Positions 1-64,000 of a DNA stretch of 64,000 nt are shown here, in pieces; position 1 is the first letter of the stretch; each line of letters opens with the position of its first letter. Position numbers and translations under genes: made by a program. The notes below the pieces were generated by a model. It was not told the DNA's origin. It was given only the letters and a program-made list of their open reading frames with translations, and did no database searches. The DNA is from Oscillospiraceae bacterium (lineage in GTDB: Bacteria > Bacillota > Clostridia > Oscillospirales > JAAYOS01), in NCBI GenBank assembly GCA_031264245.1, contig JAISEG010000009.1:68986-132985 (forward strand), written 5' to 3'.

Positions 1-792
1 CTCCCCGATAACAAGGTCGTCGGGGAAATCGGTGACATACCGGCCGACCTTGCCCCTGGCGAGCGCGGCGAGCATGTCCGCGCTGTTGACAAGCTCTCCC
101 CTGGCGAGGTTTATTATCCTCACCTCATCCTTCATCATGCCAATGGAGCTTTCGTTTATCATCGCGGCCGTTTCCTTGTTGTACGGAACATGCAGCGTGA
201 TATAGTCGCACTGCTCATATATGGTCTTTAAATCCAGCGCGCGTCCGACCGCCCGGGACAGTCCCCACGCGGCGTCAACCGACAAATACGGGTCGTACCC
301 CAGAGCCGTCATCCCAAGCGAAACCGCCGCGTTTGCCACCATCACACCGATAGCGCCCAGTCCGATAACCCCGATCGTCTTGCCCGCAATCTCGGGACCG
401 ACGAAGGCGCTCTTCCCCTTTTCAACAAGCGCGCCGACCTCGCCTCCCTTGCCCTTCAAGGTCCTTGCCCAGTCGATAGCCCCGCAGATGTCGCGGGAGG
501 ACAGGATGAGCGCGCAGATTACCAGCTCCTTGACGGCGTTGGCGTTCGCGCCGGGAGTGTTGAAGACCACTATCCCCTCCTCCGAGCATTTGTCGACGGG
601 TATGTTGTTTGTGCCCGCTCCGGCGCGGATGATGCAGGATAGCTCCCTGTTCATTTCGTAGTCATGCATTTTTGCCGACCGAACCAGTATCGCGTCAGGA
701 TTTTCGGCGTCATCAGAGCATTTGTATGCCCTTCCGTCGAGCTGAGCGAGACCTGTTTTCGATATCTTGTTTAAGGTTTTTACATTGAACAT
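1..792 (-). CDS. serA: D-3-phosphoglycerate dehydrogenase, partial (C-terminus outside window)
   Basis: First step of serine synthesis: NAD-dependent oxidation of 3-phosphoglycerate to 3-phosphohydroxypyruvate in the cytoplasm. About 264 residues are visible, starting MFNVKTLNKI. The N-terminal part has the AGAGTNNIPVD segment typical of the substrate domain, followed by the Rossmann nucleotide loop GLGAIG near residues 143-149 and the family segment ITLHVPYNKET. The reading frame runs off the left edge, so the rest of the catalytic domain and any C-terminal ACT domain cannot be judged. It lies 84 bp downstream of serC on the same strand, so the two probably form a serine operon. Confidence 0.93.
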   Translation of the reverse strand, partial: MFNVKTLNKISKTGLAQLDGRAYKCSDDAENPDAILVRSAKMHDYEMNRELSCIIRAGAGTNNIPVDKCSEEGIVVFNTPGANANAVKELVICALILSSRDICGAIDWARTLKGKGGEVGALVEKGKSAFVGPEIAGKTIGVIGLGAIGVMVANAAVSLGMTALGYDPYLSVDAAWGLSRAVGRALDLKTIYEQCDYITLHVPYNKETAAMINESSIGMMKDEVRIINLARGELVNSADMLAALARGKVGRYVTDFPDDLVIGE

Positions 793-876
793 TTTAGTTG
801 TCCATTCCTTTCGAACCCTCCGAAATTCCATTTTGTATTTCTTCATCGGGTAAAATTTATGAGAACAGGATTGATT

Positions 877-1965
877 CTACTTCCTGTTTTCTTTTTCAAA
901 GCTGTCCATATAGTCGATAAGCGCGGTTATTCCCTCGCGGGGCATGGCGTTGTATATGGACGCGCGCATTCCTCCGACCGCCCTATGCCCCTTGATGGAC
1001 ACAAGCCCCGCCGCCTCCGCGCCCTTGCAGAATTTGGCGTCCAGCTCCTCGTCGCCGGTGGAGAAGGTGACGTTCATCATCGAGCGGTATTCCTTGTCTA
1101 TACCGGTTTTGAACATGCCGCCCCTGTCAAGCCTGCTGTACAGCAGCCCCGCTTTTTCAAGGTTGATTTCCTTCATCGCCTTTGTTCCGCCCAGCTCCTT
1201 CATCCAGTCGAGCACAAGCCCCAGTATATATATGCAGTATGTCGGAGGGGTGTTGTACATCGAGCTGTTCTTCGCCATGACGGCGTAATCCAGCATAACC
1301 GGCGTCCATGCCGGCGGGCAAAGCTCCAGCGACTTCTTATAAATTACGACCGTAAGCCCGGCAGGCGCCATGTTTTTCTGCGCTCCCGCGTATATAAGCC
1401 CGAATTTGGACACATCCACAGGCTCGGAGAGTATGCAGGAGGACATGTCGCAGACCAGCGGCGCGGTGTTCTCGGGTATATAGTTCCACCTTGAGCCATA
1501 GATCGTGTTGTTCATGCAATAGTGGAAAAATGAAGCGTCCGCGCCGGCTTTCAGCGCATCCTGCTGCGGTATATAGGCAAAATTCCTGTCCTTCGAGGAC
1601 GCCGCGATATTTATTTCGCCGTATTTTTCAGCTTCCTCGGCCGCCTTTTTCGAAAAGTTTCCGGTTACGGCATAGTCCGCCTTTCCGGTCCTCCCGATCA
1701 GGTTTATCGGAGCCATGGCGAATTGGGTCGTAGCGCCGCCCTGAAGGAAGAGCACGTTGTAGTCCTCCGGAATTTCCATGACCTGCCGAAGCTTTTCCTC
1801 CACCGACACTATTATCGCGTCGTAAGCCTTGGAGCGGTGGCTCATCTCCATAACCGAGCAGCCGGAACCGCCGTAGTTGAGCAGCTCGCCCGCCGCCCTC
1901 TCGAGTACCTTTTCCGGAAGCATGGAGGGTCCCGCCGAAAAATTAAAAATCCTGTTGTAGCCCAT
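877..1965 (-). CDS. serC: Phosphoserine aminotransferase
   Basis: PLP-dependent transamination of 3-phosphohydroxypyruvate with glutamate to O-phosphoserine; second step of serine synthesis. The 362-residue length is normal. The N-terminus MGYNRIFNFSAGPSMLP is the family signature, and the PLP lysine is Lys197 in AGAQKNMAPAG. The ATG start is supported by GAAGGAG eight bases upstream. It precedes serA on the minus strand and diverges from the hydrogenase-region genes at 2262. Confidence 0.96.
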   Translation of the reverse strand: MGYNRIFNFSAGPSMLPEKVLERAAGELLNYGGSGCSVMEMSHRSKAYDAIIVSVEEKLRQVMEIPEDYNVLFLQGGATTQFAMAPINLIGRTGKADYAVTGNFSKKAAEEAEKYGEINIAASSKDRNFAYIPQQDALKAGADASFFHYCMNNTIYGSRWNYIPENTAPLVCDMSSCILSEPVDVSKFGLIYAGAQKNMAPAGLTVVIYKKSLELCPPAWTPVMLDYAVMAKNSSMYNTPPTYCIYILGLVLDWMKELGGTKAMKEINLEKAGLLYSRLDRGGMFKTGIDKEYRSMMNVTFSTGDEELDAKFCKGAEAAGLVSIKGHRAVGGMRASIYNAMPREGITALIDYMDSFEKENRK

Positions 1966-2100
1966 GGTAGTTTCTCCTTCTTAGTTTAAGTATACAGCCA
2001 AGTTAAGCGTCAAAATTATATGTCTGGGAACAATTATACCTTCACCGGATTTAAATGTCAATTTTGTAACAATATATTTTTTCACATTTTAAATATTTTA

Positions 2101-2129
2101 TTGAAAAAACTGTTCTTTGCATGTATAAT
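2101..2129 (+). promoter_or_regulatory. Sigma-A type promoter for the hydrogenase-regulator genes
   Basis: TTGAAA at 2101-2106, a 17-base spacer and a perfect TATAAT at 2124-2129. It lies about 130 bp upstream of the DRTGG gene at 2262 and points toward it. Confidence 0.7.
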
Positions 2130-2168
2130 GACATTTGACTTTGATGTAATTATAACAATCACTTCCCC

Positions 2169-2244
2169 GAAACGCCGGGAAATCAAACCCATCGGTTCAC
2201 AAAATCAAACCGGGCGTTTCACGCCGGTTTAAGCCAAAGGGCTT
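2169..2244 (+). promoter_or_regulatory. Leader with mutually exclusive hairpins
   Basis: The transcript leader before the 2262 gene can fold in two ways. GAAACGCCGGG (2169-2179) is complementary, with one mismatch, to CCGGGCGTTTC (2210-2220). The same middle segment, read as AAACCGG plus CGT (2207-2217), also pairs with ACGCCGGTTT (2221-2230). A third small hairpin, AAGCC/GGCTT (2231-2244), comes just before the ribosome site GGAG. No uridine run follows, so if it is regulatory it more likely controls translation or RNA stability than termination. Confidence 0.35.
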
Positions 2245-2261
2245 GGAAATGGAGTTGAGCT

Positions 2262-2606
2262 ATGCAAATTCGTGACGTTGCAAAAATACTTGACGCAAAA
2301 GTAATTTGCTGCGAGGAGCTGTTGGATACCGAGGTGCATTCCGCCTGCGGCGCCGACCTTATGAGCGATGTCCTCGCCTTTGTCAAGGAGCAATCCGCCC
2401 TGCTGACCGGGCTTCTCAATCCGCAGGTCGTCAGAACCGCCGACATGATGGACATGCGCTGTATCATCTTTGTGCGCGGCAAGGAGCCTGACGCCCAGAC
2501 GATAGAGCTTGCGAAAAACAGGGAAATTGTCCTTCTCTGCACAAACCACCGCATGTACCCCGCCTGCGGGCTGCTGTACAGCAGCGGGCTTGTGCCAAAC
2601 AAATGA
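2262..2606 (+). CDS. DRTGG-domain protein, first copy
   Basis: A 114-residue stand-alone DRTGG-like domain, the small domain found between CBS domains and in phosphotransacetylase- and HPr-kinase-related proteins. The call rests on overall alignment with the second copy at 4578: both open with a short helix (VAKILDAKVI here), have an acidic glycine-containing middle, and end in a strand-helix segment. Its biochemical activity is unknown. The start ATG has GGAG seven bases upstream. Clostridia often carry such short DRTGG proteins beside hydrogenase genes, so a sensor or adaptor role is plausible but inferred. Confidence 0.75.
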   Translation: MQIRDVAKILDAKVICCEELLDTEVHSACGADLMSDVLAFVKEQSALLTGLLNPQVVRTADMMDMRCIIFVRGKEPDAQTIELAKNREIVLLCTNHRMYPACGLLYSSGLVPNK

Positions 2607-2617
2607 CCCGCCGCACA

Positions 2618-2716
2618 TAGCAAATTCACTAACTATTGCTAGCATTGTTTCCCGCAGCATCGCATATATTAACGGCTCAGATGCGGAAAACAAATCAATA
2701 GTAAGTGAAATTGCTA
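2618..2716. repeat. 99-bp element with 21-bp imperfect inverted ends
   Basis: The left end (2618-2638) and the right end (2696-2716) are inverted copies matching at 19 of 21 positions; both carry TAGCAA at the outer edge. A smaller CCGCA/TGCGG complementarity sits inside. The element fills most of the 167-bp gap between the DRTGG gene and the ATPase gene, where the other genes of this strand are tightly packed. It could be a small non-autonomous insertion or a structured intergenic RNA. Confidence 0.5.
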
Positions 2717-2773
2717 TAGAACAATGGAAAGGATTTTGTCCCTTCGCCGAATGCGCCGGGACAGGGCTGTAAT

Positions 2774-3193
2774 ATGGATCCACTGCACTTAAAATATGAC
2801 GTCGACGGCGATGATTTCACCTCCGCCGGGGAGGCCTCCGCCGACATAAAACGCGTGCTGAGAAGGCTGGGCTTTGACAGCGAAATTATCCGGCGCTGCT
2901 CCATATGCATGTATGAGGGCGAAATAAATATGGTCATCCACGCAAACGGAGGAAAGGTCGACGCCATAATAAATCCGGACAGCATAGAAATTATCCTCTC
3001 GGACACGGGACCCGGCATAGAAAATATCGAAGCCGCCATGACCGAGGGCTTCTCCACCGCTTCCCACGCCGTGCGCGAATTGGGGTTCGGCGCGGGAATG
3101 GGGCTTCCGAACATGAAAAATTACGCGGATGAAATAAACGTCGAAAGCGAAGTGGGCAAGGGCACCACCGTCACCATGAAAATCACGGTGTAG
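2774..3193 (+). CDS. GHKL-type ATP-binding protein (anti-sigma-factor-kinase-like)
   Basis: A 139-residue single-domain HATPase of the RsbW/SpoIIAB type. The N-box region reads CMYEGEINMVIHA, the G1 box is DTGPGIENIEAAM, and the lid and G2 region is FGAGMGLPNMKNYAD followed by VGKGTTVTM. These motifs bind Mg-ATP in anti-sigma kinases and histidine kinases. There is no phospho-acceptor histidine domain, so it must act on a partner in trans. Its place between DRTGG and hydrogenase-like genes suggests a switch protein in the same sensing pathway (inference). The ribosome site is weak (GGGACAGGG). Confidence 0.8.
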   Translation: MDPLHLKYDVDGDDFTSAGEASADIKRVLRRLGFDSEIIRRCSICMYEGEINMVIHANGGKVDAIINPDSIEIILSDTGPGIENIEAAMTEGFSTASHAVRELGFGAGMGLPNMKNYADEINVESEVGKGTTVTMKITV

Positions 3194-3254
3194 CCGGATA
3201 TTTGCCGCAGTTACATAAACAAAGCAAAATCTAAGGAAAGTGTGGGATACGAGC

Positions 3255-4556
3255 ATGAAAAATTCAGTGACGCTGGATAAAAACAAATGCAAGGGCTGCA
3301 CCACCTGCATGAAGCACTGTCCCACCGAAGCTATCCGGGTTCGGCGGGGCCGGGCGCATATCCTGTCCGACCGGTGCATCGACTGCGGAAACTGCATCCG
3401 GGTCTGCCCCCACAAGGCAAAGAAGGCCGTGTGCTACAGCTTTGACCGCATAAAGGACTACGAGTATTCGATAGCCCTCCCCGCCCCGTCGCTGTACGGG
3501 CAGTTCAAAAACCTGAACGACATCAATATCGTGCTTCAGGCGCTGCTGGACATAGGCTTCAGCAATGTCTGCGAAGTGGCGGGCGCGGCCGAAATAATCT
3601 CCGACCTCACAAGGCGGAGCTTTGAAAACGGCGAAAATCTCCCGCTGCCCCGCATATCCTCCGCCTGCCCCGCGGCGGTAAGGCTTATACTTATGCGCTT
3701 TCCGCATTTGATAAAAAATATAGTCCCCTATATCGCCCCTGTGGAGCTTGCCGCTATTCAGGCGAGGAAGGAGGCTATGGAAAAAACCGGGCTGCCTTCG
3801 GAAAAAATAGGGGTTTTCTTCATCACCCCCTGTCCCGCCAAGGTCACCTCCGGGAAAACCCCCCTCCTGCTGGACAGTCCCGTCATCGACGGCTCAATAC
3901 CCATAAACGACATATATAAGCGTCTTCTTCCCGCGATGAAAAACGTAAAAAATCCGGGAAATCTCAGCAAAACCGGGCTTATCGGCATAGGCTGGGCGCG
4001 CTCCGGCGGGGAGTCCTCCGCGCTGCTGAAAACTCAGCATCTCGCGGTGGACGGTATCGACAACATCATAACGATTTTAGAGGATCTGGACAACGGCGTT
4101 CTCACCGGCATACAGTTTCTCGAGCTGAACGCCTGCACGCAGGGCTGCGTCGGCGGGTGCCTCGCCGTAGAAAACCCATACATAGCGAAAAACCGCATAA
4201 CCGACCTTATGAAATATCTGCCGGTCGGAAGAAACAAGGTCTCCGGCGACCTGTCCGGGGTGATCGAGGCTAAAAAGCAGCTGGAATACGAAAATGTGTG
4301 GAAAATAGACGGCGACCGCACCGCCGCGCTTGAAAAATACGCCGCGATCGAAACGCTTCGCGGCGAGCTTCCCGGACTTGACTGCGGCTCCTGCGGCGCG
4401 CCCTCCTGCCAGGCTTTGGCCGAGGACGTCGTATTGGGCTTCGCGGCGGAGGACGACTGCATATTCCGTATGCGGGAGCGCGTGCAATATATGACCGGCA
4501 GCGACGACACCGACGCGTATCTGCCGCCGCCGTTCCGCAAAATCAGCCAAAAATGA
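3255..4556 (+). CDS. HydS-like [FeFe]-hydrogenase homologue with N-terminal ferredoxin and C-terminal Fe-S domain
   Basis: The protein has about 433 residues. Two [4Fe-4S] motifs come first (Cys12/15/18/22 and Cys41/44/47/51), then a hydrogenase large-subunit domain, then a C-terminal Fe-S motif, DCGSCGAPSCQALAED. The three H-cluster loops are recognisable but altered: SSACPA instead of TSCCPxW, TPCPAK for the second loop, and NACTQGCVGGC for the third. The second-loop and third-loop cysteines remain, while the cysteine used for proton transfer in true hydrogenases is Ala137. This pattern fits the sensory (HydS-type) branch, so I expect redox or H2 sensing rather than bulk H2 production. I prefer ATG 3255; a GTG at 3240 sits too close to the AAGGAAA ribosome site. 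Confidence 0.8.
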   Translation: MKNSVTLDKNKCKGCTTCMKHCPTEAIRVRRGRAHILSDRCIDCGNCIRVCPHKAKKAVCYSFDRIKDYEYSIALPAPSLYGQFKNLNDINIVLQALLDIGFSNVCEVAGAAEIISDLTRRSFENGENLPLPRISSACPAAVRLILMRFPHLIKNIVPYIAPVELAAIQARKEAMEKTGLPSEKIGVFFITPCPAKVTSGKTPLLLDSPVIDGSIPINDIYKRLLPAMKNVKNPGNLSKTGLIGIGWARSGGESSALLKTQHLAVDGIDNIITILEDLDNGVLTGIQFLELNACTQGCVGGCLAVENPYIAKNRITDLMKYLPVGRNKVSGDLSGVIEAKKQLEYENVWKIDGDRTAALEKYAAIETLRGELPGLDCGSCGAPSCQALAEDVVLGFAAEDDCIFRMRERVQYMTGSDDTDAYLPPPFRKISQK

Positions 4557-4577
4557 ACCGAAGGAGAGTGACGAAAA

Positions 4578-4907
4578 ATGACCGCACTCGAGCTGTCAGA
4601 AAAGCTGGGGCTTGAAATCTTAAAGCCGGGCGAAGCCGGACGCGAGGTCGATTCCTGCTACATCGGCGACCTTTTAAGCTGGGTCATGGGCAGGGCGAAG
4701 CCGGGCTGCGCCTGGATAACAATAATGACCAACATAAACGTGGCCGCCGTCGCCTCGCTGGCGGACGTGTCCTGCGTCATCCTTGCCGAGGGCGTCTCCC
4801 CCGACGAAGCGCTGGCCGGCAAGCTTTCCGGTATCGACGCCGCGGTATTCCGTACAAGCATGACCGCGTACGAGCTTGCGGGTAAGATACACGGTTTGAT
4901 CGGCTGA
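4578..4907 (+). CDS. DRTGG-domain protein, second copy
   Basis: A 109-residue stand-alone DRTGG-like protein, paralogous to the product at 2262. It contains LGLEILKPGEAGREVDSCYIGDLL, written here only as the opening segment of the domain, then a central VMGRAKPGCAWITIM stretch and a C-terminal helix ending KIHGLIG. It starts 21 bp after the HydS-like gene with AAGGAG upstream, so the two are probably co-translated. The order HydS-like, DRTGG, PHP suggests that these act together. No catalytic residues can be assigned. Confidence 0.75.
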   Translation: MTALELSEKLGLEILKPGEAGREVDSCYIGDLLSWVMGRAKPGCAWITIMTNINVAAVASLADVSCVILAEGVSPDEALAGKLSGIDAAVFRTSMTAYELAGKIHGLIG

Positions 4908-4923
4908 CCGTTTTAGCCGGTGT

Positions 4924-4962
4924 TTAGGGTGTGCCCGCACTATCCGAAACACCCTAATTTTT
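4924..4962 (+). terminator. Intrinsic terminator immediately before the PHP gene
   Basis: TTAGGGTGT (4924-4932) pairs perfectly with ACACCCTAA (4949-4957), followed by TTTTT. The ribosome site of the next gene (GAGGGAG, 4965-4971) begins three bases after the run, so this terminator would separate the DRTGG gene from the PHP gene or modulate read-through. Confidence 0.75.
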
Positions 4963-4980
4963 ATGAGGGAGCTGTACTGT

Positions 4981-5724
4981 ATGCTTTTAAAATACGACCT
5001 GCATATACACTCCTGCCTGTCCCCCTGCGGGGACAACGACATGACCCCCGCAAACATTGCCGCAATGGCGGAGCTGGCGGGGTATGACGTTATCGCGCTG
5101 AGCGACCACAACACGGTAAAGAACTGCCGCCCGGCAATCAGCGCTGCCAGGCAGTCTCCGCTGCTTGTCCTCCCCGCGATGGAGCTTACAACGGCGGAGG
5201 AGGCGCACGTCCTCTGCCTTTTTTCCGATTTGGACGCGGCGGAGAGCTTCGGCGAATACGTCTACAGCCGCCTTCCGGATATCGAAAACGATCCGGAATT
5301 TTTCGGCGAACAGCGGCTCATGGACGACACGGACGGCATACTCGGCTTTGAGAAAAAAATGCTGATAAACGCGACGGATATCGGGATAAACGAAATTTCC
5401 TCCCTGGCTGAAAGCTATGGCGGCATAGCCATTCCCGCCCACATCGACCGCAGCTCCTTTTCCATTTTGTCCAATCTGGGTTATTTTGACCGGACTGTCG
5501 GCTTTGACCTGTGCGAGCTTTCCCGTCAGGCGGACGTCCGCGCACTCGCCGAACAGCATCCCGAGCTTGAGGGTCTCGGGTACATAGTGGATTCGGACGC
5601 GCACTCCCTCGGGGCAATGCCGGACGCTGAAAAAAGCCTTGAATGCGGCGAAAAAACAGCTGCGTCGGTCATTGCCAGTCTTCGCCGCGGAACCTTTTTA
5701 CAAAAAATTCATCCTTTTCGATAA
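4981..5724 (+). CDS. PHP-domain metal-dependent phosphoesterase family protein
   Basis: A 247-residue PHP protein of the polymerase-and-histidinol-phosphatase superfamily. Metal-ligand motifs are clear: DLHIHS (His8, His10), SDHNT (Asp42, His43), MELTTAEEAHVL, PAHIDRS and SDAHSLG. The substrate is unknown; phosphoesterase activity on small phosphorylated molecules is typical for the fold. ATG 4981 is chosen because GAGGGAG lies nine bases upstream; the in-frame ATG at 4963 precedes that site. It is the last gene of the first hydrogenase-associated block. Confidence 0.88.
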   Translation: MLLKYDLHIHSCLSPCGDNDMTPANIAAMAELAGYDVIALSDHNTVKNCRPAISAARQSPLLVLPAMELTTAEEAHVLCLFSDLDAAESFGEYVYSRLPDIENDPEFFGEQRLMDDTDGILGFEKKMLINATDIGINEISSLAESYGGIAIPAHIDRSSFSILSNLGYFDRTVGFDLCELSRQADVRALAEQHPELEGLGYIVDSDAHSLGAMPDAEKSLECGEKTAASVIASLRRGTFLQKIHPFR

Positions 5725-5775
5725 ATTTAAAATTTAAAAATTTTAAAAGAATGTGCATGTTTTTTTTAAATAATG

Positions 5776-5804
5776 TAGAAAAATAACTCGAACTGTGCTA
5801 TAAT
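5776..5804 (+). promoter_or_regulatory. Extended -10 promoter for the hydrogenase structural genes
   Basis: TGCTATAAT at 5796-5804 is an extended -10 with a perfect TATAAT hexamer. The -35 region at 5776-5781 (TAGAAA) is poor. It lies about 260 bp upstream of the HydC-type gene in an AT-rich 341-bp spacer. Confidence 0.55.
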
Positions 5805-5902
5805 GTTCAAGGTTCGTTATTTTTTCGTCAATATCGAAATGTTTTAAAAACTGCTGCTTTTTTTAATGTCTAATACTAAACACATTGATAAGAAACCGTA
5901 AT

Positions 5903-5953
5903 AAAAATCGGGTGCAAAACCGCATATGCGCAACGTTTTTTCACCCGATTTTT
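5903..5953 (+). promoter_or_regulatory. Long terminator-like hairpin in the hydrogenase leader
   Basis: AAAAATCGGGTG (5903-5914) pairs perfectly with CACCCGATTTTT (5942-5953). Inside, AAAAC pairs with GTTTT, and a CGCATATGCG palindrome sits in the loop. The stem ends in five uridines, so it could terminate transcription. It lies between the extended -10 promoter at 5796 and the first structural gene at 6067, where it would act as an attenuator. Confidence 0.55.
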
Positions 5954-6066
5954 AAACGCTTTCTAACAATATTTAGTCTAAATCTAAGAAGCTGCATAAT
6001 TTGCCGTACTCGCTGCCTGAATGTGATGATACCAATTTTTTTATATATTAGGAGGAGGTCATTTTA

Positions 6067-6561
6067 ATGCCGAACACCAAGACAAAGGTAACCTTTAACG
6101 GTACCGCGGAGCAGGAGGCGGAGCTGCTCGCCTTCATCAACAAGACCAAGGATGAAAAGGGCTCCACAATGCCGATCCTGCAAAAGGCTCAGGAAATTTA
6201 CGGGTACCTGCCGGAGGAGGTCCAGGTTATCGTCGCCGAAGCGACCGGGGTCCCGCTTTCCGAAATCTACGGGATAGCTTCATTCTACGCGCAGTTCACC
6301 CTGAACCCCAAGGGAAAGGTTCAAATCAGCGTATGCATGGGCACCGCCTGCTACGTAAAGGGCGCGGCGAACATCCTTGACCGGGTCGTTTCCAAAATCG
6401 GATGCCCCGCCGGGTCGATAACCGAGGACGGGCAGTATTCCGTCGACGCCACCCGCTGTGTCGGCGCGTGCGGGCTTGCTCCCGTCATGCTGATCAACGA
6501 GGACGTCTACGGCCGCCTCGTTCCCGAAAAGGTTGACGGCATCCTTGAAAAATACAAATAA
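6067..6561 (+). CDS. hydC: NuoE/HydC-type [2Fe-2S] subunit of the NAD-linked hydrogenase
   Basis: Thioredoxin-like [2Fe-2S] protein of 164 residues, the usual size for the NuoE-like subunit of multimeric [FeFe] hydrogenases. Cluster ligands are Cys90 and Cys95 (CMGTACYVKG) and Cys131 and Cys135 (CVGACGLAP). It passes electrons between the flavin subunit (HydB) and the catalytic subunit (HydA). The ATG follows a very strong AGGAGGAGG site. It opens the structural block, which continues on the same strand to 11184. Confidence 0.93.
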   Translation: MPNTKTKVTFNGTAEQEAELLAFINKTKDEKGSTMPILQKAQEIYGYLPEEVQVIVAEATGVPLSEIYGIASFYAQFTLNPKGKVQISVCMGTACYVKGAANILDRVVSKIGCPAGSITEDGQYSVDATRCVGACGLAPVMLINEDVYGRLVPEKVDGILEKYK

Positions 6562-6599
6562 CTGCCACAAACCGCCGCGCTGAAGGGATATTCACAGCT

Positions 6600-7139
6600 A
6601 TGAAGGAGCTTTCACTCAACATATTGGATATAGCCCAAAACTCCATAACCGCGGGCGCTTCAGCAGTGACTGTCGAGGTGACCGATTCGCAAGGCGCGGA
6701 CGCCGTAGAAATCGTTATTTCGGACGACGGCTGCGGTATGGAGGAGGATTTTCTCCGGCGCGTGACCGACCCCTTCACCACCTCCCGCACCACAAGGAAG
6801 GTCGGACTGGGCGTTCCCCTCTTCAAGCTCGCCGCCGAAATGGCGGGCGGAGACTTTGATATCAGGAGCGCTCCCGGCAAGGGTACTGTCGTCACCGCGC
6901 GGTTTCAGCGCTCGCACATCGACCGGCCGCCGCTTGGCGATCTCACCGGCACCGTTATCGCCATTGTGCAGGGCAATCCTGATTTGAACCTTGTTTTCCG
7001 CCACTCGACCGACGCCGGTTCATACGAATTCTCCGCCGCCCTGATTCGCGAGGAGCTTGGCGGAATACCTCTCGACGAGCCGGAAATACTAACATGGATA
7101 AGCGAATGGCTGACCGAAAACGAAGCCGGTCTTTACTGA
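6600..7139 (+). CDS. GHKL ATPase of the sensor-kinase type, second copy
   Basis: A 179-residue protein beginning MKELSLNILDIAQNS. It has N-box LDIAQNSITAGAS, G1 box DDGCGMEEDF, a threonine/arginine-rich lid (TTSRTTRKVGLG) and the G2-like GKGTVVTA. It looks like an isolated histidine-kinase ATPase domain followed by about 60 residues of unrecognised sequence. It sits between hydC and the extra ferredoxin gene, an arrangement known from clostridial and thermophile hydrogenase operons. A regulatory role in hydrogenase expression or activity is inferred from position only. Confidence 0.82.
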   Translation: MKELSLNILDIAQNSITAGASAVTVEVTDSQGADAVEIVISDDGCGMEEDFLRRVTDPFTTSRTTRKVGLGVPLFKLAAEMAGGDFDIRSAPGKGTVVTARFQRSHIDRPPLGDLTGTVIAIVQGNPDLNLVFRHSTDAGSYEFSAALIREELGGIPLDEPEILTWISEWLTENEAGLY

Positions 7140-7189
7140 TTTTATTTGATTTATATTTTTGATTTTATATTTTGGAGGAATGCATTACA

Positions 7190-7558
7190 ATGAAAAGCAT
7201 TGCGGAACTTAAAGAAATACGCGAGAAAATGCAGTCGACAATGAACATTCGCAAGGACTCCGACGACAACATCCGCGTCGTTGTGGGTATGGCCACCTGC
7301 GGAATCGCCGCGGGCGCGCGTCCTGTTCTGGCGGCTCTTGTGGACGACGTCGGAGTTCGCGGACTTGGCAACGTTAAAATATCACAGACCGGCTGCATCG
7401 GCGTCTGCCGCCTTGAGCCTATCGTCGAGGTGTACGAGCCGGGCAAGGAAAAGGTCACATACGTCAATATGACTCCTGACAAGGCGAAGCGGGTTGTCGC
7501 GGAGCATCTTGTCAACCACAGCGTCGTTGATGATTACACCATCGGCGCGGCGGAATGA
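7190..7558 (+). CDS. Thioredoxin-like [2Fe-2S] ferredoxin associated with the hydrogenase
   Basis: A 122-residue NuoE-C-terminal-like [2Fe-2S] protein. Cysteines lie in MATCGIAAGARP and in QTGCIGVCRLEP, the four-cysteine pattern of this fold. It is separate from the similar domains in HydC and in the N-terminus of HydB, so this hydrogenase has four candidate subunits, as in HndABCD-type enzymes. ATG 7190 has GGAGGA ten bases upstream; an in-frame TTG at 7172 is rejected because it precedes that site. The stop overlaps the region of the next gene's first possible start. Confidence 0.9.
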   Translation: MKSIAELKEIREKMQSTMNIRKDSDDNIRVVVGMATCGIAAGARPVLAALVDDVGVRGLGNVKISQTGCIGVCRLEPIVEVYEPGKEKVTYVNMTPDKAKRVVAEHLVNHSVVDDYTIGAAE

Positions 7559-7578
7559 GCGGGAAGGAATTGAATGAT

Positions 7579-9378
7579 ATGAATTTTTCCAGATCACACA
7601 TATTGGTATGCGGCGGAACAGGCTGTACCGCCTCGGACAGCCCCGGCATTATCGCCGAGTTTGAGTCGCAGCTTGAAAAGTATAATTTAAGCAACGAAAT
7701 ACGCGTCGTGCAGACAGGCTGCTTCGGTCTCTGCGCGCTGGGTCCGGTAGTAGTTGTTTACCCGGAGGGCGCGTTTTATTCAACGGTGAAGGTCGCGGAC
7801 GTAAAGGAAATCGTCGAGGAGCACATCCTCAAGGGACGAATTGTCGACCGCCTTCTGTACCATGAGACAAAGACTGAGGAGGCGGGTCAGGTAAGCTCGC
7901 TCAGCGACACGGATTTTTACCGCAAGCAAAAGCGGGTCGCGCTTCGCAACTGCGGCGTTATAGACCCGGAAAACATTGACGAATACATAGCATATGACGG
8001 ATATCAGGCTCTCGCTATGTGCCTCACCGAAAAAACCTCTCAGGAAGTCATCGACATGGTGCTCGCCTCCGGGCTTCGCGGCCGCGGCGGAGCGGGCTTC
8101 CCGACAGGGCGGAAGTGGCAGTTTGCCTCCGTCGAACCGGGTCCGGTCAAATACGTCTGCTGCAACGCGGACGAAGGGGACCCGGGCGCGTTTATGGACC
8201 GTTCGGTCCTTGAAGGCGACCCGCACAGCGTTATCGAAGCCATGATAATCGCCGGTTACGCTATCGGCGCGCATCAGGGCTATGTGTATGTCCGCGCGGA
8301 GTACCCCATAGCGGTCGATCGCCTGCAAAAGGCGATCGCGCAGGCGAAGGAATACGGCTTCCTCGGAAAAAACATCTTTGACACCGGCTTCGACTTCGAC
8401 CTGGAAATCCGTCTCGGCGCGGGCGCGTTCGTCTGCGGCGAGGAAACCGCGCTTATGACCTCCATCGAGGGAAACCGCGGCGAGCCGCGCCCCCGTCCTC
8501 CCTTCCCGGCGGTCAAGGGACTTTTCGGCAAGCCGACCATCCTCAACAACGTCGAAACCTACGCCAACATCCCGTGGATACTCTGCAACGGGCCCGAGCA
8601 GTTCGCGGCTATGGGCACCGAAAGCTCAAAGGGAACCAAGGTTTTCGCCCTGGGCGGCAAGATAGTAAACACAGGTCTCGTTGAAATTCCGATGGGCACC
8701 ACCCTCCGCGAGGTCATCGAGGAGATCGGCGGCGGCGTGCCGAACGGAAAAGCCTTCAAGGCGGCGCAGACCGGCGGACCGTCCGGCGGATGTATCCCCG
8801 CTTCCCTCATCGACACCCCGCTGGATTACGAGAGCATGGCCGCCATCGGTTCGATAGTCGGTTCCGGCGGACTCATCGTAATGGACGAGGACAACTGCAT
8901 GGTGGACATCGCGCGTTACTTCCTTGACTTCACAGTCGACGAATCCTGCGGAAAGTGCTCCGCCTGCCGTATCGGCACCCGCCGCATGATGGAAATACTT
9001 GACAAAATAACCACCGGAAACGGAACTCTTGAGGATATCGACCTTCTGGAGGAGCTTTGCAACCACGTAAAAAACAATTCACTTTGCGGTCTGGGTCAGA
9101 CCGCGCCGAACCCCGTCCTTTCGACCCTTAAGTACTTCCGTGACGAGTATATCGCGCACGTTGTGGAAAAGCGCTGCCCGTCGGGAGTCTGCAAATCACT
9201 TCTTAACTACTCCATTTTGCCGGACAAGTGCACCGGCTGCACAGCCTGCAAGCGGGTATGCCCGGTCGAGGCTATCTCCGGCGAGGTTAAGAAAACTCAC
9301 GTCATCGACAGGGAAAAATGTATAAAATGCGGTGCGTGCATGGAAAAATGCAGGTTTAATGCCATAATCAAGGCATAG
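7579..9378 (+). CDS. hydB: NuoF/HydB-type flavin and NAD(H)-binding hydrogenase subunit
   Basis: The roughly 599-residue flavoprotein exchanges electrons with NAD(H). From the N-terminus: a thioredoxin-like [2Fe-2S] domain (ILVCGGTGC; QTGCFGLCALGP), the FMN/NADH-binding core (GRGGAGFPTGRKW; CGEETALMTSIEG), an SLBB segment, the ESCGKCSACRIGTRRM [4Fe-4S] motif, and two ferredoxin motifs at the C-terminus (CTGCTACKRVCP; CIKCGACMEKC). The extra ferredoxin domains are typical of ferredoxin/NAD-coupled bifurcating enzymes. ATG 7579 has GGAAGGA ten bases upstream; an in-frame ATG at 7555 overlaps the previous stop and lacks a good site. Confidence 0.95.
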   Translation: MNFSRSHILVCGGTGCTASDSPGIIAEFESQLEKYNLSNEIRVVQTGCFGLCALGPVVVVYPEGAFYSTVKVADVKEIVEEHILKGRIVDRLLYHETKTEEAGQVSSLSDTDFYRKQKRVALRNCGVIDPENIDEYIAYDGYQALAMCLTEKTSQEVIDMVLASGLRGRGGAGFPTGRKWQFASVEPGPVKYVCCNADEGDPGAFMDRSVLEGDPHSVIEAMIIAGYAIGAHQGYVYVRAEYPIAVDRLQKAIAQAKEYGFLGKNIFDTGFDFDLEIRLGAGAFVCGEETALMTSIEGNRGEPRPRPPFPAVKGLFGKPTILNNVETYANIPWILCNGPEQFAAMGTESSKGTKVFALGGKIVNTGLVEIPMGTTLREVIEEIGGGVPNGKAFKAAQTGGPSGGCIPASLIDTPLDYESMAAIGSIVGSGGLIVMDEDNCMVDIARYFLDFTVDESCGKCSACRIGTRRMMEILDKITTGNGTLEDIDLLEELCNHVKNNSLCGLGQTAPNPVLSTLKYFRDEYIAHVVEKRCPSGVCKSLLNYSILPDKCTGCTACKRVCPVEAISGEVKKTHVIDREKCIKCGACMEKCRFNAIIKA

Positions 9379-9399
9379 GAAAGGATGGAAGGTAAAGTT

Positions 9400-11184
9400 A
9401 TGAGCAACGTAAACGTTAAGGTAAACGGCATCGAGACGGAAGTCCCCGAGGGCTCGACAGTCCTTGAGGCCGCCCGCATTGCCGGTATAGATATACCCAC
9501 CCTGTGTTATATGAAGGAAATCAACCAGATCGGGGCCTGCCGTATCTGCGTCACCGAAATCAAGGGAATGCGCGGGCTTGTCGCCGCCTGCGTCTACCCC
9601 GTAAACGAAGGCATGGAGATAATCACAAACTCCAAGAGGGCGTTCGACTCACGCAAAATGTCCCTCGAGCTTATACTGTCAAACCACAGAATGGAATGCC
9701 TGACCTGCTCGAGAAGCCAAAACTGCGAGCTTCAAACGCTGGCGAAGGAATACGGCATCGAGGACGTCCGCTTCGGCAACCGTGAGGACCTCCCTCCCGA
9801 AATCGAATGCTCCACCGCCCACCTTGTGCGGGACAACTCCAAGTGCATACTCTGCCGCCGCTGTGTCGCGGTGTGCAAAAGCAACCAGGCCGTCTCGGTC
9901 ATCGGCGCAAACGACCGCGGCTTTTCCACCCACATCGGAAGCGCGTTTGACCGAAATCTCGGCGAAGTGGGCTGCGTCAGCTGCGGACAGTGCATCGCCG
10001 TCTGCCCGACCGGCGCGCTTACCGAGGTCGACGACACCGCCAAGGTCTGGGACGCGCTTGCCGATCCGTCAAAGCACGTCGTCGTCGCTTCCGCTCCGGC
10101 GGTCCGTGTGGCTCTCGGCGAGGAGTTCGGTATGCCCATAGGCACAAACGTCGAAGGCAAGCTGTCCGCCGCGCTCCGCCGCCTCGGCTTTGACAAGGTC
10201 TTCGACATAAACGTGTCCGCCGACCTCACAATCATGGAGGAGGGTACCGAGTTCATCGACAGGCTGCAAAATAACGGCGTCTTCCCGATGATAACCTCAT
10301 GCAGTCCGGGCTGGATACGCTTCTGCGAGCAGTACTACCCCGAATTTATTCCGAACCTCTCAAGCTGCAAGTCGCCTCAGCAGATGTTCGGGGCTATGAT
10401 GAAAACCTATTACGCCGAAAAAATGAACATCGACCCGAAGGATATCTTCGTCGTCACCGTCATGCCCTGCACGGCCAAGAAGTACGAGGTGCGCAGAGAG
10501 CACCAGATGTCCGTCCCGGGTCACTACGACATCGACGTGACCGTAACCACCCGCGAGCTCGCCAAAATGATCAAAAAATCCGGCATCAAGTTTGACAGGC
10601 TGCCCGACGAGGACTTCGATCCCGCCTTTGGCATCTTCTCCGGCGCGGGCGTCATCTTCGGAGCCACCGGCGGGGTTATGGAAGCCGCCCTGCGTACCGT
10701 CGTCGAAACCCTGACCGGCGAGGAGCTTAAGAAGCTGGACTTTACCGCCGTGCGCGGTATAGAGGGCATAAAGGAGGCGTCCTACGACGTCGCGGGAACC
10801 ACCGTGAAGGTTGCGGTGGTGAGCGGGCTTGCCAACGCCGCAAAGCTTCTAAACAGGATAAAAAGCGGCGAAGCCGAGTACCATTTCATCGAGATCATGG
10901 CCTGCCCCGGCGGCTGCGTAAACGGCGGCGGGCAGCCGATACAGCCCGGCTCGGTTCGCAACTTCACCGACCTTCGCACCGAGCGCGCGGCGGCGATATA
11001 CGCTCAGGACACCGGCATGAAGCTGAGAAAGAGCCATGAAAACCCGCTTATCAAGCAGCTCTACGACGAATATCTCGGCAAGCCCGGCGGACACAAATCG
11101 CACGAGCTTCTGCACACCAGCTACAAAGCCCGCCCGAAATATCCGGGTCTCGCCGCCCAGCGGCAAAAAGCCGCGAAATCGTAA
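9400..11184 (+). CDS. hydA: [FeFe] hydrogenase catalytic subunit
   Basis: A 594-residue catalytic subunit reducing protons or oxidising H2. The domains in order are an N-terminal [2Fe-2S] ferredoxin fold (CYMKEINQIGACRICV), the His/Cys [4Fe-4S] region (NHRMECLTCSRSQNCEL), two [4Fe-4S] motifs (CILCRRCVAVC; CVSCGQCIAVCP), then the H-cluster domain. H-cluster loops are TSCSPGW (299-305), MPCTAKK (355-361) and MACPGGCVNGGGQP from residue 500. The first loop has Ser302 where the textbook motif has a second Cys. ATG 9400 is chosen since GGAAGG lies seven bases upstream. With HydB and HydC it should form an NAD- and ferredoxin-linked complex. Confidence 0.96.
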   Translation: MSNVNVKVNGIETEVPEGSTVLEAARIAGIDIPTLCYMKEINQIGACRICVTEIKGMRGLVAACVYPVNEGMEIITNSKRAFDSRKMSLELILSNHRMECLTCSRSQNCELQTLAKEYGIEDVRFGNREDLPPEIECSTAHLVRDNSKCILCRRCVAVCKSNQAVSVIGANDRGFSTHIGSAFDRNLGEVGCVSCGQCIAVCPTGALTEVDDTAKVWDALADPSKHVVVASAPAVRVALGEEFGMPIGTNVEGKLSAALRRLGFDKVFDINVSADLTIMEEGTEFIDRLQNNGVFPMITSCSPGWIRFCEQYYPEFIPNLSSCKSPQQMFGAMMKTYYAEKMNIDPKDIFVVTVMPCTAKKYEVRREHQMSVPGHYDIDVTVTTRELAKMIKKSGIKFDRLPDEDFDPAFGIFSGAGVIFGATGGVMEAALRTVVETLTGEELKKLDFTAVRGIEGIKEASYDVAGTTVKVAVVSGLANAAKLLNRIKSGEAEYHFIEIMACPGGCVNGGGQPIQPGSVRNFTDLRTERAAAIYAQDTGMKLRKSHENPLIKQLYDEYLGKPGGHKSHELLHTSYKARPKYPGLAAQRQKAAKS

Positions 11185-11250
11185 ACGGCTCCGGCATCTG
11201 ATAAATTGATATAGCAATTTATATAGTCTATGTTATGTCAAATTGATATT

Positions 11251-11292
11251 AATACCGTGAGACCGAAGCGCTTCGGTCTCACGGTATTTTTT
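11251..11292 (+). terminator. Terminator after hydA
   Basis: A perfect 19-bp inverted repeat: the left arm (11251-11269) begins AATACCGTGAG and the right arm (11270-11288) ends CTCACGGTATT. It has no spacer and is followed by more thymines. It ends the hydrogenase transcription unit. Confidence 0.92.
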
Positions 11293-11397
11293 ATCCGGGT
11301 ATTGATATTTTTTTTCATTTAGTGTAAACTATTAGTTAGAAAACATCTATAATGCCAATATATAACTCATCTGAAATATGAAAGGATGGTCATTAGA

Positions 11398-11583
11398 ATG
11401 AAAGCCTTCAGACTTATCGCTTCTATTCTGCTCGGAATGGCTGCTATCGCGGGTATACTTGTTTTGGTATACTGCTACATGGATTCTCTTTTGAAGCCTT
11501 TCTACTCGCTTAAAAACAAGTATGTCGAACGAAAAAACGACTGCTGTGACGGCGATATGTGCATGTGCGGAGACGCCGACTGA
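11398..11583 (+). CDS. Small single-span membrane protein with Cys-rich tail
   Basis: Unrecognised 61-residue protein. Residues about 5-26 form a hydrophobic membrane segment (LIASILLGMAAIAGILVLV), followed by a basic stretch and a cysteine-rich acidic tail (CCDGDMCMC). ATG 11398 has AAAGGA eleven bases upstream; TATAAT at 11348-11353 is a possible -10 box. It is followed by its own terminator, so it is a stand-alone gene. The tail could bind metal or form disulfides, but no function can be assigned. Confidence 0.7.
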   Translation: MKAFRLIASILLGMAAIAGILVLVYCYMDSLLKPFYSLKNKYVERKNDCCDGDMCMCGDAD

Positions 11584-11616
11584 AGATCATACCGGGCAAA
11601 TTGCCCTGATGTCTTT

Positions 11617-11647
11617 GGGCGGCGATACTTGCCGCCCTCTTTTTTTA
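11617..11647 (+). terminator. Terminator after the small membrane protein
   Basis: GGGCGGC (11617-11623) pairs with GCCGCCC (11631-11637), followed by CTCT and seven or more thymines. Confidence 0.88.
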
Positions 11648-11692
11648 TATAAAATTATACTTATTACATAAGCTCAGTATAAAGGAGAAATT

Positions 11693-12607
11693 ATGCCTAT
11701 CAGAATACCGGGCGCACTGCCGGCAAAACAGATCCTGGAGAACGAGAACATATTTATAATGACAGAGAACCGCGCGGATATGCAGGATATCCGTCCGCTT
11801 CGCATTGTCATATTAAACCTGATGCCGACAAAGGTCGTCACCGAGACGCAGCTTTTGCGCTGTCTGTCCAACACGCCCATACAAATCGAGATAGACCTGC
11901 TGCAAACCTCCACCTACACCTCCAAAAACACCTCCGCCGACCATTTGCTCTCCTTTTATCACACCTTTGATGAAATCCGGCAAAACAAGTATGACGGCAT
12001 GATAATAACCGGAGCGCCGGTGGAGCATTTGGCGTTTGAGGAGGTGGCGTATTGGCCGGAGCTGACCGAGATAATGAGGTGGAGCCTTACAAATGTGTAT
12101 TCCACCTTCCACATATGCTGGGGCGCTCAGGCCGGGCTGTATTACCACTACGGCATCCCAAAGCATCGGCTGGATAAAAAGTGCTTCGGCATTTTCAACC
12201 ATGACGTGCTCGAGCCCACCTTCCCCCTGTTCCGCGGCTTTGACGACGTGTTTCCCGCCCCTCATTCACGCGGCACCGAGGTCCGGGCGGAGGACGTCAA
12301 AAGATATTCCGGCCTGTCCCTTCTCTCGGTCTCGGCGGAAGCCGGAGTATACATATGCGCGCGGGCGGACGGACGGCAAATTTTCGTGACCGGACACTCC
12401 GAGTATGACCGGGATACGCTGAAAACCGAATATCTGCGGGATTTGGACAAGGGGCTTGACATCGACGTCCCGGTCAACTATTTTCCCGGCGACGACCCGC
12501 GAAACGACCCGCCGGTCACATGGCGCTCCCACGCTAATCTGCTTTACACAAATTGGCTCAATTACTATGTGTACCAGTCGACGCCGTATGACCTCAACGC
12601 CCTGTAG
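11693..12607 (+). CDS. metA: Homoserine O-acyltransferase, MetA family, predicted acetyl-CoA type
   Basis: Activates homoserine for methionine synthesis. The 304-residue protein has the MetA catalytic set: Cys142 (ICWGAQA), His235 and Glu237 (VTGHSEYD). Residue 111 is glutamate (GAPVEHL); in characterised MetA enzymes Glu at this column goes with acetyl-CoA use and Gly, as in E. coli, with succinyl-CoA. I therefore predict homoserine O-acetyltransferase activity, although databases often label this family succinyltransferase. The ribosome site AAGGAGA is strong. The short upstream region contains no recognisable SAM riboswitch. Confidence 0.94.
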
Positions 12608-12706
12608 GACCCATCTATCATAAAAAATCCTTCCAAATCCTTCCTTACCAAATCCACCGTATATTTTCAATTTCTGAGAAGATAATATTAATGCGGCGGT
12701 GTTGAT

Positions 12707-12755
12707 ATACTTCCCCGCCGCGAAACCCACAAAGTGGGTTTCGCGGGTAAGTCTG
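12707..12755. repeat. Palindromic repeat, ACTTCC/AAGTCT family, copy 1
   Basis: Outer ATACTT and AAGTCT flank a 13-bp perfect stem (12718-12730 with 12734-12746; arm CCGCGAAACCCAC) and an AAA loop. It lies in the metA-spoVT spacer. It shares its ends with copies near 15201, 24084, 33346 and 61603, but the stem sequence is its own. Confidence 0.6.
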
Positions 12756-12799
12756 TTACAACGCTGTTTTACACTCATTCATTACGGAGGATTAAGAAA

Positions 12800-13339
12800 T
12801 TGAAAGCTACCGGAATAGTTAGAAGGATAGACGATCTGGGACGAGTTGTTATTCCTAAAGAGATACGCCGCACTATGCGGATCCGCGAAGGCGATTCTCT
12901 TGAAATATATACCGATAAGGACGGCGAGGTCATATTCAAAAAGTATTCGCCCATGGGCGAGCTGTCGGCGTTTGCGGCTCAGATGTGCGAAACCCTCAGC
13001 AAAACCACCGGAGCGGCCACAGCTGTCTGCGACCGTGACAGTATCATCGCGGCTTCGGGAAATCAGCGCCGTGAGATCATTGACAAACGGATAAGCGAGG
13101 ACCTGGAGCGCATTATGGAGGGCAGGCAGGTTTTTCACCACAAGCAGGGCGAACAGAATATCCCGCTCTGCGAAGGTGTGAACTGTCACGCCGAAATCGC
13201 CGCGCCCATCATCTCTGAGGGGGACGTCTCCGGCTGCGTCCTGTTTATATCCGGCGACGGGGAACCGGCAATGGGGGACACGGAATACAAGCTGGCGCAG
13301 ACAGTCGCCGGTTTTTTAGGCCGTCAAATGGAAGCCTGA
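12800..13339 (+). CDS. spoVT: Stage V sporulation regulator SpoVT (AbrB family)
   Basis: DNA-binding regulator of forespore gene expression; 179 residues, as in Bacillus. The N-terminal swapped-hairpin AbrB domain (MKATGIVRRIDDLGRVVIPK) is nearly identical to SpoVT, followed by a GAF-like C-terminal domain ending AGFLGRQMEA. The start is TTG 12800, with CGGAGG nine bases upstream. It shows that the organism belongs to an endospore-forming lineage. Confidence 0.95.
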   Translation: MKATGIVRRIDDLGRVVIPKEIRRTMRIREGDSLEIYTDKDGEVIFKKYSPMGELSAFAAQMCETLSKTTGAATAVCDRDSIIAASGNQRREIIDKRISEDLERIMEGRQVFHHKQGEQNIPLCEGVNCHAEIAAPIISEGDVSGCVLFISGDGEPAMGDTEYKLAQTVAGFLGRQMEA

Positions 13340-13354
13340 CCACAACATACCGGG

Positions 13355-13390
13355 ATACCCGGATACTCCTCCCCAGCTGTATCCGGGTAT
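13355..13390 (+). terminator. Hairpin after spoVT
   Basis: ATACCCGGATAC (13355-13366) and GTATCCGGGTAT (13379-13390) form a perfect 12-bp stem. There is no thymine run after it, so termination is likely but not certain. Confidence 0.5.
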
Positions 13391-13448
13391 ATTCTGCCCA
13401 GCTTTAAAAAATCCCCGCATAATTCTTGTATAATTTAGGAAAAAAAGC

Positions 13449-13477
13449 TTGCAAAGTTCAATATTTGATGTTATACT
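13449..13477 (+). promoter_or_regulatory. Promoter of the rimP-nusA-infB operon
   Basis: TTGCAA (13449-13454), 17-base spacer, TATACT (13472-13477). Confidence 0.65.
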
Positions 13478-13508
13478 GACCAAAGTAAAGTGTTTCCCGG
13501 TATTTGCG

Positions 13509-13526
13509 GAGTGGGTTTTCCCACTC
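13509..13526 (+). promoter_or_regulatory. Leader hairpin upstream of rimP
   Basis: GAGTGGG (13509-13515) and CCCACTC (13520-13526) form a seven-bp stem with a TTTT loop, followed by TTTATTATT. It lies between the promoter and rimP and could be a weak attenuator or a processing site. Confidence 0.45.
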
Positions 13527-13619
13527 TTTATTATTGGCTTATTTCAAAAATCTACGCCGGATCCTCCGGGTTTTTTAACACTAATCCATAAAACTAATCC
13601 GGGAAAGGAATGAACCCTC

Positions 13620-14084
13620 TTGAGCAAAATTACAGACATTGTTTCCGCTCTCGCGCTGCCCATCGCGGAAAATATCGGGGTGGAGCTGTGGGACGTTGAA
13701 TTTGTCAAGGAAGGCAGCGAACGCTACCTTCGGATATTCATTGACCGCGAGGACGGTATCACCATCGACCTGTGTGAAGGCATGAGCCGCTCCATCGATC
13801 CCCTGCTGGACGATTTGGACTGTATCCCGGAGCCGTACATCCTCGAGGTTTCCTCGGCGGGGCTTGAGCGGGAGCTGAAGAAGCCGGAGCACTACGAAAG
13901 GTTTATCGGCGCGGAGGTCGAGGTAAAGCTGTACAAGGCGGTGGACGGAGCCAAAAAATTCGCGGGCAGGCTGCTGTCCTGTTCAGGCGGCGGCGTCTCC
14001 ATAGACGCGGGCGGAAAAATCTACAGCTTCGAAAGCTCCGCCGTCTCACAGACAAGGCTCAAGCCGGATTTCAGCAAATACTAA
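13620..14084 (+). CDS. rimP: Ribosome maturation factor RimP
   Basis: A 154-residue 30S assembly factor. The N-terminal domain contains ENIGVELWDVEFVKEG and the EVSSAGLERELK segment typical of RimP. It starts with TTG 13620, with AAGGA ten bases upstream. It is the first gene of the conserved rimP-nusA-rnpM-ylxQ-infB-rbfA operon. Confidence 0.95.
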   Translation: MSKITDIVSALALPIAENIGVELWDVEFVKEGSERYLRIFIDREDGITIDLCEGMSRSIDPLLDDLDCIPEPYILEVSSAGLERELKKPEHYERFIGAEVEVKLYKAVDGAKKFAGRLLSCSGGGVSIDAGGKIYSFESSAVSQTRLKPDFSKY

Positions 14085-14130
14085 TATTTAAATGAGGAAG
14101 CAATATCTAATGAAATGGAGCTTATTATAA

Positions 14131-15186
14131 ATGAATGCAGAATTTTTTGACGCGTTAGGCGACATAGAGCGCGACAAGGGCATACCCAAGGCATACATGC
14201 TCGAGCGCGTTTCCCAGGCCCTCATAGCCGCGTACAAGCGGGACAGCGATTCAAGCGGCGAGAACGTCTTTGTCGAGCCCGATGAGAAAAACAAGGTCAT
14301 CAAAATGTACGTCAAAAAGTACATCGTCGCGGAGGTCTTTGACCCCGATTTGGAAATTTCGTACGACGAGGCGCGGGACCTTGACAAGCGCGCCGAGGTC
14401 GGAAATTATATAAATATCGAGATAAAGACCCGGGATTTCGGGCGCATCGCCGCGCAGACCGCGAAGCAGGTAATCATTCAGGGTATCCGGGAGGCCGAGC
14501 GCGGGCTTGTCATGCAGGAGTACGCCTCAAAGGAGCAGGAGCTTGTCACGGCGACGGTTCTGCGCACCGACACGAGGAACGGAAACGTCTACTTCGACAT
14601 AGGCGGCGGCAAGGAGGGCTCCGGCGACGCGCTTTTGCTCGCGGGGGAGCAAATTTCCGGCGAGGTCTTAAACGACGGCGACCGTGTGAAGGTCTATGTC
14701 GTCGAGGTCAGAAGCGGAAACCGCGGTCCTCAGGTCGTGATTTCCAGAACCCATCCCGGACTTGTAAAAAGGCTGTTTGAGCTGGAGGTGCCGGAAATCC
14801 ACGACGGCACCGTTGAGATAAAGAGCATCGCAAGAGAAGCCGGCGCCCGCACAAAAATCGCCGTGTGGTCGCATGATGAGAACGTCGACCCGATAGGCTC
14901 CTGCGTAGGTCCCAGAGGCTCCCGCGTCGAAAGCATCGTCGATGAGCTGAGGGGCGAAAAGATCGACATTATCAAATACAGCGAGAACCCCGACGAGTAT
15001 ATCGCAGCCGCGCTCTCCCCCTCCGACGTCATATCGGTCGAGCTTATGAACGACGGAAAGAGCTGCCGCGTTATCGTCCCGGACGATCAGCTTTCCCTGG
15101 CGATTGGCCGGGAGGGTCAGAATGCCAGACTCGCCGCCCGTCTCACCGGCTACAAAATTGACATCCGGCCCCTCTCCCAGGCGTAA
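14131..15186 (+). CDS. nusA: Transcription termination/antitermination factor NusA
   Basis: RNA polymerase-binding factor controlling pausing, termination and antitermination. 351 residues, the Firmicute length without the C-terminal acidic repeats of Proteobacteria. It has the N-terminal polymerase-binding domain, an S1 domain (about 135-200, VTATVLRTDTRNGNVYFDIG) and two KH domains, including GPRGSRVESIVDEL and the final GREGQNARLAARLTG. Confidence 0.97.
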   Translation: MNAEFFDALGDIERDKGIPKAYMLERVSQALIAAYKRDSDSSGENVFVEPDEKNKVIKMYVKKYIVAEVFDPDLEISYDEARDLDKRAEVGNYINIEIKTRDFGRIAAQTAKQVIIQGIREAERGLVMQEYASKEQELVTATVLRTDTRNGNVYFDIGGGKEGSGDALLLAGEQISGEVLNDGDRVKVYVVEVRSGNRGPQVVISRTHPGLVKRLFELEVPEIHDGTVEIKSIAREAGARTKIAVWSHDENVDPIGSCVGPRGSRVESIVDELRGEKIDIIKYSENPDEYIAAALSPSDVISVELMNDGKSCRVIVPDDQLSLAIGREGQNARLAARLTGYKIDIRPLSQA

Positions 15187-15200
15187 ATAAAGCTTTACAT

Positions 15201-15247
15201 CAGACTTCCCCGCAAAACTCACAAGGTGAGCTCTGCAAGAGGTCTAT
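15201..15247. repeat. Palindromic repeat, ACTTCC/AAGTCT family, degenerate copy 2
   Basis: CAGACTTCCCCGCAAAACTCAC, quoted in part as its first ends, begins at 15201; the right end AGAGGTCTATT closes near 15247. An inner CTCAC-AAG-GTGAG hairpin remains but the flanking arms no longer match well. It lies between nusA and rnpM inside the operon. Confidence 0.45.
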
Positions 15248-15302
15248 TAAAAAATCACCCCTTTCAAGGAGCGGAGAAAGGAAAAGCTTAGCGGGACGAA
15301 TA

Positions 15303-15566
15303 ATGAAAAAGATACCTATGAGACAGTGTATCGGCTGCCGCGAAATGAAGGAAAAGCGCGAGCTGATACGTGTCGTCAGAAATTCGGCGGGCGAGATATC
15401 GGTGGACAGGACCGGGAAGAAGCCGGGGCGCGGAGCCTATGTCTGCAACGACCCCCAGTGCCTTGCCAAAATAAAGAAGTCGCGGGCGCTGGACCGGGCG
15501 TTTTCCGCTAAAATCAGCGCCGAAATATACGACGCGTTAAGCTTGGACGACCACGATGACAAATGA
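15303..15566 (+). CDS. rnpM: YlxR-family RNA-binding protein (RnpM)
   Basis: An 87-residue DUF448 protein with the signatures RQCIGCREMKEKRELIR and GRGAYVC. Bacillus YlxR binds the RNase P RNA and modulates its activity, hence RnpM. The position between nusA and ylxQ is universal in Firmicutes. Confidence 0.93.
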   Translation: MKKIPMRQCIGCREMKEKRELIRVVRNSAGEISVDRTGKKPGRGAYVCNDPQCLAKIKKSRALDRAFSAKISAEIYDALSLDDHDDK

Positions 15567-15864
15567 CATACTCTCCCTGCTCGGGCTTGCGCGGAAGGCA
15601 AGACGGCTTGAAGCCGGAGAAGAGCCTGTGTCGGCGGCATTGCTTGCGGGCAAGGCGACCCTTTGCATGGCGGCGTCGGACAGCTCGGAGAACACAAAGC
15701 GAAGAACAGCCCAGTGGGCGGAGTCGGCGGGAGTCAAATTTATAGAGCTGGACTTTACAAAGGAAGAACTCGGCGGCGCCATCGGCAGAGGACTGTGCGC
15801 GGTGGCGGTGTTGACGGACAGAGGCTTTACAGACTCATTGCTAAGGAAATTAAGTTCACAATAA
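15556..15864 (+). CDS. ylxQ: YlxQ, L7Ae-family RNA-binding protein
   Basis: A 102-residue L7Ae/L30e-fold protein (ILSLLGLARKARRLEAGEE) of the group that binds kink-turn RNAs. It overlaps the end of rnpM by 11 bases, which implies coupled translation. Its exact RNA partner is not known. Confidence 0.9.
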   Translation: MTNDILSLLGLARKARRLEAGEEPVSAALLAGKATLCMAASDSSENTKRRTAQWAESAGVKFIELDFTKEELGGAIGRGLCAVAVLTDRGFTDSLLRKLSSQ

Positions 15865-15936
15865 ATATCGCGTTCCCCGGCACATACGGTTCAAATTCGA
15901 AATAACCATAGGCATACTTACGGAGGTGGCGCACAT

Positions 15937-18468
15937 TTGAGTAGTTTATCAAAATACAGAGTACATGAGGTCGCGAAGGATTTTGGTCTTTCCTCGAAGG
16001 ATATCACAAAGATCCTCACCGACTACGCAACGACCCCCAAAAATCATATGCAGGTGCTGACAAACGATGAGTTGAATATCATCTTTGAGTATCTCACCCA
16101 GAATAATCAAACTGATATTGAAGCCTTCTTTGAAAAGGCGGCGAACACGGCAAAGTCCGCGGCAGGTTCGACTGCCGCTGCGGCAGAACCCGTTCCTGTC
16201 GGGGAAGCGTCAGCCGGCGCTGCGGACGGCGGGCAGGTTAACCCCGCCCCTACAAGCGCGGGAAGCGCAAAAGCCGGAGCCGCGCCCAACCCTGCCGTCC
16301 AAACAGCGCCGAAGGGAAAGCCTGCGGACACAGCCGCGTCCAAACTTCCGCCGCACCAGCCGCTTCCCTCCTCCGTCAGTGAAAACAGAACCGGAGCTGC
16401 CTCCGGGGCGGTCTCCAAGGAGGTCTCCGGAACGGCCTCCAAGGAGGTCTCCGGGGTGACCTCCTCGGAAGAATTTAAGCCAAAGCGCGAGGTTCGCATT
16501 ATAGATACCCGCGGCTCTTCGGTCGACCTGTCCAAATATGACGACAAGGTTGACCGCCTTGTCCCTGAGGGCGCGTCCAAAATGGGCTCCGGCAAGGAGA
16601 AAATCAAACGCACCGCCGATACCCGCCGCCCGAATTTTCCGGGTCAGAAGCGCAGGTACAACGACGAGCACGAAAAAATGCGCAAGCTCGAACAGGCGGA
16701 GCGGCAAAAGAAAATACAGCTCAAGGTGTCGATACCCGACGAGATTTCTGTCGCGGAGCTTGCTTCGCGGCTGAAAAAGACAGGCGCGGACGTTGTCAGG
16801 ACGCTTATGAAGCTGGGTACAATGGCTTCCCTCTCCCAGATAATTGACTTCGAAACCGCTTCCCTTGTCGCGCTTGAATACAACGCGAAGATAGAACGCG
16901 AGGTTCACGTCACCATCGAGGAGCGCCTCTTTGACGAGGCGGCGGATTCAGCCGAGAACCTCCTTCCCCGCAGCCCGGTCGTTGTGGTCATGGGTCACGT
17001 TGACCATGGCAAGACCTCCCTTCTCGACAAAATCCGCAAGGCTGACGTCGTCTCCGGCGAGGCAGGCGGAATAACCCAGCACATCGGCGCTTATACGGTA
17101 AACTACGCGGGCAGCACCATCACCTTCCTGGACACTCCCGGTCACGCGGCGTTCACCTCAATGCGTATGCGCGGAGCAAACGTTACCGACATCGCCATAC
17201 TCGTCGTCGCCGCGGACGACGGTATCATGCCGCAGACCATCGAGGCGATTAACCACGCCAAGGCCGCAAAGGTGCCTATCATCGTCGCGGTCAACAAGAT
17301 GGATAAACCGGACGCGAACCCCGACAAGGTCATGCAGCAGCTCACCGAATATGAGCTTATCCCCGAGGAGTGGGGCGGCGACACCGTCGTATGCAAGGTC
17401 TCGGCCGCCACCGGCGAGGGCATAGACAACCTGCTGGAAATGCTGCTTCTCACCGCCGAGGTGAGCGACCTCAGGGCAAATCCGAACCGCCGCGCGCAGG
17501 GCGCGGTCATTGAAGCGCGCCTTGACAAGGGCCGCGGTCCCATCGCCACCCTGCTTGTACAAAACGGAACGCTGAACCACGGCGACATCATAATCGCGGG
17601 CAAGACCGTCGGCCGCGTACGCGCGATGACCGATTACAACGGCAGGCGCATAGACACGGCGGGACCCTCCACCCCTGTGGAGGTGATAGGGCTGTCCGAG
17701 GTTCCCGAGGCGGGCGACACCTTCGGCGCGGTCGAGGATGAGCGCATGGCAAGGGAGCTTGTCGAGCAGCGCAAATTCAAGGGACGCGAGGATCAGGTCA
17801 AAAGCTCCTCCAAGGTCACCCTTGACGACCTGTTCGCCCAGATCAAGGAGGGCGAAATACATGACCTCAACATCATACTCAAGGCGGACGTGCACGGCTC
17901 GGCTGAGGCGCTCAAAACCTCGCTTGAGAAGATAAAGAGCGACGAGGTGCGTGTCCGGGTCATCCATTCCGGCGTCGGCGCGATAAACGAATCCGACATA
18001 CTTCTCGCCTCCACCGCAAACGCGATAGTCGTCGGCTTCAACGTCCGGCCGGACGCGGGAGCGGCGGAAAGCGCGAAGCGCGCCGGGGTGGACCTCAGGA
18101 TGTACCGCATTATTTACGAGTGCATCGACGAGGTCGAGGCCGCCATGAAGGGTATGCTCTCACCGAAATTTAAGGAGGAGCAGCTGGGACAGGCGGAGGT
18201 TCGCCAGGTGTTCCGCGCCTCCAACATCGGCACTGTCGCCGGCTCCTACGTCATCTCGGGAAAAATCCTGCGCGGCGCGGGAATACGCCTTGTCCGCGAC
18301 GGAATCGTAATACACGAGGGCGCAATCTCCTCACTCAAGCGGTTTAAGGACGACGCGCGCGAGGTCTCGACAAACTATGAATGCGGCATAAGCATTGAAA
18401 ACTTTACGGATATAAAGGAAGGGGATATCATCGAGGCCTTCCAGATGGTTGAGGTAAAGCGGGATTAG
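15937..18468 (+). CDS. infB: Translation initiation factor IF-2
   Basis: GTPase that brings initiator tRNA to the ribosome; 843 residues. N-terminal IF2_N domain ([15 protein letters not shown]), a low-complexity Ala/Pro/Ser linker (about 70-190) with two SKEVSG repeats, then the G domain: GHVDHGKTS near residue 351, [12 protein letters not shown] and SAATGEG. Domains II and III and the tRNA-binding C-terminal domain follow. It starts with TTG 15937 after GGAGGTGG. A strong internal ribosome site and in-frame GTG in the linker could give a shorter isoform. Confidence 0.97.
16441..16458 (+). promoter_or_regulatory. Possible internal translation start in infB
   Basis: AAGGAGG (16441-16447) lies eight bases before GTG 16456, which is in frame as codon 174. 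Initiation here would give an IF-2 of about 670 residues lacking the N-terminal domain, comparable to IF2-beta of E. coli. Confidence 0.45.
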
Positions 18469-18548
18469 CGCTTTGTCCGCCGGATATAATCAATAATCAT
18501 CTCATAAATCAGCTCATACCAAGCCGAGCGGCTGAAAGGACGTAAAAA

Positions 18549-18932
18549 ATGGCAAGAATAGATAAAGTGAACGAAGAGATAAAACACGCCCTTTCGGCGC
18601 TGCTTCGCTCCCTGAAGGACCCGCGGGTGCACGGTCTTGTGAGTATAACCCGTATCGACGCCACCCCCGACTTCAAGCAGGCGAAGGTGTATATCAGCGT
18701 TCTGAACGGCGAGGACACAGGGCAGGTCATCAAGGGGCTCAAATCCGCCTCCGGCTTTCTTCGCAGAGAGCTTGGGCGGGAGGTAAACCTGCGCAACACC
18801 CCCGAGCTTATCTTTCTCGAGGACCCCTCGATAAAGCACGGCTCACATATCCTTGACCTTCTCCGCTCCATCGACAAGCCACCTCAATCCGACAACACGG
18901 ACGACACGGACGGCGGGGATAAGGAGCAATGA
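18549..18932 (+). CDS. rbfA: Ribosome-binding factor A
   Basis: A 127-residue KH-fold 30S maturation factor (IDKVNEEIKHALSALLRSLK; LRRELGREVNLRNTPEL). The C-terminus is acidic (DDTDGGDKEQ). It overlaps the next gene by four bases (ATGA), indicating coupled translation. Confidence 0.95.
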   Translation: MARIDKVNEEIKHALSALLRSLKDPRVHGLVSITRIDATPDFKQAKVYISVLNGEDTGQVIKGLKSASGFLRRELGREVNLRNTPELIFLEDPSIKHGSHILDLLRSIDKPPQSDNTDDTDGGDKEQ

Positions 18933-19894
18933 CAAACCTTCTTTCCGTAACCGAAACGGCCGGTTTATTGCGGTCGGCCGACGACATACTCATAGTCACC
19001 CACAAATCCCCCGACGGCGACACGGTCGGCTCGGGTTCGGCGTTGTGCGCTCTTTTGCGCAAGCTGGGGAAAACGGCGTACGTCATGAAAAACGCCACCC
19101 TGACCGCGCGCCTGCTCCCCTACGCCGCGCCGTATTTCCCGCCGGAGGACTTCTCCCCCGCCTTCATATGCGCGGTGGATATCGCGGACCCCCGCCTGTT
19201 AAACGAAGACGCGAAGGTGTACGCCGACGCCTTCGACCTCTGCATAGACCACCACCCGACAAACACCGGCTACGCGAAAAATACCTGTCTCGACCCGGCG
19301 GCCGCGGCGTGCGGGGAAATCATTGCCGAGCTTGCGGCGGCGCCGGATATCGGGCTGGACAGCGAAATCGCGCTTCACGCCTACCTCGCCGTCTGCACCG
19401 ACACCGGGTGCTTCAAATATCCCTCGGTCACGGCAAAAACCCACCGGATAGCCGCCCGGCTGATAGAGACCGGGATCAATTTCTACCACATAAACAACAC
19501 CTTTACCGAAATAAAGTCGGTGGCGCGGATGAGTATCGAACGCACCCTCGCGGAGAATATGGCCTTCCGGCTCGACGGAAGGGTTGCGCTGACCCACATA
19601 ACCGAGGAGGCGGTAAACACCGCCGCCGCCGGGGAGGACGACCTGGAAAACCTGTCCGGTATCACACGGCAGATCGAGGGGGTGCAGGTTGGTATCCTGC
19701 TTCGCGAAAAGGACGGCGGGTGGAAAATCTCGGTGCGCACCTCGCCGGAGGTCGACGCCTCGGAAATTTGCGGCAAATTCGGCGGCGGCGGTCATGCCGG
19801 AGCCGCCGGCGGCAGCTTCACCGGCAGTCTCGAGGAGGCGAAGGCGGCGCTGTTCGCCGCGTGCGAAGAGGTGTGCGGTGCAAACGCGCAATAA
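18929..19894 (+). CDS. nrnA: DHH-family oligoribonuclease/pAp phosphatase NrnA
   Basis: A 321-residue phosphoesterase that degrades short oligonucleotides and dephosphorylates 3'-phosphoadenosine 5'-phosphate. DHH ligands are in THKSPDGDTVGS, the aspartate in AVDIADPRLL, and IDHHPTN; the DHHA1 domain carries GGGHAGAAGG. Its place between rbfA and truB is conserved in Firmicutes. Confidence 0.93.
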   Translation: MTNLLSVTETAGLLRSADDILIVTHKSPDGDTVGSGSALCALLRKLGKTAYVMKNATLTARLLPYAAPYFPPEDFSPAFICAVDIADPRLLNEDAKVYADAFDLCIDHHPTNTGYAKNTCLDPAAAACGEIIAELAAAPDIGLDSEIALHAYLAVCTDTGCFKYPSVTAKTHRIAARLIETGINFYHINNTFTEIKSVARMSIERTLAENMAFRLDGRVALTHITEEAVNTAAAGEDDLENLSGITRQIEGVQVGILLREKDGGWKISVRTSPEVDASEICGKFGGGGHAGAAGGSFTGSLEEAKAALFAACEEVCGANAQ

Positions 19895-19922
19895 AACGGA
19901 CGTGAAATAAAATGGAGCTCAC

Positions 19923-20831
19923 ATGATAAAAAGCGGGATCATTATTATAAATAAGGCTGCCGGGATGTCCTCGCACAAGGTCGTTTCCTGCTGCCGGAGA
20001 ATACTCGGCGAAAAAAAGATAGGACACGGCGGCACCCTGGACCCCATGGCGACCGGTGTGCTTCCCATCTTTATCCGGCGCGCCACCCGGGCGTCCGGGC
20101 TGCTGCTCGAATCGGACAAGTCCTACACCGCCGCCTTTCGCACCGGAGTCACCACCGACACCCAGGACATAACCGGAAAAGTGCTGTCGGTCAGCTCCCA
20201 TACTCCGCCGGACAACGAGGTCGCGGAAATCCTTATAAGCTTCACCGGCAGGCAGCGGCAAATCCCGCCCATGTACTCCGCCTTGAAGGTGGACGGCAAA
20301 AAGCTCTACGAAATCGCCCGGGAGGGCGGCGAGGTTGAACGCAAGCCCCGGGATATCGAGATATATTCCATCGCCTATCTGGGTAAACGCGGCGGCGACC
20401 ATGTCATAAGCGTCGCCTGCTCCAAGGGGACCTACATACGCACCCTTGTCCACGACATTGGCGCGGCGCTGGGCTGCGGCGCGGCGCTTACCGGGCTTGA
20501 GCGCACAAAGGCGGGTCCGTTTTCCATCAAAGACGCGGTGACTCTTGAGGAGCTGGAGGCTGTTTCGCGGTCCGGCGGCGTCGAAGATATTATTATAAGC
20601 ACAGATAAAATGTTCTCCGAATATGACCGGCTTACAATAGACCCCGACGGCGAGCGGCTTTGCAGATACGGCGCTGTGGTGCCGTACGGAAACGTAACCT
20701 CCGCCCTGCCCGGTCATGACGGGCTTGTGGGAAGGAAGCTTCGCGTCTATTCCGTGACCGGAGAATTTTTGATGCTTTCACTCGGAACCCCTGAGGGACT
20801 CAAGACCGAAAAAAGCTTTTTTGAGATATGA
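19923..20831 (+). CDS. truB: tRNA pseudouridine(55) synthase TruB
   Basis: Makes pseudouridine 55 in the T-loop of tRNAs. 302 residues with the catalytic-Asp motif GHGGTLDPMATGVLP near residue 38, YSALKVDGKKLYEIAREG and GTYIRTLVHDIG. A C-terminal PUA-like portion follows. It sits 28 bp after nrnA in the same operon. Confidence 0.96.
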   Translation: MIKSGIIIINKAAGMSSHKVVSCCRRILGEKKIGHGGTLDPMATGVLPIFIRRATRASGLLLESDKSYTAAFRTGVTTDTQDITGKVLSVSSHTPPDNEVAEILISFTGRQRQIPPMYSALKVDGKKLYEIAREGGEVERKPRDIEIYSIAYLGKRGGDHVISVACSKGTYIRTLVHDIGAALGCGAALTGLERTKAGPFSIKDAVTLEELEAVSRSGGVEDIIISTDKMFSEYDRLTIDPDGERLCRYGAVVPYGNVTSALPGHDGLVGRKLRVYSVTGEFLMLSLGTPEGLKTEKSFFEI

Positions 20832-20874
20832 GGGATTAATACTAATCCCCAATAATGAATGGCGAGGTAGGGCA

Positions 20875-21762
20875 ATGGCAAAAGGCAAGCTGGCGGCGGC
20901 TCTCGGTTTCTTTGACGGTGTACACCTCGGGCACGCCGCGCTCATGAAAAAGGCCGGGGAAATCCCCGGTCTGACCGCCGCGGTCGTCACCTTCGACCGC
21001 TCCCCCCTGTCCGCCCTCACCGGGCAGGCTGTCCCGCTGATCAATTCGCGGGAGGACAGGGAGTACATTATACGCAGGTATTTTGGGATAGACGAGATAA
21101 TTTTCCTCACCTTCGATTCCGCCCTTATGAATCTGCCGTGGACGGACTTTCTCGGCGGTCTTCTGGTCGAAAAGCTCGGCGCCGCCGCCTTTGTCGCGGG
21201 CTGGGACTACCGCTTTGGCAAGGGCGGAGCCGGAAATCCCGCTCTGCTTCAAGGGTACGCGGCGGAGCATGGGCTGACCTGCGAAGTAATCGGCAAGGTT
21301 GAGCTGGGCTCCGTCACCGTAAGCTCCACCTATATCCGGGGGCTTATCGCCGCGGGGGACATGGAAACGGCGGCGAAATATCTGGGTCATCCGCACATCC
21401 TGTCCGGCAAGGTCGTACCCGGCAGGCAGCTGGGCAGGACGCTGGGGCTTCCCACCATCAATATGCTTCTGCCGGAAGGGGTGCAGCCCCCCCGCTCCGG
21501 GGTGTACGCTGTCCGCTGCGGCATAGACGGGCGGGAGTACGCTGGGGTGACCAATGTCGGGCGGAGCCCAACCATCTCCGACTCCGGGGATATACGGGTC
21601 GAGACCCACATAATCGGCTGCGCCGGCGACCTCTACGGACAGCGCGCCGTGCTGGAATTTGACAGCTTCCTCCGCCCGGAAATGCGCTTTTCAAGCGTAG
21701 ACGAGCTAAAGGCGCAGATTTTCCGCGACCGCGACAAGGTCGCCTCCCTCTTAACAATTTAA
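20875..21762 (+). CDS. ribF: Bifunctional riboflavin kinase/FAD synthetase
   Basis: Converts riboflavin to FMN and FAD. The 295-residue protein has an N-terminal adenylyltransferase domain (GFFDGVHLGHAAL; VSSTYIRGLIAAGDM) and a C-terminal kinase domain (GRTLGLPTINM; GVTNVGRSPTI). ATG 20875 is supported by GAGGT six bases upstream; a TTG at 20821 overlaps truB. It is the last gene of the operon. Confidence 0.95.
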   Translation: MAKGKLAAALGFFDGVHLGHAALMKKAGEIPGLTAAVVTFDRSPLSALTGQAVPLINSREDREYIIRRYFGIDEIIFLTFDSALMNLPWTDFLGGLLVEKLGAAAFVAGWDYRFGKGGAGNPALLQGYAAEHGLTCEVIGKVELGSVTVSSTYIRGLIAAGDMETAAKYLGHPHILSGKVVPGRQLGRTLGLPTINMLLPEGVQPPRSGVYAVRCGIDGREYAGVTNVGRSPTISDSGDIRVETHIIGCAGDLYGQRAVLEFDSFLRPEMRFSSVDELKAQIFRDRDKVASLLTI

Positions 21763-21794
21763 CTGCATGTGACCTCAGGTCACATGCAGTTAAA
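21758..21794. terminator. Bidirectional terminator between ribF and the CDF gene
   Basis: A perfect 18-bp inverted repeat, 21758-21775 and 21777-21794 (outer end TTTAACTGCATGTGACCT), separated by one base. It includes the ribF stop codon and lies between convergent genes. Confidence 0.8.
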
Positions 21795-21803
21795 TCAGTT
21801 ATT

Positions 21804-22682
21804 TTACGCCGGGTTTATATGCACCATGCAGTGACCCACCTTCAACGGCGCGTTTTCGATTGCGTCATGGACGTTTTCCGCTATGTCGTGAGCCTCGTGC
21901 ACCGGCAGCTCCGCCTTCACCGCTATGTCCAGATCGACAAATATGATGTTCCCGCTTATTCGGGTCCTCATCTCGTCCACCGCTTCCACCCCGTCGATGC
22001 TGAGTACGATACGCATTATCTCCCGCTGGGTCTCATCATCCGCCCGTTTGTCAACCACCTGGGAAAAAGCGTCGCGGAGTATGTCAAACGCCGCCTTCAA
22101 TATGATCAGCGCGACTATGATAGCGGCGACCGGCTCCAAATACCACAGCCCCGCCATATTCCCCACAACCCCTATCAAAACGGCAAGCGCGGAAACCGCG
22201 TCGCTCCTGTGATGCCACGCCTCGGTCATAAGTACAAGGGAGTCCAGCTTTTTCGCGTAGCTCTTCGTATAGCGGAACATCCCCTCCTTCGAAACTAAGG
22301 ATGCAGCCGTAATTATAACCGCGAGAATCGACGGCTCCGCGCTGCCGCCGCTTAAAAGCTTCTTCACCCCTTCGATACCGATAAAAACGGCGGTTACTCC
22401 AAGCGCCACGGCTAAAAACAGCGACATTACCGATTCGATTTTCTGATGCCCGTACGGATGCTGGTCGTCCGCCGCGTCCCCGGAAAAATGAATTCCTATC
22501 AGCAACGCGATGGTTGTGAATACGTCGGCCGCGTTGTTTACACCGTCCGAAATGACCGAAACGCTGTCAAACGCGGCTCCGATTATCAGCTCCGCCGACG
22601 CTAACGCAAGGTTGATAATCAATGTCACAATGGACACGCGCTTTAGTGTGTTATACCTCTGCGAAGGTTCCAAGCGCTTCAC
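21804..22682 (-). CDS. Cation diffusion facilitator family metal exporter
   Basis: A 292-residue inner-membrane metal/proton antiporter with about six transmembrane helices and a cytoplasmic ferredoxin-like C-terminal domain. Metal-site residues are visible in SDGVNNAADVF and TEAWHHRSDAVSALAV. A DDxxD-like second site fits the Zn/Mn/Fe/Co range of the family, but the metal cannot be decided. It starts with GTG 22682. It is preceded by a leader of about 120 bases containing two hairpins. Confidence 0.92.
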   Translation of the reverse strand: MKRLEPSQRYNTLKRVSIVTLIINLALASAELIIGAAFDSVSVISDGVNNAADVFTTIALLIGIHFSGDAADDQHPYGHQKIESVMSLFLAVALGVTAVFIGIEGVKKLLSGGSAEPSILAVIITAASLVSKEGMFRYTKSYAKKLDSLVLMTEAWHHRSDAVSALAVLIGVVGNMAGLWYLEPVAAIIVALIILKAAFDILRDAFSQVVDKRADDETQREIMRIVLSIDGVEAVDEMRTRISGNIIFVDLDIAVKAELPVHEAHDIAENVHDAIENAPLKVGHCMVHINPA

Positions 22683-22800
22683 CCCCTAATCCCCCGGCTT
22701 GCTCACACAAGCCGCAAAATCGTTTTTGTTAATTCTATCTAATTTTTTCTTTCTATAATAAATATACGCAAGATGGGAAAAATTCCATCTCACGTACCTG
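22683..22800 (-). other. Structured leader of the CDF gene
   Basis: Minus-strand leader with two hairpins: GAGATGG/CCATCT near 22762-22785 and GCGGCTTG/CAAGCCG near 22690-22715, the latter just before the GTG start. Metal-sensing riboswitches occur upstream of such transporters, but I could not match the NiCo or manganese consensus. Confidence 0.3.
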
Positions 22801-22807
22801 TTGCTAT

Positions 22808-22837
22808 ATTATATGCTGATACTGTAAATAAAGTCAA
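22808..22837 (-). promoter_or_regulatory. Promoter for the CDF exporter
   Basis: On the minus strand, TTGACT (22837-22832), 18-base spacer, TATAAT (22813-22808). Confidence 0.6.
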
Positions 22838-22903
22838 CAACTTTTGAAAATAATTCTGTTTTTCCCTAAAACGCAAAAAAACGAGGAAAATTTCATATTT
22901 TTG

Positions 22904-22932
22904 TTGACATTTTCCTGCCGCTTTGCTATACT
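22904..22932 (+). promoter_or_regulatory. Promoter of rplU-prp-rpmA
   Basis: Perfect TTGACA (22904-22909), 17-base spacer and TATACT (22927-22932). Confidence 0.88.
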
Positions 22933-22939
22933 TGAAAAG

Positions 22940-23060
22940 CCGCTTCGAGCAGGCTTCAATGGGCGTTTATATAGTAAATTAACTTAAGAACGAGTGAATT
23001 TTCTATAAATATCATTGATATAAGCGGGCTTCCCCGCCTTCAAGAGCGAGTCTTATACAG
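22940..23060 (+). ncRNA. Probable ribosomal protein L21 leader RNA
   Basis: About 140 bases of transcribed leader precede rplU. AAGCC/GGCTT (around 22938-22957) and a GCGGG/CCCGC hairpin (around 23023-23040) are visible. Firmicute rplU transcripts often carry an L21 leader, but I cannot confirm the family consensus by eye. A 32-base copy of an interspersed repeat (22969-23000) lies inside it. Confidence 0.35.
22969..23000. repeat. Interspersed repeat AATTAACTTAAGAA, half copy
   Basis: ATATAGTAAATTAACTTAAG starts this 32-base segment. About 28 of 32 bases match the inverted right arm of the element at 28530-28622. It is inside the rplU leader. Confidence 0.55.
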
Positions 23061-23078
23061 AAATGAGGTGCTACCGGA

Positions 23079-23390
23079 ATGATAGCTATCTTTGAAACCG
23101 GCGGCAAACAGTACAAGGTCACCGAGGGTGACATCGTCTACATCGAAAAGCTTGACGCGGAGGAAGGCAGCACGGTGGATTTTGATAAAATCCTTGCCGT
23201 TGTTGACGGAGAAAACTCAAGGTTCGGCGTCCCCACCGTCTCGGGCGCAAAGGTCACCGCCAAGGTGGTAAAGAACGGAAAATCCAAGAAAATCATGGTC
23301 TTTAAGTACAAATCCAAGAAGAACTACCGCCGCCGTCAGGGACACAGGCAGCCATACACAAGAATCCAGATCGACTCGATAACCGCGTAA
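23079..23390 (+). CDS. rplU: 50S ribosomal protein L21
   Basis: A 103-residue large-subunit protein binding 23S rRNA. It starts [18 protein letters not shown] and ends with the family segment [14 protein letters not shown]. Its stop codon overlaps the prp start (TAATG). Confidence 0.97.
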
Positions 23391-23737
23391 TGATAAAGGT
23401 TTCCTTGACCGAAAGGGACGGCGTAATCCTTCGCCTCTCCGTCTCGGGTCACAGCGGATTTTCAGACGGGGGAAGCGATATCGTCTGCGCCGGGGTGACA
23501 GCCGCGGTGAGGCTGCTGGAAACCACCTTGAACGACGTTCTCCTGCTCGGCATCCCGTGTACGGTCGATGAAAAAACCGCTGATATAACCTTTGAAACAG
23601 CGAAATTATATGAGCTCCCGTCTCAGGCTTCGGCAAGCGGAAAGGCTGTCATACGCGGCTTTTTGAACTTGCTTTCCCAGCTTGAATCGGAGTATCCCGA
23701 ATTTATTAAGGTCTTGGAGGTACAGCACAATGCTTAA
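23390..23737 (+). CDS. prp: Ribosomal-processing cysteine protease Prp
   Basis: A 115-residue protease that removes the N-terminal extension of L27. The catalytic pair is His21 (VSGHSGF) and Cys33 ([11 protein letters not shown]), matching the known His/Cys spacing of Prp. It is sandwiched between rplU and rpmA, with overlaps of one base and eight bases, so the substrate is encoded directly after the enzyme. Confidence 0.94.
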
Positions 23738-24008
23738 TATAGGTTTACAGTTTTTTGCCCATAAAAAGGGCGTCGGTTCCACCCGCAACGGACGCGACTC
23801 CGAGTCAAAGCGGCTTGGACCCAAGCGCGCCGACGGTCAGTTTGTTCTGGCGGGAAATATTCTTGTGCGTCAGCGCGGAACAAAGATACATCCCGGAATC
23901 AATGTCGGCCGCGGCGGCGACGACACGCTCTTCGCGCTCACAAGCGGCAAGGTTCGCTTTGAACGCCTCGGACGTGACCGCACCCGTGTCTCCGTCTACG
24001 AAGCGTAA
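23730..24008 (+). CDS. rpmA: 50S ribosomal protein L27 with Prp-cleavable prosequence
   Basis: A 92-residue protein near the peptidyl transferase centre. It begins [18 protein letters not shown]: the LQFFA-HKKG junction is the conserved Prp cleavage site that exposes the functional N-terminus. ATG 23730 has TTGGAGG about nine bases upstream. An upstream in-frame ATG at 23682 is inside prp and would spoil the prosequence. Confidence 0.97.
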
Positions 24009-24038
24009 TCAAAATCCGCGTTTACTATGAAAAAACGG

Positions 24039-24136
24039 GCTGTCTACAATATAGGGGCTTATCCCGGCGGTAAGCTCTTATAATAGACTTCCCCACAAAG
24101 CCTTCGGTTTTGTGGGGAAGTCTAATGTAGACAGCC
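24039..24136. repeat. Nested palindromic element, ACTTCC/AAGTCT family, copy 3
   Basis: Outer arms GGCTGTCTACA (24039-24049) and TGTAGACAGCC (24126-24136) surround an almost perfect hairpin at 24084-24124: a 16-bp stem with TAGACTTCCCCACAAA as left arm, plus an inner GCC-TTC-GGT. It lies between rpmA and obgE, and could also attenuate transcription into obgE. Confidence 0.65.
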
Positions 24137-24185
24137 GATTCTTTGTTAACGGCAAAATCCGACGGTTCATTGAAAGGATACTGCA

Positions 24186-25451
24186 ATGTTTATAGATACG
24201 GCAAGGCTCACGGTTGCGGCGGGCAACGGCGGCAACGGCGCTATCGCCTTTCACCGCGAGAAGTACGTCGCAAACGGCGGACCGGACGGCGGCGACGGCG
24301 GCAATGGCGGCAGCGTAATATTCCGGGTCGACGACCACATGTCCACCCTGATGGACTACCAGTACCGAAAGAAATTTTCGGCCGAAAACGGCGGCGACGG
24401 CGCGGGCAAGAAATGCTCCGGCAAGGCTGGGAGCGACCTCTATATCAAGGTTCCCCGCGGCGCCGTCATACTGGACTCCGAATCCCGCGCCGTCATACAC
24501 GACATGTCGGACGGAAAGGATTTTACCGTCTGCAAGGGGGGCAGCGGCGGCTGGGGAAACCAGCGCTTTGCCACTCCCACAAGGCAGGCTCCCCGCTTTG
24601 CCAAAAGCGGTCTTAAGGGCGAGGTCAGGGAAATCATACTCGAGCTCAAGCTGCTTGCCGATGTGGGGCTGGTCGGCTTTCCCAACGTAGGCAAATCCAC
24701 CCTGCTTTCGATTATTTCCGCCGCCCGTCCCAAAATTGCCAACTATCACTTTACCACCCTCCAGCCGAACCTGGGAGTGGTGCGGGTGGAGGACGGCGAT
24801 TCCTTTGTCGTCGCCGACATTCCCGGCATCATCGAGGGCGCACATGAAGGCGCCGGTCTCGGTCACGACTTTCTCCGCCACATCGACCGCTGCCGGCTTC
24901 TTATCCACGTTGTTGACGTGTCTGGAAGCGAGGGGCGCGACCCCATAGAGGACTTTGAGACCATCACAAACGAGCTGAAAAATTACAGTGAAGGTCTTTC
25001 CGGCCGACCTCAAATTGTCGCGGCAAACAAATGCGACATAACCGAGGAGCGCCTCGATTCCCTGCGGGAGCATCTGAACGCCAAGGGCATTTCACTTATG
25101 CCGATATCCGCCGCGGCAAACAGAGGGATACGGGAGCTTGTATACAAAGTTTCCTCCGAGCTTAAAAAGCTCCCCCCCATAGAGTACTATGAAGCCGAGT
25201 ATGTCGAAAAGGCCGAGGTCGAGCAGACAGCCGCCGACGTAAAAATAACCGCGGACGGCGACCTGTATATCCTTGAAGGCGAGTGGCTGGAAAAGATAAT
25301 GACCGACGTCAACTTTGACGACTATGAGTCGCGCATATACTTTGAGCGCCAGCTTAAGCGCTCGGGCATATTTGAGCGCCTTGAGCGGCTGGGGATAAAG
25401 GAAGGCGACACCGTCTCCATGTACGGGCTTGAATTTGACTATGTAAAATAG
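24186..25451 (+). CDS. obgE: GTPase Obg
   Basis: Essential GTPase in 50S assembly, stress response and sporulation. 421 residues in the usual three domains: glycine-rich Obg fold (AGNGGNGAIAFHREK; DGGDGGNGGSV), G domain (GFPNVGKSTLL near 163; DIPGIIEGAHEG; NKCD) and the C-terminal OCT domain (about 340-421) found in Firmicutes. Confidence 0.96.
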   Translation: MFIDTARLTVAAGNGGNGAIAFHREKYVANGGPDGGDGGNGGSVIFRVDDHMSTLMDYQYRKKFSAENGGDGAGKKCSGKAGSDLYIKVPRGAVILDSESRAVIHDMSDGKDFTVCKGGSGGWGNQRFATPTRQAPRFAKSGLKGEVREIILELKLLADVGLVGFPNVGKSTLLSIISAARPKIANYHFTTLQPNLGVVRVEDGDSFVVADIPGIIEGAHEGAGLGHDFLRHIDRCRLLIHVVDVSGSEGRDPIEDFETITNELKNYSEGLSGRPQIVAANKCDITEERLDSLREHLNAKGISLMPISAAANRGIRELVYKVSSELKKLPPIEYYEAEYVEKAEVEQTAADVKITADGDLYILEGEWLEKIMTDVNFDDYESRIYFERQLKRSGIFERLERLGIKEGDTVSMYGLEFDYVK

Positions 25452-25572
25452 TTCCGCCACAGCGCCTTCTCCTCTTATTACCCTTGGGTATCCCGGATAA
25501 ATGCTCACCGGTCAGAGCTAAATTAACAAAATTAATGGCAATTTTTTGAAAACTATTGTAAAATGTCGGGTA

Positions 25573-25601
25573 TTCACAACTGAGTATAAATGTGATATAC
25601 T
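25573..25601 (+). promoter_or_regulatory. Promoter of the ammonium transporter
   Basis: TTCACA (25573-25578), 17-base spacer and TATACT (25596-25601) preceded by TGA, giving an extended -10. Transcription should start near 25608. Confidence 0.7.
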
Positions 25602-25620
25602 TGGCTTCAAGTTAATTACC

Positions 25621-25700
25621 CCGTATAAATACGGCGACAATGGTGTCACTGATTTTCCTTCGTTCAGTGCATCCATTGCCGCCGTTTTTATTATATTTTT
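25621..25700 (+). promoter_or_regulatory. Leader attenuator of the ammonium transporter
   Basis: A small hairpin CCGTA-TAAA-TACGG (25621-25634) overlaps by three bases a larger stem, CGGCGACAATGG (25632-25643) with CCATTGCCGCCG (25673-25684), one mismatch. The large stem contains an inner CACTGA/TCAGTG hairpin and is followed by TTTTTATTATATTTTTT. This is the form of an intrinsic terminator, located between promoter and ribosome site, so the transporter is probably controlled by read-through. Confidence 0.6.
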
Positions 25701-25722
25701 TAATAATCTGGAGGAAAAGAAC

Positions 25723-27492
25723 ATGGACAATATCGAGTACAGCGTTGTAAACACCATTTGGGTACTGATTGCCGGATTTCTTGTATTCTTTATGAACCTT
25801 GGGTTCGCTTCGGTCGAAAGCGGTATGGCCAGGGCAAAAAACGCGGTCAACATTCTTTCAAAGAACTTCATTGTCTTCTCCGTCTCCGCCCTGGGCTTTA
25901 TGCTGCTGGGCTGGGGTTTGATGCAGGGTCTTGGCAACGGCTTCATAGGCACGCAGGGGCTGTGGATTTTCGGCAAATCCGCAGCCGAGCTATACAACGG
26001 ACCGTATTTCCTCACCGGCAACGGAATCCCGTTCTGGGCGAACTTTTTCTGGATGCTCGTATTCTGCGGCACCGCGGCTACGATCGTTTCGGGCGCGGTC
26101 GCGGAGCGCGTGAAATACGTATCGTTCATAGTTTTTTCATTTGTACTTACCCTTGTTATTTATCCGATTACCGGTCACTGGATATGGGGCGGAGGTTGGC
26201 TTGCGACACTCGGGACTGACGTCTCCGGAGCCGTGAAGGGCTTCTTGAAACCGTTCCATGACTTCGCCGGCAGCACCGCCGTCCACTCCGTTGGCGGATG
26301 GGCCGCGCTAACCGGCGCAGCTATACTCGGACCGCGTATCGGAAAGTACGGCAAGGACGGCAAGGTGAAGGCGATACCGGGACACAATATGTCCCTCGCC
26401 GTTATCGGCGTGTTTATTTTGTGGCTTGGCTGGTTCGGCTTCAATCCCGGCAGCACGATGAGCTTTGACAGCCCCGACGACGTCGCGCACATCCTGCTGA
26501 CGACAAACACCGCCGCCATCGCCGCCTTGCTCACGTCAACCGCCGCTTCATGGATAAAAATCGGCAAGCCGGACCTCGGTATGACAATAAACGGCTGCCT
26601 CGCGGGACTTGTCGCCATTACGGCCGGCTGCGCCTACGTCACAGTTGCGGGCTCGCTCATCATCGGCGCAATCGCAGGTGTGGTAGTTGTTTTCGCGGTA
26701 CTGTTTTTCGATAAGATCCACATCGACGACCCTGTCGGCGCAACAAGCGTCCATCTCGTGTGCGGCGTACTGGGAACCGCCTTTGTCGGACTCTTCGCAA
26801 AGGAAGGGGTCACCTCGCTCGCGGGATACAGCGGACTCTTCTACGGCGGCGGCGCGGGTCTGCTTGTCTCGCAGCTGATAGGCGTTGTTGCCGTCGCGTT
26901 ATTCGTCCTTGTGACAACCGGGATCACCTGGGTCGTACTGAAAAAGACGATGGGCATACGCGTGACGCGTGAAGAGGAGCTTGAGGGTCTTGATATCGGC
27001 GAGCACGGCAACGTCGCGTATCCTGATTTCGCGCCCGCGCTCATCTCATCCGGCGTCGACATGGTTCCCGCGGTAATACCCGCGGACGCCGTGCCTATCG
27101 ACAAAGCGGTGGATGTGACAAACACCTCCACCGGCAAAGCCAAGCTCACAAAGGTCACGATCATCACAAATCAAAACCAATACGCCGTATTGCAGGCGGC
27201 GCTTGAGCGGATTGGCATAACGGGGCTGACGGTCACAAACGTCCTCGGCTTCGGAATGCAGAAGGGACATACGGAGAGCTACCGCGGCGTTAAGATCGAA
27301 ACCCGCTTGCTTCCAAAGGTACAGGTTGACGTCGTCATCACAAAGATTCCGACCGAGCTGCTTATCGAAACGGTCAAGGGCGCGCTTTATACCGGAAACG
27401 TAGGCGACGGAAAAATCTTTGTCTACGACGTAGAGGACGTCGTGAAGGTGCGTACCGGCGAGAGGGGGTATGACGCGCTGCAAAACGACTGA
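25723..27492 (+). CDS. amt: Ammonium transporter with fused C-terminal P-II domain
   Basis: A 589-residue fusion. The first about 410 residues are an Amt/Rh channel with the twin-His helices (STAVHSVGGWAAL; GATSVHLVCGVLG). After a linker comes a full P-II (GlnB/GlnK-like) domain, about 475-589, with GFGMQKGHTESYRG and GNVGDGKIFVYDVEDV. By alignment the T-loop position of the uridylylated Tyr51 is Ile, so uridylylation there is not expected. The P-II part probably gates the channel in response to ATP/ADP and 2-oxoglutarate. ATG 25723 has GGAGG eight bases upstream; the upstream in-frame extension overlaps the attenuator. Confidence 0.94.
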   Translation: MDNIEYSVVNTIWVLIAGFLVFFMNLGFASVESGMARAKNAVNILSKNFIVFSVSALGFMLLGWGLMQGLGNGFIGTQGLWIFGKSAAELYNGPYFLTGNGIPFWANFFWMLVFCGTAATIVSGAVAERVKYVSFIVFSFVLTLVIYPITGHWIWGGGWLATLGTDVSGAVKGFLKPFHDFAGSTAVHSVGGWAALTGAAILGPRIGKYGKDGKVKAIPGHNMSLAVIGVFILWLGWFGFNPGSTMSFDSPDDVAHILLTTNTAAIAALLTSTAASWIKIGKPDLGMTINGCLAGLVAITAGCAYVTVAGSLIIGAIAGVVVVFAVLFFDKIHIDDPVGATSVHLVCGVLGTAFVGLFAKEGVTSLAGYSGLFYGGGAGLLVSQLIGVVAVALFVLVTTGITWVVLKKTMGIRVTREEELEGLDIGEHGNVAYPDFAPALISSGVDMVPAVIPADAVPIDKAVDVTNTSTGKAKLTKVTIITNQNQYAVLQAALERIGITGLTVTNVLGFGMQKGHTESYRGVKIETRLLPKVQVDVVITKIPTELLIETVKGALYTGNVGDGKIFVYDVEDVVKVRTGERGYDALQND

Positions 27493-27506
27493 TCCCAGCT
27501 GAATTG

Positions 27507-27551
27507 CGCCGCTATGTCAGCCCGATAAATCAGGCTGACATAGCGGCGTTT
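27507..27551. terminator. Bidirectional terminator after the ammonium transporter
   Basis: CGCCGCTATGTCAGCC (27507-27522) and its perfect complement (27533-27548) form a 16-bp stem with a ten-base loop, followed by TTT. It lies between convergent genes. Confidence 0.85.
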
Positions 27552-27563
27552 AGTTGATTAAAG

Positions 27564-28448
27564 CTAAAATTTCCTGCTTATCACCTTTTTGTCACAGGAC
27601 GCGGGCGAGTATATCCACTCGTCAAGCTTTCCGCCCGTTATAAAATAACCCAGCTTCGGCAGGGTCTGATATCTTTCAAAGCTTTCTATGACCAGCAGCT
27701 TTACCTTCATCCTTTCAGGGTTTATGGATTTTATGTATACCGAAACTCCGTCCCCCTCGCGCAGTCCCTCCCGCCTTTCGGTAAGCCCTGAAAGGTTTGG
27801 CGTAAGCTCAATAAACGAACCGTACTCCTCAATTCCCCGCACTATTCCCGCCACCGTCTCCCCCACGTTGAAAAGCGCCGCGTTTTCCTCCCATGTGCCA
27901 AGCAGCTCCCGGTGTGTAAGGCTCACTCTTCGGGTCTCCCGATCCACCGATAAAACGGCGGCGAAAATCTCCTGCCCCACCTCAAAGCGGTCGGACGGAT
28001 GTGATATCCTCGAGATTGATATGTTTTCAATGCCGATGAGGGATATAAGCCCGCAGCCAATGTCGACAAAGGCTCCGAACGGTTCGAGATGTGTCACCCT
28101 TGCGCCGAGTATGTCGCCGTTTTGAAGGGTCGCCATATATGTTTCAAGCGCCTCCTCCTGCGCCGCCCTCCTGCTCAGCACCGCGGTATTGTTTTCAAAG
28201 CCTGTGACCTTGAAGCACACCGGCTTGCCCACCTGTGAAATTATCGCTATATCCCGCAGCTCCCCGCTTTCCGCGCCGATAGCCGTTTCATTTCTCGGTA
28301 TTATGCCGGTGCACCCGCCAAGCTCGACAATAAGATTTTTTGCGGCGTCACAGCGAACCGCCCGCGCTTCGAGAATCGAATCGTTCAGCGCCGCCCTTTT
28401 CAGCCCCTCCGGCGATGATATGTATTCGGTGTTCGCTCTGTTTCCCAT
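27564..28448 (-). CDS. S1 RNA-binding domain protein
   Basis: A 294-residue protein with about three S1-like OB folds. The best match is the middle one (GDILGARVTHLEPFGAFVDIG), and a third follows with GIVRGIEEYGSFIELTP. This resembles the short ribosomal protein S1 homologues of Clostridia that lack most repeats of E. coli S1. A role in translation or RNA binding is inferred. ATG 28448 is preceded by GAGGGGAAAAGG; an ATG at 28484 has no ribosome site. Confidence 0.85.
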   Translation of the reverse strand: MGNRANTEYISSPEGLKRAALNDSILEARAVRCDAAKNLIVELGGCTGIIPRNETAIGAESGELRDIAIISQVGKPVCFKVTGFENNTAVLSRRAAQEEALETYMATLQNGDILGARVTHLEPFGAFVDIGCGLISLIGIENISISRISHPSDRFEVGQEIFAAVLSVDRETRRVSLTHRELLGTWEENAALFNVGETVAGIVRGIEEYGSFIELTPNLSGLTERREGLREGDGVSVYIKSINPERMKVKLLVIESFERYQTLPKLGYFITGGKLDEWIYSPASCDKKVISRKF

Positions 28449-28529
28449 CCTTTTCCCCTCAGGAAGAAAACGTTCATTAACCATATTTTTTATAAGCAGG
28501 AACCGTCAAAATTATTTGCATATAATAGG

Positions 28530-28622
28530 CAATTAACTTTAGAATGAGTTGCTTTTACGGCTTAAAGCTATCCATATATGCGTAAAGTCGGAAAAGGAAT
28601 TCACTCATTCTTAAGTTAATTG
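28530..28622. repeat. 93-bp element with 20-bp inverted ends
   Basis: Ends 28530-28549 and 28603-28622 match in 19 of 20 positions as inverted copies; the outermost sequence is CAATTAACTT. A related half copy lies in the rplU leader (22969-23000). It looks like a small non-autonomous mobile repeat. Confidence 0.6.
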
Positions 28623-28761
28623 ACTATATGTATCCGAAGCTTCGCTGTGACGGTCTGCTTCCTCTCCCTTCTTTTAATGCGGATGTTATGCTACGGCGGC
28701 ATATGAATTCTAACCATAGCGCTCTGTGGCTTCATGATGTCGAAAAAGACCCATTTTTCAC

Positions 28762-28822
28762 GGACGCGCAGTGCGCGCCCCTACACGAACCTTTAAATTT
28801 GTAGGGGCGGCCATTGGCCGTC
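28762..28822. repeat. GTAGGGGCG interspersed palindrome, first copy
   Basis: GGACGCGC...GCGCCCCTAC (28762-28784) faces GTAGGGGCGGCCATTGGCCG (28801-28820), so the pair forms a long imperfect inverted repeat. Related sequence lies at 46781-46811 and 54124-54240. Confidence 0.55.
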
Positions 28823-28856
28823 CGCCGTCCGCGCCACAATTTTACGGCTTTTTGAC

Positions 28857-28990
28857 ACACCATGGCATACTGATCTGATTCGAGTATACTATCCGCATTT
28901 GCGGATTATGCCATAGGCGTATGCGCCGTAATGGCATACTTATCTAATCCGAGTATACTATCCGCATTTGCGGATAGTATACTATATGCG
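28857..28990. repeat. Structured repeat with covarying hairpins, copy A (tandem)
   Basis: A unit TGGCATACT, then CGAGTATACTATCCGC-ATTT-GCGGAT, occurs twice (from 28862 and from 28932), separated by CCATAGGCGTATGCGCCGTA (28911-28930). The hairpins are TGCCAT/ATGGCA around GGCG/CGCC, and ATACTATCCGC/GCGGATAGTAT. A homologous region at 37860-37952 has the same layout with different but complementary stem bases. Confidence 0.6.
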
Positions 28991-29016
28991 GGACATGGAA
29001 AAAAATTCTGTGAATA

Positions 29017-29403
29017 TTATGATTCGATGTTTACACGGTTTCCGTGACATGATATGATTGACGAAGCGGCTTTGTCCACCTGAGCCGAGTGTACCCGTAT
29101 ACTCAGCTTCACCTCGTCGGAGGATATATCGTTTCCCCTCACGCCGCCCACTCCGTTTTCAACTGTGTACAGGAAACCCCCGTATTGCCCAACTAAACCG
29201 GTGGCCCCCATTTGACCCGCGTTGTTCCCGGTGTATACGGTGTCATACGGGTTGACAATCGCCCCTACACGCGTTTCGGCCGTCTTGTCGGACACACGGT
29301 CTATTTTGCATGAATCATAAATAATTTTCTCGTTTCGCAGTCTCATCAAAGCGAAATCCGCCATATCGGGCGAATCGAATATCGCGCTTATTACTTCCGG
29401 CAT
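29017..29403 (-). CDS. Hypothetical protein, YflT/DUF1269-like opening
   Basis: A 128-residue protein of unknown function. It begins MPEVISAIFDSPDMADFALM, the opening pattern seen in general-stress proteins of the YflT type (a beta strand, a Asp-Ser turn and a helix). The middle is glycine-rich (GNNAGQMGATGLVGQYGG). The ATG follows GGAGGGAG. The resemblance is weak, so no function is assigned. Confidence 0.75.
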   Translation of the reverse strand: MPEVISAIFDSPDMADFALMRLRNEKIIYDSCKIDRVSDKTAETRVGAIVNPYDTVYTGNNAGQMGATGLVGQYGGFLYTVENGVGGVRGNDISSDEVKLSIRVHSAQVDKAASSIISCHGNRVNIES

Positions 29404-29521
29404 AAAGCTCCCTCCGTTTTCAAGCCTATAATAATCAAAGATTTTATCCCCTCGGGTTGCTTCTAGCTTTCCCGTTTTTCAGCGTTTTATTCTAATTTCA
29501 ACAGGAAAGGACAGCTTGACT

Positions 29522-29728
29522 ATGGACATAAGGCTGGGCGACATATTGCTGATGAAAAAGCCTCACCCCTGCGGAAGCAGCAAATGGACGGTTTTACGTA
29601 TCGGCATGGATTTTCGCATAAGGTGCCTGGGCTGCGGGCACGAGGTCATGCGCCCGCGAACCAAGGTGGAAAAGGCTGTCAAATCGGTTGAGCGGGACGG
29701 CGGGACGCTCAACCGGCAGTCTTTATAA
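29522..29728 (+). CDS. DUF951 family protein
   Basis: A 68-residue member of a small Firmicute family of unknown function. It has the characteristic MKKPHPCGSSKW and IRCLGCGHEVMRPR segments; the cysteines may bind a metal. ATG 29522 is about ten bases from AGGAAAGGA. It sits 58 bp before pheS. Confidence 0.88.
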   Translation: MDIRLGDILLMKKPHPCGSSKWTVLRIGMDFRIRCLGCGHEVMRPRTKVEKAVKSVERDGGTLNRQSL

Positions 29729-29786
29729 TTAACACTTGCAGCTTTGTATTTTATTTTGTATTTAGAAGAAAGGATCGCTGTAAAAA

Positions 29787-30806
29787 ATGAAAGAAACATT
29801 GGAAGCGTTACAAAAGCTGGCGGACAGCGAAATATCCGCCGCCCACGGCAGCGGCGAGGTCGAAAACCTGCGGGTCAGGTTTCTCGGCAAAAAGGGTGAG
29901 CTGACCAAAATCCTCAAGCAGATGGGCAGGCTGTCCGACGAGGAGCGCCCGGTGATCGGAGCGTACGCGAATGAGGTGCGCAATTTTATCGAAAACCTCA
30001 TCCAGCGGAGGCAGCGGCAGGAGGAAGCCGCCGAGCTTGCGGAGCAGCTGAAGGAGGAGGAGCTTGACGTGACCCTCCCGGGGCGCAGGCAGCTCGTCGG
30101 GCACAGGCATCCCATGTCGATAATGCAGGACGACATCAAGGACGTCTTTATAGGTATGGGCTTTGAGATCATAGAGGGTCCTGAGATAGATAAGACCTAC
30201 TACAACTTTACCGCCCTCAACACCCCGGAGAGCCATCCCTCCCGCGACTGGCAGGACACCTTCTATTTCTCGCAGGATGTGGTTCTGAGGACCCAGACCT
30301 CCTCGGTGCAGGCGAGGATACTCGAGGCAAAGCAGCCCCCCATCCGCGCGATTGCCCCCGGGCGGGTCTACCGCAAGGACGAGGTGGACGCCACCCACTC
30401 CCCCATGTTCCACCAGATCGAAGGGCTCATTGTTGACAAGGGAATCACGATGGCCGACCTCAAGGGAACCCTGAACACCCTTTTCAAGCATATGTACGGC
30501 GAGGACGCAAAGACGCGTTTTCGTCCGCACCACTTCCCCTTCACCGAACCGTCGGCAGAGGTGGATTTGCAGTGCTTTTCCTGTGGAGGCGAGGGCTGCC
30601 GCATATGCAAGGGGGAGGGCTGGATCGAAATGCTCGGCTGCGGCATGGTTCATCCTAACGTCCTGAGAATGGCGGGCATCGACCCGGAGGTCTACTCAGG
30701 CTGGGCGTTCGGGCTGGGTACCGACCGGATGACCTCCCAGCGCTTCGGCGTGTCCGACCTGCGTATCTTCTTTGAAAACGACATCCGCTTCCTCAGCCAG
30801 TTTTAA
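29787..30806 (+). CDS. pheS: Phenylalanyl-tRNA synthetase alpha subunit
   Basis: Catalytic subunit of the alpha2-beta2 synthetase; 339 residues. An N-terminal coiled coil (about 1-90) precedes the class II core: motif 1 HPMSIMQDDIKDVF, motif 2 region with FRPHHFPFTEPSAEVD, and motif 3 GWAFGLGTDRM near the C-terminus. Confidence 0.97.
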   Translation: MKETLEALQKLADSEISAAHGSGEVENLRVRFLGKKGELTKILKQMGRLSDEERPVIGAYANEVRNFIENLIQRRQRQEEAAELAEQLKEEELDVTLPGRRQLVGHRHPMSIMQDDIKDVFIGMGFEIIEGPEIDKTYYNFTALNTPESHPSRDWQDTFYFSQDVVLRTQTSSVQARILEAKQPPIRAIAPGRVYRKDEVDATHSPMFHQIEGLIVDKGITMADLKGTLNTLFKHMYGEDAKTRFRPHHFPFTEPSAEVDLQCFSCGGEGCRICKGEGWIEMLGCGMVHPNVLRMAGIDPEVYSGWAFGLGTDRMTSQRFGVSDLRIFFENDIRFLSQF

Positions 30807-30839
30807 TTAAAAGCTCAGGCGGAAAGGAATAAAATTATT

Positions 30840-33251
30840 ATGAAGCTATCCAGAAAATGGCTAAACGATTTTGTGGAGCTCTCCGACATTTCGGATAAGG
30901 AATACGCCCGCGCCATGACCATGTCCGGTTCCATAGTCGAATCGGTAACGTACATGGGCGCGGAAATCGAAAATGTTGTGGTGGGCAAAATACTCGGCAT
31001 AACCGCCCATCCAAACGCCGATAAGCTCTCGGTCTGCACTGTGGACGTCGGCGAAGCGGAACCGGTCACCATCGTCACCGGCGCGAAGAATGTAAAGACA
31101 GGTGACATTGTCCCGACCGCGCTGTGCGGAGCCAAGCTGCCCGGCGGCATAAGTATCGAAAAAACCGGCATGAGGGGGATCGACTCCTACGGTATGCTCT
31201 GCTCGATCGGCGAGCTGGGGCTTACCTCGCACGACCTCCCCTCCGCGGACGACGACGGGATACTCCTTATAAACGAAACCGACATACTCTTCTACGGAAT
31301 ATATCCGGGGGACGATATCCGCCCCGTCCTCGATCTCGACGACCATGTTGCGGAATTTGAAATCACCCCCAACCGCCCCGACTGCCTCAGCGTTATCGGG
31401 CTTGCCCGGGAGTCCGCCGCGACCTTTAAGCGCCCGCTTTCCCTCAGCGTACCCTCGCTTAAAGCGGAGGAGAACCTGATAAGCGAATATTTGCGGGTTG
31501 AGATAGCTGACGGGGAGCTCTGCCCCAGATATACCGCAAAGCTGATAACCGATATAAAAATCGAGCCCTCGCCCAAATGGATGCGGGACAGGCTGCGCGC
31601 CTCGGGAGTGCGTCCCATAAACAATATCGTCGACGTCACAAACTATGTGATGCTTGAATACGGTCAGCCGATGCACGCGTTCGACTACTCCTGCCTTGAC
31701 GGCGGGAAAATAGTAGTCCGCACCGCGGAGAAGGGCGAGACCCTCCTCACCCTCGACGGGGCTCTGCGTCCCCTCGGCGAGGATATGCTGTGCATCGCCG
31801 ACGCGAACAAGCCTGTGGGAGTCGCGGGGGTCATGGGCGGCGCCAACAGCGAGATCACGGACGAGACAAAAATGGTCGTCTTTGAGTCGGCAAGCTTCAA
31901 CGGTCCCTCGGTGCGGCGCACGGCGTCGGCGCTTGGGATGCGCACCGACGCCTCCTCCCGCTTTGAAAAGGGTCTGGATACGGAGGGCGTCGTCCCCGCC
32001 ATACTGCGGGCGTGTGAGCTTGTGGAAATGATAGGCGCGGGCCGTGTGGTCGAGGGCATCATCGACGTCAGCAAAAAGCCGTATAAGCCCACAGTCCTGC
32101 CGCTTGAGACGGACAGGATAAACGCGCTTCTCGGGACCGCCCTGACAGCTGAGTTTATGGAGGACGCGCTCAGGTCGCTGGACTTCACGGTGGAAAACGG
32201 GCTTGTGACCGTCCCGTCCTACAGGATGGATGTGGAACAGACCGCCGACCTTGCCGAGGAGGTCGCCCGCATGTACGGCTACGACAACATCCCCGTCACC
32301 CTGTCCGCCGGGACCGCTGCGATAGGCGGGCTGAGCGGCAGGCAGACCGCCGAAAAGAATATGGGGATAATTTGCCGCGCGCTCGGTTACACTGAGATTC
32401 TGACCTACTCCTTTATCAGTCCCGCCTGCTACGATAAAATAGGTCTCCCCGCTGATTCCGCCCGGAGAAACTCCCTGAGCATACTGAATCCTCTGGGCGA
32501 GGACACCGGCGTCATGCGCACGGCGATGCTTCCGTCGATGCTGGAGGCTCTGGCGAAAAACTACAACAACCGCAACGGCGACGTTCGCCTTTACGAAAAC
32601 GCCAAGGTGTACCTCCCCACAGGCGGTGAGCTGCCGCTGGAAAAGAGGACGCTTTCGCTGGGCGCGTACGGAAATACCGACTTTTTCGACTTCAAGGGTA
32701 CGGTGGAAGCCATCTTCGAATACGCCAAGGTCCCGGACGTCAAATTCACAAAGTACAGCGACCCTCAGAACGATTCGCTGTACGCCGCGTTTCACCCCGG
32801 ACAGTGCGCCCGTGTGGAAATCGGCGGCAGGTACGCGGGTATAATCGGCCGGGTGCACCCCATGACCCTTGGCAATTACGGGATAGATACTCCGGCTTAC
32901 GCGGCGGAGCTTGATTACGAGCTTATCTACGCCGGCATGAATACCGAAATAAAATACAAGCCGCTTCCACGCTTCCCCTCCTCCACCCGCGACATGGCGG
33001 TCGTCTGCGACAGTGTTTACACCGCGGGCGAGCTTATAGACTGCGCCAGGGAAACCGGCGGAGAGCTGCTCGCGGACGCGGAGGTGTTCGACGTCTACTC
33101 CGGCGGGCAGATACCGGAAGGGAAAAAGAGCGTCGCGATTTCCCTCGTCTTCCGTGCCGGGGACAGGACCCTTACCGACCCGGAGCTGGATACGCTGTTT
33201 AACGCGGTGCTTTCCGCCCTGAAGGACAGATTCGGCGCGGAGCTTCGCTAG
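30840..33251 (+). CDS. pheT: Phenylalanyl-tRNA synthetase beta subunit
   Basis: tRNA-binding and editing subunit, 803 residues. Domains in order: tRNA-binding EMAP-like domain (VVVGKILGITAHPNADK), B3/B4 editing domain, B5 DNA-binding-like domain, synthetase core and the C-terminal anticodon-binding fold (RFPSSTRDMAVVCD). It follows pheS by 33 bp with AAAGGA upstream. Confidence 0.97.
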   Translation: MKLSRKWLNDFVELSDISDKEYARAMTMSGSIVESVTYMGAEIENVVVGKILGITAHPNADKLSVCTVDVGEAEPVTIVTGAKNVKTGDIVPTALCGAKLPGGISIEKTGMRGIDSYGMLCSIGELGLTSHDLPSADDDGILLINETDILFYGIYPGDDIRPVLDLDDHVAEFEITPNRPDCLSVIGLARESAATFKRPLSLSVPSLKAEENLISEYLRVEIADGELCPRYTAKLITDIKIEPSPKWMRDRLRASGVRPINNIVDVTNYVMLEYGQPMHAFDYSCLDGGKIVVRTAEKGETLLTLDGALRPLGEDMLCIADANKPVGVAGVMGGANSEITDETKMVVFESASFNGPSVRRTASALGMRTDASSRFEKGLDTEGVVPAILRACELVEMIGAGRVVEGIIDVSKKPYKPTVLPLETDRINALLGTALTAEFMEDALRSLDFTVENGLVTVPSYRMDVEQTADLAEEVARMYGYDNIPVTLSAGTAAIGGLSGRQTAEKNMGIICRALGYTEILTYSFISPACYDKIGLPADSARRNSLSILNPLGEDTGVMRTAMLPSMLEALAKNYNNRNGDVRLYENAKVYLPTGGELPLEKRTLSLGAYGNTDFFDFKGTVEAIFEYAKVPDVKFTKYSDPQNDSLYAAFHPGQCARVEIGGRYAGIIGRVHPMTLGNYGIDTPAYAAELDYELIYAGMNTEIKYKPLPRFPSSTRDMAVVCDSVYTAGELIDCARETGGELLADAEVFDVYSGGQIPEGKKSVAISLVFRAGDRTLTDPELDTLFNAVLSALKDRFGAELR

Positions 33252-33345
33252 CGTTTGACCCGCAAAAGATTAAAAAGATTAATTTTATGTAAATTTTCGT
33301 AAACCCGCTTTACACGCGGGCGCGTTAGCTGTAGAATAACTATAT

Positions 33346-33437
33346 TAGACTTCTTACGAAATTCACTTTGTGAATTTCGTTACACAAGTATTTTCAATAC
33401 TTGTGTAGTCAAAAATTTCATTTTCGAAAGAAGTCTA
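33346..33437. repeat. Nested palindromic element, ACTTCC/AAGTCT family, copy 4
   Basis: TAGACTTC (33346) and GAAGTCTA (ending 33437) bracket two perfect inner hairpins: CGAAATTCAC-TTT-GTGAATTTCG (33357-33379) and TACACAAGTATT-TTC-AATACTTGTGTA (33381-33407). It lies after pheT and before ireB. Confidence 0.65.
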
Positions 33438-33465
33438 TTGGGATAATAGGGATAGGAGGGATATT

Positions 33466-33708
33466 ATGGATCACACAAGGAAGTTCAATTTGGCTGACGA
33501 GAGAAAGCAGGAGATGAAATCTATTCTGACCGCTGTTTACGACTCGCTCAAGGAAAAGGGGTACGACCCCATAAATCAAATTGTCGGATATCTTCTCTCC
33601 GAAGACCCAACCTATATCACAAATCACAAAAACGCGAGAAGCCTTATCCGCAAGGTTGACCGCGACGAGCTGATGCAGGAAATTGTGAGATACTACCTCG
33701 GCGCTTAG
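33466..33708 (+). CDS. ireB: IreB family regulatory phosphoprotein
   Basis: An 80-residue DUF965 protein. In Enterococcus it is a substrate of the Ser/Thr kinase IreK and influences cephalosporin resistance. The conserved [19 protein letters not shown]-type segment and [13 protein letters not shown] are present ([14 protein letters not shown] here). No kinase gene is in the window. Confidence 0.92.
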
Positions 33709-33746
33709 AGCCGCCATCTTTTCAGCGTGAACCTCCTCGTAAAAAC

Positions 33747-33790
33747 AGCCTTCTATTTAAGCTCTGAGGCGAGCTTAAATAGAAGGCTTT
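33747..33790 (+). terminator. Terminator after ireB
   Basis: A perfect 18-bp stem, 33747-33764 with 33771-33788 (left arm AGCCTTCTATTTAAGCTC), six-base loop, followed by TT and AT-rich sequence. Confidence 0.82.
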
Positions 33791-33923
33791 AATTATTATA
33801 TATCAAAATAGTTACAATATTTTATTTTGCCGTTTTTCCCCTGTTTTAAAATTATTATTAAGCTTATTTTCTGTTTTTAGCTTGTCTTTTTTATAATTAT
33901 AAAATATATACTCGAATATTAGG

Positions 33924-33952
33924 TTGACAGGTGACGGAATATGTGTTACAAT
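33924..33952 (+). promoter_or_regulatory. Promoter for the gene at 34014
   Basis: Perfect TTGACA (33924-33929), 17-base spacer and TACAAT (33947-33952). Confidence 0.82.
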
Positions 33953-34013
33953 TCGGTTACAATTTGTATTTCAGAAATATCAGGAATGTAATTAATTACA
34001 CGGAGGAAAAAAC

Positions 34014-34313
34014 ATGGCTGTGAAAACAGACGAAAAGGACGTCCTTGTATATAAAGACAAGCCGCTCATTAGAAACGGAAACATCGTATACTACGGAAAT
34101 ATAACCGATAAATACATCGTAATGCTGCAAATATTAAGCACCGTCAAGTCAGGCGATATGGAGGTTGCCGACAAGGTCGCGGTTCAGCTTCAATATACCG
34201 ACCCGGATATAAAAACACGGGACAGGATAGTGAAAAAATCTGAAAAGAATGGTTTTTACGAGGCTCTTGACGTTGGAGCCATCTGGCTTACAAGAGCGCT
34301 TGCCGCGAAGTAG
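34014..34313 (+). CDS. Conserved-looking hypothetical protein
   Basis: A 99-residue cytoplasmic protein that I do not recognise. It reads MAVKTDEKDVLVYKDKPLI at the start, then NGNIVYYGNITDKYIVML, and a helical C-terminus (YEALDVGAIWLTRALAAK). No signal, membrane span or cysteine is present. It has a strong promoter and ribosome site (GGAGG) and sits 27 bp before the NlpC/P60 gene, so the two are probably co-transcribed. Confidence 0.8.
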   Translation: MAVKTDEKDVLVYKDKPLIRNGNIVYYGNITDKYIVMLQILSTVKSGDMEVADKVAVQLQYTDPDIKTRDRIVKKSEKNGFYEALDVGAIWLTRALAAK

Positions 34314-34340
34314 AGATTATTATTTGGGGGTACGTATCAC

Positions 34341-35267
34341 ATGCTGTCCATTTCAAAACCGATTAAATTTTTGATTTTATCCATAATCGCTTCCCTTTCC
34401 GCCATTATGCTTACCTCGGCTGTGGAGCTTTCGGTCAGCGCTGTCGACGCGGACAGCGGGCTCAAGCTTCGTTCCTCCGCTTCACAGTCCGGCACGGTGC
34501 TCTCGGTAGTCCCCAAGGGGGAGAAGGTGATCGTACTTTCAACCGCTGACGGCTGGTGCTTTGTAAGCTACCTCGGCGGCACGGGATACATGATGGAGGA
34601 GTACCTGACCGCGTCGGACGGCGAAACCTACGACATACCCAGCGGACGGGTCACGGTGGACGTAGTCAATATGCGCTCCGGGACAAGCACCGGAACCGCG
34701 AAGGTCTGCCAGCTCACCATAAATACCGCCGTAGACCTTATCGGCATAGAAAACGGCTGGTACAAGGTGACCGCCGGGCAGCACACCGGCTACATACACC
34801 CCGATTACATAGAGCTTCTTTTTGAAAAGGACGACGGCGAGGCGGTCGCGCTTTCCACGGCTCTCGGTCTCAGTACAGACGCAAACGGCGACGTACGCTC
34901 CGCGGTCGTCGAGTACGCGAAGCAATATATCGGCACAAAATACAAATACGGCGGACGTTCCCCTTCCTCCGGCTTCGACTGCTCCGGCTTTGTCTACTAT
35001 GTATTTAAAAATTTCGGCTATTCGCTGAACCCCGGCGCAAGCACACAGCTTAAATCAGTCACCAAAATAACAAAGGCTGAGCTTCTCCCCGGCGACCTTG
35101 TATTCTTCAACAACGGCTCCGCGAAGGGCGCAAGCCACGTCGGCATATACGTCGGCGACAACAAATTCATCCACGCGGTAAAACCCGGATATTCGCTCAC
35201 CATAACCTCCCTTGACGACAATTACTATGCACGGTACTATGTGGCGTCGGGACGGGTGTTCAAATAA
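34341..35267 (+). CDS. Secreted SH3b-SH3b-NlpC/P60 endopeptidase
   Basis: A 308-residue cell-wall hydrolase cutting peptidoglycan stem peptides. Domain order: signal peptide (about 1-34), two bacterial SH3 domains (about 35-92 and 100-160), and a C40 NlpC/P60 domain. The catalytic Cys is Cys214 (GFDCSGFV); His266 (GASHVGIYVG) and His278 (KFIHAV) complete the active site. It probably acts in cell separation or growth. Confidence 0.93.
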   Translation: MLSISKPIKFLILSIIASLSAIMLTSAVELSVSAVDADSGLKLRSSASQSGTVLSVVPKGEKVIVLSTADGWCFVSYLGGTGYMMEEYLTASDGETYDIPSGRVTVDVVNMRSGTSTGTAKVCQLTINTAVDLIGIENGWYKVTAGQHTGYIHPDYIELLFEKDDGEAVALSTALGLSTDANGDVRSAVVEYAKQYIGTKYKYGGRSPSSGFDCSGFVYYVFKNFGYSLNPGASTQLKSVTKITKAELLPGDLVFFNNGSAKGASHVGIYVGDNKFIHAVKPGYSLTITSLDDNYYARYYVASGRVFK

Positions 35268-35286
35268 AATTTATAAACAAATTACC

Positions 35287-35315
35287 GGGGCTGATATGCT
35301 TTGCATATCAGCCCC
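35287..35315 (+). terminator. Hairpin after the NlpC/P60 gene
   Basis: GGGGCTGATATGC-TTT-GCATATCAGCCCC, a perfect 13-bp stem. Only ATGTAATTT follows, so termination is moderate. Confidence 0.6.
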
Positions 35316-35345
35316 ATGTAATTTAAGATAAAGGAGGAAACAAAG

Positions 35346-36002
35346 TTGAAAAGATTGTTTTCCGCGGTTTTCATATTTATTTTAGTTTTTTCTTCCTGCT
35401 CCGCAAATATAGAAGAGGGCGCCAACCTTGTATTCCCTGACGACATCGAAATGACAGCCGCTGACTTTGGTGTGACTGTACATGTAGATCATGTTACATT
35501 TTCTTCTTACGAGGGTATGATTGCTCATTCCGGTCTGATAGTTCTCGGACATTTTACCGAGGAGCTGCCTGAACGCTATTCCCTCGCTAAATACGAAAGC
35601 GGCGGTCTAGACCCCATAGGCTATAAAGAAGGTCTAAAGTATAATTTTGTAATTGAAAAGGTTCTGAAGGGTGATTATAAAGGCGAATCCGTTCCTGTAG
35701 TACTGAGTTATGGGTATAGAAAAAACGCGGATTCAAAGGAAATAATGCTTGATTCAGGGTTCTATAAGCCTGACTACAGTGGGTACTCGATACTGTTTAT
35801 TGACAAGGGCATTGATGTTGATGTGTACTTCCCTTCGTCTGTGCCTTATGAGTTGTTCTCAAAGTCGTATAACCCTGAAAAAAGCGAGGGCAATGTGACA
35901 TTTGAGCTTAAGACAAACTCGGATTCTGTTAAAGACAGCTTTAAAACCAGTTCTATTGAACTCAACAGTGTCATTAAAGAATTAAACACAGCCTCAAACT
36001 AA
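35346..36002 (+). CDS. Putative lipoprotein of unknown function
   Basis: A 218-residue exported protein. It begins with a lipoprotein signal: MKRLFSAVFIFILVFSSCSA, with Cys18 as the likely lipidation site. The rest is soluble and mixed alpha/beta, with no family recognised. The start is TTG 35346 after AAGGAGGAAA. Codon choice is more AT-rich than in the neighbouring genes, which might indicate later acquisition. Confidence 0.8.
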   Translation: MKRLFSAVFIFILVFSSCSANIEEGANLVFPDDIEMTAADFGVTVHVDHVTFSSYEGMIAHSGLIVLGHFTEELPERYSLAKYESGGLDPIGYKEGLKYNFVIEKVLKGDYKGESVPVVLSYGYRKNADSKEIMLDSGFYKPDYSGYSILFIDKGIDVDVYFPSSVPYELFSKSYNPEKSEGNVTFELKTNSDSVKDSFKTSSIELNSVIKELNTASN

Positions 36003-36015
36003 TCATACAATCCTT

Positions 36016-36059
36016 AAATGCCCTTGAAAAAAACGAAATCGTTTTTTTCAAGGGCATTT
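36016..36059. terminator. Bidirectional terminator
   Basis: A perfect 20-bp stem (36016-36035 with 36040-36059) rich in A on one side and T on the other, with an AAAT loop. It serves the lipoprotein gene (plus) and the HisF-like gene (minus). Confidence 0.88.
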
Positions 36060-36068
36060 ATTCTAAAC

Positions 36069-36866
36069 CTACGACATGTCCCACGGGCGCATATGCACCC
36101 CCGCCTTGATAAGCTCGTCCTTTATCTCCCTGACGCTGTAGTTGCGTTCGATCCTGGGGGAATAGAGCATGGAGCTGATTATCGCCGCCGAAGCTCCGGT
36201 CTCCTTAAACACATCCGCGAGGTGGACCGGCTTTCCCGCTCCGCCCGAAGCGATGACCGGCACCCCCACCTTCCGCGCGATCGCTCCGGTTATTTCCAGG
36301 TCGTATCCGTTGTGGGTCCCGTCGCAGTCGATGCTGTTGACGCACAGCTCGCCCGCGCCCAGCTCCTCACCCCTCAAGGCCCATTCTATGGCGTCCATCC
36401 CGGTCGCCTCCCTGGCCCCGTCTATAAAAATCTCATAGCCGCTGGGTATCGCCTTCGACGCACCAACCCTCTTAACCTGCATACTCAGAACCATGCACTG
36501 CCTGCCAAACGCGCGCGCTCCCTGCCGTATTATGTCCGGATTGCGCACCGCCATGGAGTCGATGCTGATTTTCTCCGCACCCGCCTTCAGCACCTCAAAC
36601 ATGTCGTCGAGCGAGCGTATCCCCCCTCCCACCGTGAAGGGTACAAATACCTTTTCCGCGACGCTTTTCACTGTGTTCAGGTCTATCTTCCTCTTTTCAG
36701 CGGAGGCTAAAATGTCGTAGAAAATTATCTCGTCTATCCTGTCCTCATACATGCGGAAGGCCATGTCGGCGGCCGGCTCGATGTCGATATTGTCCTGGAA
36801 TTTATGCGCCTTTGTGACCATGCCGTTTCGTATGTCAAAGCAGGCTATCAGCCTTTTTGTAAGCAT
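36069..36866 (-). CDS. Divergent HisF-like cyclase subunit (Asp130 replaced)
   Basis: A 265-residue HisF-fold (beta/alpha)8 barrel. It keeps Asp11 (LIACFDIRNG), the phosphate-binding GGGIRS and ASGGAGKP loops. The first loop after strand 1 (AHKFQDNIDIEPA) does not look like canonical HisF. The catalytic Asp of the conserved AIDAKRV motif is Gln130 (LSMQVKRV). This suggests it is not imidazole-glycerol-phosphate synthase but a paralogue with another substrate, as with the HisF/HisH-like pairs of sugar amidation. It overlaps the upstream HisH-like gene by one base. Confidence 0.8.
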   Translation of the reverse strand: MLTKRLIACFDIRNGMVTKAHKFQDNIDIEPAADMAFRMYEDRIDEIIFYDILASAEKRKIDLNTVKSVAEKVFVPFTVGGGIRSLDDMFEVLKAGAEKISIDSMAVRNPDIIRQGARAFGRQCMVLSMQVKRVGASKAIPSGYEIFIDGAREATGMDAIEWALRGEELGAGELCVNSIDCDGTHNGYDLEITGAIARKVGVPVIASGGAGKPVHLADVFKETGASAAIISSMLYSPRIERNYSVREIKDELIKAGVHMRPWDMS

Positions 36867-37498
36867 TACTTCCCCACCCTTCCTTTCGCCGTGTTTTCAG
36901 CGTACCCGGCAAAGTTTTTAAGCAGCGCAAGCCCCACATTCCCGCTCTTCTCAAGGTGGCACTGCGAGGCGAAAATGTTTCCGCTCTCGACAAAGGCACA
37001 GAAATCCTGTCCGTACTCAGCGGTTCCCAGAATCACGCTTTCGTCCTCCGGCTCGGCGTAGTAGGAATTTACAAAGTAGAAATACCCTTCCCTTATCCCG
37101 CCTGTCAGAACGCTGTCCCGCCTGAAATCCACCTTGTTCCAGCCCATCTGGGGGACGCGGAGCTTCGCTCCCTCAAACCGTCTGACCTTCCCCTTTATAA
37201 ATCCCATACATTCGGTTTCCCCCTCCTCGCTGTACTCAAACAGGACTTGAAGCCCCACACATATGCCGAGAAACGGCTTTTTCTCCCCGAGAACCGCTTC
37301 CTTCAGCCTCCCAAGCAAGCCCAGCTCGTCAAGCGAGCTTATCGTCGCGTCCGCGGAACCCACTCCGGGCAGGATAATCCCGTCACACAGCTCAAATTCC
37401 TCCGCCGTCGAGATGAGCGAATTTTCGACGCCCAGCTTTAACAGCGCGTTCGCGACGCTTGGACTGTTGCCCGCCCTGTAATCAATAACACCTATCAT
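36866..37498 (-). CDS. Divergent HisH-like glutamine amidotransferase
   Basis: A 210-residue class I glutaminase domain that supplies ammonia to the HisF-like partner. The triad is present: Cys80 (GICVGLQVLF), His181 and Glu183 (SQCHLEKSG). Conserved HisH positions are changed, for example PQMGWNKV and CHLEKS instead of the usual PHMGW and FHPEKS. The start is taken as ATG 37498 (MIGVIDYRAGN); no strong ribosome site is visible. No other histidine gene is in the window. Confidence 0.82.
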   Translation of the reverse strand: MIGVIDYRAGNSPSVANALLKLGVENSLISTAEEFELCDGIILPGVGSADATISSLDELGLLGRLKEAVLGEKKPFLGICVGLQVLFEYSEEGETECMGFIKGKVRRFEGAKLRVPQMGWNKVDFRRDSVLTGGIREGYFYFVNSYYAEPEDESVILGTAEYGQDFCAFVESGNIFASQCHLEKSGNVGLALLKNFAGYAENTAKGRVGK

Positions 37499-37639
37499 AT
37501 AAAAGCCCATGCACGAAGCTGTGCACAAATCGTACATGAAGTATGCATGTGCTTCGCGACCTCCTTTTTCGTATTTTTAATTCTTTCACGCTAACTCCTT
37601 ACCGCTTCGTTAATTAATAATGCGTAATTGAGGGATGCG

Positions 37640-37860
37640 CCGCTTCGCGGGGACGGGGGAAAACACCCGGCATTGCGATGCCACCCTCTTTACGAAAGAG
37701 GGTAAGGACGATAGACGCAGAAGGTAACGAACGAGCAGCCCTACCCTCTTTCGTAAAGAGGGTGGCTCCGCAGAGCCGGGTGTTTTACTTTCGTAAAGAG
37801 GGTTTGCAGTAATGCCGCCGAAGGCGGCAATGCGACCGGCGGGTGTTTTTCCCCCGTAGC
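37640..37860. repeat. Mosaic of nested palindromes
   Basis: ACCCTCTTTACGAAAGAGGG and its inverse occur near 37682 and 37742, with a third partial copy near 37790. They are enclosed by AACACCCGGC (near 37653) and GCCGGGTGTT (near 37775), and by GGGGGAAAACACCC and GGGTGTTTTTCCCCC further out. A GCCGCC-GAA-GGCGGC hairpin lies near 37815-37830. Confidence 0.55.
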
Positions 37861-37952
37861 GCGTCTCGCGGTTATTATACCATAGGCGCGCACGCCGTAA
37901 TGGTATATTTTTCTAATCACTGTATAATAACCGCTCTGCGGTTATTATACCA
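37860..37952. repeat. Structured repeat with covarying hairpins, copy B
   Basis: GCGGTTATTATACCATAGGC starts the unit at 37869, followed by CGCCGTAATGGTATA, TCTAATC and the hairpin TATAATAACCGC-TCT-GCGGTTATTATA. Compared with 28857-28990 the layout is the same but stem bases differ in a compensatory way. Confidence 0.6.
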
Positions 37953-38097
37953 GATTAATCCGAAATATGCCATAAAATTTATGACCGTTCCAATTTTTTT
38001 AACAACGCCGTATTGTCTTTATCGGTATAATATGGTAACATGGGTTCTGTAAATTATGCTTTCCCTCCCTCAAAAAACCACAAGTGAGGTAATACGA

Positions 38098-39108
38098 TTG
38101 AAGTACATGATTCCTGAAAATTACCGCTCGCCTCTCGACATTTTTCAAACTCAGCTCGCCATAAAGGAGGTAAAGGACTATTTCCAGCAGGCGCTGGCGA
38201 AGGCGCTGAACCTCCACCGGGTGACCGCTCCCCTGTTTGTGCTGCCCGAGACAGGTCTGAACGACAACCTGGGCGGCGTAGAACGCCCCGTCTCCTTCGA
38301 CGTCCTCGAGCAGCCGGGAACAAACGCGGAAATAGTGCAGTCACTCGCGAAGTGGAAGCGTTACGCGCTGAAAAAATACGGCTTTAAAGAAGGAGTCGGG
38401 CTGTATACCGACATGAACGCCATACGGCGCGACGAGGCGACGGACGCCATCCACTCCATATATGTCGACCAGTGGGACTGGGAAAAGATATTAACCGAAA
38501 GCGACCGAACCCCCGAATACCTGAAAGCCACCGTGAGCGCGATTTACAGGTGCTTAAAGGATACCGAGACCCACATCCTTGACCTCTATCCCTCACTTGG
38601 CTCCCCGATTTTACCGGACGGCATCACCTTCATAGCCTCACAGCGGCTTGAGGACGAGTACCCCGAATTGACCCCCGGGCAGCGCGAATACGAGGCCGTC
38701 AAAAGGCACGGCGCCATCTTCGTCACAGGAATAGGCGGCAAGCTGAAATCCGGCAAGCCGCACGACGGCCGCGCCCCGGACTATGACGATTGGTCCTTAA
38801 ACGGCGATATCGTACTTTTAAACCCTGTGCTCGGGTCGCAGTTTGAAATCTCCTCCATGGGCATACGGGTGGACCCGCAAAGCCTGGCGTCACAGCTTGA
38901 GCTCTCCGGTCAAACCCACCGAAAGGAGCTTGCCTTCCATAAGGCGCTGCTCTCCGGCGAGCTGCCGCTGACCGTCGGCGGCGGAATCGGTCAGTCCCGG
39001 CTCTGCATGTATTTCCTCAGAAAGGCGCACATAGGCGAGGTGCAGTGCTCCGTCTGGCGGGAGGACACGGTACAGGAATGTGAGAAGCGCGGAGTAAAGC
39101 TGCTGTAA
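38098..39108 (+). CDS. asnA: Aspartate-ammonia ligase (AsnA type)
   Basis: Ammonia-dependent asparagine synthetase, related to class II aminoacyl-tRNA synthetases. About 336 residues, family length. Signatures include [27 protein letters not shown] and [15 protein letters not shown] chose TTG 38098 because GAGGT lies seven bases before it; ATG 38107 is the alternative. Use of free ammonium fits the Amt transporter upstream. Confidence 0.94.
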
Positions 39109-39152
39109 GCTTTATCCGAAGCCTTCCACAACGCGGAAAGGAGACCATTACC

Positions 39153-40013
39153 ATGAAATTTACAAAGATGCACGGCAGCGGCAACAGCTATATCCATATA
39201 AACTGCTTTGAGGAGCAGGTCGAAAACCCCGCCGCCCTTGCCGTCAGGATGAGCGACAAAAATTTCGGTGTGGGCGCGGACGGGATTATCCTTATAAAGC
39301 CGTCCGGCAAGGTCATAGACGGCAGCGGCGCGCGCGCCGACTGCTTCATGGAGATATACAACGCGGACGGCTCCCAGGCGGAGATGTGCGGCAACGGGAT
39401 ACGCTGCGTCGCGAAATTCATGTACGACAACAGGCTGGTTTCCGGCACGGTCATAAACGTCGATACCCTTTCCGGGGTGAAAAGGATATCGCTTACAGTC
39501 GGGGACGGCGTATGCACAGCCGCCGAGGTGAACATGGGCCGCCCGATCCTTGAGGCGGCGGATATCCCGTGCACCCTCGTTAAAACCGGCGCCGTACTGG
39601 ATCACAAGCTTGACGTGTGCGGCAGGACGCTTGGCGTCACCTGCGTTTCGATGGGCAACCCGCATTGTATCGTCGTTGTCGACGACCCCTGGAGCTTTCC
39701 CGTCGAAGTAATCGGACCCGCGCTTGAGCGCCATCCCGCCTTCCCCGCCAGGGTAAACGTCAGCTTTATCTCCCTCCCCAGCACCGGCGGGATAAAGGTT
39801 CGCACATGGGAACGCGGCTCCGGCGAAACCCTCGCCTGCGGCACGGGAAATTGCGCCTCGCTTGTCGCGGCGACCCTTCTGGGGCTGTGCGGCGGCGAAG
39901 CGGACACCTTCCCCGCCGGAGGAAAGCTGCACATCCGCTGGGACCGGGACTCAGACGAGGTCTGCATGACGGGACCCGCCGAAGCTATCTTCTCAGGCGA
40001 ATGGAGCATATAA
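39153..40013 (+). CDS. dapF: Diaminopimelate epimerase
   Basis: Converts LL- to meso-diaminopimelate for lysine and peptidoglycan. 286 residues with both active-site cysteines in AEMCGNGIRC and ETLACGTGNC. It precedes dapL by 41 bp, so the substrate-producing enzyme is encoded right after it. Confidence 0.97.
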   Translation: MKFTKMHGSGNSYIHINCFEEQVENPAALAVRMSDKNFGVGADGIILIKPSGKVIDGSGARADCFMEIYNADGSQAEMCGNGIRCVAKFMYDNRLVSGTVINVDTLSGVKRISLTVGDGVCTAAEVNMGRPILEAADIPCTLVKTGAVLDHKLDVCGRTLGVTCVSMGNPHCIVVVDDPWSFPVEVIGPALERHPAFPARVNVSFISLPSTGGIKVRTWERGSGETLACGTGNCASLVAATLLGLCGGEADTFPAGGKLHIRWDRDSDEVCMTGPAEAIFSGEWSI

Positions 40014-40053
40014 TTCGTCACGCGAGGCAAATTTTTAGAAGGGTGAATCCACT

Positions 40054-41262
40054 ATGTTGAAAACAAACGAGAATTTTAAGAAGCTTGGACAAAACTACCT
40101 CTTTGCGACCATCGGCAGAAAGGTATCCGAATATCAGACCGCAAACCCCGGTAAAACCGTCATACGGCTCGGCATCGGCGACGTGACTAGACCTCTCTGC
40201 CCCAGCGTAATAGCCGCCATGCACAAAGCCGTTGAGGATATGTCCTCGGAGAAAACCTTCAAAGGGTACGGCGAGGACTACGGCTACTCGTTTTTGCGGG
40301 AAGCCATTTCGAAAAACGACTACGCGCCGCTGGGGGTCAATATATCCACCGATGAAATATTCATCAGCGACGGCGCGAAGAGCGACTGCGGCAACATCGG
40401 CGATATCTTCGACCGCGGCAACACCGTCGCGGTCTGCGACCCCGTCTACCCTGTTTACGTCGATACAAACGTGATGGCGGGACGCGCCGGGGAGCTTATA
40501 GACGGCAACTGGTCGGACCTCATCTACATGCCCTGCACCGCTGAAAACGGCTTTGTGCCCGCCATCCCGGACAAAAAGGCGGACATAATATACCTCTGCT
40601 ACCCCAACAATCCCACCGGCGCCCACTGCACCTACGAGCAGCTGAAGGCATGGGTGGATTACGCGAACAAAAACGGCTCGGTGATACTCTACGACGCCGC
40701 CTATTCCGCCTTCGTCTCGGAGGGGCTTCCGGTCTCCATCTTTGAGGTCGAGGGGGCAAAGGAATGTGCCATAGAGTTTAAGAGCTTTTCCAAAACGGCG
40801 GGCTTCACCGGGGTGCGCTGCGCGTACACCGTCATCCCAAAGGAGCTTAAACGGGACGGCATGTCGTTAAACGCTATGTGGGCGCGCCGCCAGTCCACCA
40901 AGTTCAACGAGGCCTCCTACGTGTCGCAGCGCGGAGCCGAAGCCATATACACCGAGCAGGGCAAAAAGGAAACCGCCGGAATTATAAGCTTCTACAAAAA
41001 CAACGCCGCGGTGATAAGAAACGGACTGAGTGACGCGGGCTTTGAGGTCTACGGCGGGGTCAACGCGCCCTATATCTGGATGAAAACCCCGGATAACCTC
41101 AGCTCCTGGGACTTCTTTGACAGGCTGCTGAACGAGGTTCAGGTGGTCGGAACCCCCGGCTCCGGCTTCGGACCGTCCGGCGAAGGGTACTTCCGCCTCA
41201 CCGCCTTCGGAAGTCTGGAGAACTCCCTTCTCGCGCTGGAGCGGATCAAAAAGACCTTTTAA
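40054..41262 (+). CDS. dapL: LL-diaminopimelate aminotransferase
   Basis: PLP enzyme turning tetrahydrodipicolinate directly into LL-diaminopimelate, bypassing the succinylated or acetylated route. 402 residues. The PLP lysine is in FKSFSKTAGFTGVRC, and the LGIGDVTRPLCPSV opening is diagnostic of DapL. With dapF it gives a two-gene DapL-pathway module. Confidence 0.96.
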   Translation: MLKTNENFKKLGQNYLFATIGRKVSEYQTANPGKTVIRLGIGDVTRPLCPSVIAAMHKAVEDMSSEKTFKGYGEDYGYSFLREAISKNDYAPLGVNISTDEIFISDGAKSDCGNIGDIFDRGNTVAVCDPVYPVYVDTNVMAGRAGELIDGNWSDLIYMPCTAENGFVPAIPDKKADIIYLCYPNNPTGAHCTYEQLKAWVDYANKNGSVILYDAAYSAFVSEGLPVSIFEVEGAKECAIEFKSFSKTAGFTGVRCAYTVIPKELKRDGMSLNAMWARRQSTKFNEASYVSQRGAEAIYTEQGKKETAGIISFYKNNAAVIRNGLSDAGFEVYGGVNAPYIWMKTPDNLSSWDFFDRLLNEVQVVGTPGSGFGPSGEGYFRLTAFGSLENSLLALERIKKTF

Positions 41263-41292
41263 TCTAAAAAATAATTCTTTGTTGACAGCCCA

Positions 41293-41335
41293 AACCCCTC
41301 TTCAAATCAAGCTTTGCTTGATTTGAAGAGGGGTT
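41293..41335. terminator. Bidirectional terminator after dapL
   Basis: A perfect 20-bp stem (41293-41312 with 41316-41335, left arm AACCCCTCTTCAAATCAAGC) with a TTT loop, followed by AATTATT. The DUF4430 gene converges on it from the other strand. Confidence 0.85.
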
Positions 41336-41337
41336 AA

Positions 41338-42153
41338 TTATTCCTTGTCCGCGCAGTCCTTGCCCAAATCCCTGGTGAAGAAGAAGCTGACCCTGTCGCC
41401 TGCCGCAACGTCGTATTTCCCGCAGCCGACCCCGGCTTGCTCGCCGTTCACCTTGTATATCCAGCCGGAAAGAGCGCCGTCGCTCTTCTCCATGATACCG
41501 TCTATCCCGCTTATATAGGGCGAACCGCTCCCGCCCGTGTACTTCACCTCGACATCGCTCTGCTCCGCCGCCTTCATCAGCGCGTCAAAGGCGGTTTTGA
41601 CCTCGGCGGCGGCAACGTCGCACTCAAAGATAATGCCCTCCGGTCCTTCCGCCTTCACCCTCACCGTGTCCGCTGAGTCGGCGGAGCTTTCCGTTCCGCC
41701 GGATGGCGGAGCCGACCCCTTCTGCTCTGCTAAAACCGACGCCGAAGCTTCCGGCGGAACCGACCCCGCAGGTTCCGCTGGCGCCGAGGAAGCCTGCGGT
41801 GAGGTCGAAACGCTGTCCGCCGCCCTTGGCGGCGGCGTTTCGACCCGCTCTTCCGCAGGAGCGGAGGAGGCAACCGGGGGCGGGTCAGGTGAAACAGCGG
41901 GCAGCGCAACCGTCGCGTCCGCGTCCGATGGCGCGGAAGATATACCGTCCTCCGCGGTAATTGCCGCCGCAGGGAGACCTTGCGCGCCGCCGTCACTCGC
42001 CGCGGGAGCGGGCGGCGGAGCTTCATACCCTCCGCCCGCCAACCCGCAAGCCGACAGAAGCCAGCACAGCAGCAGCGCAACAGCTAATACCCTTCCCCGA
42101 CGAAAGCGGGGATATCCTTGCGCAGAACAGCGGGGTGGATTACTTCTTCTCAC
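41338..42153 (-). CDS. Lipoprotein with C-terminal DUF4430 domain
   Basis: 271 residues. It has a long basic leader, then a hydrophobic stretch with lipobox LLSAC (Cys36), so it should be tethered to the outer face of the membrane. A Pro/Ala/Ser-rich linker (about 40-165) follows. The last about 95 residues are a DUF4430 domain, with GWIYKVNGEQAGVGCGKYDV and a final DRVSFFFTRDLG. DUF4430 is the beta-domain of transcobalamin and intrinsic factor. It starts with GTG 42153, overlapping the upstream stop by four bases, so it is translated with its partner. I infer a cobamide- or other ligand-binding role. Confidence 0.82.
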   Translation of the reverse strand: MRRSNPPRCSAQGYPRFRRGRVLAVALLLCWLLSACGLAGGGYEAPPPAPAASDGGAQGLPAAAITAEDGISSAPSDADATVALPAVSPDPPPVASSAPAEERVETPPPRAADSVSTSPQASSAPAEPAGSVPPEASASVLAEQKGSAPPSGGTESSADSADTVRVKAEGPEGIIFECDVAAAEVKTAFDALMKAAEQSDVEVKYTGGSGSPYISGIDGIMEKSDGALSGWIYKVNGEQAGVGCGKYDVAAGDRVSFFFTRDLGKDCADKE

Positions 42154-43640
42154 TTAACAGCTGCGACGAACAGCCTTGCCGCAAGCTCCCTTGTGACCTC
42201 AGTCCCGGCGTAGTCCTCCCCGAGAATCCCGGCTGAGACGAAGCTCTCTGTAAGCTCCCCTGCCGCTTCGTCACTGTCCGCTCCCAGCACAAACGCCGCC
42301 GCCGCGAGAATCTCGTCGATTCCAACCGCCGCCTGCGGATTCAGAAGCTTTTCCCCGTCCTCATTCGTCTCAGCGCCAATCGCTCCCGACGCCGCCGCGG
42401 AAAGCATCGCCGCCGCGTACCATTCCTCGCCTGAGATATCGGCATAGCCGTTCTCCGCCGGGGATACTCCGGCGATATTGCCCACTATTGTGGCAAGCTC
42501 CGCCCTTGTCAGAAGGTCGCCCGGACGGAAGCTTCTGCCGCCGCCGCACATTATCCCAAGCGAACGCGCGGCCGAAACGTCCTTAACGCTTCCATCTGTG
42601 ATTTCGGAGCCGTCCAGATATCCGGTCACGGGGTCAAACGGAGCCTTTTCCCATGAAATATCGTTTGTCCATGCTCCGTCTCTCACGTCGCAGAGCGCCA
42701 TCAGCCCCTGATAGGTCGCAAAGTAATTTGACTCACTGTCCACCGTTTCGTAGATAAATCCGCCGTCCTCACATACAAACGAGAGCAGGTTTTGCAGCAT
42801 TTTCACGCCGCCGAATTCGTCCTTAGCAAACCCTCCTGTCGCCGCAAGACCCGAAAGAGCCACCGCCACGCTGTTCGAGTTCTCGCTGCCGGTCTCGCTC
42901 CAGACCGAGACGTACCCGCCGTTTTCGGTGAGCTTCGACGCCAGGAACTTCGACGCGCCTTCTATCGCCGCGGAGACCCCCTCAATATCGGAAAGCTTAT
43001 ACAGCGCGGGGAGAGCCATCGCCGTCGCGTCCACATCCCCCTCTTCTCCGTAGTACGTGTAGCCGCCGTCCTTCAACTGCTGCCCGAGCAGATTCTTCGC
43101 GGCGGCGGCGCGGCTGTACCGGCTGTACCCGACGCTCTCCAAAAGCAGAACCGCGTACAGCGTGTCCGTTATGTAGCCGAAGGAGCCGTCCTCCAGCTGC
43201 GCCGCGGCTATGTAATCCACAGCGGAGCCCGCGCCGGAAATGATCAGTGAATCGGGATTCGTCCCGGTCACAAACAGCGCAAGGCTGTTGAGCGCAAGAG
43301 AGGCGACCTTCTCCTCCTCCGCGTACCCCTTACAAAGCTCGGTCCAGCCGTCGAGGTAAGCGCCGAGCTTCTCCTTCATCTCCGCCAAGGCGCTTTCCCA
43401 TTCCTCATCCCACTCCCGCGTCCGAGCCATGCCCTCATATGCCGAAATAGCTCTCGTCAGGGTTATCGCGTCCCACGCCCCGAAGTCCTCTTCATAATTC
43501 CCGTACCATTTGACCGCGCCGATTATCGCGCTGTCCACCTGTGCAGACAAGTCCGCCCCAAGCTCGTACCCGAACGCTATAGAGGGAAGCATTGTCAAAA
43601 TCATCAATATCGACAGCAAAACCGAAACTGTCTTTTTCAT
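42150..43640 (-). CDS. Secreted alpha/alpha-toroid protein with C-terminal SLH-like domain
   Basis: 496 residues: signal peptide (about 1-24), then prenyltransferase/squalene-cyclase-type helical repeats (about 30-330), with QLEDGSFGY, QLKDGGYTYYGEEGDVDATA and LTENGGYVSVWSE as repeat cores. The last about 150 residues resemble S-layer homology repeats (MCGGGRSFRPGDLLTRAELA). The toroid is the fold of the N-terminal domain of transcobalamin. It is followed directly by the DUF4430 lipoprotein, so together they look like a split transcobalamin anchored at the surface. The ligand is not proven. Confidence 0.8.
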   Translation of the reverse strand: MKKTVSVLLSILMILTMLPSIAFGYELGADLSAQVDSAIIGAVKWYGNYEEDFGAWDAITLTRAISAYEGMARTREWDEEWESALAEMKEKLGAYLDGWTELCKGYAEEEKVASLALNSLALFVTGTNPDSLIISGAGSAVDYIAAAQLEDGSFGYITDTLYAVLLLESVGYSRYSRAAAAKNLLGQQLKDGGYTYYGEEGDVDATAMALPALYKLSDIEGVSAAIEGASKFLASKLTENGGYVSVWSETGSENSNSVAVALSGLAATGGFAKDEFGGVKMLQNLLSFVCEDGGFIYETVDSESNYFATYQGLMALCDVRDGAWTNDISWEKAPFDPVTGYLDGSEITDGSVKDVSAARSLGIMCGGGRSFRPGDLLTRAELATIVGNIAGVSPAENGYADISGEEWYAAAMLSAAASGAIGAETNEDGEKLLNPQAAVGIDEILAAAAFVLGADSDEAAGELTESFVSAGILGEDYAGTEVTRELAARLFVAAVK

Positions 43641-43862
43641 AGTAAACCACCTATTCCTAATATATTTGTCATAAAATTGACATAAACCCAGTATACATTA
43701 ATTGCGCATATAACGCAAGACCCGCGCGCTTTCAGAAAAGGCGGCATTATTCATGCTTTATGTAAACTTTTCGACATCAAAAATTCCCCGCACCCCTGTT
43801 TTCAGCCCTTGGAGGATTCAGGCAATTTCATGGTTTTAGCGGTCGGGGCAAGCCTTTTTTAA

Positions 43863-43883
43863 TGTGGATAATCCTGTGGACAA
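43863..43883 (-). promoter_or_regulatory. Two adjacent DnaA-box-like sites
   Basis: TGTGGATAA (43863-43871), the exact complement of consensus TTATCCACA, and TGTGGACAA (43875-43883), one mismatch, lie 12 bases apart in the same orientation. Confidence 0.45.
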
Positions 43884-44229
43884 TGTGCAAAACTTTTTGT
43901 AGTATTAAACGTCAATTAATTTACGTAAACACGGAAGCAACTTTTGCGGCAATTTTTTGTCAATATTTCACAGGTAAATAGCGCTGAATTCCTTTAAATA
44001 TTCAATTTTACTCAACAACTCGAATAAAAATTTTTGCGTATTTATTATATGCTGATTATATAATCTCACAGAAAACAGCCTATACCCATATATTCTTAAT
44101 ACCATTATACCGTTTGTATAATAGACATTCGTTCACCCGCTTCATAATAACAGCTTTATTAATCAATAATGAATAAAGCTATCACCCCTGCGCTTAGCGG
44201 AAGTAATAGCTATGCTAAAAAAATTAATA

Positions 44230-44258
44230 TTCCCATTGCTCGGCTTGTGTGCTATAAT
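44230..44258 (+). promoter_or_regulatory. Promoter of the HPt gene
   Basis: Extended -10 TGCTATAAT (44250-44258) with a moderate -35 TTCCCA at 44230-44235 and a 17-base spacer. Confidence 0.55.
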
Positions 44259-44307
44259 GATTGTCATAGAAAAACCTCATATTTCTGGTAAAAAGGAAGG
44301 TAGCAAT

Positions 44308-44661
44308 ATGTTTGATGACGCAGAAATGAAAATTTACGTCGACGTAGAGTCCGGTTTGTCACGGGTGAGAGGCAACAAGACCATTTACAAAAGGATGCTA
44401 CAGCTGTTTTTGCAGAGCGAAGAATTTGCTTCATTCGAAGCGCAGCTTGAGGCCAAGGATTACCAGCGGGCTTCCGAGGTCGCGCACGGCATCAAGGGTA
44501 TGACTGGAAACCTCGGTATGCCGCGCATATTTGAGATGAGCGCCGACCTCATGGTCAAGCTGAAGGACGGACCTGTCGACGAGTCGATAATAGACGAATA
44601 CCGCGATATCCTCGAAAAAACCAGGGAGTACGCGAAAGCCGCGTCGGCTGAGCTTGCGTAG
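44308..44661 (+). CDS. Histidine phosphotransfer (HPt) domain protein
   Basis: A 117-residue HPt module for phosphorelay signalling. The phospho-accepting histidine is in EVAHGIKGMTGNLG, with the flanking helical pattern of the family. It carries no kinase domain, so it must shuttle phosphate between other proteins. ATG 44308 has AAGGAAGG seven bases upstream. The uracil-DNA glycosylase gene begins 48 bp later, but no functional link is evident. Confidence 0.88.
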   Translation: MFDDAEMKIYVDVESGLSRVRGNKTIYKRMLQLFLQSEEFASFEAQLEAKDYQRASEVAHGIKGMTGNLGMPRIFEMSADLMVKLKDGPVDESIIDEYRDILEKTREYAKAASAELA

Positions 44662-44709
44662 TTAGTATCTGCTCTTGATACAGCTCCCTTAAAATGGAGA
44701 CATAAGCAT

Positions 44710-45288
44710 ATGAACAAAACCGAGTGGGAAAGGCTCCGGTCCGAATGTATGGGCTGTCACCGGTGTTCCCTTGGCGATACGCGGAAAAATTTAGTTTTCG
44801 GCGACGGGAACCCGGACTCCGAAATACTTTTTATAGGCGAGGGTCCCGGCGAACAGGAGGATCTTGAGGGCAAGCCATTTGTCGGGCGTTCGGGAAAGCT
44901 GCTAGACGACATGCTCACAATGATAGGTCTTGACCGCGGCAGGGTCTACATAGCCAATATTGTCAAATGCCGCCCCCCAAACAACCGCGACCCGCTCAAT
45001 GTTGAGCAGGAAGCCTGCATCCCCTGGCTTAGAAGCCAGGTCTCCTGCATGAAGCCGAAAATTATTTTCTGTCTGGGAAGAATTGCCGCGCAGAGGATCA
45101 TCAAGCCGGATTACAAAATCACGGCCGAGCACGGCAGTTGGATCGAACGGAACAATTTTCATCTGTCCGCTTCCTTCCATCCCGCGGCGCTGCTTCGCGA
45201 CCCGCGAAGAAAGCCCGACGCCTTCGAGGACTTTGAGTCGCTGCGCAAAAAGATTCCCGAGGTTTGCGGGCATACCGAATTGCTGTAA
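44710..45288 (+). CDS. Family 4 uracil-DNA glycosylase
   Basis: Excises uracil from DNA; 192 residues with a [4Fe-4S] cluster. The ligands are Cys13, Cys16, Cys87 and Cys103, the family-4 spacing. Active-site motifs are GEGPGEQED and FHPAALLRDP. Stand-alone repair gene. Confidence 0.93.
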   Translation: MNKTEWERLRSECMGCHRCSLGDTRKNLVFGDGNPDSEILFIGEGPGEQEDLEGKPFVGRSGKLLDDMLTMIGLDRGRVYIANIVKCRPPNNRDPLNVEQEACIPWLRSQVSCMKPKIIFCLGRIAAQRIIKPDYKITAEHGSWIERNNFHLSASFHPAALLRDPRRKPDAFEDFESLRKKIPEVCGHTELL

Positions 45289-45336
45289 ATATACAACTGT
45301 GCCGGCAGGATATCCTGCCGGCACAGTTGTATATTT
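45287..45336. terminator. Perfect 25-bp palindrome between the uracil glycosylase and ispF
   Basis: Arms 45287-45311 and 45312-45336 are exact complements with no spacer (outer sequence AAATATACAACTG; centre GGATATCC). Convergent genes end on both sides, so it works as a bidirectional terminator. Confidence 0.85.
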
Positions 45337-45343
45337 ACTAATT

Positions 45344-45829
45344 TTAAATTCGACTGATCACACACACCGCGTGCGCCGCGATCCCCTCGCCGGAGCCTGT
45401 GAAGCCAAGCCCCTCCTCGGTCGTAGCCTTCACGCTCACGTCGCCGGTTTCAAGCCCCAGCGCACCGGAAAGCGCTTCGCGCATCCTCTGAATGTACGGC
45501 TTTAGCATTGGACACTCCGCGATTATCGTTATGTCGATGTTGCCTATCTGATAGCCCTCCCGCGAGATAAGCTCCGCCGCCCTTTTGAGCAGGCTTATGC
45601 TGGATATATCCTTGTAGGACATGTCCTCGGGCGGAAAATGCGTACCTATGTCCCCCATCCCGGCGGCGCCTAGAATCGCGTCCATCAGCGCGTGAACCGC
45701 GACGTCGGCGTCGGAGTGCCCAAGCAGTCCCCTTTCGTACCCGATCTCAACCCCGCAAAGTATCAATTTTCTGTTTTCACATAGCCTGTGTACATCGTAG
45801 CCGTGACCGATTCTAAATTTATTGCTCAT
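45344..45829 (-). CDS. ispF: 2-C-methyl-D-erythritol 2,4-cyclodiphosphate synthase
   Basis: Fifth step of the MEP isoprenoid pathway. 161 residues, metal-binding GHGYDVHRL at the N-terminus, GHSDADVAVHALMDA and TTEEGLGFTGSGEGI near the end. Overlaps ispD by 11 bases. Confidence 0.97.
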   Translation of the reverse strand: MSNKFRIGHGYDVHRLCENRKLILCGVEIGYERGLLGHSDADVAVHALMDAILGAAGMGDIGTHFPPEDMSYKDISSISLLKRAAELISREGYQIGNIDITIIAECPMLKPYIQRMREALSGALGLETGDVSVKATTEEGLGFTGSGEGIAAHAVCVISRI

Positions 45830-46562
45830 AAATACTCTCCAGCGTCAAAAGAGCCTCCGCCAAAACGAGGTCCTCCGCGGTAGTTATCTTTATATTCCGG
45901 TAATCTCCGGGTGTTATATACACGCTCATCCCTATCGCCTCAACGGCGGAGCAGTCGTCGGTAAGCGCTATCCCCTTCTCCTTCGCGTCAAACAGCGCGC
46001 CCTTTATCAGCCCCGTATAGAATATCTGCGGCGTCTGTATTGCGAAGAGGCGGCTTCTGTCCGGCGTTGTTTCCACCGTGTTCCCCGATACGAGCTTCAC
46101 CGTGTCCTTGACCGGCACCCCGGGAGCCGCCGCGCCGTATTTCACCGCCGCCTCATACGCCGCCTCTATGATCTCCCCCGAAACAAACGGGCGCGCGCCG
46201 TCATGTATCGCGACGTATTCGCTCCCGCCGACGCGGTCAAGCCCCGCCGCCACCGAATCGCCGCGGGTATCTCCGCCCCTGACTATATCGCTGATTTTCG
46301 TGATCCCGTAGTCCTTGCAAACGTCCTGCATAAGCACAATTTTCTCCGGCTTGGTCACGATTATAATTTTTTCGATACATTCGCTGTTTTCAAACGCGAG
46401 AAGCGAGTGTGCTATACACGGCATTTCTCCTATGTTGATAAACAGTTTGTCCTCGCCCAGCCGCATAGACGACCCGGCCGCCACGATCACCGCCGCACAG
46501 CCCGGTCTCCCTGTTTCCTTCTTCCCTTTGAGTCTGGACAATATTCCCATTTTCACGCTCAT
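45819..46562 (-). CDS. ispD: 2-C-methyl-D-erythritol 4-phosphate cytidylyltransferase
   Basis: Third step of the MEP pathway, coupling methylerythritol phosphate to CTP. 247 residues with the nucleotide-binding VIVAAGSSMRLGEDK and the VAIHDGARPFV segment. An N-terminal extension of about 20 residues precedes the core. It forms an operon with ispF. Confidence 0.96.
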   Translation of the reverse strand: MSVKMGILSRLKGKKETGRPGCAAVIVAAGSSMRLGEDKLFINIGEMPCIAHSLLAFENSECIEKIIIVTKPEKIVLMQDVCKDYGITKISDIVRGGDTRGDSVAAGLDRVGGSEYVAIHDGARPFVSGEIIEAAYEAAVKYGAAAPGVPVKDTVKLVSGNTVETTPDRSRLFAIQTPQIFYTGLIKGALFDAKEKGIALTDDCSAVEAIGMSVYITPGDYRNIKITTAEDLVLAEALLTLESIYEQ

Positions 46563-46870
46563 TTCTTTATGTATCGCAACACGGGTTCAGTATAATATTT
46601 ATATGCGGACAAGGCAAATTATATAGCAAATCAAATATTTAACCCTAATATTTAATTTCACCCGAAATCATTATACATGACCGCGGGTGAAATTACAACA
46701 TCCGCCCCTAGTCTTTGCGAGCGAAGCGAAGCAATCCCCCGTCCCCAATTGTCAATTGTCCATTGTCAACTGTCAACTGGGGGACGGCGGACGCGCATTG
46801 CGCGCCCCTACAAACAATCGTCTCCCCACCCATTCTCCGTCCTCAACTGTCAACTGTCCATTGTCAACTA
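46563..46870. other. Spacer with inverted and short tandem repeats
   Basis: No gene seen. AATTTCACCCG (near 46649) and CGGGTGAAATT (near 46683) form an 11-bp inverted pair. The rest consists of the repeats at 46745-46877. Confidence 0.55.
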
Positions 46871-46877
46871 TCAACTG
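46745..46877. repeat. CAATTGTC/GTCAACTGTC short repeats with a GTAGGGGCG copy
   Basis: Clusters of degenerate 7-9-base units (AATTGTC, CCATTGTCAAC, TGTCAACTG) occur at 46747-46780 and at 46853-46877. Between them at 46781-46811 is GGCGGACGCGCATTGCGCGC followed by CCCCTAC, the interspersed element also seen near 28762. The acyl-CoA ligase reading frame ends inside the last cluster. Confidence 0.6.
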
Positions 46878-48559
46878 TTTGCGTCTTTCTCCCGTATTGC
46901 CACCCGCCGCACCTTTCCGCTTATCGTCTTTGGAAGCTCACTGACAAATTCGATAACGCGGGGATACTTGTATGGCGCGGTGTTCTTCTTTACAAAGCCT
47001 TGAAGCTCCTTTACCAGGCTGTCAGACCCTTCAAAGCCGGGCTTCAACACTATTGTCGCCTTCACGCTAAAGCCTCTCGCGGGGTCGGGAACTCCCGTAA
47101 CCGCAACCTCGAGCACGGCGGGATGCTCCAGCAGAACGCTCTCAACCTCAAACGGCCCTATCCTGTAGCCGGACGACTTGATTATATCGTCGTTGCGCCC
47201 CACATACCAAAAGAATCCCAGCTCATCCCGGTACGCCGTGTCTCCGGTGTGATAATATCCGTCGTGCCACGAGCTGTTCGTAGCATCTTCGTTTTTGTAG
47301 TACATGGTGAACACGCCCCTCGGCCGGGAATCCGCGCCGGCGGTCCTTATGCATATCTCTCCCGTAACGCCGGCGGGACATTCCTTCCCTTCGCCGTCGA
47401 GAATCTCCAGCTCATAGCCCGGAGTGGAAAGCCCGATCGAACCCGGCTTTGGCTGCATCCAGGGGTAGAGGGTGGAGAGGCAGAGGGTCGTCTCGGTCTG
47501 GCCAAAGCCCTCAAAAAGCTTGAGCCCCGTAAGCTCCTTCCATTGGTTGTATATCTCCGGACTTAACGCCTCGCCCGCGGTGCAGCAGTGATGCAGCGAC
47601 TTCAGGTTGTAGCTTTTTACGTCCTGCTGAAGCAAAAAGCGGTACATCGTCGGCGGAACGCACAGTGTATTTACCTCGTATTTCTCCATCTTCTCAAGGA
47701 TGTCCTTGGCGTCGAACCTGTCAAAGTCATAGGTGAATATCGCGCTCTCCCCGAACCATTGCCCGTACATCTTGCCCCAGAGCGACTTGAGCCAGCCCGT
47801 GTCCGAGATGGTGAAGTGCAGTCCGCCTTCCTCGACCCGGTGCCAGAAAACCCCGGTCATTATATGTCCCAGCGGGTATGTGAAGTCGTGTGTGATCATC
47901 TTGGGATACCCCGTCGTCCCGGAGGAAAACGACATGAGCATTGTGTCGGTCGAAATCGGGTACGCTTCCCCCCGGGGCTTCTCCCATACGTCCGGCTGCG
48001 CCATGTATCCGGCATCGAAATCGAGCCAGCCTTCTCCCGCCGGCTTCTTCCCCTTGGTCACAAGCTTCAATTCAACCGTTTTGCACTCCTTCTCCGCCTC
48101 GTCAAAGCTCTCGGTGCAGCTGTCGTCGCCGGTTATTATTACGGTTTTTATGTCCCCCGCGTTGCAGCGGTACACATAGTCCTTGGCTGTAAGCATATTT
48201 GTCGCCTGAACAGCCACCGCGCCTATCTTATGCAGCGCCATCATACAGTACCAGAACAGGTAGTGCCGCTTTAGCACCAGCATGACAAAGTCGCCCTTTT
48301 TGACCCCCAGCGACTTCAAATAGTTAGCGACCTTGTTCGAGTTCAGCATCATATCCTTGAAGGTTATCCGCTTCTCCTCGCCCTCCCTGGAAACCCAGAG
48401 CATTGCGAGCGCGTCCGGCTTTGTGCGCCCCAGCTCATCCAGTACGTCGTACGCGAAATTGAATTCCTTTTCCCATGTGAGCTTAAAATTTTTGTTCAGG
48501 TCCTCAAGGGTGGAAAAATCGTCCCTTGACCTCCCCACGAATTTTTCATATATTGGCAT
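46871..48559 (-). CDS. AMP-forming acyl-CoA synthetase (MACS/acetyl-CoA-synthetase-like)
   Basis: 562 residues. Activates a carboxylic acid with ATP and CoA. Adenylation motifs are SFSSGTTGYPKM, GFGQTETT and the C-terminal lysine in KTISGKVRR. The sequence is closest to medium-chain acyl-CoA or aryl/branched-acid ligases; the acid is not known. It follows the XRE-cupin gene and the 2-oxoacid oxidoreductase operon, whose acyl-CoA products (isobutyryl, phenylacetyl or similar) it could interconvert with free acids. The last codons lie in a short-repeat region, so the extreme C-terminus may vary. Confidence 0.9.
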   Translation of the reverse strand: MPIYEKFVGRSRDDFSTLEDLNKNFKLTWEKEFNFAYDVLDELGRTKPDALAMLWVSREGEEKRITFKDMMLNSNKVANYLKSLGVKKGDFVMLVLKRHYLFWYCMMALHKIGAVAVQATNMLTAKDYVYRCNAGDIKTVIITGDDSCTESFDEAEKECKTVELKLVTKGKKPAGEGWLDFDAGYMAQPDVWEKPRGEAYPISTDTMLMSFSSGTTGYPKMITHDFTYPLGHIMTGVFWHRVEEGGLHFTISDTGWLKSLWGKMYGQWFGESAIFTYDFDRFDAKDILEKMEKYEVNTLCVPPTMYRFLLQQDVKSYNLKSLHHCCTAGEALSPEIYNQWKELTGLKLFEGFGQTETTLCLSTLYPWMQPKPGSIGLSTPGYELEILDGEGKECPAGVTGEICIRTAGADSRPRGVFTMYYKNEDATNSSWHDGYYHTGDTAYRDELGFFWYVGRNDDIIKSSGYRIGPFEVESVLLEHPAVLEVAVTGVPDPARGFSVKATIVLKPGFEGSDSLVKELQGFVKKNTAPYKYPRVIEFVSELPKTISGKVRRVAIREKDANS

Positions 48560-48612
48560 TTGTTATGACTCCTTGTAATTTAATAAGATTTCGTCGATAA
48601 ATCGCTATAATA

Positions 48613-49167
48613 TTACTTTAATACTACAGCCAGAAATTTAGCCGCCCGGTTGTCCAGCGCGCGCATCGCGTGGGGAATAGACGAATCGAAATAGGCGCTG
48701 TCCCCTTCCTCCAAAACATACGAAATCTCACCAATATACAGCTGCATTTTGCCCGAAACGACATAGTTGAATTCCTGTCCCTCGTGACCGTGCAGGGTTG
48801 GAGTCACCTCCTCCTTTGGCTCAACCGTCACCATAAACGGCTCAGCCTTTTTGTTTCTGAAGGTAAATGCCAGATGCCTGTAATCATACGCGGCTCTGCG
48901 GTTTACGGCGTACCCGCCGCCCTTTTTCACTACGGTGCAGGTGTTGAGCTTCGGCGATTCCCCGCTCATTATGTCGAGCACGTCCACCCCCAGTATTTCC
49001 GCGCAGTTGTACAGGAAGCTGAAGGAAAAATCCTTCTCCCCGCTTTCATAGGCGATGTAGTCGGCTTCCTCCATCTCCAGACGCGCCGCCATACCCGCTG
49101 TGGAATACTCGTAAATTTCGCGCAGGTCTCTTAGACGCATTCCGATATCCTTGAGTTGCTCTGTCAT
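48613..49167 (-). CDS. XRE-family regulator with C-terminal cupin domain
   Basis: 184 residues: an N-terminal helix-turn-helix (about 8-65, RLRDLREIYEYSTAGMAARL) and a cupin domain (about 110-180, with GHEGQEFNYVVSG and GDSAYFDSSIPHAM). The cupin part usually binds a small effector. It precedes the acyl-CoA ligase gene by 53 bp and is separated from the oxidoreductase genes by a terminator. It probably controls one or both. Confidence 0.9.
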   Translation of the reverse strand: MTEQLKDIGMRLRDLREIYEYSTAGMAARLEMEEADYIAYESGEKDFSFSFLYNCAEILGVDVLDIMSGESPKLNTCTVVKKGGGYAVNRRAAYDYRHLAFTFRNKKAEPFMVTVEPKEEVTPTLHGHEGQEFNYVVSGKMQLYIGEISYVLEEGDSAYFDSSIPHAMRALDNRAAKFLAVVLK

Positions 49168-49256
49168 TTTCTTTACCTTTCTTTCTCCCTGAATATTTTT
49201 TGTTGTACCAGGGTGTGTTCGATAAGTTTACTATTTCAGGGTATAGCTAATAATAT

Positions 49257-49291
49257 ACAAAAAGCGGGGGAATCTCAAACGAGATTCCCCC
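49257..49291 (-). terminator. Terminator after the 2-oxoacid oxidoreductase genes
   Basis: On the minus strand, GGGGGAATCTC (49291-49281) pairs with GAGATTCCCCC (49276-49266), then GC and TTTTT. It separates the oxidoreductase operon from the XRE-cupin gene. Confidence 0.88.
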
Positions 49292-49304
49292 ACCGTATAC
49301 TCTC

Positions 49305-49859
49305 TTAATAATTGTACCCAAGCTCGATGGCCTTTAAATTCAGGTCGAAAAGGTTTTTCTTCGCCGGAGGAACCACCTTTTCCATCGCCGCCGGGACATT
49401 TTCATAAGGAATAACACCAGTTTCACGGATCAGCTTGCCGATTATGATCATGTTGGCAAGTCCACTCAGATTTTCGTCCGCCGCAAGCTTTGTCGCCGGT
49501 ATGTAGGAAACCTTTACGTCGTCCCTAACACATTTGCGTTCGATAAGCGAGCTGTCTACGATAATCTGTCCGCCGGGAATTACTTCGTTCTCGAATTTAT
49601 CAAGGGAAGGAAGATTGAGCGCAATCAGTATATCCGGGCTTGTAATTATTGGGGAGCCAATTTGCCCCTCACTAATTATAATAGAGCAGTTTGCGGTACC
49701 TCCGCGCATTTCCGGACCGTAGGACGGCAGCCAGCTTACTTGCTTTCCTTCAATAAGCCCTTCATAGGCAAGGAACTTACCGGCGAACAAAATGCCTTGT
49801 CCGCCGAAGCCGGCAATCAGAATTTGCTTATTTAAAGTTGTAACTGTACTTAAGCTCAT
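49305..49859 (-). CDS. 2-oxoacid:ferredoxin oxidoreductase, gamma subunit
   Basis: A 184-residue gamma subunit ([31 protein letters not shown]) that binds CoA-related parts of the reaction. Start ATG 49859 follows AGGAGG; an upstream in-frame ATG is not used. It ends the oxidoreductase operon. Confidence 0.93.
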
Positions 49860-49872
49860 TAGTTCGCCTCCT

Positions 49873-50604
49873 TTACTTATCTTTGTATACTCCAAGTGGG
49901 TAATATGATATCATATTATCACTCAACCAGTCAAGAGCTTTTTCCGGAGTAAGTCCCCAGTTTGTCGGGCAGGTGGATAAAACCTCAATCAACGAAAACC
50001 CTTTGCCCTCAATTTGGTTCTTAAAGCCCTTTAAAATAGCCTTTTTTGCGTTTTTAATATTTTTTATGTCATTTACCGCCACACGCTCAAGATATGTCGT
50101 CCCGTCGACCTGCGAAAGCATTTCGCACACCTTGACCGGCAGTCCCGCCGTGCCCGGGTCACGCCCGTACGGCGAGGTCTGGGTCACCTGACCCGGCATT
50201 GTGGTCGGAGCCATCTGCCCGCCGGTCATGCCGTATATGGCGTTGTTGACAAATATTATGGTTATGTTCTCGCCCCTTGCCGCGGAGTGTACGGTTTCGG
50301 CGGTCCCTATCGCTGCGAGGTCCCCGTCGCCCTGATATGTAAAAACTATGTTGCCGGGATTCGCTCTTTTGACGCCGGTGGCGACCGCCGGAGCGCGTCC
50401 GTGAGGAGCCTGCACCATGTCGCAGTTGAAGTAATTGTACGCAAATACGGCGCAGCCGACCGGGGCGATACCTACCGTCCTGTCCGCAATGCCCAGCTCG
50501 TCAATGGCCTCGGCGACAAGGCGGTGGATAATTCCATGCGTACAGCCCGGGCAATAGTGCAAATCCACCTCCGTAAGCGCCTTCGGTTTTTCAAATACTA
50601 TCAT
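49873..50604 (-). CDS. 2-oxoacid:ferredoxin oxidoreductase, beta (TPP-binding) subunit
   Basis: 243 residues. Thiamine-diphosphate motif GDGDLAAIGTAETVHSAARG, closing with NNAIYGMTGGQMAPTT, and the [4Fe-4S]-type YCPGCTHGI at the N-terminus. It overlaps the alpha gene by four bases (ATGA). The substrate is probably 2-oxoglutarate, branched or aryl 2-oxoacids; sequence alone does not say which. Confidence 0.94.
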   Translation of the reverse strand: MIVFEKPKALTEVDLHYCPGCTHGIIHRLVAEAIDELGIADRTVGIAPVGCAVFAYNYFNCDMVQAPHGRAPAVATGVKRANPGNIVFTYQGDGDLAAIGTAETVHSAARGENITIIFVNNAIYGMTGGQMAPTTMPGQVTQTSPYGRDPGTAGLPVKVCEMLSQVDGTTYLERVAVNDIKNIKNAKKAILKGFKNQIEGKGFSLIEVLSTCPTNWGLTPEKALDWLSDNMISYYPLGVYKDK

Positions 50605-51668
50605 AATTTGCCCCCTATCCCGTTTGCTTCTTCTATCTTCGCCAAAACCTCGCCCGGCGACGGAACCATCCCGCCCGTCCTGCCGCAGAACAGCACCGGG
50701 CGCATACAGCGGGTCGCAAGCTCGACGTCCTCTATCATCTGACCCATTGACAGCTCAACCGTTACGAATGAGCGAACCTTCTCCGCGGCGTTTCTCAGCA
50801 CACCCTTCGGGAATGGCCAGAGGGTTATGGGACGAATCATCCCGGCTTTTATCCCCTTTGCGCGCGCCTCGTTTATCGCGTTTCTCGACACCCTGGAGGC
50901 TGCCCCGTAGGACACTACGCACACCTCGGCGTCCTCCATCAGATACTCCTCGTACATGACCTCGTTTTCCTCGACGACCTTATATCTGGCATATCTCTCG
51001 ATATTTTTCTTCTCCAGCTCCTCAGGGTTCAGGTAGAGCGAATTTATAACATTTCTCTTCCTCTCGCCCTTCGTTCCCGTCGCAGCCCACGGTTTATCGT
51101 AATTTTCAACCTTGCCGCTGTCCAGCTCGACCGGCTCCATCATCTGACCGAGAACCCCGTCCGCCAGCAGCATCGTCGTCATGCGGTATTTATCCGCCAG
51201 GTTGAAGCCCTTGAAGGTGAGGTCCACCATCTCCTGCACATACGCCGGAGCGAGCACCAGCATCCTAAAGTCGCCGTGTCCCGAGGACCTTGTCGCCTGG
51301 AAATAATCCGCCTGTGACGGCTGAATCCCTCCGAGCCCGGGCCCTCCGCGCTGTACGTTCACCAGCAGCGCCGGCAGGTCGCACCCCGCAAGGTAGGAAA
51401 GCCCTTCGCTCTTAAGGGATATTCCGGGGCTTGAGCTTGAGGTCATGGCGCGTTTTCCGGCGGAAGCGACCCCGATAACCATATTTATCGCCGCGACTTC
51501 ACTTTCAGCCTGTATAAAAACGCCGTCAATTTTCGGCATACGCTTGGACATATACGCGGCGATTTCAGTCTGCGGCGTTATCGGATATCCGAGGTAGTGC
51601 CTGCAACCCGCCAGTATAGCAGCCTCGGCAAGCGCCTCGTTACCCTTCATCAATACTTTTTCAGACAT
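50601..51668 (-). CDS. 2-oxoacid:ferredoxin oxidoreductase, alpha subunit
   Basis: 355 residues: an alpha subunit of the Kor/Vor type (MKGNEALAEAAILAGCRHY; GYPITPQTEIAAYMS). It binds the 2-oxoacid and forms the enzyme core with the beta subunit. Strong ribosome site. Electrons go through the small ferredoxin subunit to ferredoxin. Confidence 0.94.
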   Translation of the reverse strand: MSEKVLMKGNEALAEAAILAGCRHYLGYPITPQTEIAAYMSKRMPKIDGVFIQAESEVAAINMVIGVASAGKRAMTSSSSPGISLKSEGLSYLAGCDLPALLVNVQRGGPGLGGIQPSQADYFQATRSSGHGDFRMLVLAPAYVQEMVDLTFKGFNLADKYRMTTMLLADGVLGQMMEPVELDSGKVENYDKPWAATGTKGERKRNVINSLYLNPEELEKKNIERYARYKVVEENEVMYEEYLMEDAEVCVVSYGAASRVSRNAINEARAKGIKAGMIRPITLWPFPKGVLRNAAEKVRSFVTVELSMGQMIEDVELATRCMRPVLFCGRTGGMVPSPGEVLAKIEEANGIGGKL

Positions 51669-51718
51669 TTTTTTATGACCATTCCTTTCCTCATTAACAC
51701 AAAGTAAGTGTGCCCGCT

Positions 51719-51925
51719 TTACTTTTCAACGGTAATTACACAGTCGGGGCACATAGTCGCGCAAAACGCGCACGCGATGCATTTCTCCATATCGGTAATC
51801 TCGGCGGGATAATAGCCCTTTGCGTTCAGCTTTTCTGTGGACAGCCGGACAATTTTCTTCGGGCATACCCCCACGCAGAGCCCGCAGCCCTTGCATTTGT
51901 CCCGGTTAAACGTTACTTTTCCCAT
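51719..51925 (-). CDS. 2-oxoacid:ferredoxin oxidoreductase, delta (2[4Fe-4S] ferredoxin) subunit
   Basis: 68 residues with two classical ferredoxin motifs, CKGCGLCVGVCP and CIACAFCATMCP. ATG 51925 has AGGA nine bases upstream; GTG 51931 is too close to it. As first subunit gene it completes a four-subunit complex with the order delta-alpha-beta-gamma. Confidence 0.93.
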   Translation of the reverse strand: MGKVTFNRDKCKGCGLCVGVCPKKIVRLSTEKLNAKGYYPAEITDMEKCIACAFCATMCPDCVITVEK

Positions 51926-51964
51926 AATCACTTTTCCTTTCCTTATACCAATATCTGTTCGATA

Positions 51965-52642
51965 TTACAAAACCCATTCGCTTTTCAAATACAGCTTTAT
52001 CGGATACAGGCCGCTTATCCTGCCCTCCAGCTCCCCGGCAAGCTCTTCCCGAACCGAGGTCAGCTTCACAGGCAGCCCGCTTCTCCCCGATACCTCCTCC
52101 GCGTATCCCACCGAGGACAGGACGTCCTCCGGAGTTGTTTCCGCCCCCAGGTTGGAGTTGTTGGCAATGGCGGTGAACTTCATCGACGCGGCGCGTTCGA
52201 CCTCCCTCATCACCTCAAGCGTGTCCTCCGCCGTCCTTGTGCGCGGGCGGAATCTGTTGATAACAAAGATAAATTCGTAGTCGCCCTCCTCTATTATCGC
52301 GGGCGAGTACCTGCCCAGAGCCAGCGCTCCCCTGTCGTCGCCGCCAACGTCAGCCACCGCGTACATGTCCTTGCGGTCTATGATGGCGTAGGCTTCGCCC
52401 GGCAGCGAAGGCACATCGACGTTGGAGTTTGCGTATTTCGAGGATATCAGCCTTATGCCCGCCCGGTTCAGCGCCTGCTCGCTGTCCTTTGTCCTGAAAT
52501 ATGGATTTACGATATCAAGGTCGGCAACCATGACCTCCCTGCCCTCGCCCCTCAAATAAAGCGCGTAGTTGACCGCCAGATTCGTCTTGCCGCTGCCGTA
52601 ATGCCCGGCAAATAAAGTCACACGTTTATACTCAAATTTCAT
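51965..52642 (-). CDS. ParA/CobQ-like nucleotide-binding protein
   Basis: About 225 residues, a SIMIBI-class NTPase with P-loop AGHYGSGKTNLAVNYA near residue 14 and a switch region VADLDIVNPYFRTKD. It resembles MinD/ParA and CobQ/CobB-like proteins, but partner and target are unknown. It lies two bases after the MATE gene and 39 before the ferredoxin subunit, so it may belong to the oxidoreductase operon; a role in cofactor insertion would be plausible. Confidence 0.85.
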   Translation of the reverse strand: MKFEYKRVTLFAGHYGSGKTNLAVNYALYLRGEGREVMVADLDIVNPYFRTKDSEQALNRAGIRLISSKYANSNVDVPSLPGEAYAIIDRKDMYAVADVGGDDRGALALGRYSPAIIEEGDYEFIFVINRFRPRTRTAEDTLEVMREVERAASMKFTAIANNSNLGAETTPEDVLSSVGYAEEVSGRSGLPVKLTSVREELAGELEGRISGLYPIKLYLKSEWVL

Positions 52643-52643
52643 A

Positions 52644-54032
52644 TTATTGCCCCGCAATAGGCTGAGCGGATATCTTTATTCCCTTTTCCCTCCATTTTCC
52701 GAAATGGAAGTACAGGAATGTCAGAGCCGTGCCTGTAACCATCGTGATGCTCATCGCGTAGAACAGCCCCATATAGTTATTCGCTTGTACCGCGAGCAGA
52801 TAGGTGAGCGGTATGCGTATAATCATGTTGACAATGGCCAAAACCATTGGAATAGCCGCCACTCCGGCGCCGCGTATGGCGCCCGACATTGCCATATCAA
52901 AGCCCATAAACGAATAGAAGAAGGCTATGTAGCTGATCCCCCTCATACCCATTTCGATGACGATTTCCTTGTCGGTAAAGGCGTAGAAGAAATATTTGTT
53001 AAAGGCAAGAAGTATCACTCCCAGTACCACTCCCACCGCGGCAATCATCCCAAGCAGCACATACACTCCCTTTTTCGCCCTCTCGGCGTTTCCCGCGCCG
53101 ATATTCTGCCCGACGAAGGTGGTGGACGACATACCAAGCGCCATCATCGGCATGACCGCAAACCCGTCGATTTTCATTATTATCGTGTTCGCGGCGATAA
53201 GGTCGGAGCCAAACCCGTTCGCGTATGACTGTATAACAACGCTTCCCAGCGACATTGCCATACTCTGTATCGCCGACGGAATCCCAAGCTTGATTATGCT
53301 TGCCGCGGCGGCTTTATCCGGCGAAAGGATGCCTTTAAGTGAAATCTTCACACCGTAATTTCCTGTGTTTATCCTCCAGAGAATAATAAGCCCGGACAAA
53401 AATTGCGAAATCGTCGTCGCCCACGCGACCCCCGCGACTCCCCAGCCAAACACTATCACAAACACAAGGTCAAGCACAATATTCGTCACGCTCGCCACAA
53501 TAAGCGCGATCAGCGGCCACCGTGAATCCCCCATGCCGCGCAGAACGCCGCTGCCGTTGTTGAAAAATATGTTGCCCAGCATACCCGCGAATATTATTAA
53601 AAGATATGTAGCCGAGTCGTCAATGATATTTTCCGGCGTACCCAAGAGGTCAAGAAGCGGTCTGCTTAGGAATAGTCCGATTATTGTCACAAAAATGCCT
53701 ATGCCAAAGGCGAGGGTAAATATGGTGTTGACCGACTTTTGCAGTCTGTCCATGTCCTTTGCGCCGAAGGTCTGTGAAACAACGATGTTCGAGCCCATCG
53801 AAAGACCCATGAACAACGCGCTGAAAAGCATCATAATCGGGAAGCTCACGCCGACCGCGGCAATGGCGTCGGAGCCGACAAACTTTCCCACAACGATCGA
53901 GTCGACCACGTTGTACAGCTGCATTACGAGGTTTCCCACAATCATGGGAAGCACGAAGCGCAGTATTTTTGTAACTATTGGACCGGAGGTAAGGTCATTT
54001 TTTTCATTGATTTCCGCTGGTTTGCTGCTCAT
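52644..54032 (-). CDS. MATE family efflux transporter
   Basis: A 462-residue multidrug and toxin extrusion protein with twelve predicted membrane spans. N-terminal half LPMIVGNLVMQLYNVVDSI and the internal repeat AIQSMAMSLGSVVIQSYANG match the two MatE halves. The start ATG 54032 follows GGGAG. Substrates cannot be told. It is the first gene of the minus-strand set that continues through the oxidoreductase. Confidence 0.93.
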   Translation of the reverse strand: MSSKPAEINEKNDLTSGPIVTKILRFVLPMIVGNLVMQLYNVVDSIVVGKFVGSDAIAAVGVSFPIMMLFSALFMGLSMGSNIVVSQTFGAKDMDRLQKSVNTIFTLAFGIGIFVTIIGLFLSRPLLDLLGTPENIIDDSATYLLIIFAGMLGNIFFNNGSGVLRGMGDSRWPLIALIVASVTNIVLDLVFVIVFGWGVAGVAWATTISQFLSGLIILWRINTGNYGVKISLKGILSPDKAAAASIIKLGIPSAIQSMAMSLGSVVIQSYANGFGSDLIAANTIIMKIDGFAVMPMMALGMSSTTFVGQNIGAGNAERAKKGVYVLLGMIAAVGVVLGVILLAFNKYFFYAFTDKEIVIEMGMRGISYIAFFYSFMGFDMAMSGAIRGAGVAAIPMVLAIVNMIIRIPLTYLLAVQANNYMGLFYAMSITMVTGTALTFLYFHFGKWREKGIKISAQPIAGQ

Positions 54033-54123
54033 TAAATATCTCCCGTTCTTATTTTTTCATTCCATAATATACCTTATTCGCTCTCCAGTCAATAAATATT
54101 TTATGTGGAAACACCATCTGGTT

Positions 54124-54240
54124 GTAGGGTGCGATGTCCGCATCGCGCCGCAATATGCAGAATTTGTGGGTGGCGGCGCGGTGCGGACGATACCGCGTTA
54201 ACATCGGCGGGCGGGTTGACCCCGCCCCTACTCCCCTACC
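54124..54240. repeat. GTAGGGTGCGATGTCCGC interspersed repeat, third copy
   Basis: GTAGGGTGCGATGTCCGCAT (54124) and GGCGCGGTGCGGACGATACC (near 54175) form a composite inverted region; a GTTGACCCCGCCCCTAC segment follows at 54214-54231. It borders, and partly overlaps, the 3' end of the RHH gene. Confidence 0.5.
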
Positions 54241-54439
54241 TGTGCGAACGGGGCTTGAAGCCGTCAAAGGCGATAACACCGTGCTTTTCCTCGTAATCCG
54301 CGATATGCTGCAATATAAGCTGCTCAATTTCCTTGTTCGCGGAACGTCCGTTGTATTCGGCTATGAATTTCAGCTTATCCATCGTCTCGGTCGGTACTCG
54401 TAAGGAATAACTTGGATTTTTGTATACTCCGGTTGGCAC
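54236..54439 (-). CDS. Ribbon-helix-helix (Arc-like) DNA-binding protein
   Basis: A 67-residue Arc/MetJ-fold protein. The N-terminal strand YSLRVPTETMDKLKFIAE and helix NGRSANKEIEQLI match the RHH pattern. GTG 54439 has AGGAGG eight bases upstream. A 19-base palindrome (54456-54474) lies just before the ribosome site and is a likely auto-operator. No toxin gene is adjacent. The last residues run into a repeat, so the C-terminus may have been altered. Confidence 0.8.
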   Translation of the reverse strand: MPTGVYKNPSYSLRVPTETMDKLKFIAEYNGRSANKEIEQLILQHIADYEEKHGVIAFDGFKPRSHR

Positions 54440-54455
54440 TATAATAACCTCCTCA

Positions 54456-54474
54456 TGTTGTCAAGTTGACAACA
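54456..54474. promoter_or_regulatory. Palindromic operator of the RHH gene
   Basis: TGTTGTCAA-G-TTGACAACA, a perfect 9-bp inverted repeat around one base, just upstream of the gene's AGGAGG. RHH repressors bind such sites as dimers of dimers. Confidence 0.55.
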
Positions 54475-54548
54475 CAAGGATAGCATATATAGTTATTTTT
54501 GAATTATGCTTGACTGCATGTAGATGCCTATGGTATAATTTGGGTATT

Positions 54549-55937
54549 TCATAGGATACTTGACTTTTGTATCAGCCTGTCTATTTCGGAGTATACGGCG
54601 TCCAAAGTGACGTTATTCCTCCTTGCCGCGGCTGAAACGTCGTCGTATTCAGCCTTGATTTTTTCCACGCCGAAGCCGCCGGAGGTCTTGACCCGTATTT
54701 TCCCGTATTTGGAATCGACCTCGCTTGTCTGTTGGCTGAGCACATATCTCGACGCGAAGGTTTTCCTCACCCCTCTGGTCGTTGTGTGCCGCAGGATCAA
54801 TTCCGCGAATTTATCGCAATCCTCCGGCTTGCACAGGCAGGTCAGCATCACGGCGGGTCTGTTCTTTTTCATATGTATCGGAGTGAGAAACACATCCGGC
54901 GCCCCGGCCTCCATCAGAATATCAAACGCGTAGCCCACAGCCTCGGGCGTCATATCGTCAAGGTTGCAAGTAAGCTCGTATATGTCGTCCGGTCCGGCTT
55001 TGCCGGCCGCCGCGCCGGAGTCCCCCGCAAACACCCGCAAGCAGTTCGCCTGCGGAAAATCCTTTTTCCCCATTCCAATCCCAAGCTTGTCGGCGGTCAT
55101 ACGGGGCATGGCTCCGAATTCGTCGGCAAAATGCTTTAAAAGCGCCGCCCCCGTCGGGGTGCACAGCTCGCCGCGTATCTCTCCGCCGTATATCGGGACC
55201 CCTCTGAGTATATCCGCGGTCGCGGGCGCCGGAACAGGCAGTATCCCGTGCGCGCACCTGACCTGCCCGCTGCCGACATGTACGGGCGACACGACGATTT
55301 TGTCCGGGTTTATCTCCTCCATCAGCATACACACCCCGACAATGTCGGCTATCGCGTCGTATGTCCCGACCTCGTGAAAATGTATCTGCTCCACCGGCTT
55401 CCCGTGCGCCCTCGCTTCGGCGTCCGCAATCAGCCTGTAGACCGCCGCCGCGTCCAGCTTTACCCTGTCCGAGACAGGAAGCCCCATTATCGTTTCGGTT
55501 ATGCCGGACATGCCGGAGCGGCTGTGGCCGTGACCGTGAGCGTGACCGTGTTCGTCGTTGTGGCTGTGGTCGTGACCCTGCGCCTTTTTGAGCAGAACCG
55601 CGTTTTCGCCCGATGGCTTGCTCCCGTCCGGGTGGGTGTGGGTATGACCGTCATGTGTATGCTCGTGCGTGTGACCGTGGTCATGATCATGGTCGCCATG
55701 CGTATGACCGTGGGAATAATCATGGCTGTGTTCATGCTCGCCGTTCACAGTCACATTTACGTGTGTACCGGTTATCCCGCACTTTTCCGATGCCTCCGCC
55801 CACACCTTCACCCCTTCAAGCCCCAGCGAATTCATCCTTTCGAAAAATCCGTCCCTGTTTTCGATAAGCCCGGACAGCGCCGCCATAAGCATATCCCCCG
55901 CCGCGCCCATGTTACATTCAATAAATAACGTTTTCAT
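54549..55937 (-). CDS. larC: Nickel-pincer cofactor nickel insertase LarC
   Basis: 462 residues. Inserts nickel into the sulfurised pyridinium cofactor with CTP use. The N-terminal half has MGAAGDMLMAALSG; a His-rich region of about 70 residues (from EHSHDYSHGHTHG) follows, then the conserved core (HFHEVGTYDAIADIVG; CNLDDMTPEAVGYA). In Lactiplantibacillus larC1/larC2 need a programmed frameshift; here it is one frame. Last gene of larE-larB-larC. Confidence 0.95.
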   Translation of the reverse strand: MKTLFIECNMGAAGDMLMAALSGLIENRDGFFERMNSLGLEGVKVWAEASEKCGITGTHVNVTVNGEHEHSHDYSHGHTHGDHDHDHGHTHEHTHDGHTHTHPDGSKPSGENAVLLKKAQGHDHSHNDEHGHAHGHGHSRSGMSGITETIMGLPVSDRVKLDAAAVYRLIADAEARAHGKPVEQIHFHEVGTYDAIADIVGVCMLMEEINPDKIVVSPVHVGSGQVRCAHGILPVPAPATADILRGVPIYGGEIRGELCTPTGAALLKHFADEFGAMPRMTADKLGIGMGKKDFPQANCLRVFAGDSGAAAGKAGPDDIYELTCNLDDMTPEAVGYAFDILMEAGAPDVFLTPIHMKKNRPAVMLTCLCKPEDCDKFAELILRHTTTRGVRKTFASRYVLSQQTSEVDSKYGKIRVKTSGGFGVEKIKAEYDDVSAAARRNNVTLDAVYSEIDRLIQKSSIL

Positions 55938-55955
55938 AAAACTACTCCTCCCCGG

Positions 55956-56690
55956 TCACGCCGTATGGTTTATCATGCTTGCGAGGTATCCTGCCCCAAA
56001 GCCGTTGTCAATGTTCACAACGCTCACTCCGCTGGCGCATGAGTTCAGCATGGACAGCAGCGCCGAAAGCCCGTTAAACGAAGCCCCGTAGCCCACGCTT
56101 GTCGGAACCCCGATCACAGGGCAGTCGGCAAGGCCTCCAACCACGCTGGCAAGCGCGCCCTCCATTCCGGCGATGGCTATTATGACCCTTGCGCTCATTA
56201 TCTTGTCAATATTTGACAGGAGCCTGTGCAGGCCCGCCACACCGACGTCGTACAGCCTGACCACCTCGTTTCCAAGCGCCTCCGCCGTCAGCGCCGCTTC
56301 CTCCGCAACGGGCATATCGCTCGTCCCGCCGGTTGCTACGACAATCTTCCCCGACCCGTGCTTTGCGGGCATATTACCCACTATTCCCACCCGCCCGATT
56401 TCGTGATATAATAGCTTGTGGTCCTTCCCCACCGCCGCCGCCGCCTCGGCGGACATTCTTGTAATAAGTATTGTCTCCTGACCTCTCGCCCGCATGGCTG
56501 CGACTATTCCGCAGATCTGCTCCGGCGTCTTTCCCGCGCCGTATATGACCTCCGCCGCGCCCTGCCTCACCTGCCTGTGGTGATCCACCTTAGCGTAGCC
56601 CAGATCCTCAAACGGCTCCATTTTCAGCTTCAGCAGCGCGTCCTCCGGCGATATTTCTCCGCTTTTTACGCTGTTCAGCAATCTCAGCAT
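55956..56690 (-). CDS. larB: Pyridinium-3,5-biscarboxylate mononucleotide synthase LarB
   Basis: About 244 residues. Carboxylates and hydrolyses nicotinic acid adenine dinucleotide, the first step of the pincer cofactor. Signatures are [12 protein letters not shown], the PurE-like [15 protein letters not shown], and [13 protein letters not shown] prefer ATG 56690, which gives the usual LarB N-terminus; a GTG at 56717 would add nine residues and neither site has an ideal ribosome site. Confidence 0.93.
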
Positions 56691-56733
56691 ATCCTGTCCC
56701 GGCAATTTTTGACCCACCCTTCGTTTAGTATTT

Positions 56734-57483
56734 TTATCTCTTCCCGCTCAGGTCCAGCGTGACCGTCCCAAAGTATTTGCTCAGGCTGTCGTATATCTCC
56801 CGTCTTTTCTCAAATACCGCCGCCATCTGACCCTCGGGTATCTCCAGCCTCGCGTCGTTTCCGTCCCGCACCCGCACCCTGAAATCGGTAAAGCCAAGCC
56901 CGAACAGCCTGTCCTCGGCGGCTTCCAGCCTTTCAAGTATCTCCCGCGTTATCTTGTCCCCTGTCCTGATTCGTGTGGCAAGGCACGCGTACGCGGGCTT
57001 CGACCAGGTGAAAAGCCCCGCCTTTTTCGACAGCTCCCGTATCTGCGCCTTGGTAAGCCCGGCGTCTCTCAGCGGCGACCTGACCCCAAGCTCCCTCAGC
57101 GCGCGCATACCCGGTCTGTCCCCCGCGTCGTCCGACGCGTTTGACCCGTCTATCACAAGCGGATAACCGTCCGCCGCCGCCCTTCTTATTATCCCGGAAA
57201 AAATAGCCTGCTTGCAGTAGTAACAGCGCAAAGGGTCGTTTCCCGTGACCCTTTGGTCGGTCAAAATATCTGCTTCAAGCACCTCAAGCTCCGCGCCCAG
57301 CTCGTTTACAAGCTTTTTCGCGTCCTCCAGCTCGAACCGCGGCTGAAACATTGTCTTCACAAAGTATGCCTTCACCCGCGCGCCGCTTTCCCTCGCCGCG
57401 TACAGAAGATACGACGAATCGACTCCCCCCGAAAACGCGAGCGCGACCTTTGGGTTGCCTTCAAAAAATGCTTTCAGCTCCAT
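56734..57483 (-). CDS. larE: Pyridinium-3,5-bisthiocarboxylate synthase LarE
   Basis: 249 residues. ATP-dependent sulfur transferase (PP-loop [10 protein letters not shown]) that thiolates the LarB product. Cys87 and Cys90 (RCYYCK) and Cys167 (YACLATR) form a three-cysteine set. Some LarE enzymes use one sacrificial Cys, others bind a [4Fe-4S] cluster through three Cys; this pattern favours the second. First gene of the lar operon. Confidence 0.94.
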
Positions 57484-57860
57484 AGCGGTTCGCCTCCCGG
57501 AATTTTCTTCAAATATTTTTTAGGTGCTGTCTTTCCTCGGCTTCTGTTTTTATTAAGCGGTTGATACCATTATATACTCTATTAAAGCAGATTTCCAGTT
57601 GATCTCAAGCAAAATATCAATTATTATATAATTATATTTAAATCAAGTATTCAATTTTTAATATTGACGTATAATAGCTAAAAATGTCGCCGTAACATAT
57701 ACTTTACTGTAAGGTGCACCGGATAACAGGGTCTGAACGGTGATGAAAATGGAGAAATTAATATAATATTATGATAAATAATAATATATTAACAATCATA
57801 TCGATATTGAGAATATTTAATGGCATAATATAATGTGATATAATAGGTAGGTGATGCTAT
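57484..57860. other. AT-rich spacer, promoter for the small XRE gene
   Basis: A 376-bp spacer between divergent genes. It is mostly AT, with a plausible promoter at 57807-57834. I saw no additional gene. Confidence 0.55.
57807..57834 (+). promoter_or_regulatory. Promoter of the small XRE gene
   Basis: TTGAGA (57807-57812), 16-base spacer and TATAAT (57829-57834). A second TATAAT with TGA before it lies at 57839-57844. Confidence 0.55.
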
Positions 57861-58079
57861 ATAAAAAATATAAAGCTGCTTCGAGTAATGCGTGACTACA
57901 CGCAGCTCAGAGTTCAAATGGAAACCGGGATAAGTCAAAGCATACTGTCTCAGTATGAAAACGGAATAGCAACACCCACGACTGAGAACCTGCTGAAATT
58001 GGCTGAATACTACAACACAAGTCTTGATTATTTGATGGATCTAACCGACGTAAAAACGCCTTACCCAAGAAAGGTATAA
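57861..58079 (+). CDS. Small XRE-family helix-turn-helix regulator, probable ATA start
   Basis: About 72 residues, a lone XRE domain. The helix pattern KNIKLLRVMRDYTQLRVQ leads into TGISQSILSQYENGIATPT and LAEYYNTSLDYLMDLTD. The conserved first helix begins upstream of the first ATG (57888): the frame opens after a TGA at 57852 and the only codon in the right place is ATA 57861, six to nine bases after AGGTAGGTGAT. The short version from 57888 would lose most of helix 1. Function as a local repressor is inferred. Confidence 0.7.
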   Translation: MKNIKLLRVMRDYTQLRVQMETGISQSILSQYENGIATPTTENLLKLAEYYNTSLDYLMDLTDVKTPYPRKV

Positions 58080-58156
58080 AAGTAGAATGGGCTGTATCGC
58101 TTTTCTGTGGTGCGGCTCTTTTACTATTGCTGCGGTCATGGATCTCCCCGGTTTTC

Positions 58157-58201
58157 CGGATATCTTTCTAGGCTCATAAGCCGAGCTTCGAAAGATATCC
58201 G
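58157..58201. terminator. Hairpin between convergent XRE and transporter genes
   Basis: CGGATATCTTTC (58157-58168) and GAAAGATATCCG (58190-58201), 12 bp perfect, with an inner GGCT/AGCC. Weak thymine runs; likely a bidirectional terminator. Confidence 0.6.
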
Positions 58202-58219
58202 TATTATGTATGCGCTTTT

Positions 58220-58855
58220 TTACGGCAATGGATATATTTTCTTCTTAAACGCGTTGTTGACAACCGTAGCGGCGCTTAAATAAACGGCTACGACCCCCGC
58301 GCCCAGCAGCGCCCACGCCGAAATTTGTCCAAAGCTCTTGGGAATCGCTCCCAGGTCTGTGAGCGCGATAAACGGAAGCGCTATATCCAGAAGTATAACA
58401 ACGATGGAAAGCAAGCCAAACTTGGTAAAAAACGCTGGGGTCCAGAGCCAAATAACCACGGTTAAAACGCACCACGCATACCCGTCTATCCTTGCGTCAA
58501 GCGGAGCGTCCGCCATAATTCCATTGTACTTGAGCAGCATTTCCACCGCCCCGACCAACATAAAAAACGCTGAGAAGAAGAGAAAGGTGTTCCCTCCGGC
58601 ATGATTGCCTCCCTTCAGGTCGAGAAGCGCCACAACAAGCTGGATCACAAATCCGCCAAGCAGCCAGCACGCGATAAGCGGCAATGAGGCGGTTCCCACC
58701 TTGCCGGTAAGCATCGCGAAAAAGCATACACATGCCACAGCCAGCGCGACAAGCCCCGCCGCGGTCGGGTTCGACCATTCCTTGATATAGATGTTTGCTT
58801 CCAGTGTTTCATTTTTGCTTTGTTTTTCCGTTACGGTATTCGGTGTGCCTTGCAT
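58220..58855 (-). CDS. GPR1/FUN34/YaaH-family (acetate) transporter
   Basis: A 211-residue membrane protein with about six helices. The family motif NPAPLGL appears as NPTAAGL at the first helix (EWSNPTAAGLVALAVA). Members move acetate or succinate with protons. Start ATG 58855 has GGAG seven bases upstream. A terminator-like hairpin sits in its leader. Confidence 0.88.
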   Translation of the reverse strand: MQGTPNTVTEKQSKNETLEANIYIKEWSNPTAAGLVALAVACVCFFAMLTGKVGTASLPLIACWLLGGFVIQLVVALLDLKGGNHAGGNTFLFFSAFFMLVGAVEMLLKYNGIMADAPLDARIDGYAWCVLTVVIWLWTPAFFTKFGLLSIVVILLDIALPFIALTDLGAIPKSFGQISAWALLGAGVVAVYLSAATVVNNAFKKKIYPLP

Positions 58856-58883
58856 TATAAATCTCCATTCTTCCGGCAAAATA

Positions 58884-58928
58884 AAACACACCCGCCGCAA
58901 CCCTTTACCGGTTGCAGCAGGTGTGTTA
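58884..58928 (-). promoter_or_regulatory. Attenuator-like hairpin upstream of the acetate transporter gene
   Basis: Arms 58928-58911 and 58903-58886 (minus strand) pair in 16 of 18 positions (AACACACC ... GGTGTGTT), followed on the minus strand by TTATTTT. It lies about 25 bases before the transporter's ribosome site and just after a small open reading frame. Confidence 0.55.
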
Positions 58929-58953
58929 TTTAGCCTGTAATATTTTATACAGC

Positions 58954-59070
58954 TAACGAAACCTTCCTGCAAGCAACCGTTTTATCGACAATAATAAGCA
59001 GCCCGACAAAGAGAGCGCCAATAATGCTCTCGACTGTAAGGCTGTTCAATTTGTTCGATAAGTTGTTCAC
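58954..59070 (-). CDS. Small single-span membrane peptide (38 residues)
   Basis: GTG 59070 is preceded by GGAGG at five bases. The peptide starts MNNLSNKLNSLTVESII, has a hydrophobic stretch GALFVGLLIIV, and ends with basic residues (DKRLLAGRFR). It is followed by the attenuator-like hairpin and then the acetate transporter. It could be a leader peptide or a small subunit; short length keeps the confidence moderate. Confidence 0.5.
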
Positions 59071-59166
59071 ATAAGCCTCCGAAACTATATTGCGCTTAGT
59101 TTAATCAATTTGTCCGGTTTTGTCAATAGATTTTTTCTATTTATTTTTTAACTAATTTTACCTATG

Positions 59167-60174
59167 CTAAATTGCCGCAGAGTACTTCTCTGTAAATTCA
59201 CCGGGCAGCGTAATATCGCTTGCGCTGACAAGACCTTTGAGCTGTTCAACATTCCTGACGCTTGAGACCGGTATGACCTCGAAGGGCTGGTTCAAGAAAT
59301 AAGCCAGCGACAGGGTGTATAACGAGACCTGATATTTCTCCTTAAGCTCCAATAAATCTTCGTATATCCTAATATTCCGCTCGCTCAGCTGCGCTTCTAT
59401 CCCCTTGGCCTCCTCGCCGCCGGACTCCAGTAAAACCCCGTCCTTCACCTTCGGCTGCAACTTAAACATTTTATCAAAAAAGCCCCGCGCGGTGGAGGTG
59501 TAGGGTATCATCGGGGTTTTCGTCTCCTTGTGCCACCGGTAAAATTCATCCGTCATGCCGGCAAGGGTGGGGTCTGAATTCCCGGTTTGTGTTAAAGTGG
59601 CAAGGCTCCATTGGTTGGATACCGCGCTAAAGCCCTGAAAGCCGTTTGCCTTCGCGTATGTATCGGCGGCTTTCATTCTCTCCAATGTATAATTTGAAGC
59701 CCCGTAGTAACGAATTTTGCCCTCTTTAACAAACCCTTCCATCATGTCGATGATTTCTTCCACAGGCGTATTCACATCATCCCTGTGCAGCCAGTAAAAA
59801 TCAATATGGTCAAGCCCCAGAGTCCGCAGGCTCTCTTCCAGGTCTTTTTCCACCCCCTCCCTGTTTACTCTGGAGATTTGGGGTGCGGACAGGTCATAAT
59901 GCCCGCCCTTCGTCGCGATTATGGCTTTATTTCTTGCGTTTCCGGATTTCAGCCATTCGCCCAAAACCTCTTCGCTGTGATTTTTTCTGTCCGGCATCCA
60001 CTTGCCGTAAACATTTGCCGTGTCAATGAAGTTCCCGCCCGCCGCCATAAAAGCGTCGAGTATTTCAAAGGTCTGCGCTTTAGCCATGCCCGGTCCAAAT
60101 CCCGCCGCGCCGAGACAAATATTGCTCAGCTCCAACGCTGTGTCCTTTAGTCTTACTTTTTTCACTTGTGCCAC
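59167..60174 (-). CDS. Aldo/keto reductase
   Basis: 335 residues, NADPH-dependent carbonyl reductase family. Catalytic tetrad: Asp and Tyr in FIDTANVYGKW, Lys in IIATKGG, His in FYWLHRDD. Late NADPH-binding motif VIPVSSVRNVEQL. The substrate is unknown. It has a consensus promoter at 60203-60231. Confidence 0.93.
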   Translation of the reverse strand: MAQVKKVRLKDTALELSNICLGAAGFGPGMAKAQTFEILDAFMAAGGNFIDTANVYGKWMPDRKNHSEEVLGEWLKSGNARNKAIIATKGGHYDLSAPQISRVNREGVEKDLEESLRTLGLDHIDFYWLHRDDVNTPVEEIIDMMEGFVKEGKIRYYGASNYTLERMKAADTYAKANGFQGFSAVSNQWSLATLTQTGNSDPTLAGMTDEFYRWHKETKTPMIPYTSTARGFFDKMFKLQPKVKDGVLLESGGEEAKGIEAQLSERNIRIYEDLLELKEKYQVSLYTLSLAYFLNQPFEVIPVSSVRNVEQLKGLVSASDITLPGEFTEKYSAAI

Positions 60175-60202
60175 CTCACTATTTCTGTATTATTATGTTT
60201 TC

Positions 60203-60231
60203 AATATAATCCTTGTGTTAGATTTTGTCAA
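60203..60231 (-). promoter_or_regulatory. Promoter of the aldo/keto reductase
   Basis: On the minus strand, TTGACA (60231-60226), 17-base spacer and TATATT (60208-60203). Confidence 0.82.
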
Positions 60232-60257
60232 TATATATAAATCCGGGAAAATGCTTA

Positions 60258-60286
60258 TTGACACCCCGTAGTAAAGGATATAATAT
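60258..60286 (+). promoter_or_regulatory. Promoter of the EAL-HDOD gene
   Basis: TTGACA (60258-60263), 17-base spacer and TAATAT (60281-60286); TATAAT also lies at 60279-60284 with a 15-base spacer. Confidence 0.7.
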
Positions 60287-60394
60287 ATATGAGTAAACTG
60301 TCCAATATGTTGCTTTAGTTATGCGAAAATCAGGGAGTATCCGCCCCCAGGCCAAGCTACAGCAATTTCATTTTAATTTTGAGGAAGGGATCGT

Positions 60395-61606
60395 ATGAGC
60401 AGCTGTGTGGCGCGCCAGCCGATTTTTAACAAGAGCTTGAATATATACGGCTACGAACTTCTTTACCGTGACAACAGCTCCAGCAGCGGATATACCGGCG
60501 CTGACGGCGATATGGCCACCTCGGAAACCATCGCAAACACCTTCCATGAGATAGGCGTCGAGCGGGTCACCGGCGGAAAACGCGCTTTTGTAAATTTTAC
60601 CGAGAAGCTTCTTCTCAGCAATGTCGCGACAATACTTCCCCGGCACATCCTTATAATTGAAATCCTGGAAAATATCCTCCCAACCCCGGAAATCCTTGAA
60701 ACCTGTGCAAAACTGCGAAAGCAGGGCTATAAGCTCGCTCTTGACGATTTTATCTTCGAGCCGCAGTTTCTCCCGCTTTTAAATGTAGCGGATATAATCA
60801 AGGTTGATTTTTTATCCACTCCGATGCGGGTCATAAACAAGTATGCCGCTGTCCTCAAAAATAAAGATATTATCCTTCTCGCTGAAAAGGTGGAGAGCCA
60901 GGATATTTTTGACCAGGCTATGGAAATGGGTTTTTCGCTGTTTCAGGGTTACTTTTTCAGCAAGCCCGCCATAGTTGAAGCATCCGAAAGACAACTGAGC
61001 CCCCTAAAGCTCAACTGCCTCGAGCTTATCCGCCTGTCCCATGACCCCAACGTCAACTTTGAGCGGATCTCCTCCGTCATCAAGCGGGACGTCGCGCTGT
61101 CCTACAGGCTGTTCCGGGTTGTCAACTCCGCGTTTTTCGGGCTTTCCTACTCCATACAAAATGTAAAGCAGGCTCTCACGTTTTTGGGCATGAATGAGGT
61201 GAAAAAATGGATAACCTTGATCTCCCTTGCCGAAATGACGGAGGGAAAGCCTGACGAGCTTATCCGCATAAGCCTTATACGCGGCAGATTTTTAGAGATA
61301 CTGGGGTCATCCTTAAACAGGGTCTCTAATTTAGAAGATTTATATCTGCTGGGCATCATGTCGCTTATAGACGCCATAATGGATATGGAGCTGAGCGAAA
61401 TATTGGGTATGATGCACATTTCCCCAAATATAACCGGTCCGCTGATAACACGGTCAGGTCTGTACGGCGAGCTTCTTTCACTCGTTATACACTACGAAAA
61501 GAGCGAATGGGACGAAGCCCTCGCTCTTGCCGACAAGTATAAAATCACTGAAAGCACTTTAAATAACGCCTATCTTGCCGCTGTGGACTGGGCAAGTATT
61601 TATTAG
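60395..61606 (+). CDS. EAL-HDOD signalling protein (YuxH type)
   Basis: 403 residues: N-terminal EAL-like domain (about 1-200) and C-terminal HDOD domain (about 200-395). The EAL motif reads ELL (YGYELLYR) and the DDFGTG loop is LALDDFIFEP, so c-di-GMP hydrolysis is unlikely; it may bind a nucleotide or act by protein contact. HDOD includes YRLFRVVNSAFFGLS. Such proteins are linked to motility and chemotaxis, which fits cheV downstream. The stop codon is inside a palindromic repeat. Confidence 0.92.
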   Translation: MSSCVARQPIFNKSLNIYGYELLYRDNSSSSGYTGADGDMATSETIANTFHEIGVERVTGGKRAFVNFTEKLLLSNVATILPRHILIIEILENILPTPEILETCAKLRKQGYKLALDDFIFEPQFLPLLNVADIIKVDFLSTPMRVINKYAAVLKNKDIILLAEKVESQDIFDQAMEMGFSLFQGYFFSKPAIVEASERQLSPLKLNCLELIRLSHDPNVNFERISSVIKRDVALSYRLFRVVNSAFFGLSYSIQNVKQALTFLGMNEVKKWITLISLAEMTEGKPDELIRISLIRGRFLEILGSSLNRVSNLEDLYLLGIMSLIDAIMDMELSEILGMMHISPNITGPLITRSGLYGELLSLVIHYEKSEWDEALALADKYKITESTLNNAYLAAVDWASIY

Positions 61607-61649
61607 ACTTCCTTCAAAATTCGTAAAACGAATTTTGAAGGAAGTCTAA
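61603..61649. repeat. Palindromic repeat, ACTTCC/AAGTCT family, copy 5
   Basis: A perfect 22-bp stem (61603-61624 and 61628-61649) with outer TTAGACTTCC/GGAAGTCTAA and an AAA loop. It supplies the stop codon of the EAL-HDOD gene and lies between convergent genes, so it also acts as terminator. Confidence 0.75.
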
Positions 61650-61665
61650 TGCTTATATTCACAGG

Positions 61666-62589
61666 TCAGCGGTTGTTGTTTTGCAGCATCGAATTTACAA
61701 GTCCGACCAGGCTGCCTATCTCAGGCTTGGAAAGCTGTGCGTCCGCACCGATTTCCTCGCCCTTTTTTTTCATCGTTTCGTCAATGAGAGAGGAGAAGAT
61801 GATAACCGGTATGCTCTTCAATATCCTGTCGGTTTTTATCAGCTTTGTAAGCCTGTGACCGTCCATCTGCGGCATCTCAATGTCGGTTATGACAAGACAG
61901 ACATGGTCGGAAAGCGCGTCCCCCTCGTCCTTTACCGACTCCAGGAAATTCCATGCCTCAAGCCCGTTGGTGGTCGACACCACATTCGTATACCCGGCGG
62001 TCCGCAAGGCCTCAAGAAGCATTTTCCTCAGCAGGGTCGAATCCTCCGATATAAGGATCGGCGCGCTTGATTTGTCCTTGTTTATATGCTCCTGCACCTC
62101 GTCGAGCTGAATGCCCGTTTCCGGGCTGATGTCAAAGGTTATCTTTTCAAAATCCAGTATGGATATTATCCGGCCGCCCACCTTGGCAATGCCGGTCACA
62201 ACCCCCTCGTCTCCGCCGTAAATGATGCTGTCCGGCTTTTCTATGGCTTCCCACGAAATGCGGTGTATGCTCTCAACCGCGTGAACGTGAAACGCCACGT
62301 TCATCTTATTGAAGTTCGCGACGATGTAGATATCCTTCTCCGGGTTTTCTGACTGGGGAAGGTTTAAATAAGCGGCGAGGTCGATAAGGGTATATACCTC
62401 CGCCCTCGGCTGGAATATCCCCTCGATACACGGATGCGAGTGCGGCATCGGCTGGATTTTCTGAACCTGCATAAGCTCTGTAATTTTAGCGACGTTTATC
62501 CCGAAACTGTTTCCGGCAATGATAAATTCTAAAACCTCAAGCTCGTTAGTGCCGGTTTCCAGAAGTATGCTTGTTTCGGATATACCCAT
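61666..62589 (-). CDS. cheV: Chemotaxis protein CheV
   Basis: About 307 residues: N-terminal CheW-like coupling domain (about 15-160, FIIAGNSFGINVAKITELM) and C-terminal receiver (about 175-305) with the phospho-acceptor Asp in VITDIEMPQMDG. It couples receptors to CheA and can be phosphorylated for adaptation. ATG 62589 gives the usual N-terminus (MGISETSILLETGTNELE); ATG 62601 and TTG 62610 are alternatives around the site GGAGAGG. Confidence 0.94.
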   Translation of the reverse strand: MGISETSILLETGTNELEVLEFIIAGNSFGINVAKITELMQVQKIQPMPHSHPCIEGIFQPRAEVYTLIDLAAYLNLPQSENPEKDIYIVANFNKMNVAFHVHAVESIHRISWEAIEKPDSIIYGGDEGVVTGIAKVGGRIISILDFEKITFDISPETGIQLDEVQEHINKDKSSAPILISEDSTLLRKMLLEALRTAGYTNVVSTTNGLEAWNFLESVKDEGDALSDHVCLVITDIEMPQMDGHRLTKLIKTDRILKSIPVIIFSSLIDETMKKKGEEIGADAQLSKPEIGSLVGLVNSMLQNNNR

Positions 62590-62712
62590 AATTTTTGTCA
62601 TCCTCTCCAAAAGATATTGTACTGATCCAAGTTATAAGAATTTCACTCCGCCTGTTTTTTGAAGCTCCCCGCCTTCCGGCGCCGCGCGCGATTCAGCCGG
62701 CCGCATGGAGGT

Positions 62713-64000
62713 TCATTGCGGTATAACAAAGTCGTATACGACGTTGCTCTTTCCCGACAGGAAATTAAAATGCCACCACTCGCTTTCATACGGCGAAAAA
62801 CCGCCCGCGATCATTGCCTCGCGCAGTATCCGCCTGCAATTCAGCTGGTGCGGCGTTACCGAGTCGGATTTGTACCACGACACAGGCGAGAAAAAGTCAA
62901 ATATCGTACCCATCTCCAACGCGTTTCCGGTAGCCAGATCGTATAGGGTGAGGTCGACCGCGATCCCCCTTGTGTGTCTGCTGTTCTTTGCTAAATATAT
63001 ACCCGGCAAATCCTCCTTGTCAAGTGTGGGATAGTGCTCCTCCTTCATCCCCGGGTCGCCCTCCCTGTTTATCCATGCGAATATATCCGCTTCCGCGCGG
63101 CCGGGACGGTACCCGTCATAGACCAGCAGTCCCAAACCCTTTTCCTTTAGGCTGTCGTTTACCGCCTTCAGGGCGGTTCCGACCTCCCTGGAAACCACCA
63201 CCCGGTTTCCGATATACCCGTCAATCGGTCTTCCCATGAAATTGTCACTCCCGGCGTATTTGGAATCCTCCTTGATTTCAGGGGCAATGTCGCTGAGAAA
63301 GACGAAGCTGCCGCTCATGGCTTTTTCTATCCTCCACCCGACATCCCCGGCTCTGGCAATTACCGCCGCCGGCTTCTTTTCACCGTCAAGCAAAAGCGCA
63401 ATCCGTTTGAGGTTGTCCGGCGAAACGCTTATCTCCCCGTCGGTCGGCGCCCCCAGGTCCCTGTCCGCCCGAAGCAAAACGCCGCTTCCGTAAGCCGGTA
63501 TGCATTTCGGGTTGTATCCAATGTCGATATACATCGCGTATTCCCCGCCCGGCATGGGAGTGGATTTCGTAAAATCCCCCGCGTTTACCGCGGTGCATAC
63601 GTGCTTGTTGTATGAAACCGAAAAGCCGTCGGTCACCCATACGTCGCCGCTTGTCAGTCCGATAAACTCCAGCTTAAGACCGTCCGGCTTGCTTGACGCG
63701 TAGACGGCGCCTATCGCCGTCGTGCCTACCGGCGTCTTTCCGTCCCCCTGCGTCTTGCTGTCCGAAAGCCCTTCCTTGCCGATCCTGCAATACAGCGGAC
63801 CTGCTGTGTTGTACCACTGACCCTCAAGCTTTTCCACCACCCAGATATTCGCCTCGGAGCCGCTTCCAAGCACGCAAACGGCCTGCTCCGCGTCCCCGGG
63901 TATGTCCTCCAGCAGCTGCGTGTACTCAAACAGCGGATAGCTGACCGCTTCTACCGGCACATCCTCCCCTGAGGTAAGCGGAACCGCCGTCTCCTCCGCT
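62713..64000 (-). CDS. YkuD-like plus VanX-like (M15) cell-wall protein, partial at its N-terminus
   Basis: At least 428 residues visible; the frame stays open past the right edge, so the start is outside. The first half resembles an L,D-transpeptidase (SKTQGDGKTPVGTTAIGAVY; EYAMYIDIGYN), but the catalytic cysteine of the usual DGCIxL motif is Glu (APTDGEISVSP). The second half is a D-alanyl-D-alanine dipeptidase/M15 domain with SRHTRGIAVDLTLYD and ESEWWHFNF, giving the zinc ligands and catalytic Glu. It probably acts on peptidoglycan or D-Ala-D-Ala peptides outside the membrane. Confidence 0.87.
   Translation of the reverse strand, partial: AEETAVPLTSGEDVPVEAVSYPLFEYTQLLEDIPGDAEQAVCVLGSGSEANIWVVEKLEGQWYNTAGPLYCRIGKEGLSDSKTQGDGKTPVGTTAIGAVYASSKPDGLKLEFIGLTSGDVWVTDGFSVSYNKHVCTAVNAGDFTKSTPMPGGEYAMYIDIGYNPKCIPAYGSGVLLRADRDLGAPTDGEISVSPDNLKRIALLLDGEKKPAAVIARAGDVGWRIEKAMSGSFVFLSDIAPEIKEDSKYAGSDNFMGRPIDGYIGNRVVVSREVGTALKAVNDSLKEKGLGLLVYDGYRPGRAEADIFAWINREGDPGMKEEHYPTLDKEDLPGIYLAKNSRHTRGIAVDLTLYDLATGNALEMGTIFDFFSPVSWYKSDSVTPHQLNCRRILREAMIAGGFSPYESEWWHFNFLSGKSNVVYDFVIPQ

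Follow-up and report, generated by a model that had tools for sequence, protein, structure and literature searches.

Many gut bacteria rely on scavenged cobamides, and the route by which vitamin B12 passes through the wall of a monoderm to the ECF transporters is poorly known. Two overlapping genes in the 64,000-nucleotide stretch of Oscillospiraceae DNA analysed here (the window) raise the question of whether the two domains of a transcobalamin-like carrier, made as separate chains with different anchors, could serve such a route. The initial annotation had read the pair as a surface device for cobamide capture while calling the link to B12 an inference, and this reading gains independent support from a cobalamin riboswitch at an orthologous pair and from the riboswitch and ECF neighbourhoods of related loci. 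A transcobalamin-like role in B12/cobamide capture at the outer surface of a Clostridia-type monoderm is the probable function predicted for the two proteins, at a likelihood of roughly 77%.

The first gene of the pair (42150-43640, minus strand) encodes a 496 aa protein, here termed alpha, that comprises a signal peptide or transmembrane segment (residues 3-27), an alpha/alpha toroid domain and an SLH region. The toroid spans residues ~28-325 (42666-43559, minus strand), matches PF00432 with 30.7 bits against a cut-off of 26.5 and keeps the DxDxTAM core as D202, D204 and T206. It is followed by an SLH repeat at residues 343-383 (42492-42614, minus strand; PF00395, 31.1 bits, cut-off 20.8) and by two degenerate SLH-like repeats at residues ~396-496 (42153-42455, minus strand), which are recognised by eye and from weak matches in the orthologous protein. 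The earlier description of 'SLH-like repeats' is therefore fair but generous, as the first is clear in Pfam and those beyond it are degenerate and not significant there. The wall polymer to which SLH domains attach is a product of CsaB, and a CsaB scoring 261 bits against a cut-off of 213 is encoded in the same genome. A signal peptide, an SLH region with one clear and two degenerate repeats, and CsaB in the genome together give alpha the full set of features expected of an SLH-anchored wall protein.

The second gene (41338-42153, minus strand) starts with GTG and encodes beta, a 271 aa protein whose hydrophobic segment (residues 20-43) contains a lipobox, LSAC, with the cysteine at position 36 (42046-42048, minus strand); by this motif alone beta is a predicted lipoprotein, in agreement with the membrane anchoring by lipidation that had been proposed for it. 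A Pro/Ala/Ser-rich linker of ~125 aa, read from the translation (41659-42036, minus strand), leads to a C-terminal DUF4430/SLBB domain, the counterpart of the transcobalamin beta domain, at residues 166-266 (41356-41658, minus strand), which matches PF14478 with 60.5 bits at residues 187-260 (cut-off 23.8). The domain keeps the invariant SGW, VNG and DLGxD motifs and the conserved glycines, with nearly all conserved positions retained. Its sequence has no significant match in the PDB, where haptocorrin alone is returned, with an E value of 0.22.

The beta start codon lies over the alpha stop codon in a GTGA overlap (42150-42153, minus strand). Both reading frames and their overlap are exactly as first annotated, as is the division of toroid and DUF4430 between two genes. 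A perfect 20-bp inverted repeat with a T tail (41293-41335, plus strand), a likely terminator, separates the pair from the convergent dapL. The genes nearby encode AsnA, DapF, an aminotransferase (DapL by its sequence), Hpt, UDG, YgbB/IspF and an AMP-binding enzyme, and none of them encodes EcfT, EcfA or an S component, which bears out the earlier remark that no transporter is adjacent. The DUF4430 gene is present in one copy in the assembly (1.2 Mb in nine contigs, 47% complete). The pair is more than a chance association, since both domains pass curated cut-offs and the same gene order recurs in a genome of the same family with conserved synteny. Elsewhere in the window, degenerate short repeats of the type CAACTGTCAACTGTCCATTGTC occupy 46734-46877 next to an imperfect inverted repeat at 46653-46695 and form an intergenic repeat element.

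The company that such domains usually keep is apparent from 80 DUF4430 loci of Clostridia and Bacilli, which were collected in a scan of genome contigs by protein similarity only, with riboswitches disregarded. In 43 of the 80, a cobalamin riboswitch (RF00174) precedes the operon on its own strand, above the curated cut-off in 39 of them, and mappings on the wrong contig (without riboswitch ends) are excluded from this count; about 0.1 loci would be expected by chance, given 124 riboswitches in ~211 Mb and ~6 kb of one strand at each of the 80 loci. A riboswitch sequence profile finds 52 matches in 49 loci, every one of them on the same strand as the operon. The usual operon runs from the riboswitch through a gene for a 270-280 aa extracellular protein to one that encodes toroid, transmembrane segment and DUF4430 in one chain, and continues with EcfT (CbiQ, PF02361), a double ECF ATPase (EcfAA') and an S component (PF07155/PF12822). 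EcfT adjoins the DUF4430 gene in 70 loci, with the ATPase two or three genes further on, and toroid and DUF4430 are fused in a single chain in 66 related ORFs.

Some of these loci show further features of their own. The secreted 270-280 aa protein encoded just before the fused gene (for example L154 3543-4385, with similar genes in 44 loci) has no clear Pfam match apart from a weak one to Big_1, and resembles a divergent second SLBB protein. Tandem cobalamin riboswitches, a few hundred bases apart, occur at L121 1000-1536 and at G041:C34 25027-25737. Locus L098 has two cobalamin riboswitches as well, one before the operon (5433-5575) and one between the toroid-DUF4430 gene and EcfT (8273-8405), and also encodes an 881-aa ECF chain that fuses two ATPase domains and an S component (9643-12288). 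In L073 and L074 a toroid-free locus is found, in which a short membrane-anchored DUF4430 gene adjoins an S-component-like gene behind a cobalamin riboswitch (the riboswitches seen in L024 and L025 are these same places), and which represents a minimal version of the system.

Splitting of toroid and DUF4430 is a recurrent variant that is not unique to the window. Five loci (L110, L132, L133, L139 and L156) look as though the usual hairpin had been severed, with one transmembrane segment at the end of the toroid protein and another at the start of the DUF4430 protein. Desulfosporosinus (L121) encodes a toroid protein with CWB2 wall-binding repeats, then a DUF4430 lipoprotein, EcfT, EcfAA' and an S component, all behind two tandem riboswitches, and in three Paenibacillus loci (L106, L120 and L160) a large toroid-DUF4430-toroid-SLH protein precedes a DUF4430 protein encoded on its own. 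The exact form described here, namely a toroid-SLH protein that has no DUF4430 of its own, paired with a DUF4430 lipoprotein and with no ECF genes, is found in the window and at one further locus only.

This further locus, L084, belongs to a metagenome-assembled genome of the same family (G002, contig CALXAZ010000095.1) and repeats the arrangement of the window, with a toroid-SLH gene first, a DUF4430 lipoprotein gene second and a convergent dapL. Its toroid-SLH protein (gene at 5620-7071) is 36% identical to the window alpha, and the domain of its DUF4430 lipoprotein is 55% identical to that of the window beta. A cobalamin riboswitch (RF00174, 80 bits) occupies 5369-5551, and the toroid gene begins at ~5620-5638, 70-85 bases downstream. 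This is the strongest single link to B12 for the precise architecture of toroid-SLH protein and DUF4430 lipoprotein.

The window pair itself has no such element. The upstream region (43641-44211, minus strand) contains no cobalamin riboswitch by Rfam, either at the gathering threshold or at E values up to 10, and no match to a profile built from 24 related riboswitches; a search for RF00174 across the genome, at 47% completeness, which the initial annotation had suggested as a check, likewise returns no cobalamin riboswitch. The lack of one immediately upstream is genuine, as the pair sits inside a 150-kb contig, but genome-wide absences carry little weight with half of the genome missing.

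A search for ECF-CbrT elsewhere in the genome, also envisaged at the outset, was more fruitful. An S component unlinked to the pair (L176 8640-9227) has 6fnp_A as its sole PDB match, at 1.9e-11 and at 6.1e-21 when a profile of its relatives is used; 6fnp_A is CbrT of the cobalamin transporter ECF-CbrT. The protein shares 31-40% identity with the S components encoded in the riboswitch-type operons of L121 and L106, and an EcfT (164 bits) is encoded elsewhere in the genome. The co-occurrence of S component and pair is not specific, since the S component is also present in genomes of the same family in which no toroid pair was found. A use for the vitamin is suggested by a 792-aa B12-binding protein with a homocysteine methyltransferase-like start and by the activation-domain-like gene that adjoins it, both named by sequence reading, which together point to a methionine synthase (MetH-like).

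D204 and T206 are 99-100% conserved across 90 toroids and both are kept in the window alpha, and four residues that are at least 90% conserved in other toroids are replaced (Q237 by L, E256 by N, Q260 by V and H298 by E). All four positions are replaced in the L084 ortholog too, and the ligand contacts of alpha may consequently differ from those of other toroids. The losses may reflect altered contacts, a shift in the cobamides preferred or a smaller part played by alpha; they leave the L084 pair inside the cobalamin regulon, since that pair is under riboswitch control. It is conceivable, though unlikely, that the beta lipoprotein alone binds the cobamide together with the CbrT-like S component and that alpha, having lost its ligand contacts, serves beside it as a structural element or spacer. 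Such an arrangement would fit the near-complete conservation of beta beside the eroded alpha, the binding of cobalamin by the isolated human transcobalamin beta domain (PMC5599065) and the toroid-free DUF4430 domains that adjoin S components behind riboswitches in L073 and L074. It fits less well with the position of the alpha gene, which comes first in the operon, overlaps the beta gene, is retained with it in the ortholog and there directly follows the riboswitch, and with the retention of the DxDxTAM core. On balance a cobamide sandwiched between alpha and beta is favoured, by a modest measure.

The same divergence of alpha, taken with the lack of a riboswitch at the window copy and the use of toroid folds by glycoside-processing enzymes and terpene cyclases, would also agree with a pair that binds some other soluble ligand (e.g. 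a modified corrinoid, heme or a glycan), in which case the L084 riboswitch would be a local peculiarity. This is improbable given that L084, with the same alpha losses, lies directly behind a cobalamin riboswitch, that DUF4430 loci are massively associated with this riboswitch and with ECF genes, and that the organism has a CbrT-like S component of its own.

Structure models bear on the fold of both domains. The 15 PDB entries that best match the AlphaFold model of a fused relative (L090), built on 48 sequences with a mean pLDDT of 86.7, are all transcobalamin, intrinsic factor or haptocorrin, with both domains aligned and target-normalised TM scores of 0.44-0.58, and the beta domain of the model compares with that of human transcobalamin at a TM score of 0.75. 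The closed, ligand-bound pose of the two domains is absent from the model, as the overall rmsd is ~8-12 Å for most entries, but such a pose is not required of an apo model. The window toroid was modelled from 17 sequences with a mean pLDDT of 66.6, residues ~185-320 being well predicted and those before them more weakly. Taken alone it is a generic toroid of the alpha/alpha type, for which transcobalamin enters the ranking only from place 35 downwards, and squalene/drimenyl cyclases and glucuronyl hydrolases outscore transcobalamin both here and in toroid sequence profiles; neither the profile nor the lone toroid model is specific, because cyclases rank first. A secreted terpene cyclase-type or glycoside-processing enzyme beside an unrelated DUF4430 lipoprotein, which this ranking would suggest, is rejected as highly improbable in view of the predicted export and wall anchoring of the toroid protein, the 66 one-chain toroid-DUF4430 fusions and the ranking of B12 carriers first by the fused model.

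For the favoured reading of cobamide capture by alpha and beta together, a mechanism can be sketched. The SLH region would hold alpha in the wall through a pyruvylated wall polymer, and beta, tethered to the membrane by its lipid, would extend its DUF4430 domain upwards on the long Pro/Ala/Ser linker. Separately expressed alpha and beta domains of human transcobalamin join only in the presence of cobalamin (Bloch et al. 2017; PMC5599065), and that paper cites the same cobalamin-dependent joining for intrinsic factor. A naturally split pair is mechanistically plausible because of this behaviour, and the cobamide bound between the two chains could likewise be what draws them together. Loaded beta would then hand its cobamide over to the CbrT-like S component encoded elsewhere in the genome, for import with the shared EcfAAT module and use by methionine synthase. 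That the anchored chains stand apart when empty and are joined by the vitamin itself, as a cobamide-induced clamp from wall to membrane, is a tentative proposal that may well prove wrong; if it is true, a single ligand-gated step would both capture the cobamide in the wall and deliver it at the membrane. No description of a two-anchor, ligand-gated device between wall and membrane was found in the open-access literature.

The reading of the pair as a B12-capture system is thus supported. Two points are to be added to the initial annotation, namely that scavenging of B12 by toroid-DUF4430 proteins has been predicted since 2007 and that other split versions exist. Toroid-SLBB fusions of low-GC Gram-positives were described by Burroughs et al. 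(2007; PMC1796856), who predicted that they scavenge B12, noted that the operons often hold CbiO/CbiQ-like genes along with another SLBB protein and suggested that animal transcobalamin originated in bacteria; riboswitches, S-layer and lipoproteins do not occur in their text. The open-access literature, with subscription papers outside the scope of the search, contains no study of these bacterial toroid-DUF4430 proteins. The window pair has the same two domains as the proteins of Burroughs et al. and is likewise secreted by a monoderm, but theirs are fusions, whereas here the domains are separate chains with different anchors and there is no transporter in the operon. The evidence from riboswitches, ECF genes and CbrT makes the domain-based prediction of 2007 a testable uptake pathway.

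Among the split relatives, the Desulfosporosinus operon resembles the window in its toroid wall protein followed by a DUF4430 lipoprotein, but has CWB2 in place of SLH, EcfT, EcfAA' and S directly after and its two tandem riboswitches upstream. ECF-CbrT (PDB 6FNP) is represented by the unlinked CbrT-like S component and EcfT, whose part in transport is predicted from sequence, and no toroid-DUF4430 protein is described for the CbrT locus that has been characterised, nrdJ-cbrS-cbrT-pduO. BtuG and BtuH of Bacteroidetes (PMC8941943, PMC10404256) are B12-binding surface lipoproteins that serve an importer and offer a functional analogy, drawn from the literature only, but unlike the window pair they belong to diderm outer-membrane uptake systems. 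Animal transcobalamin, intrinsic factor and haptocorrin share with the pair an alpha toroid and a DUF4430 beta domain, a fold match made through the fused relative L090, at very low sequence similarity to the pair itself. The animal carriers are single soluble chains taken up by receptors, whereas the window pair consists of two anchored chains; it bears on the proposed bacterial origin of these carriers and would be a natural counterpart of the ligand-induced assembly of the separated human transcobalamin domains.
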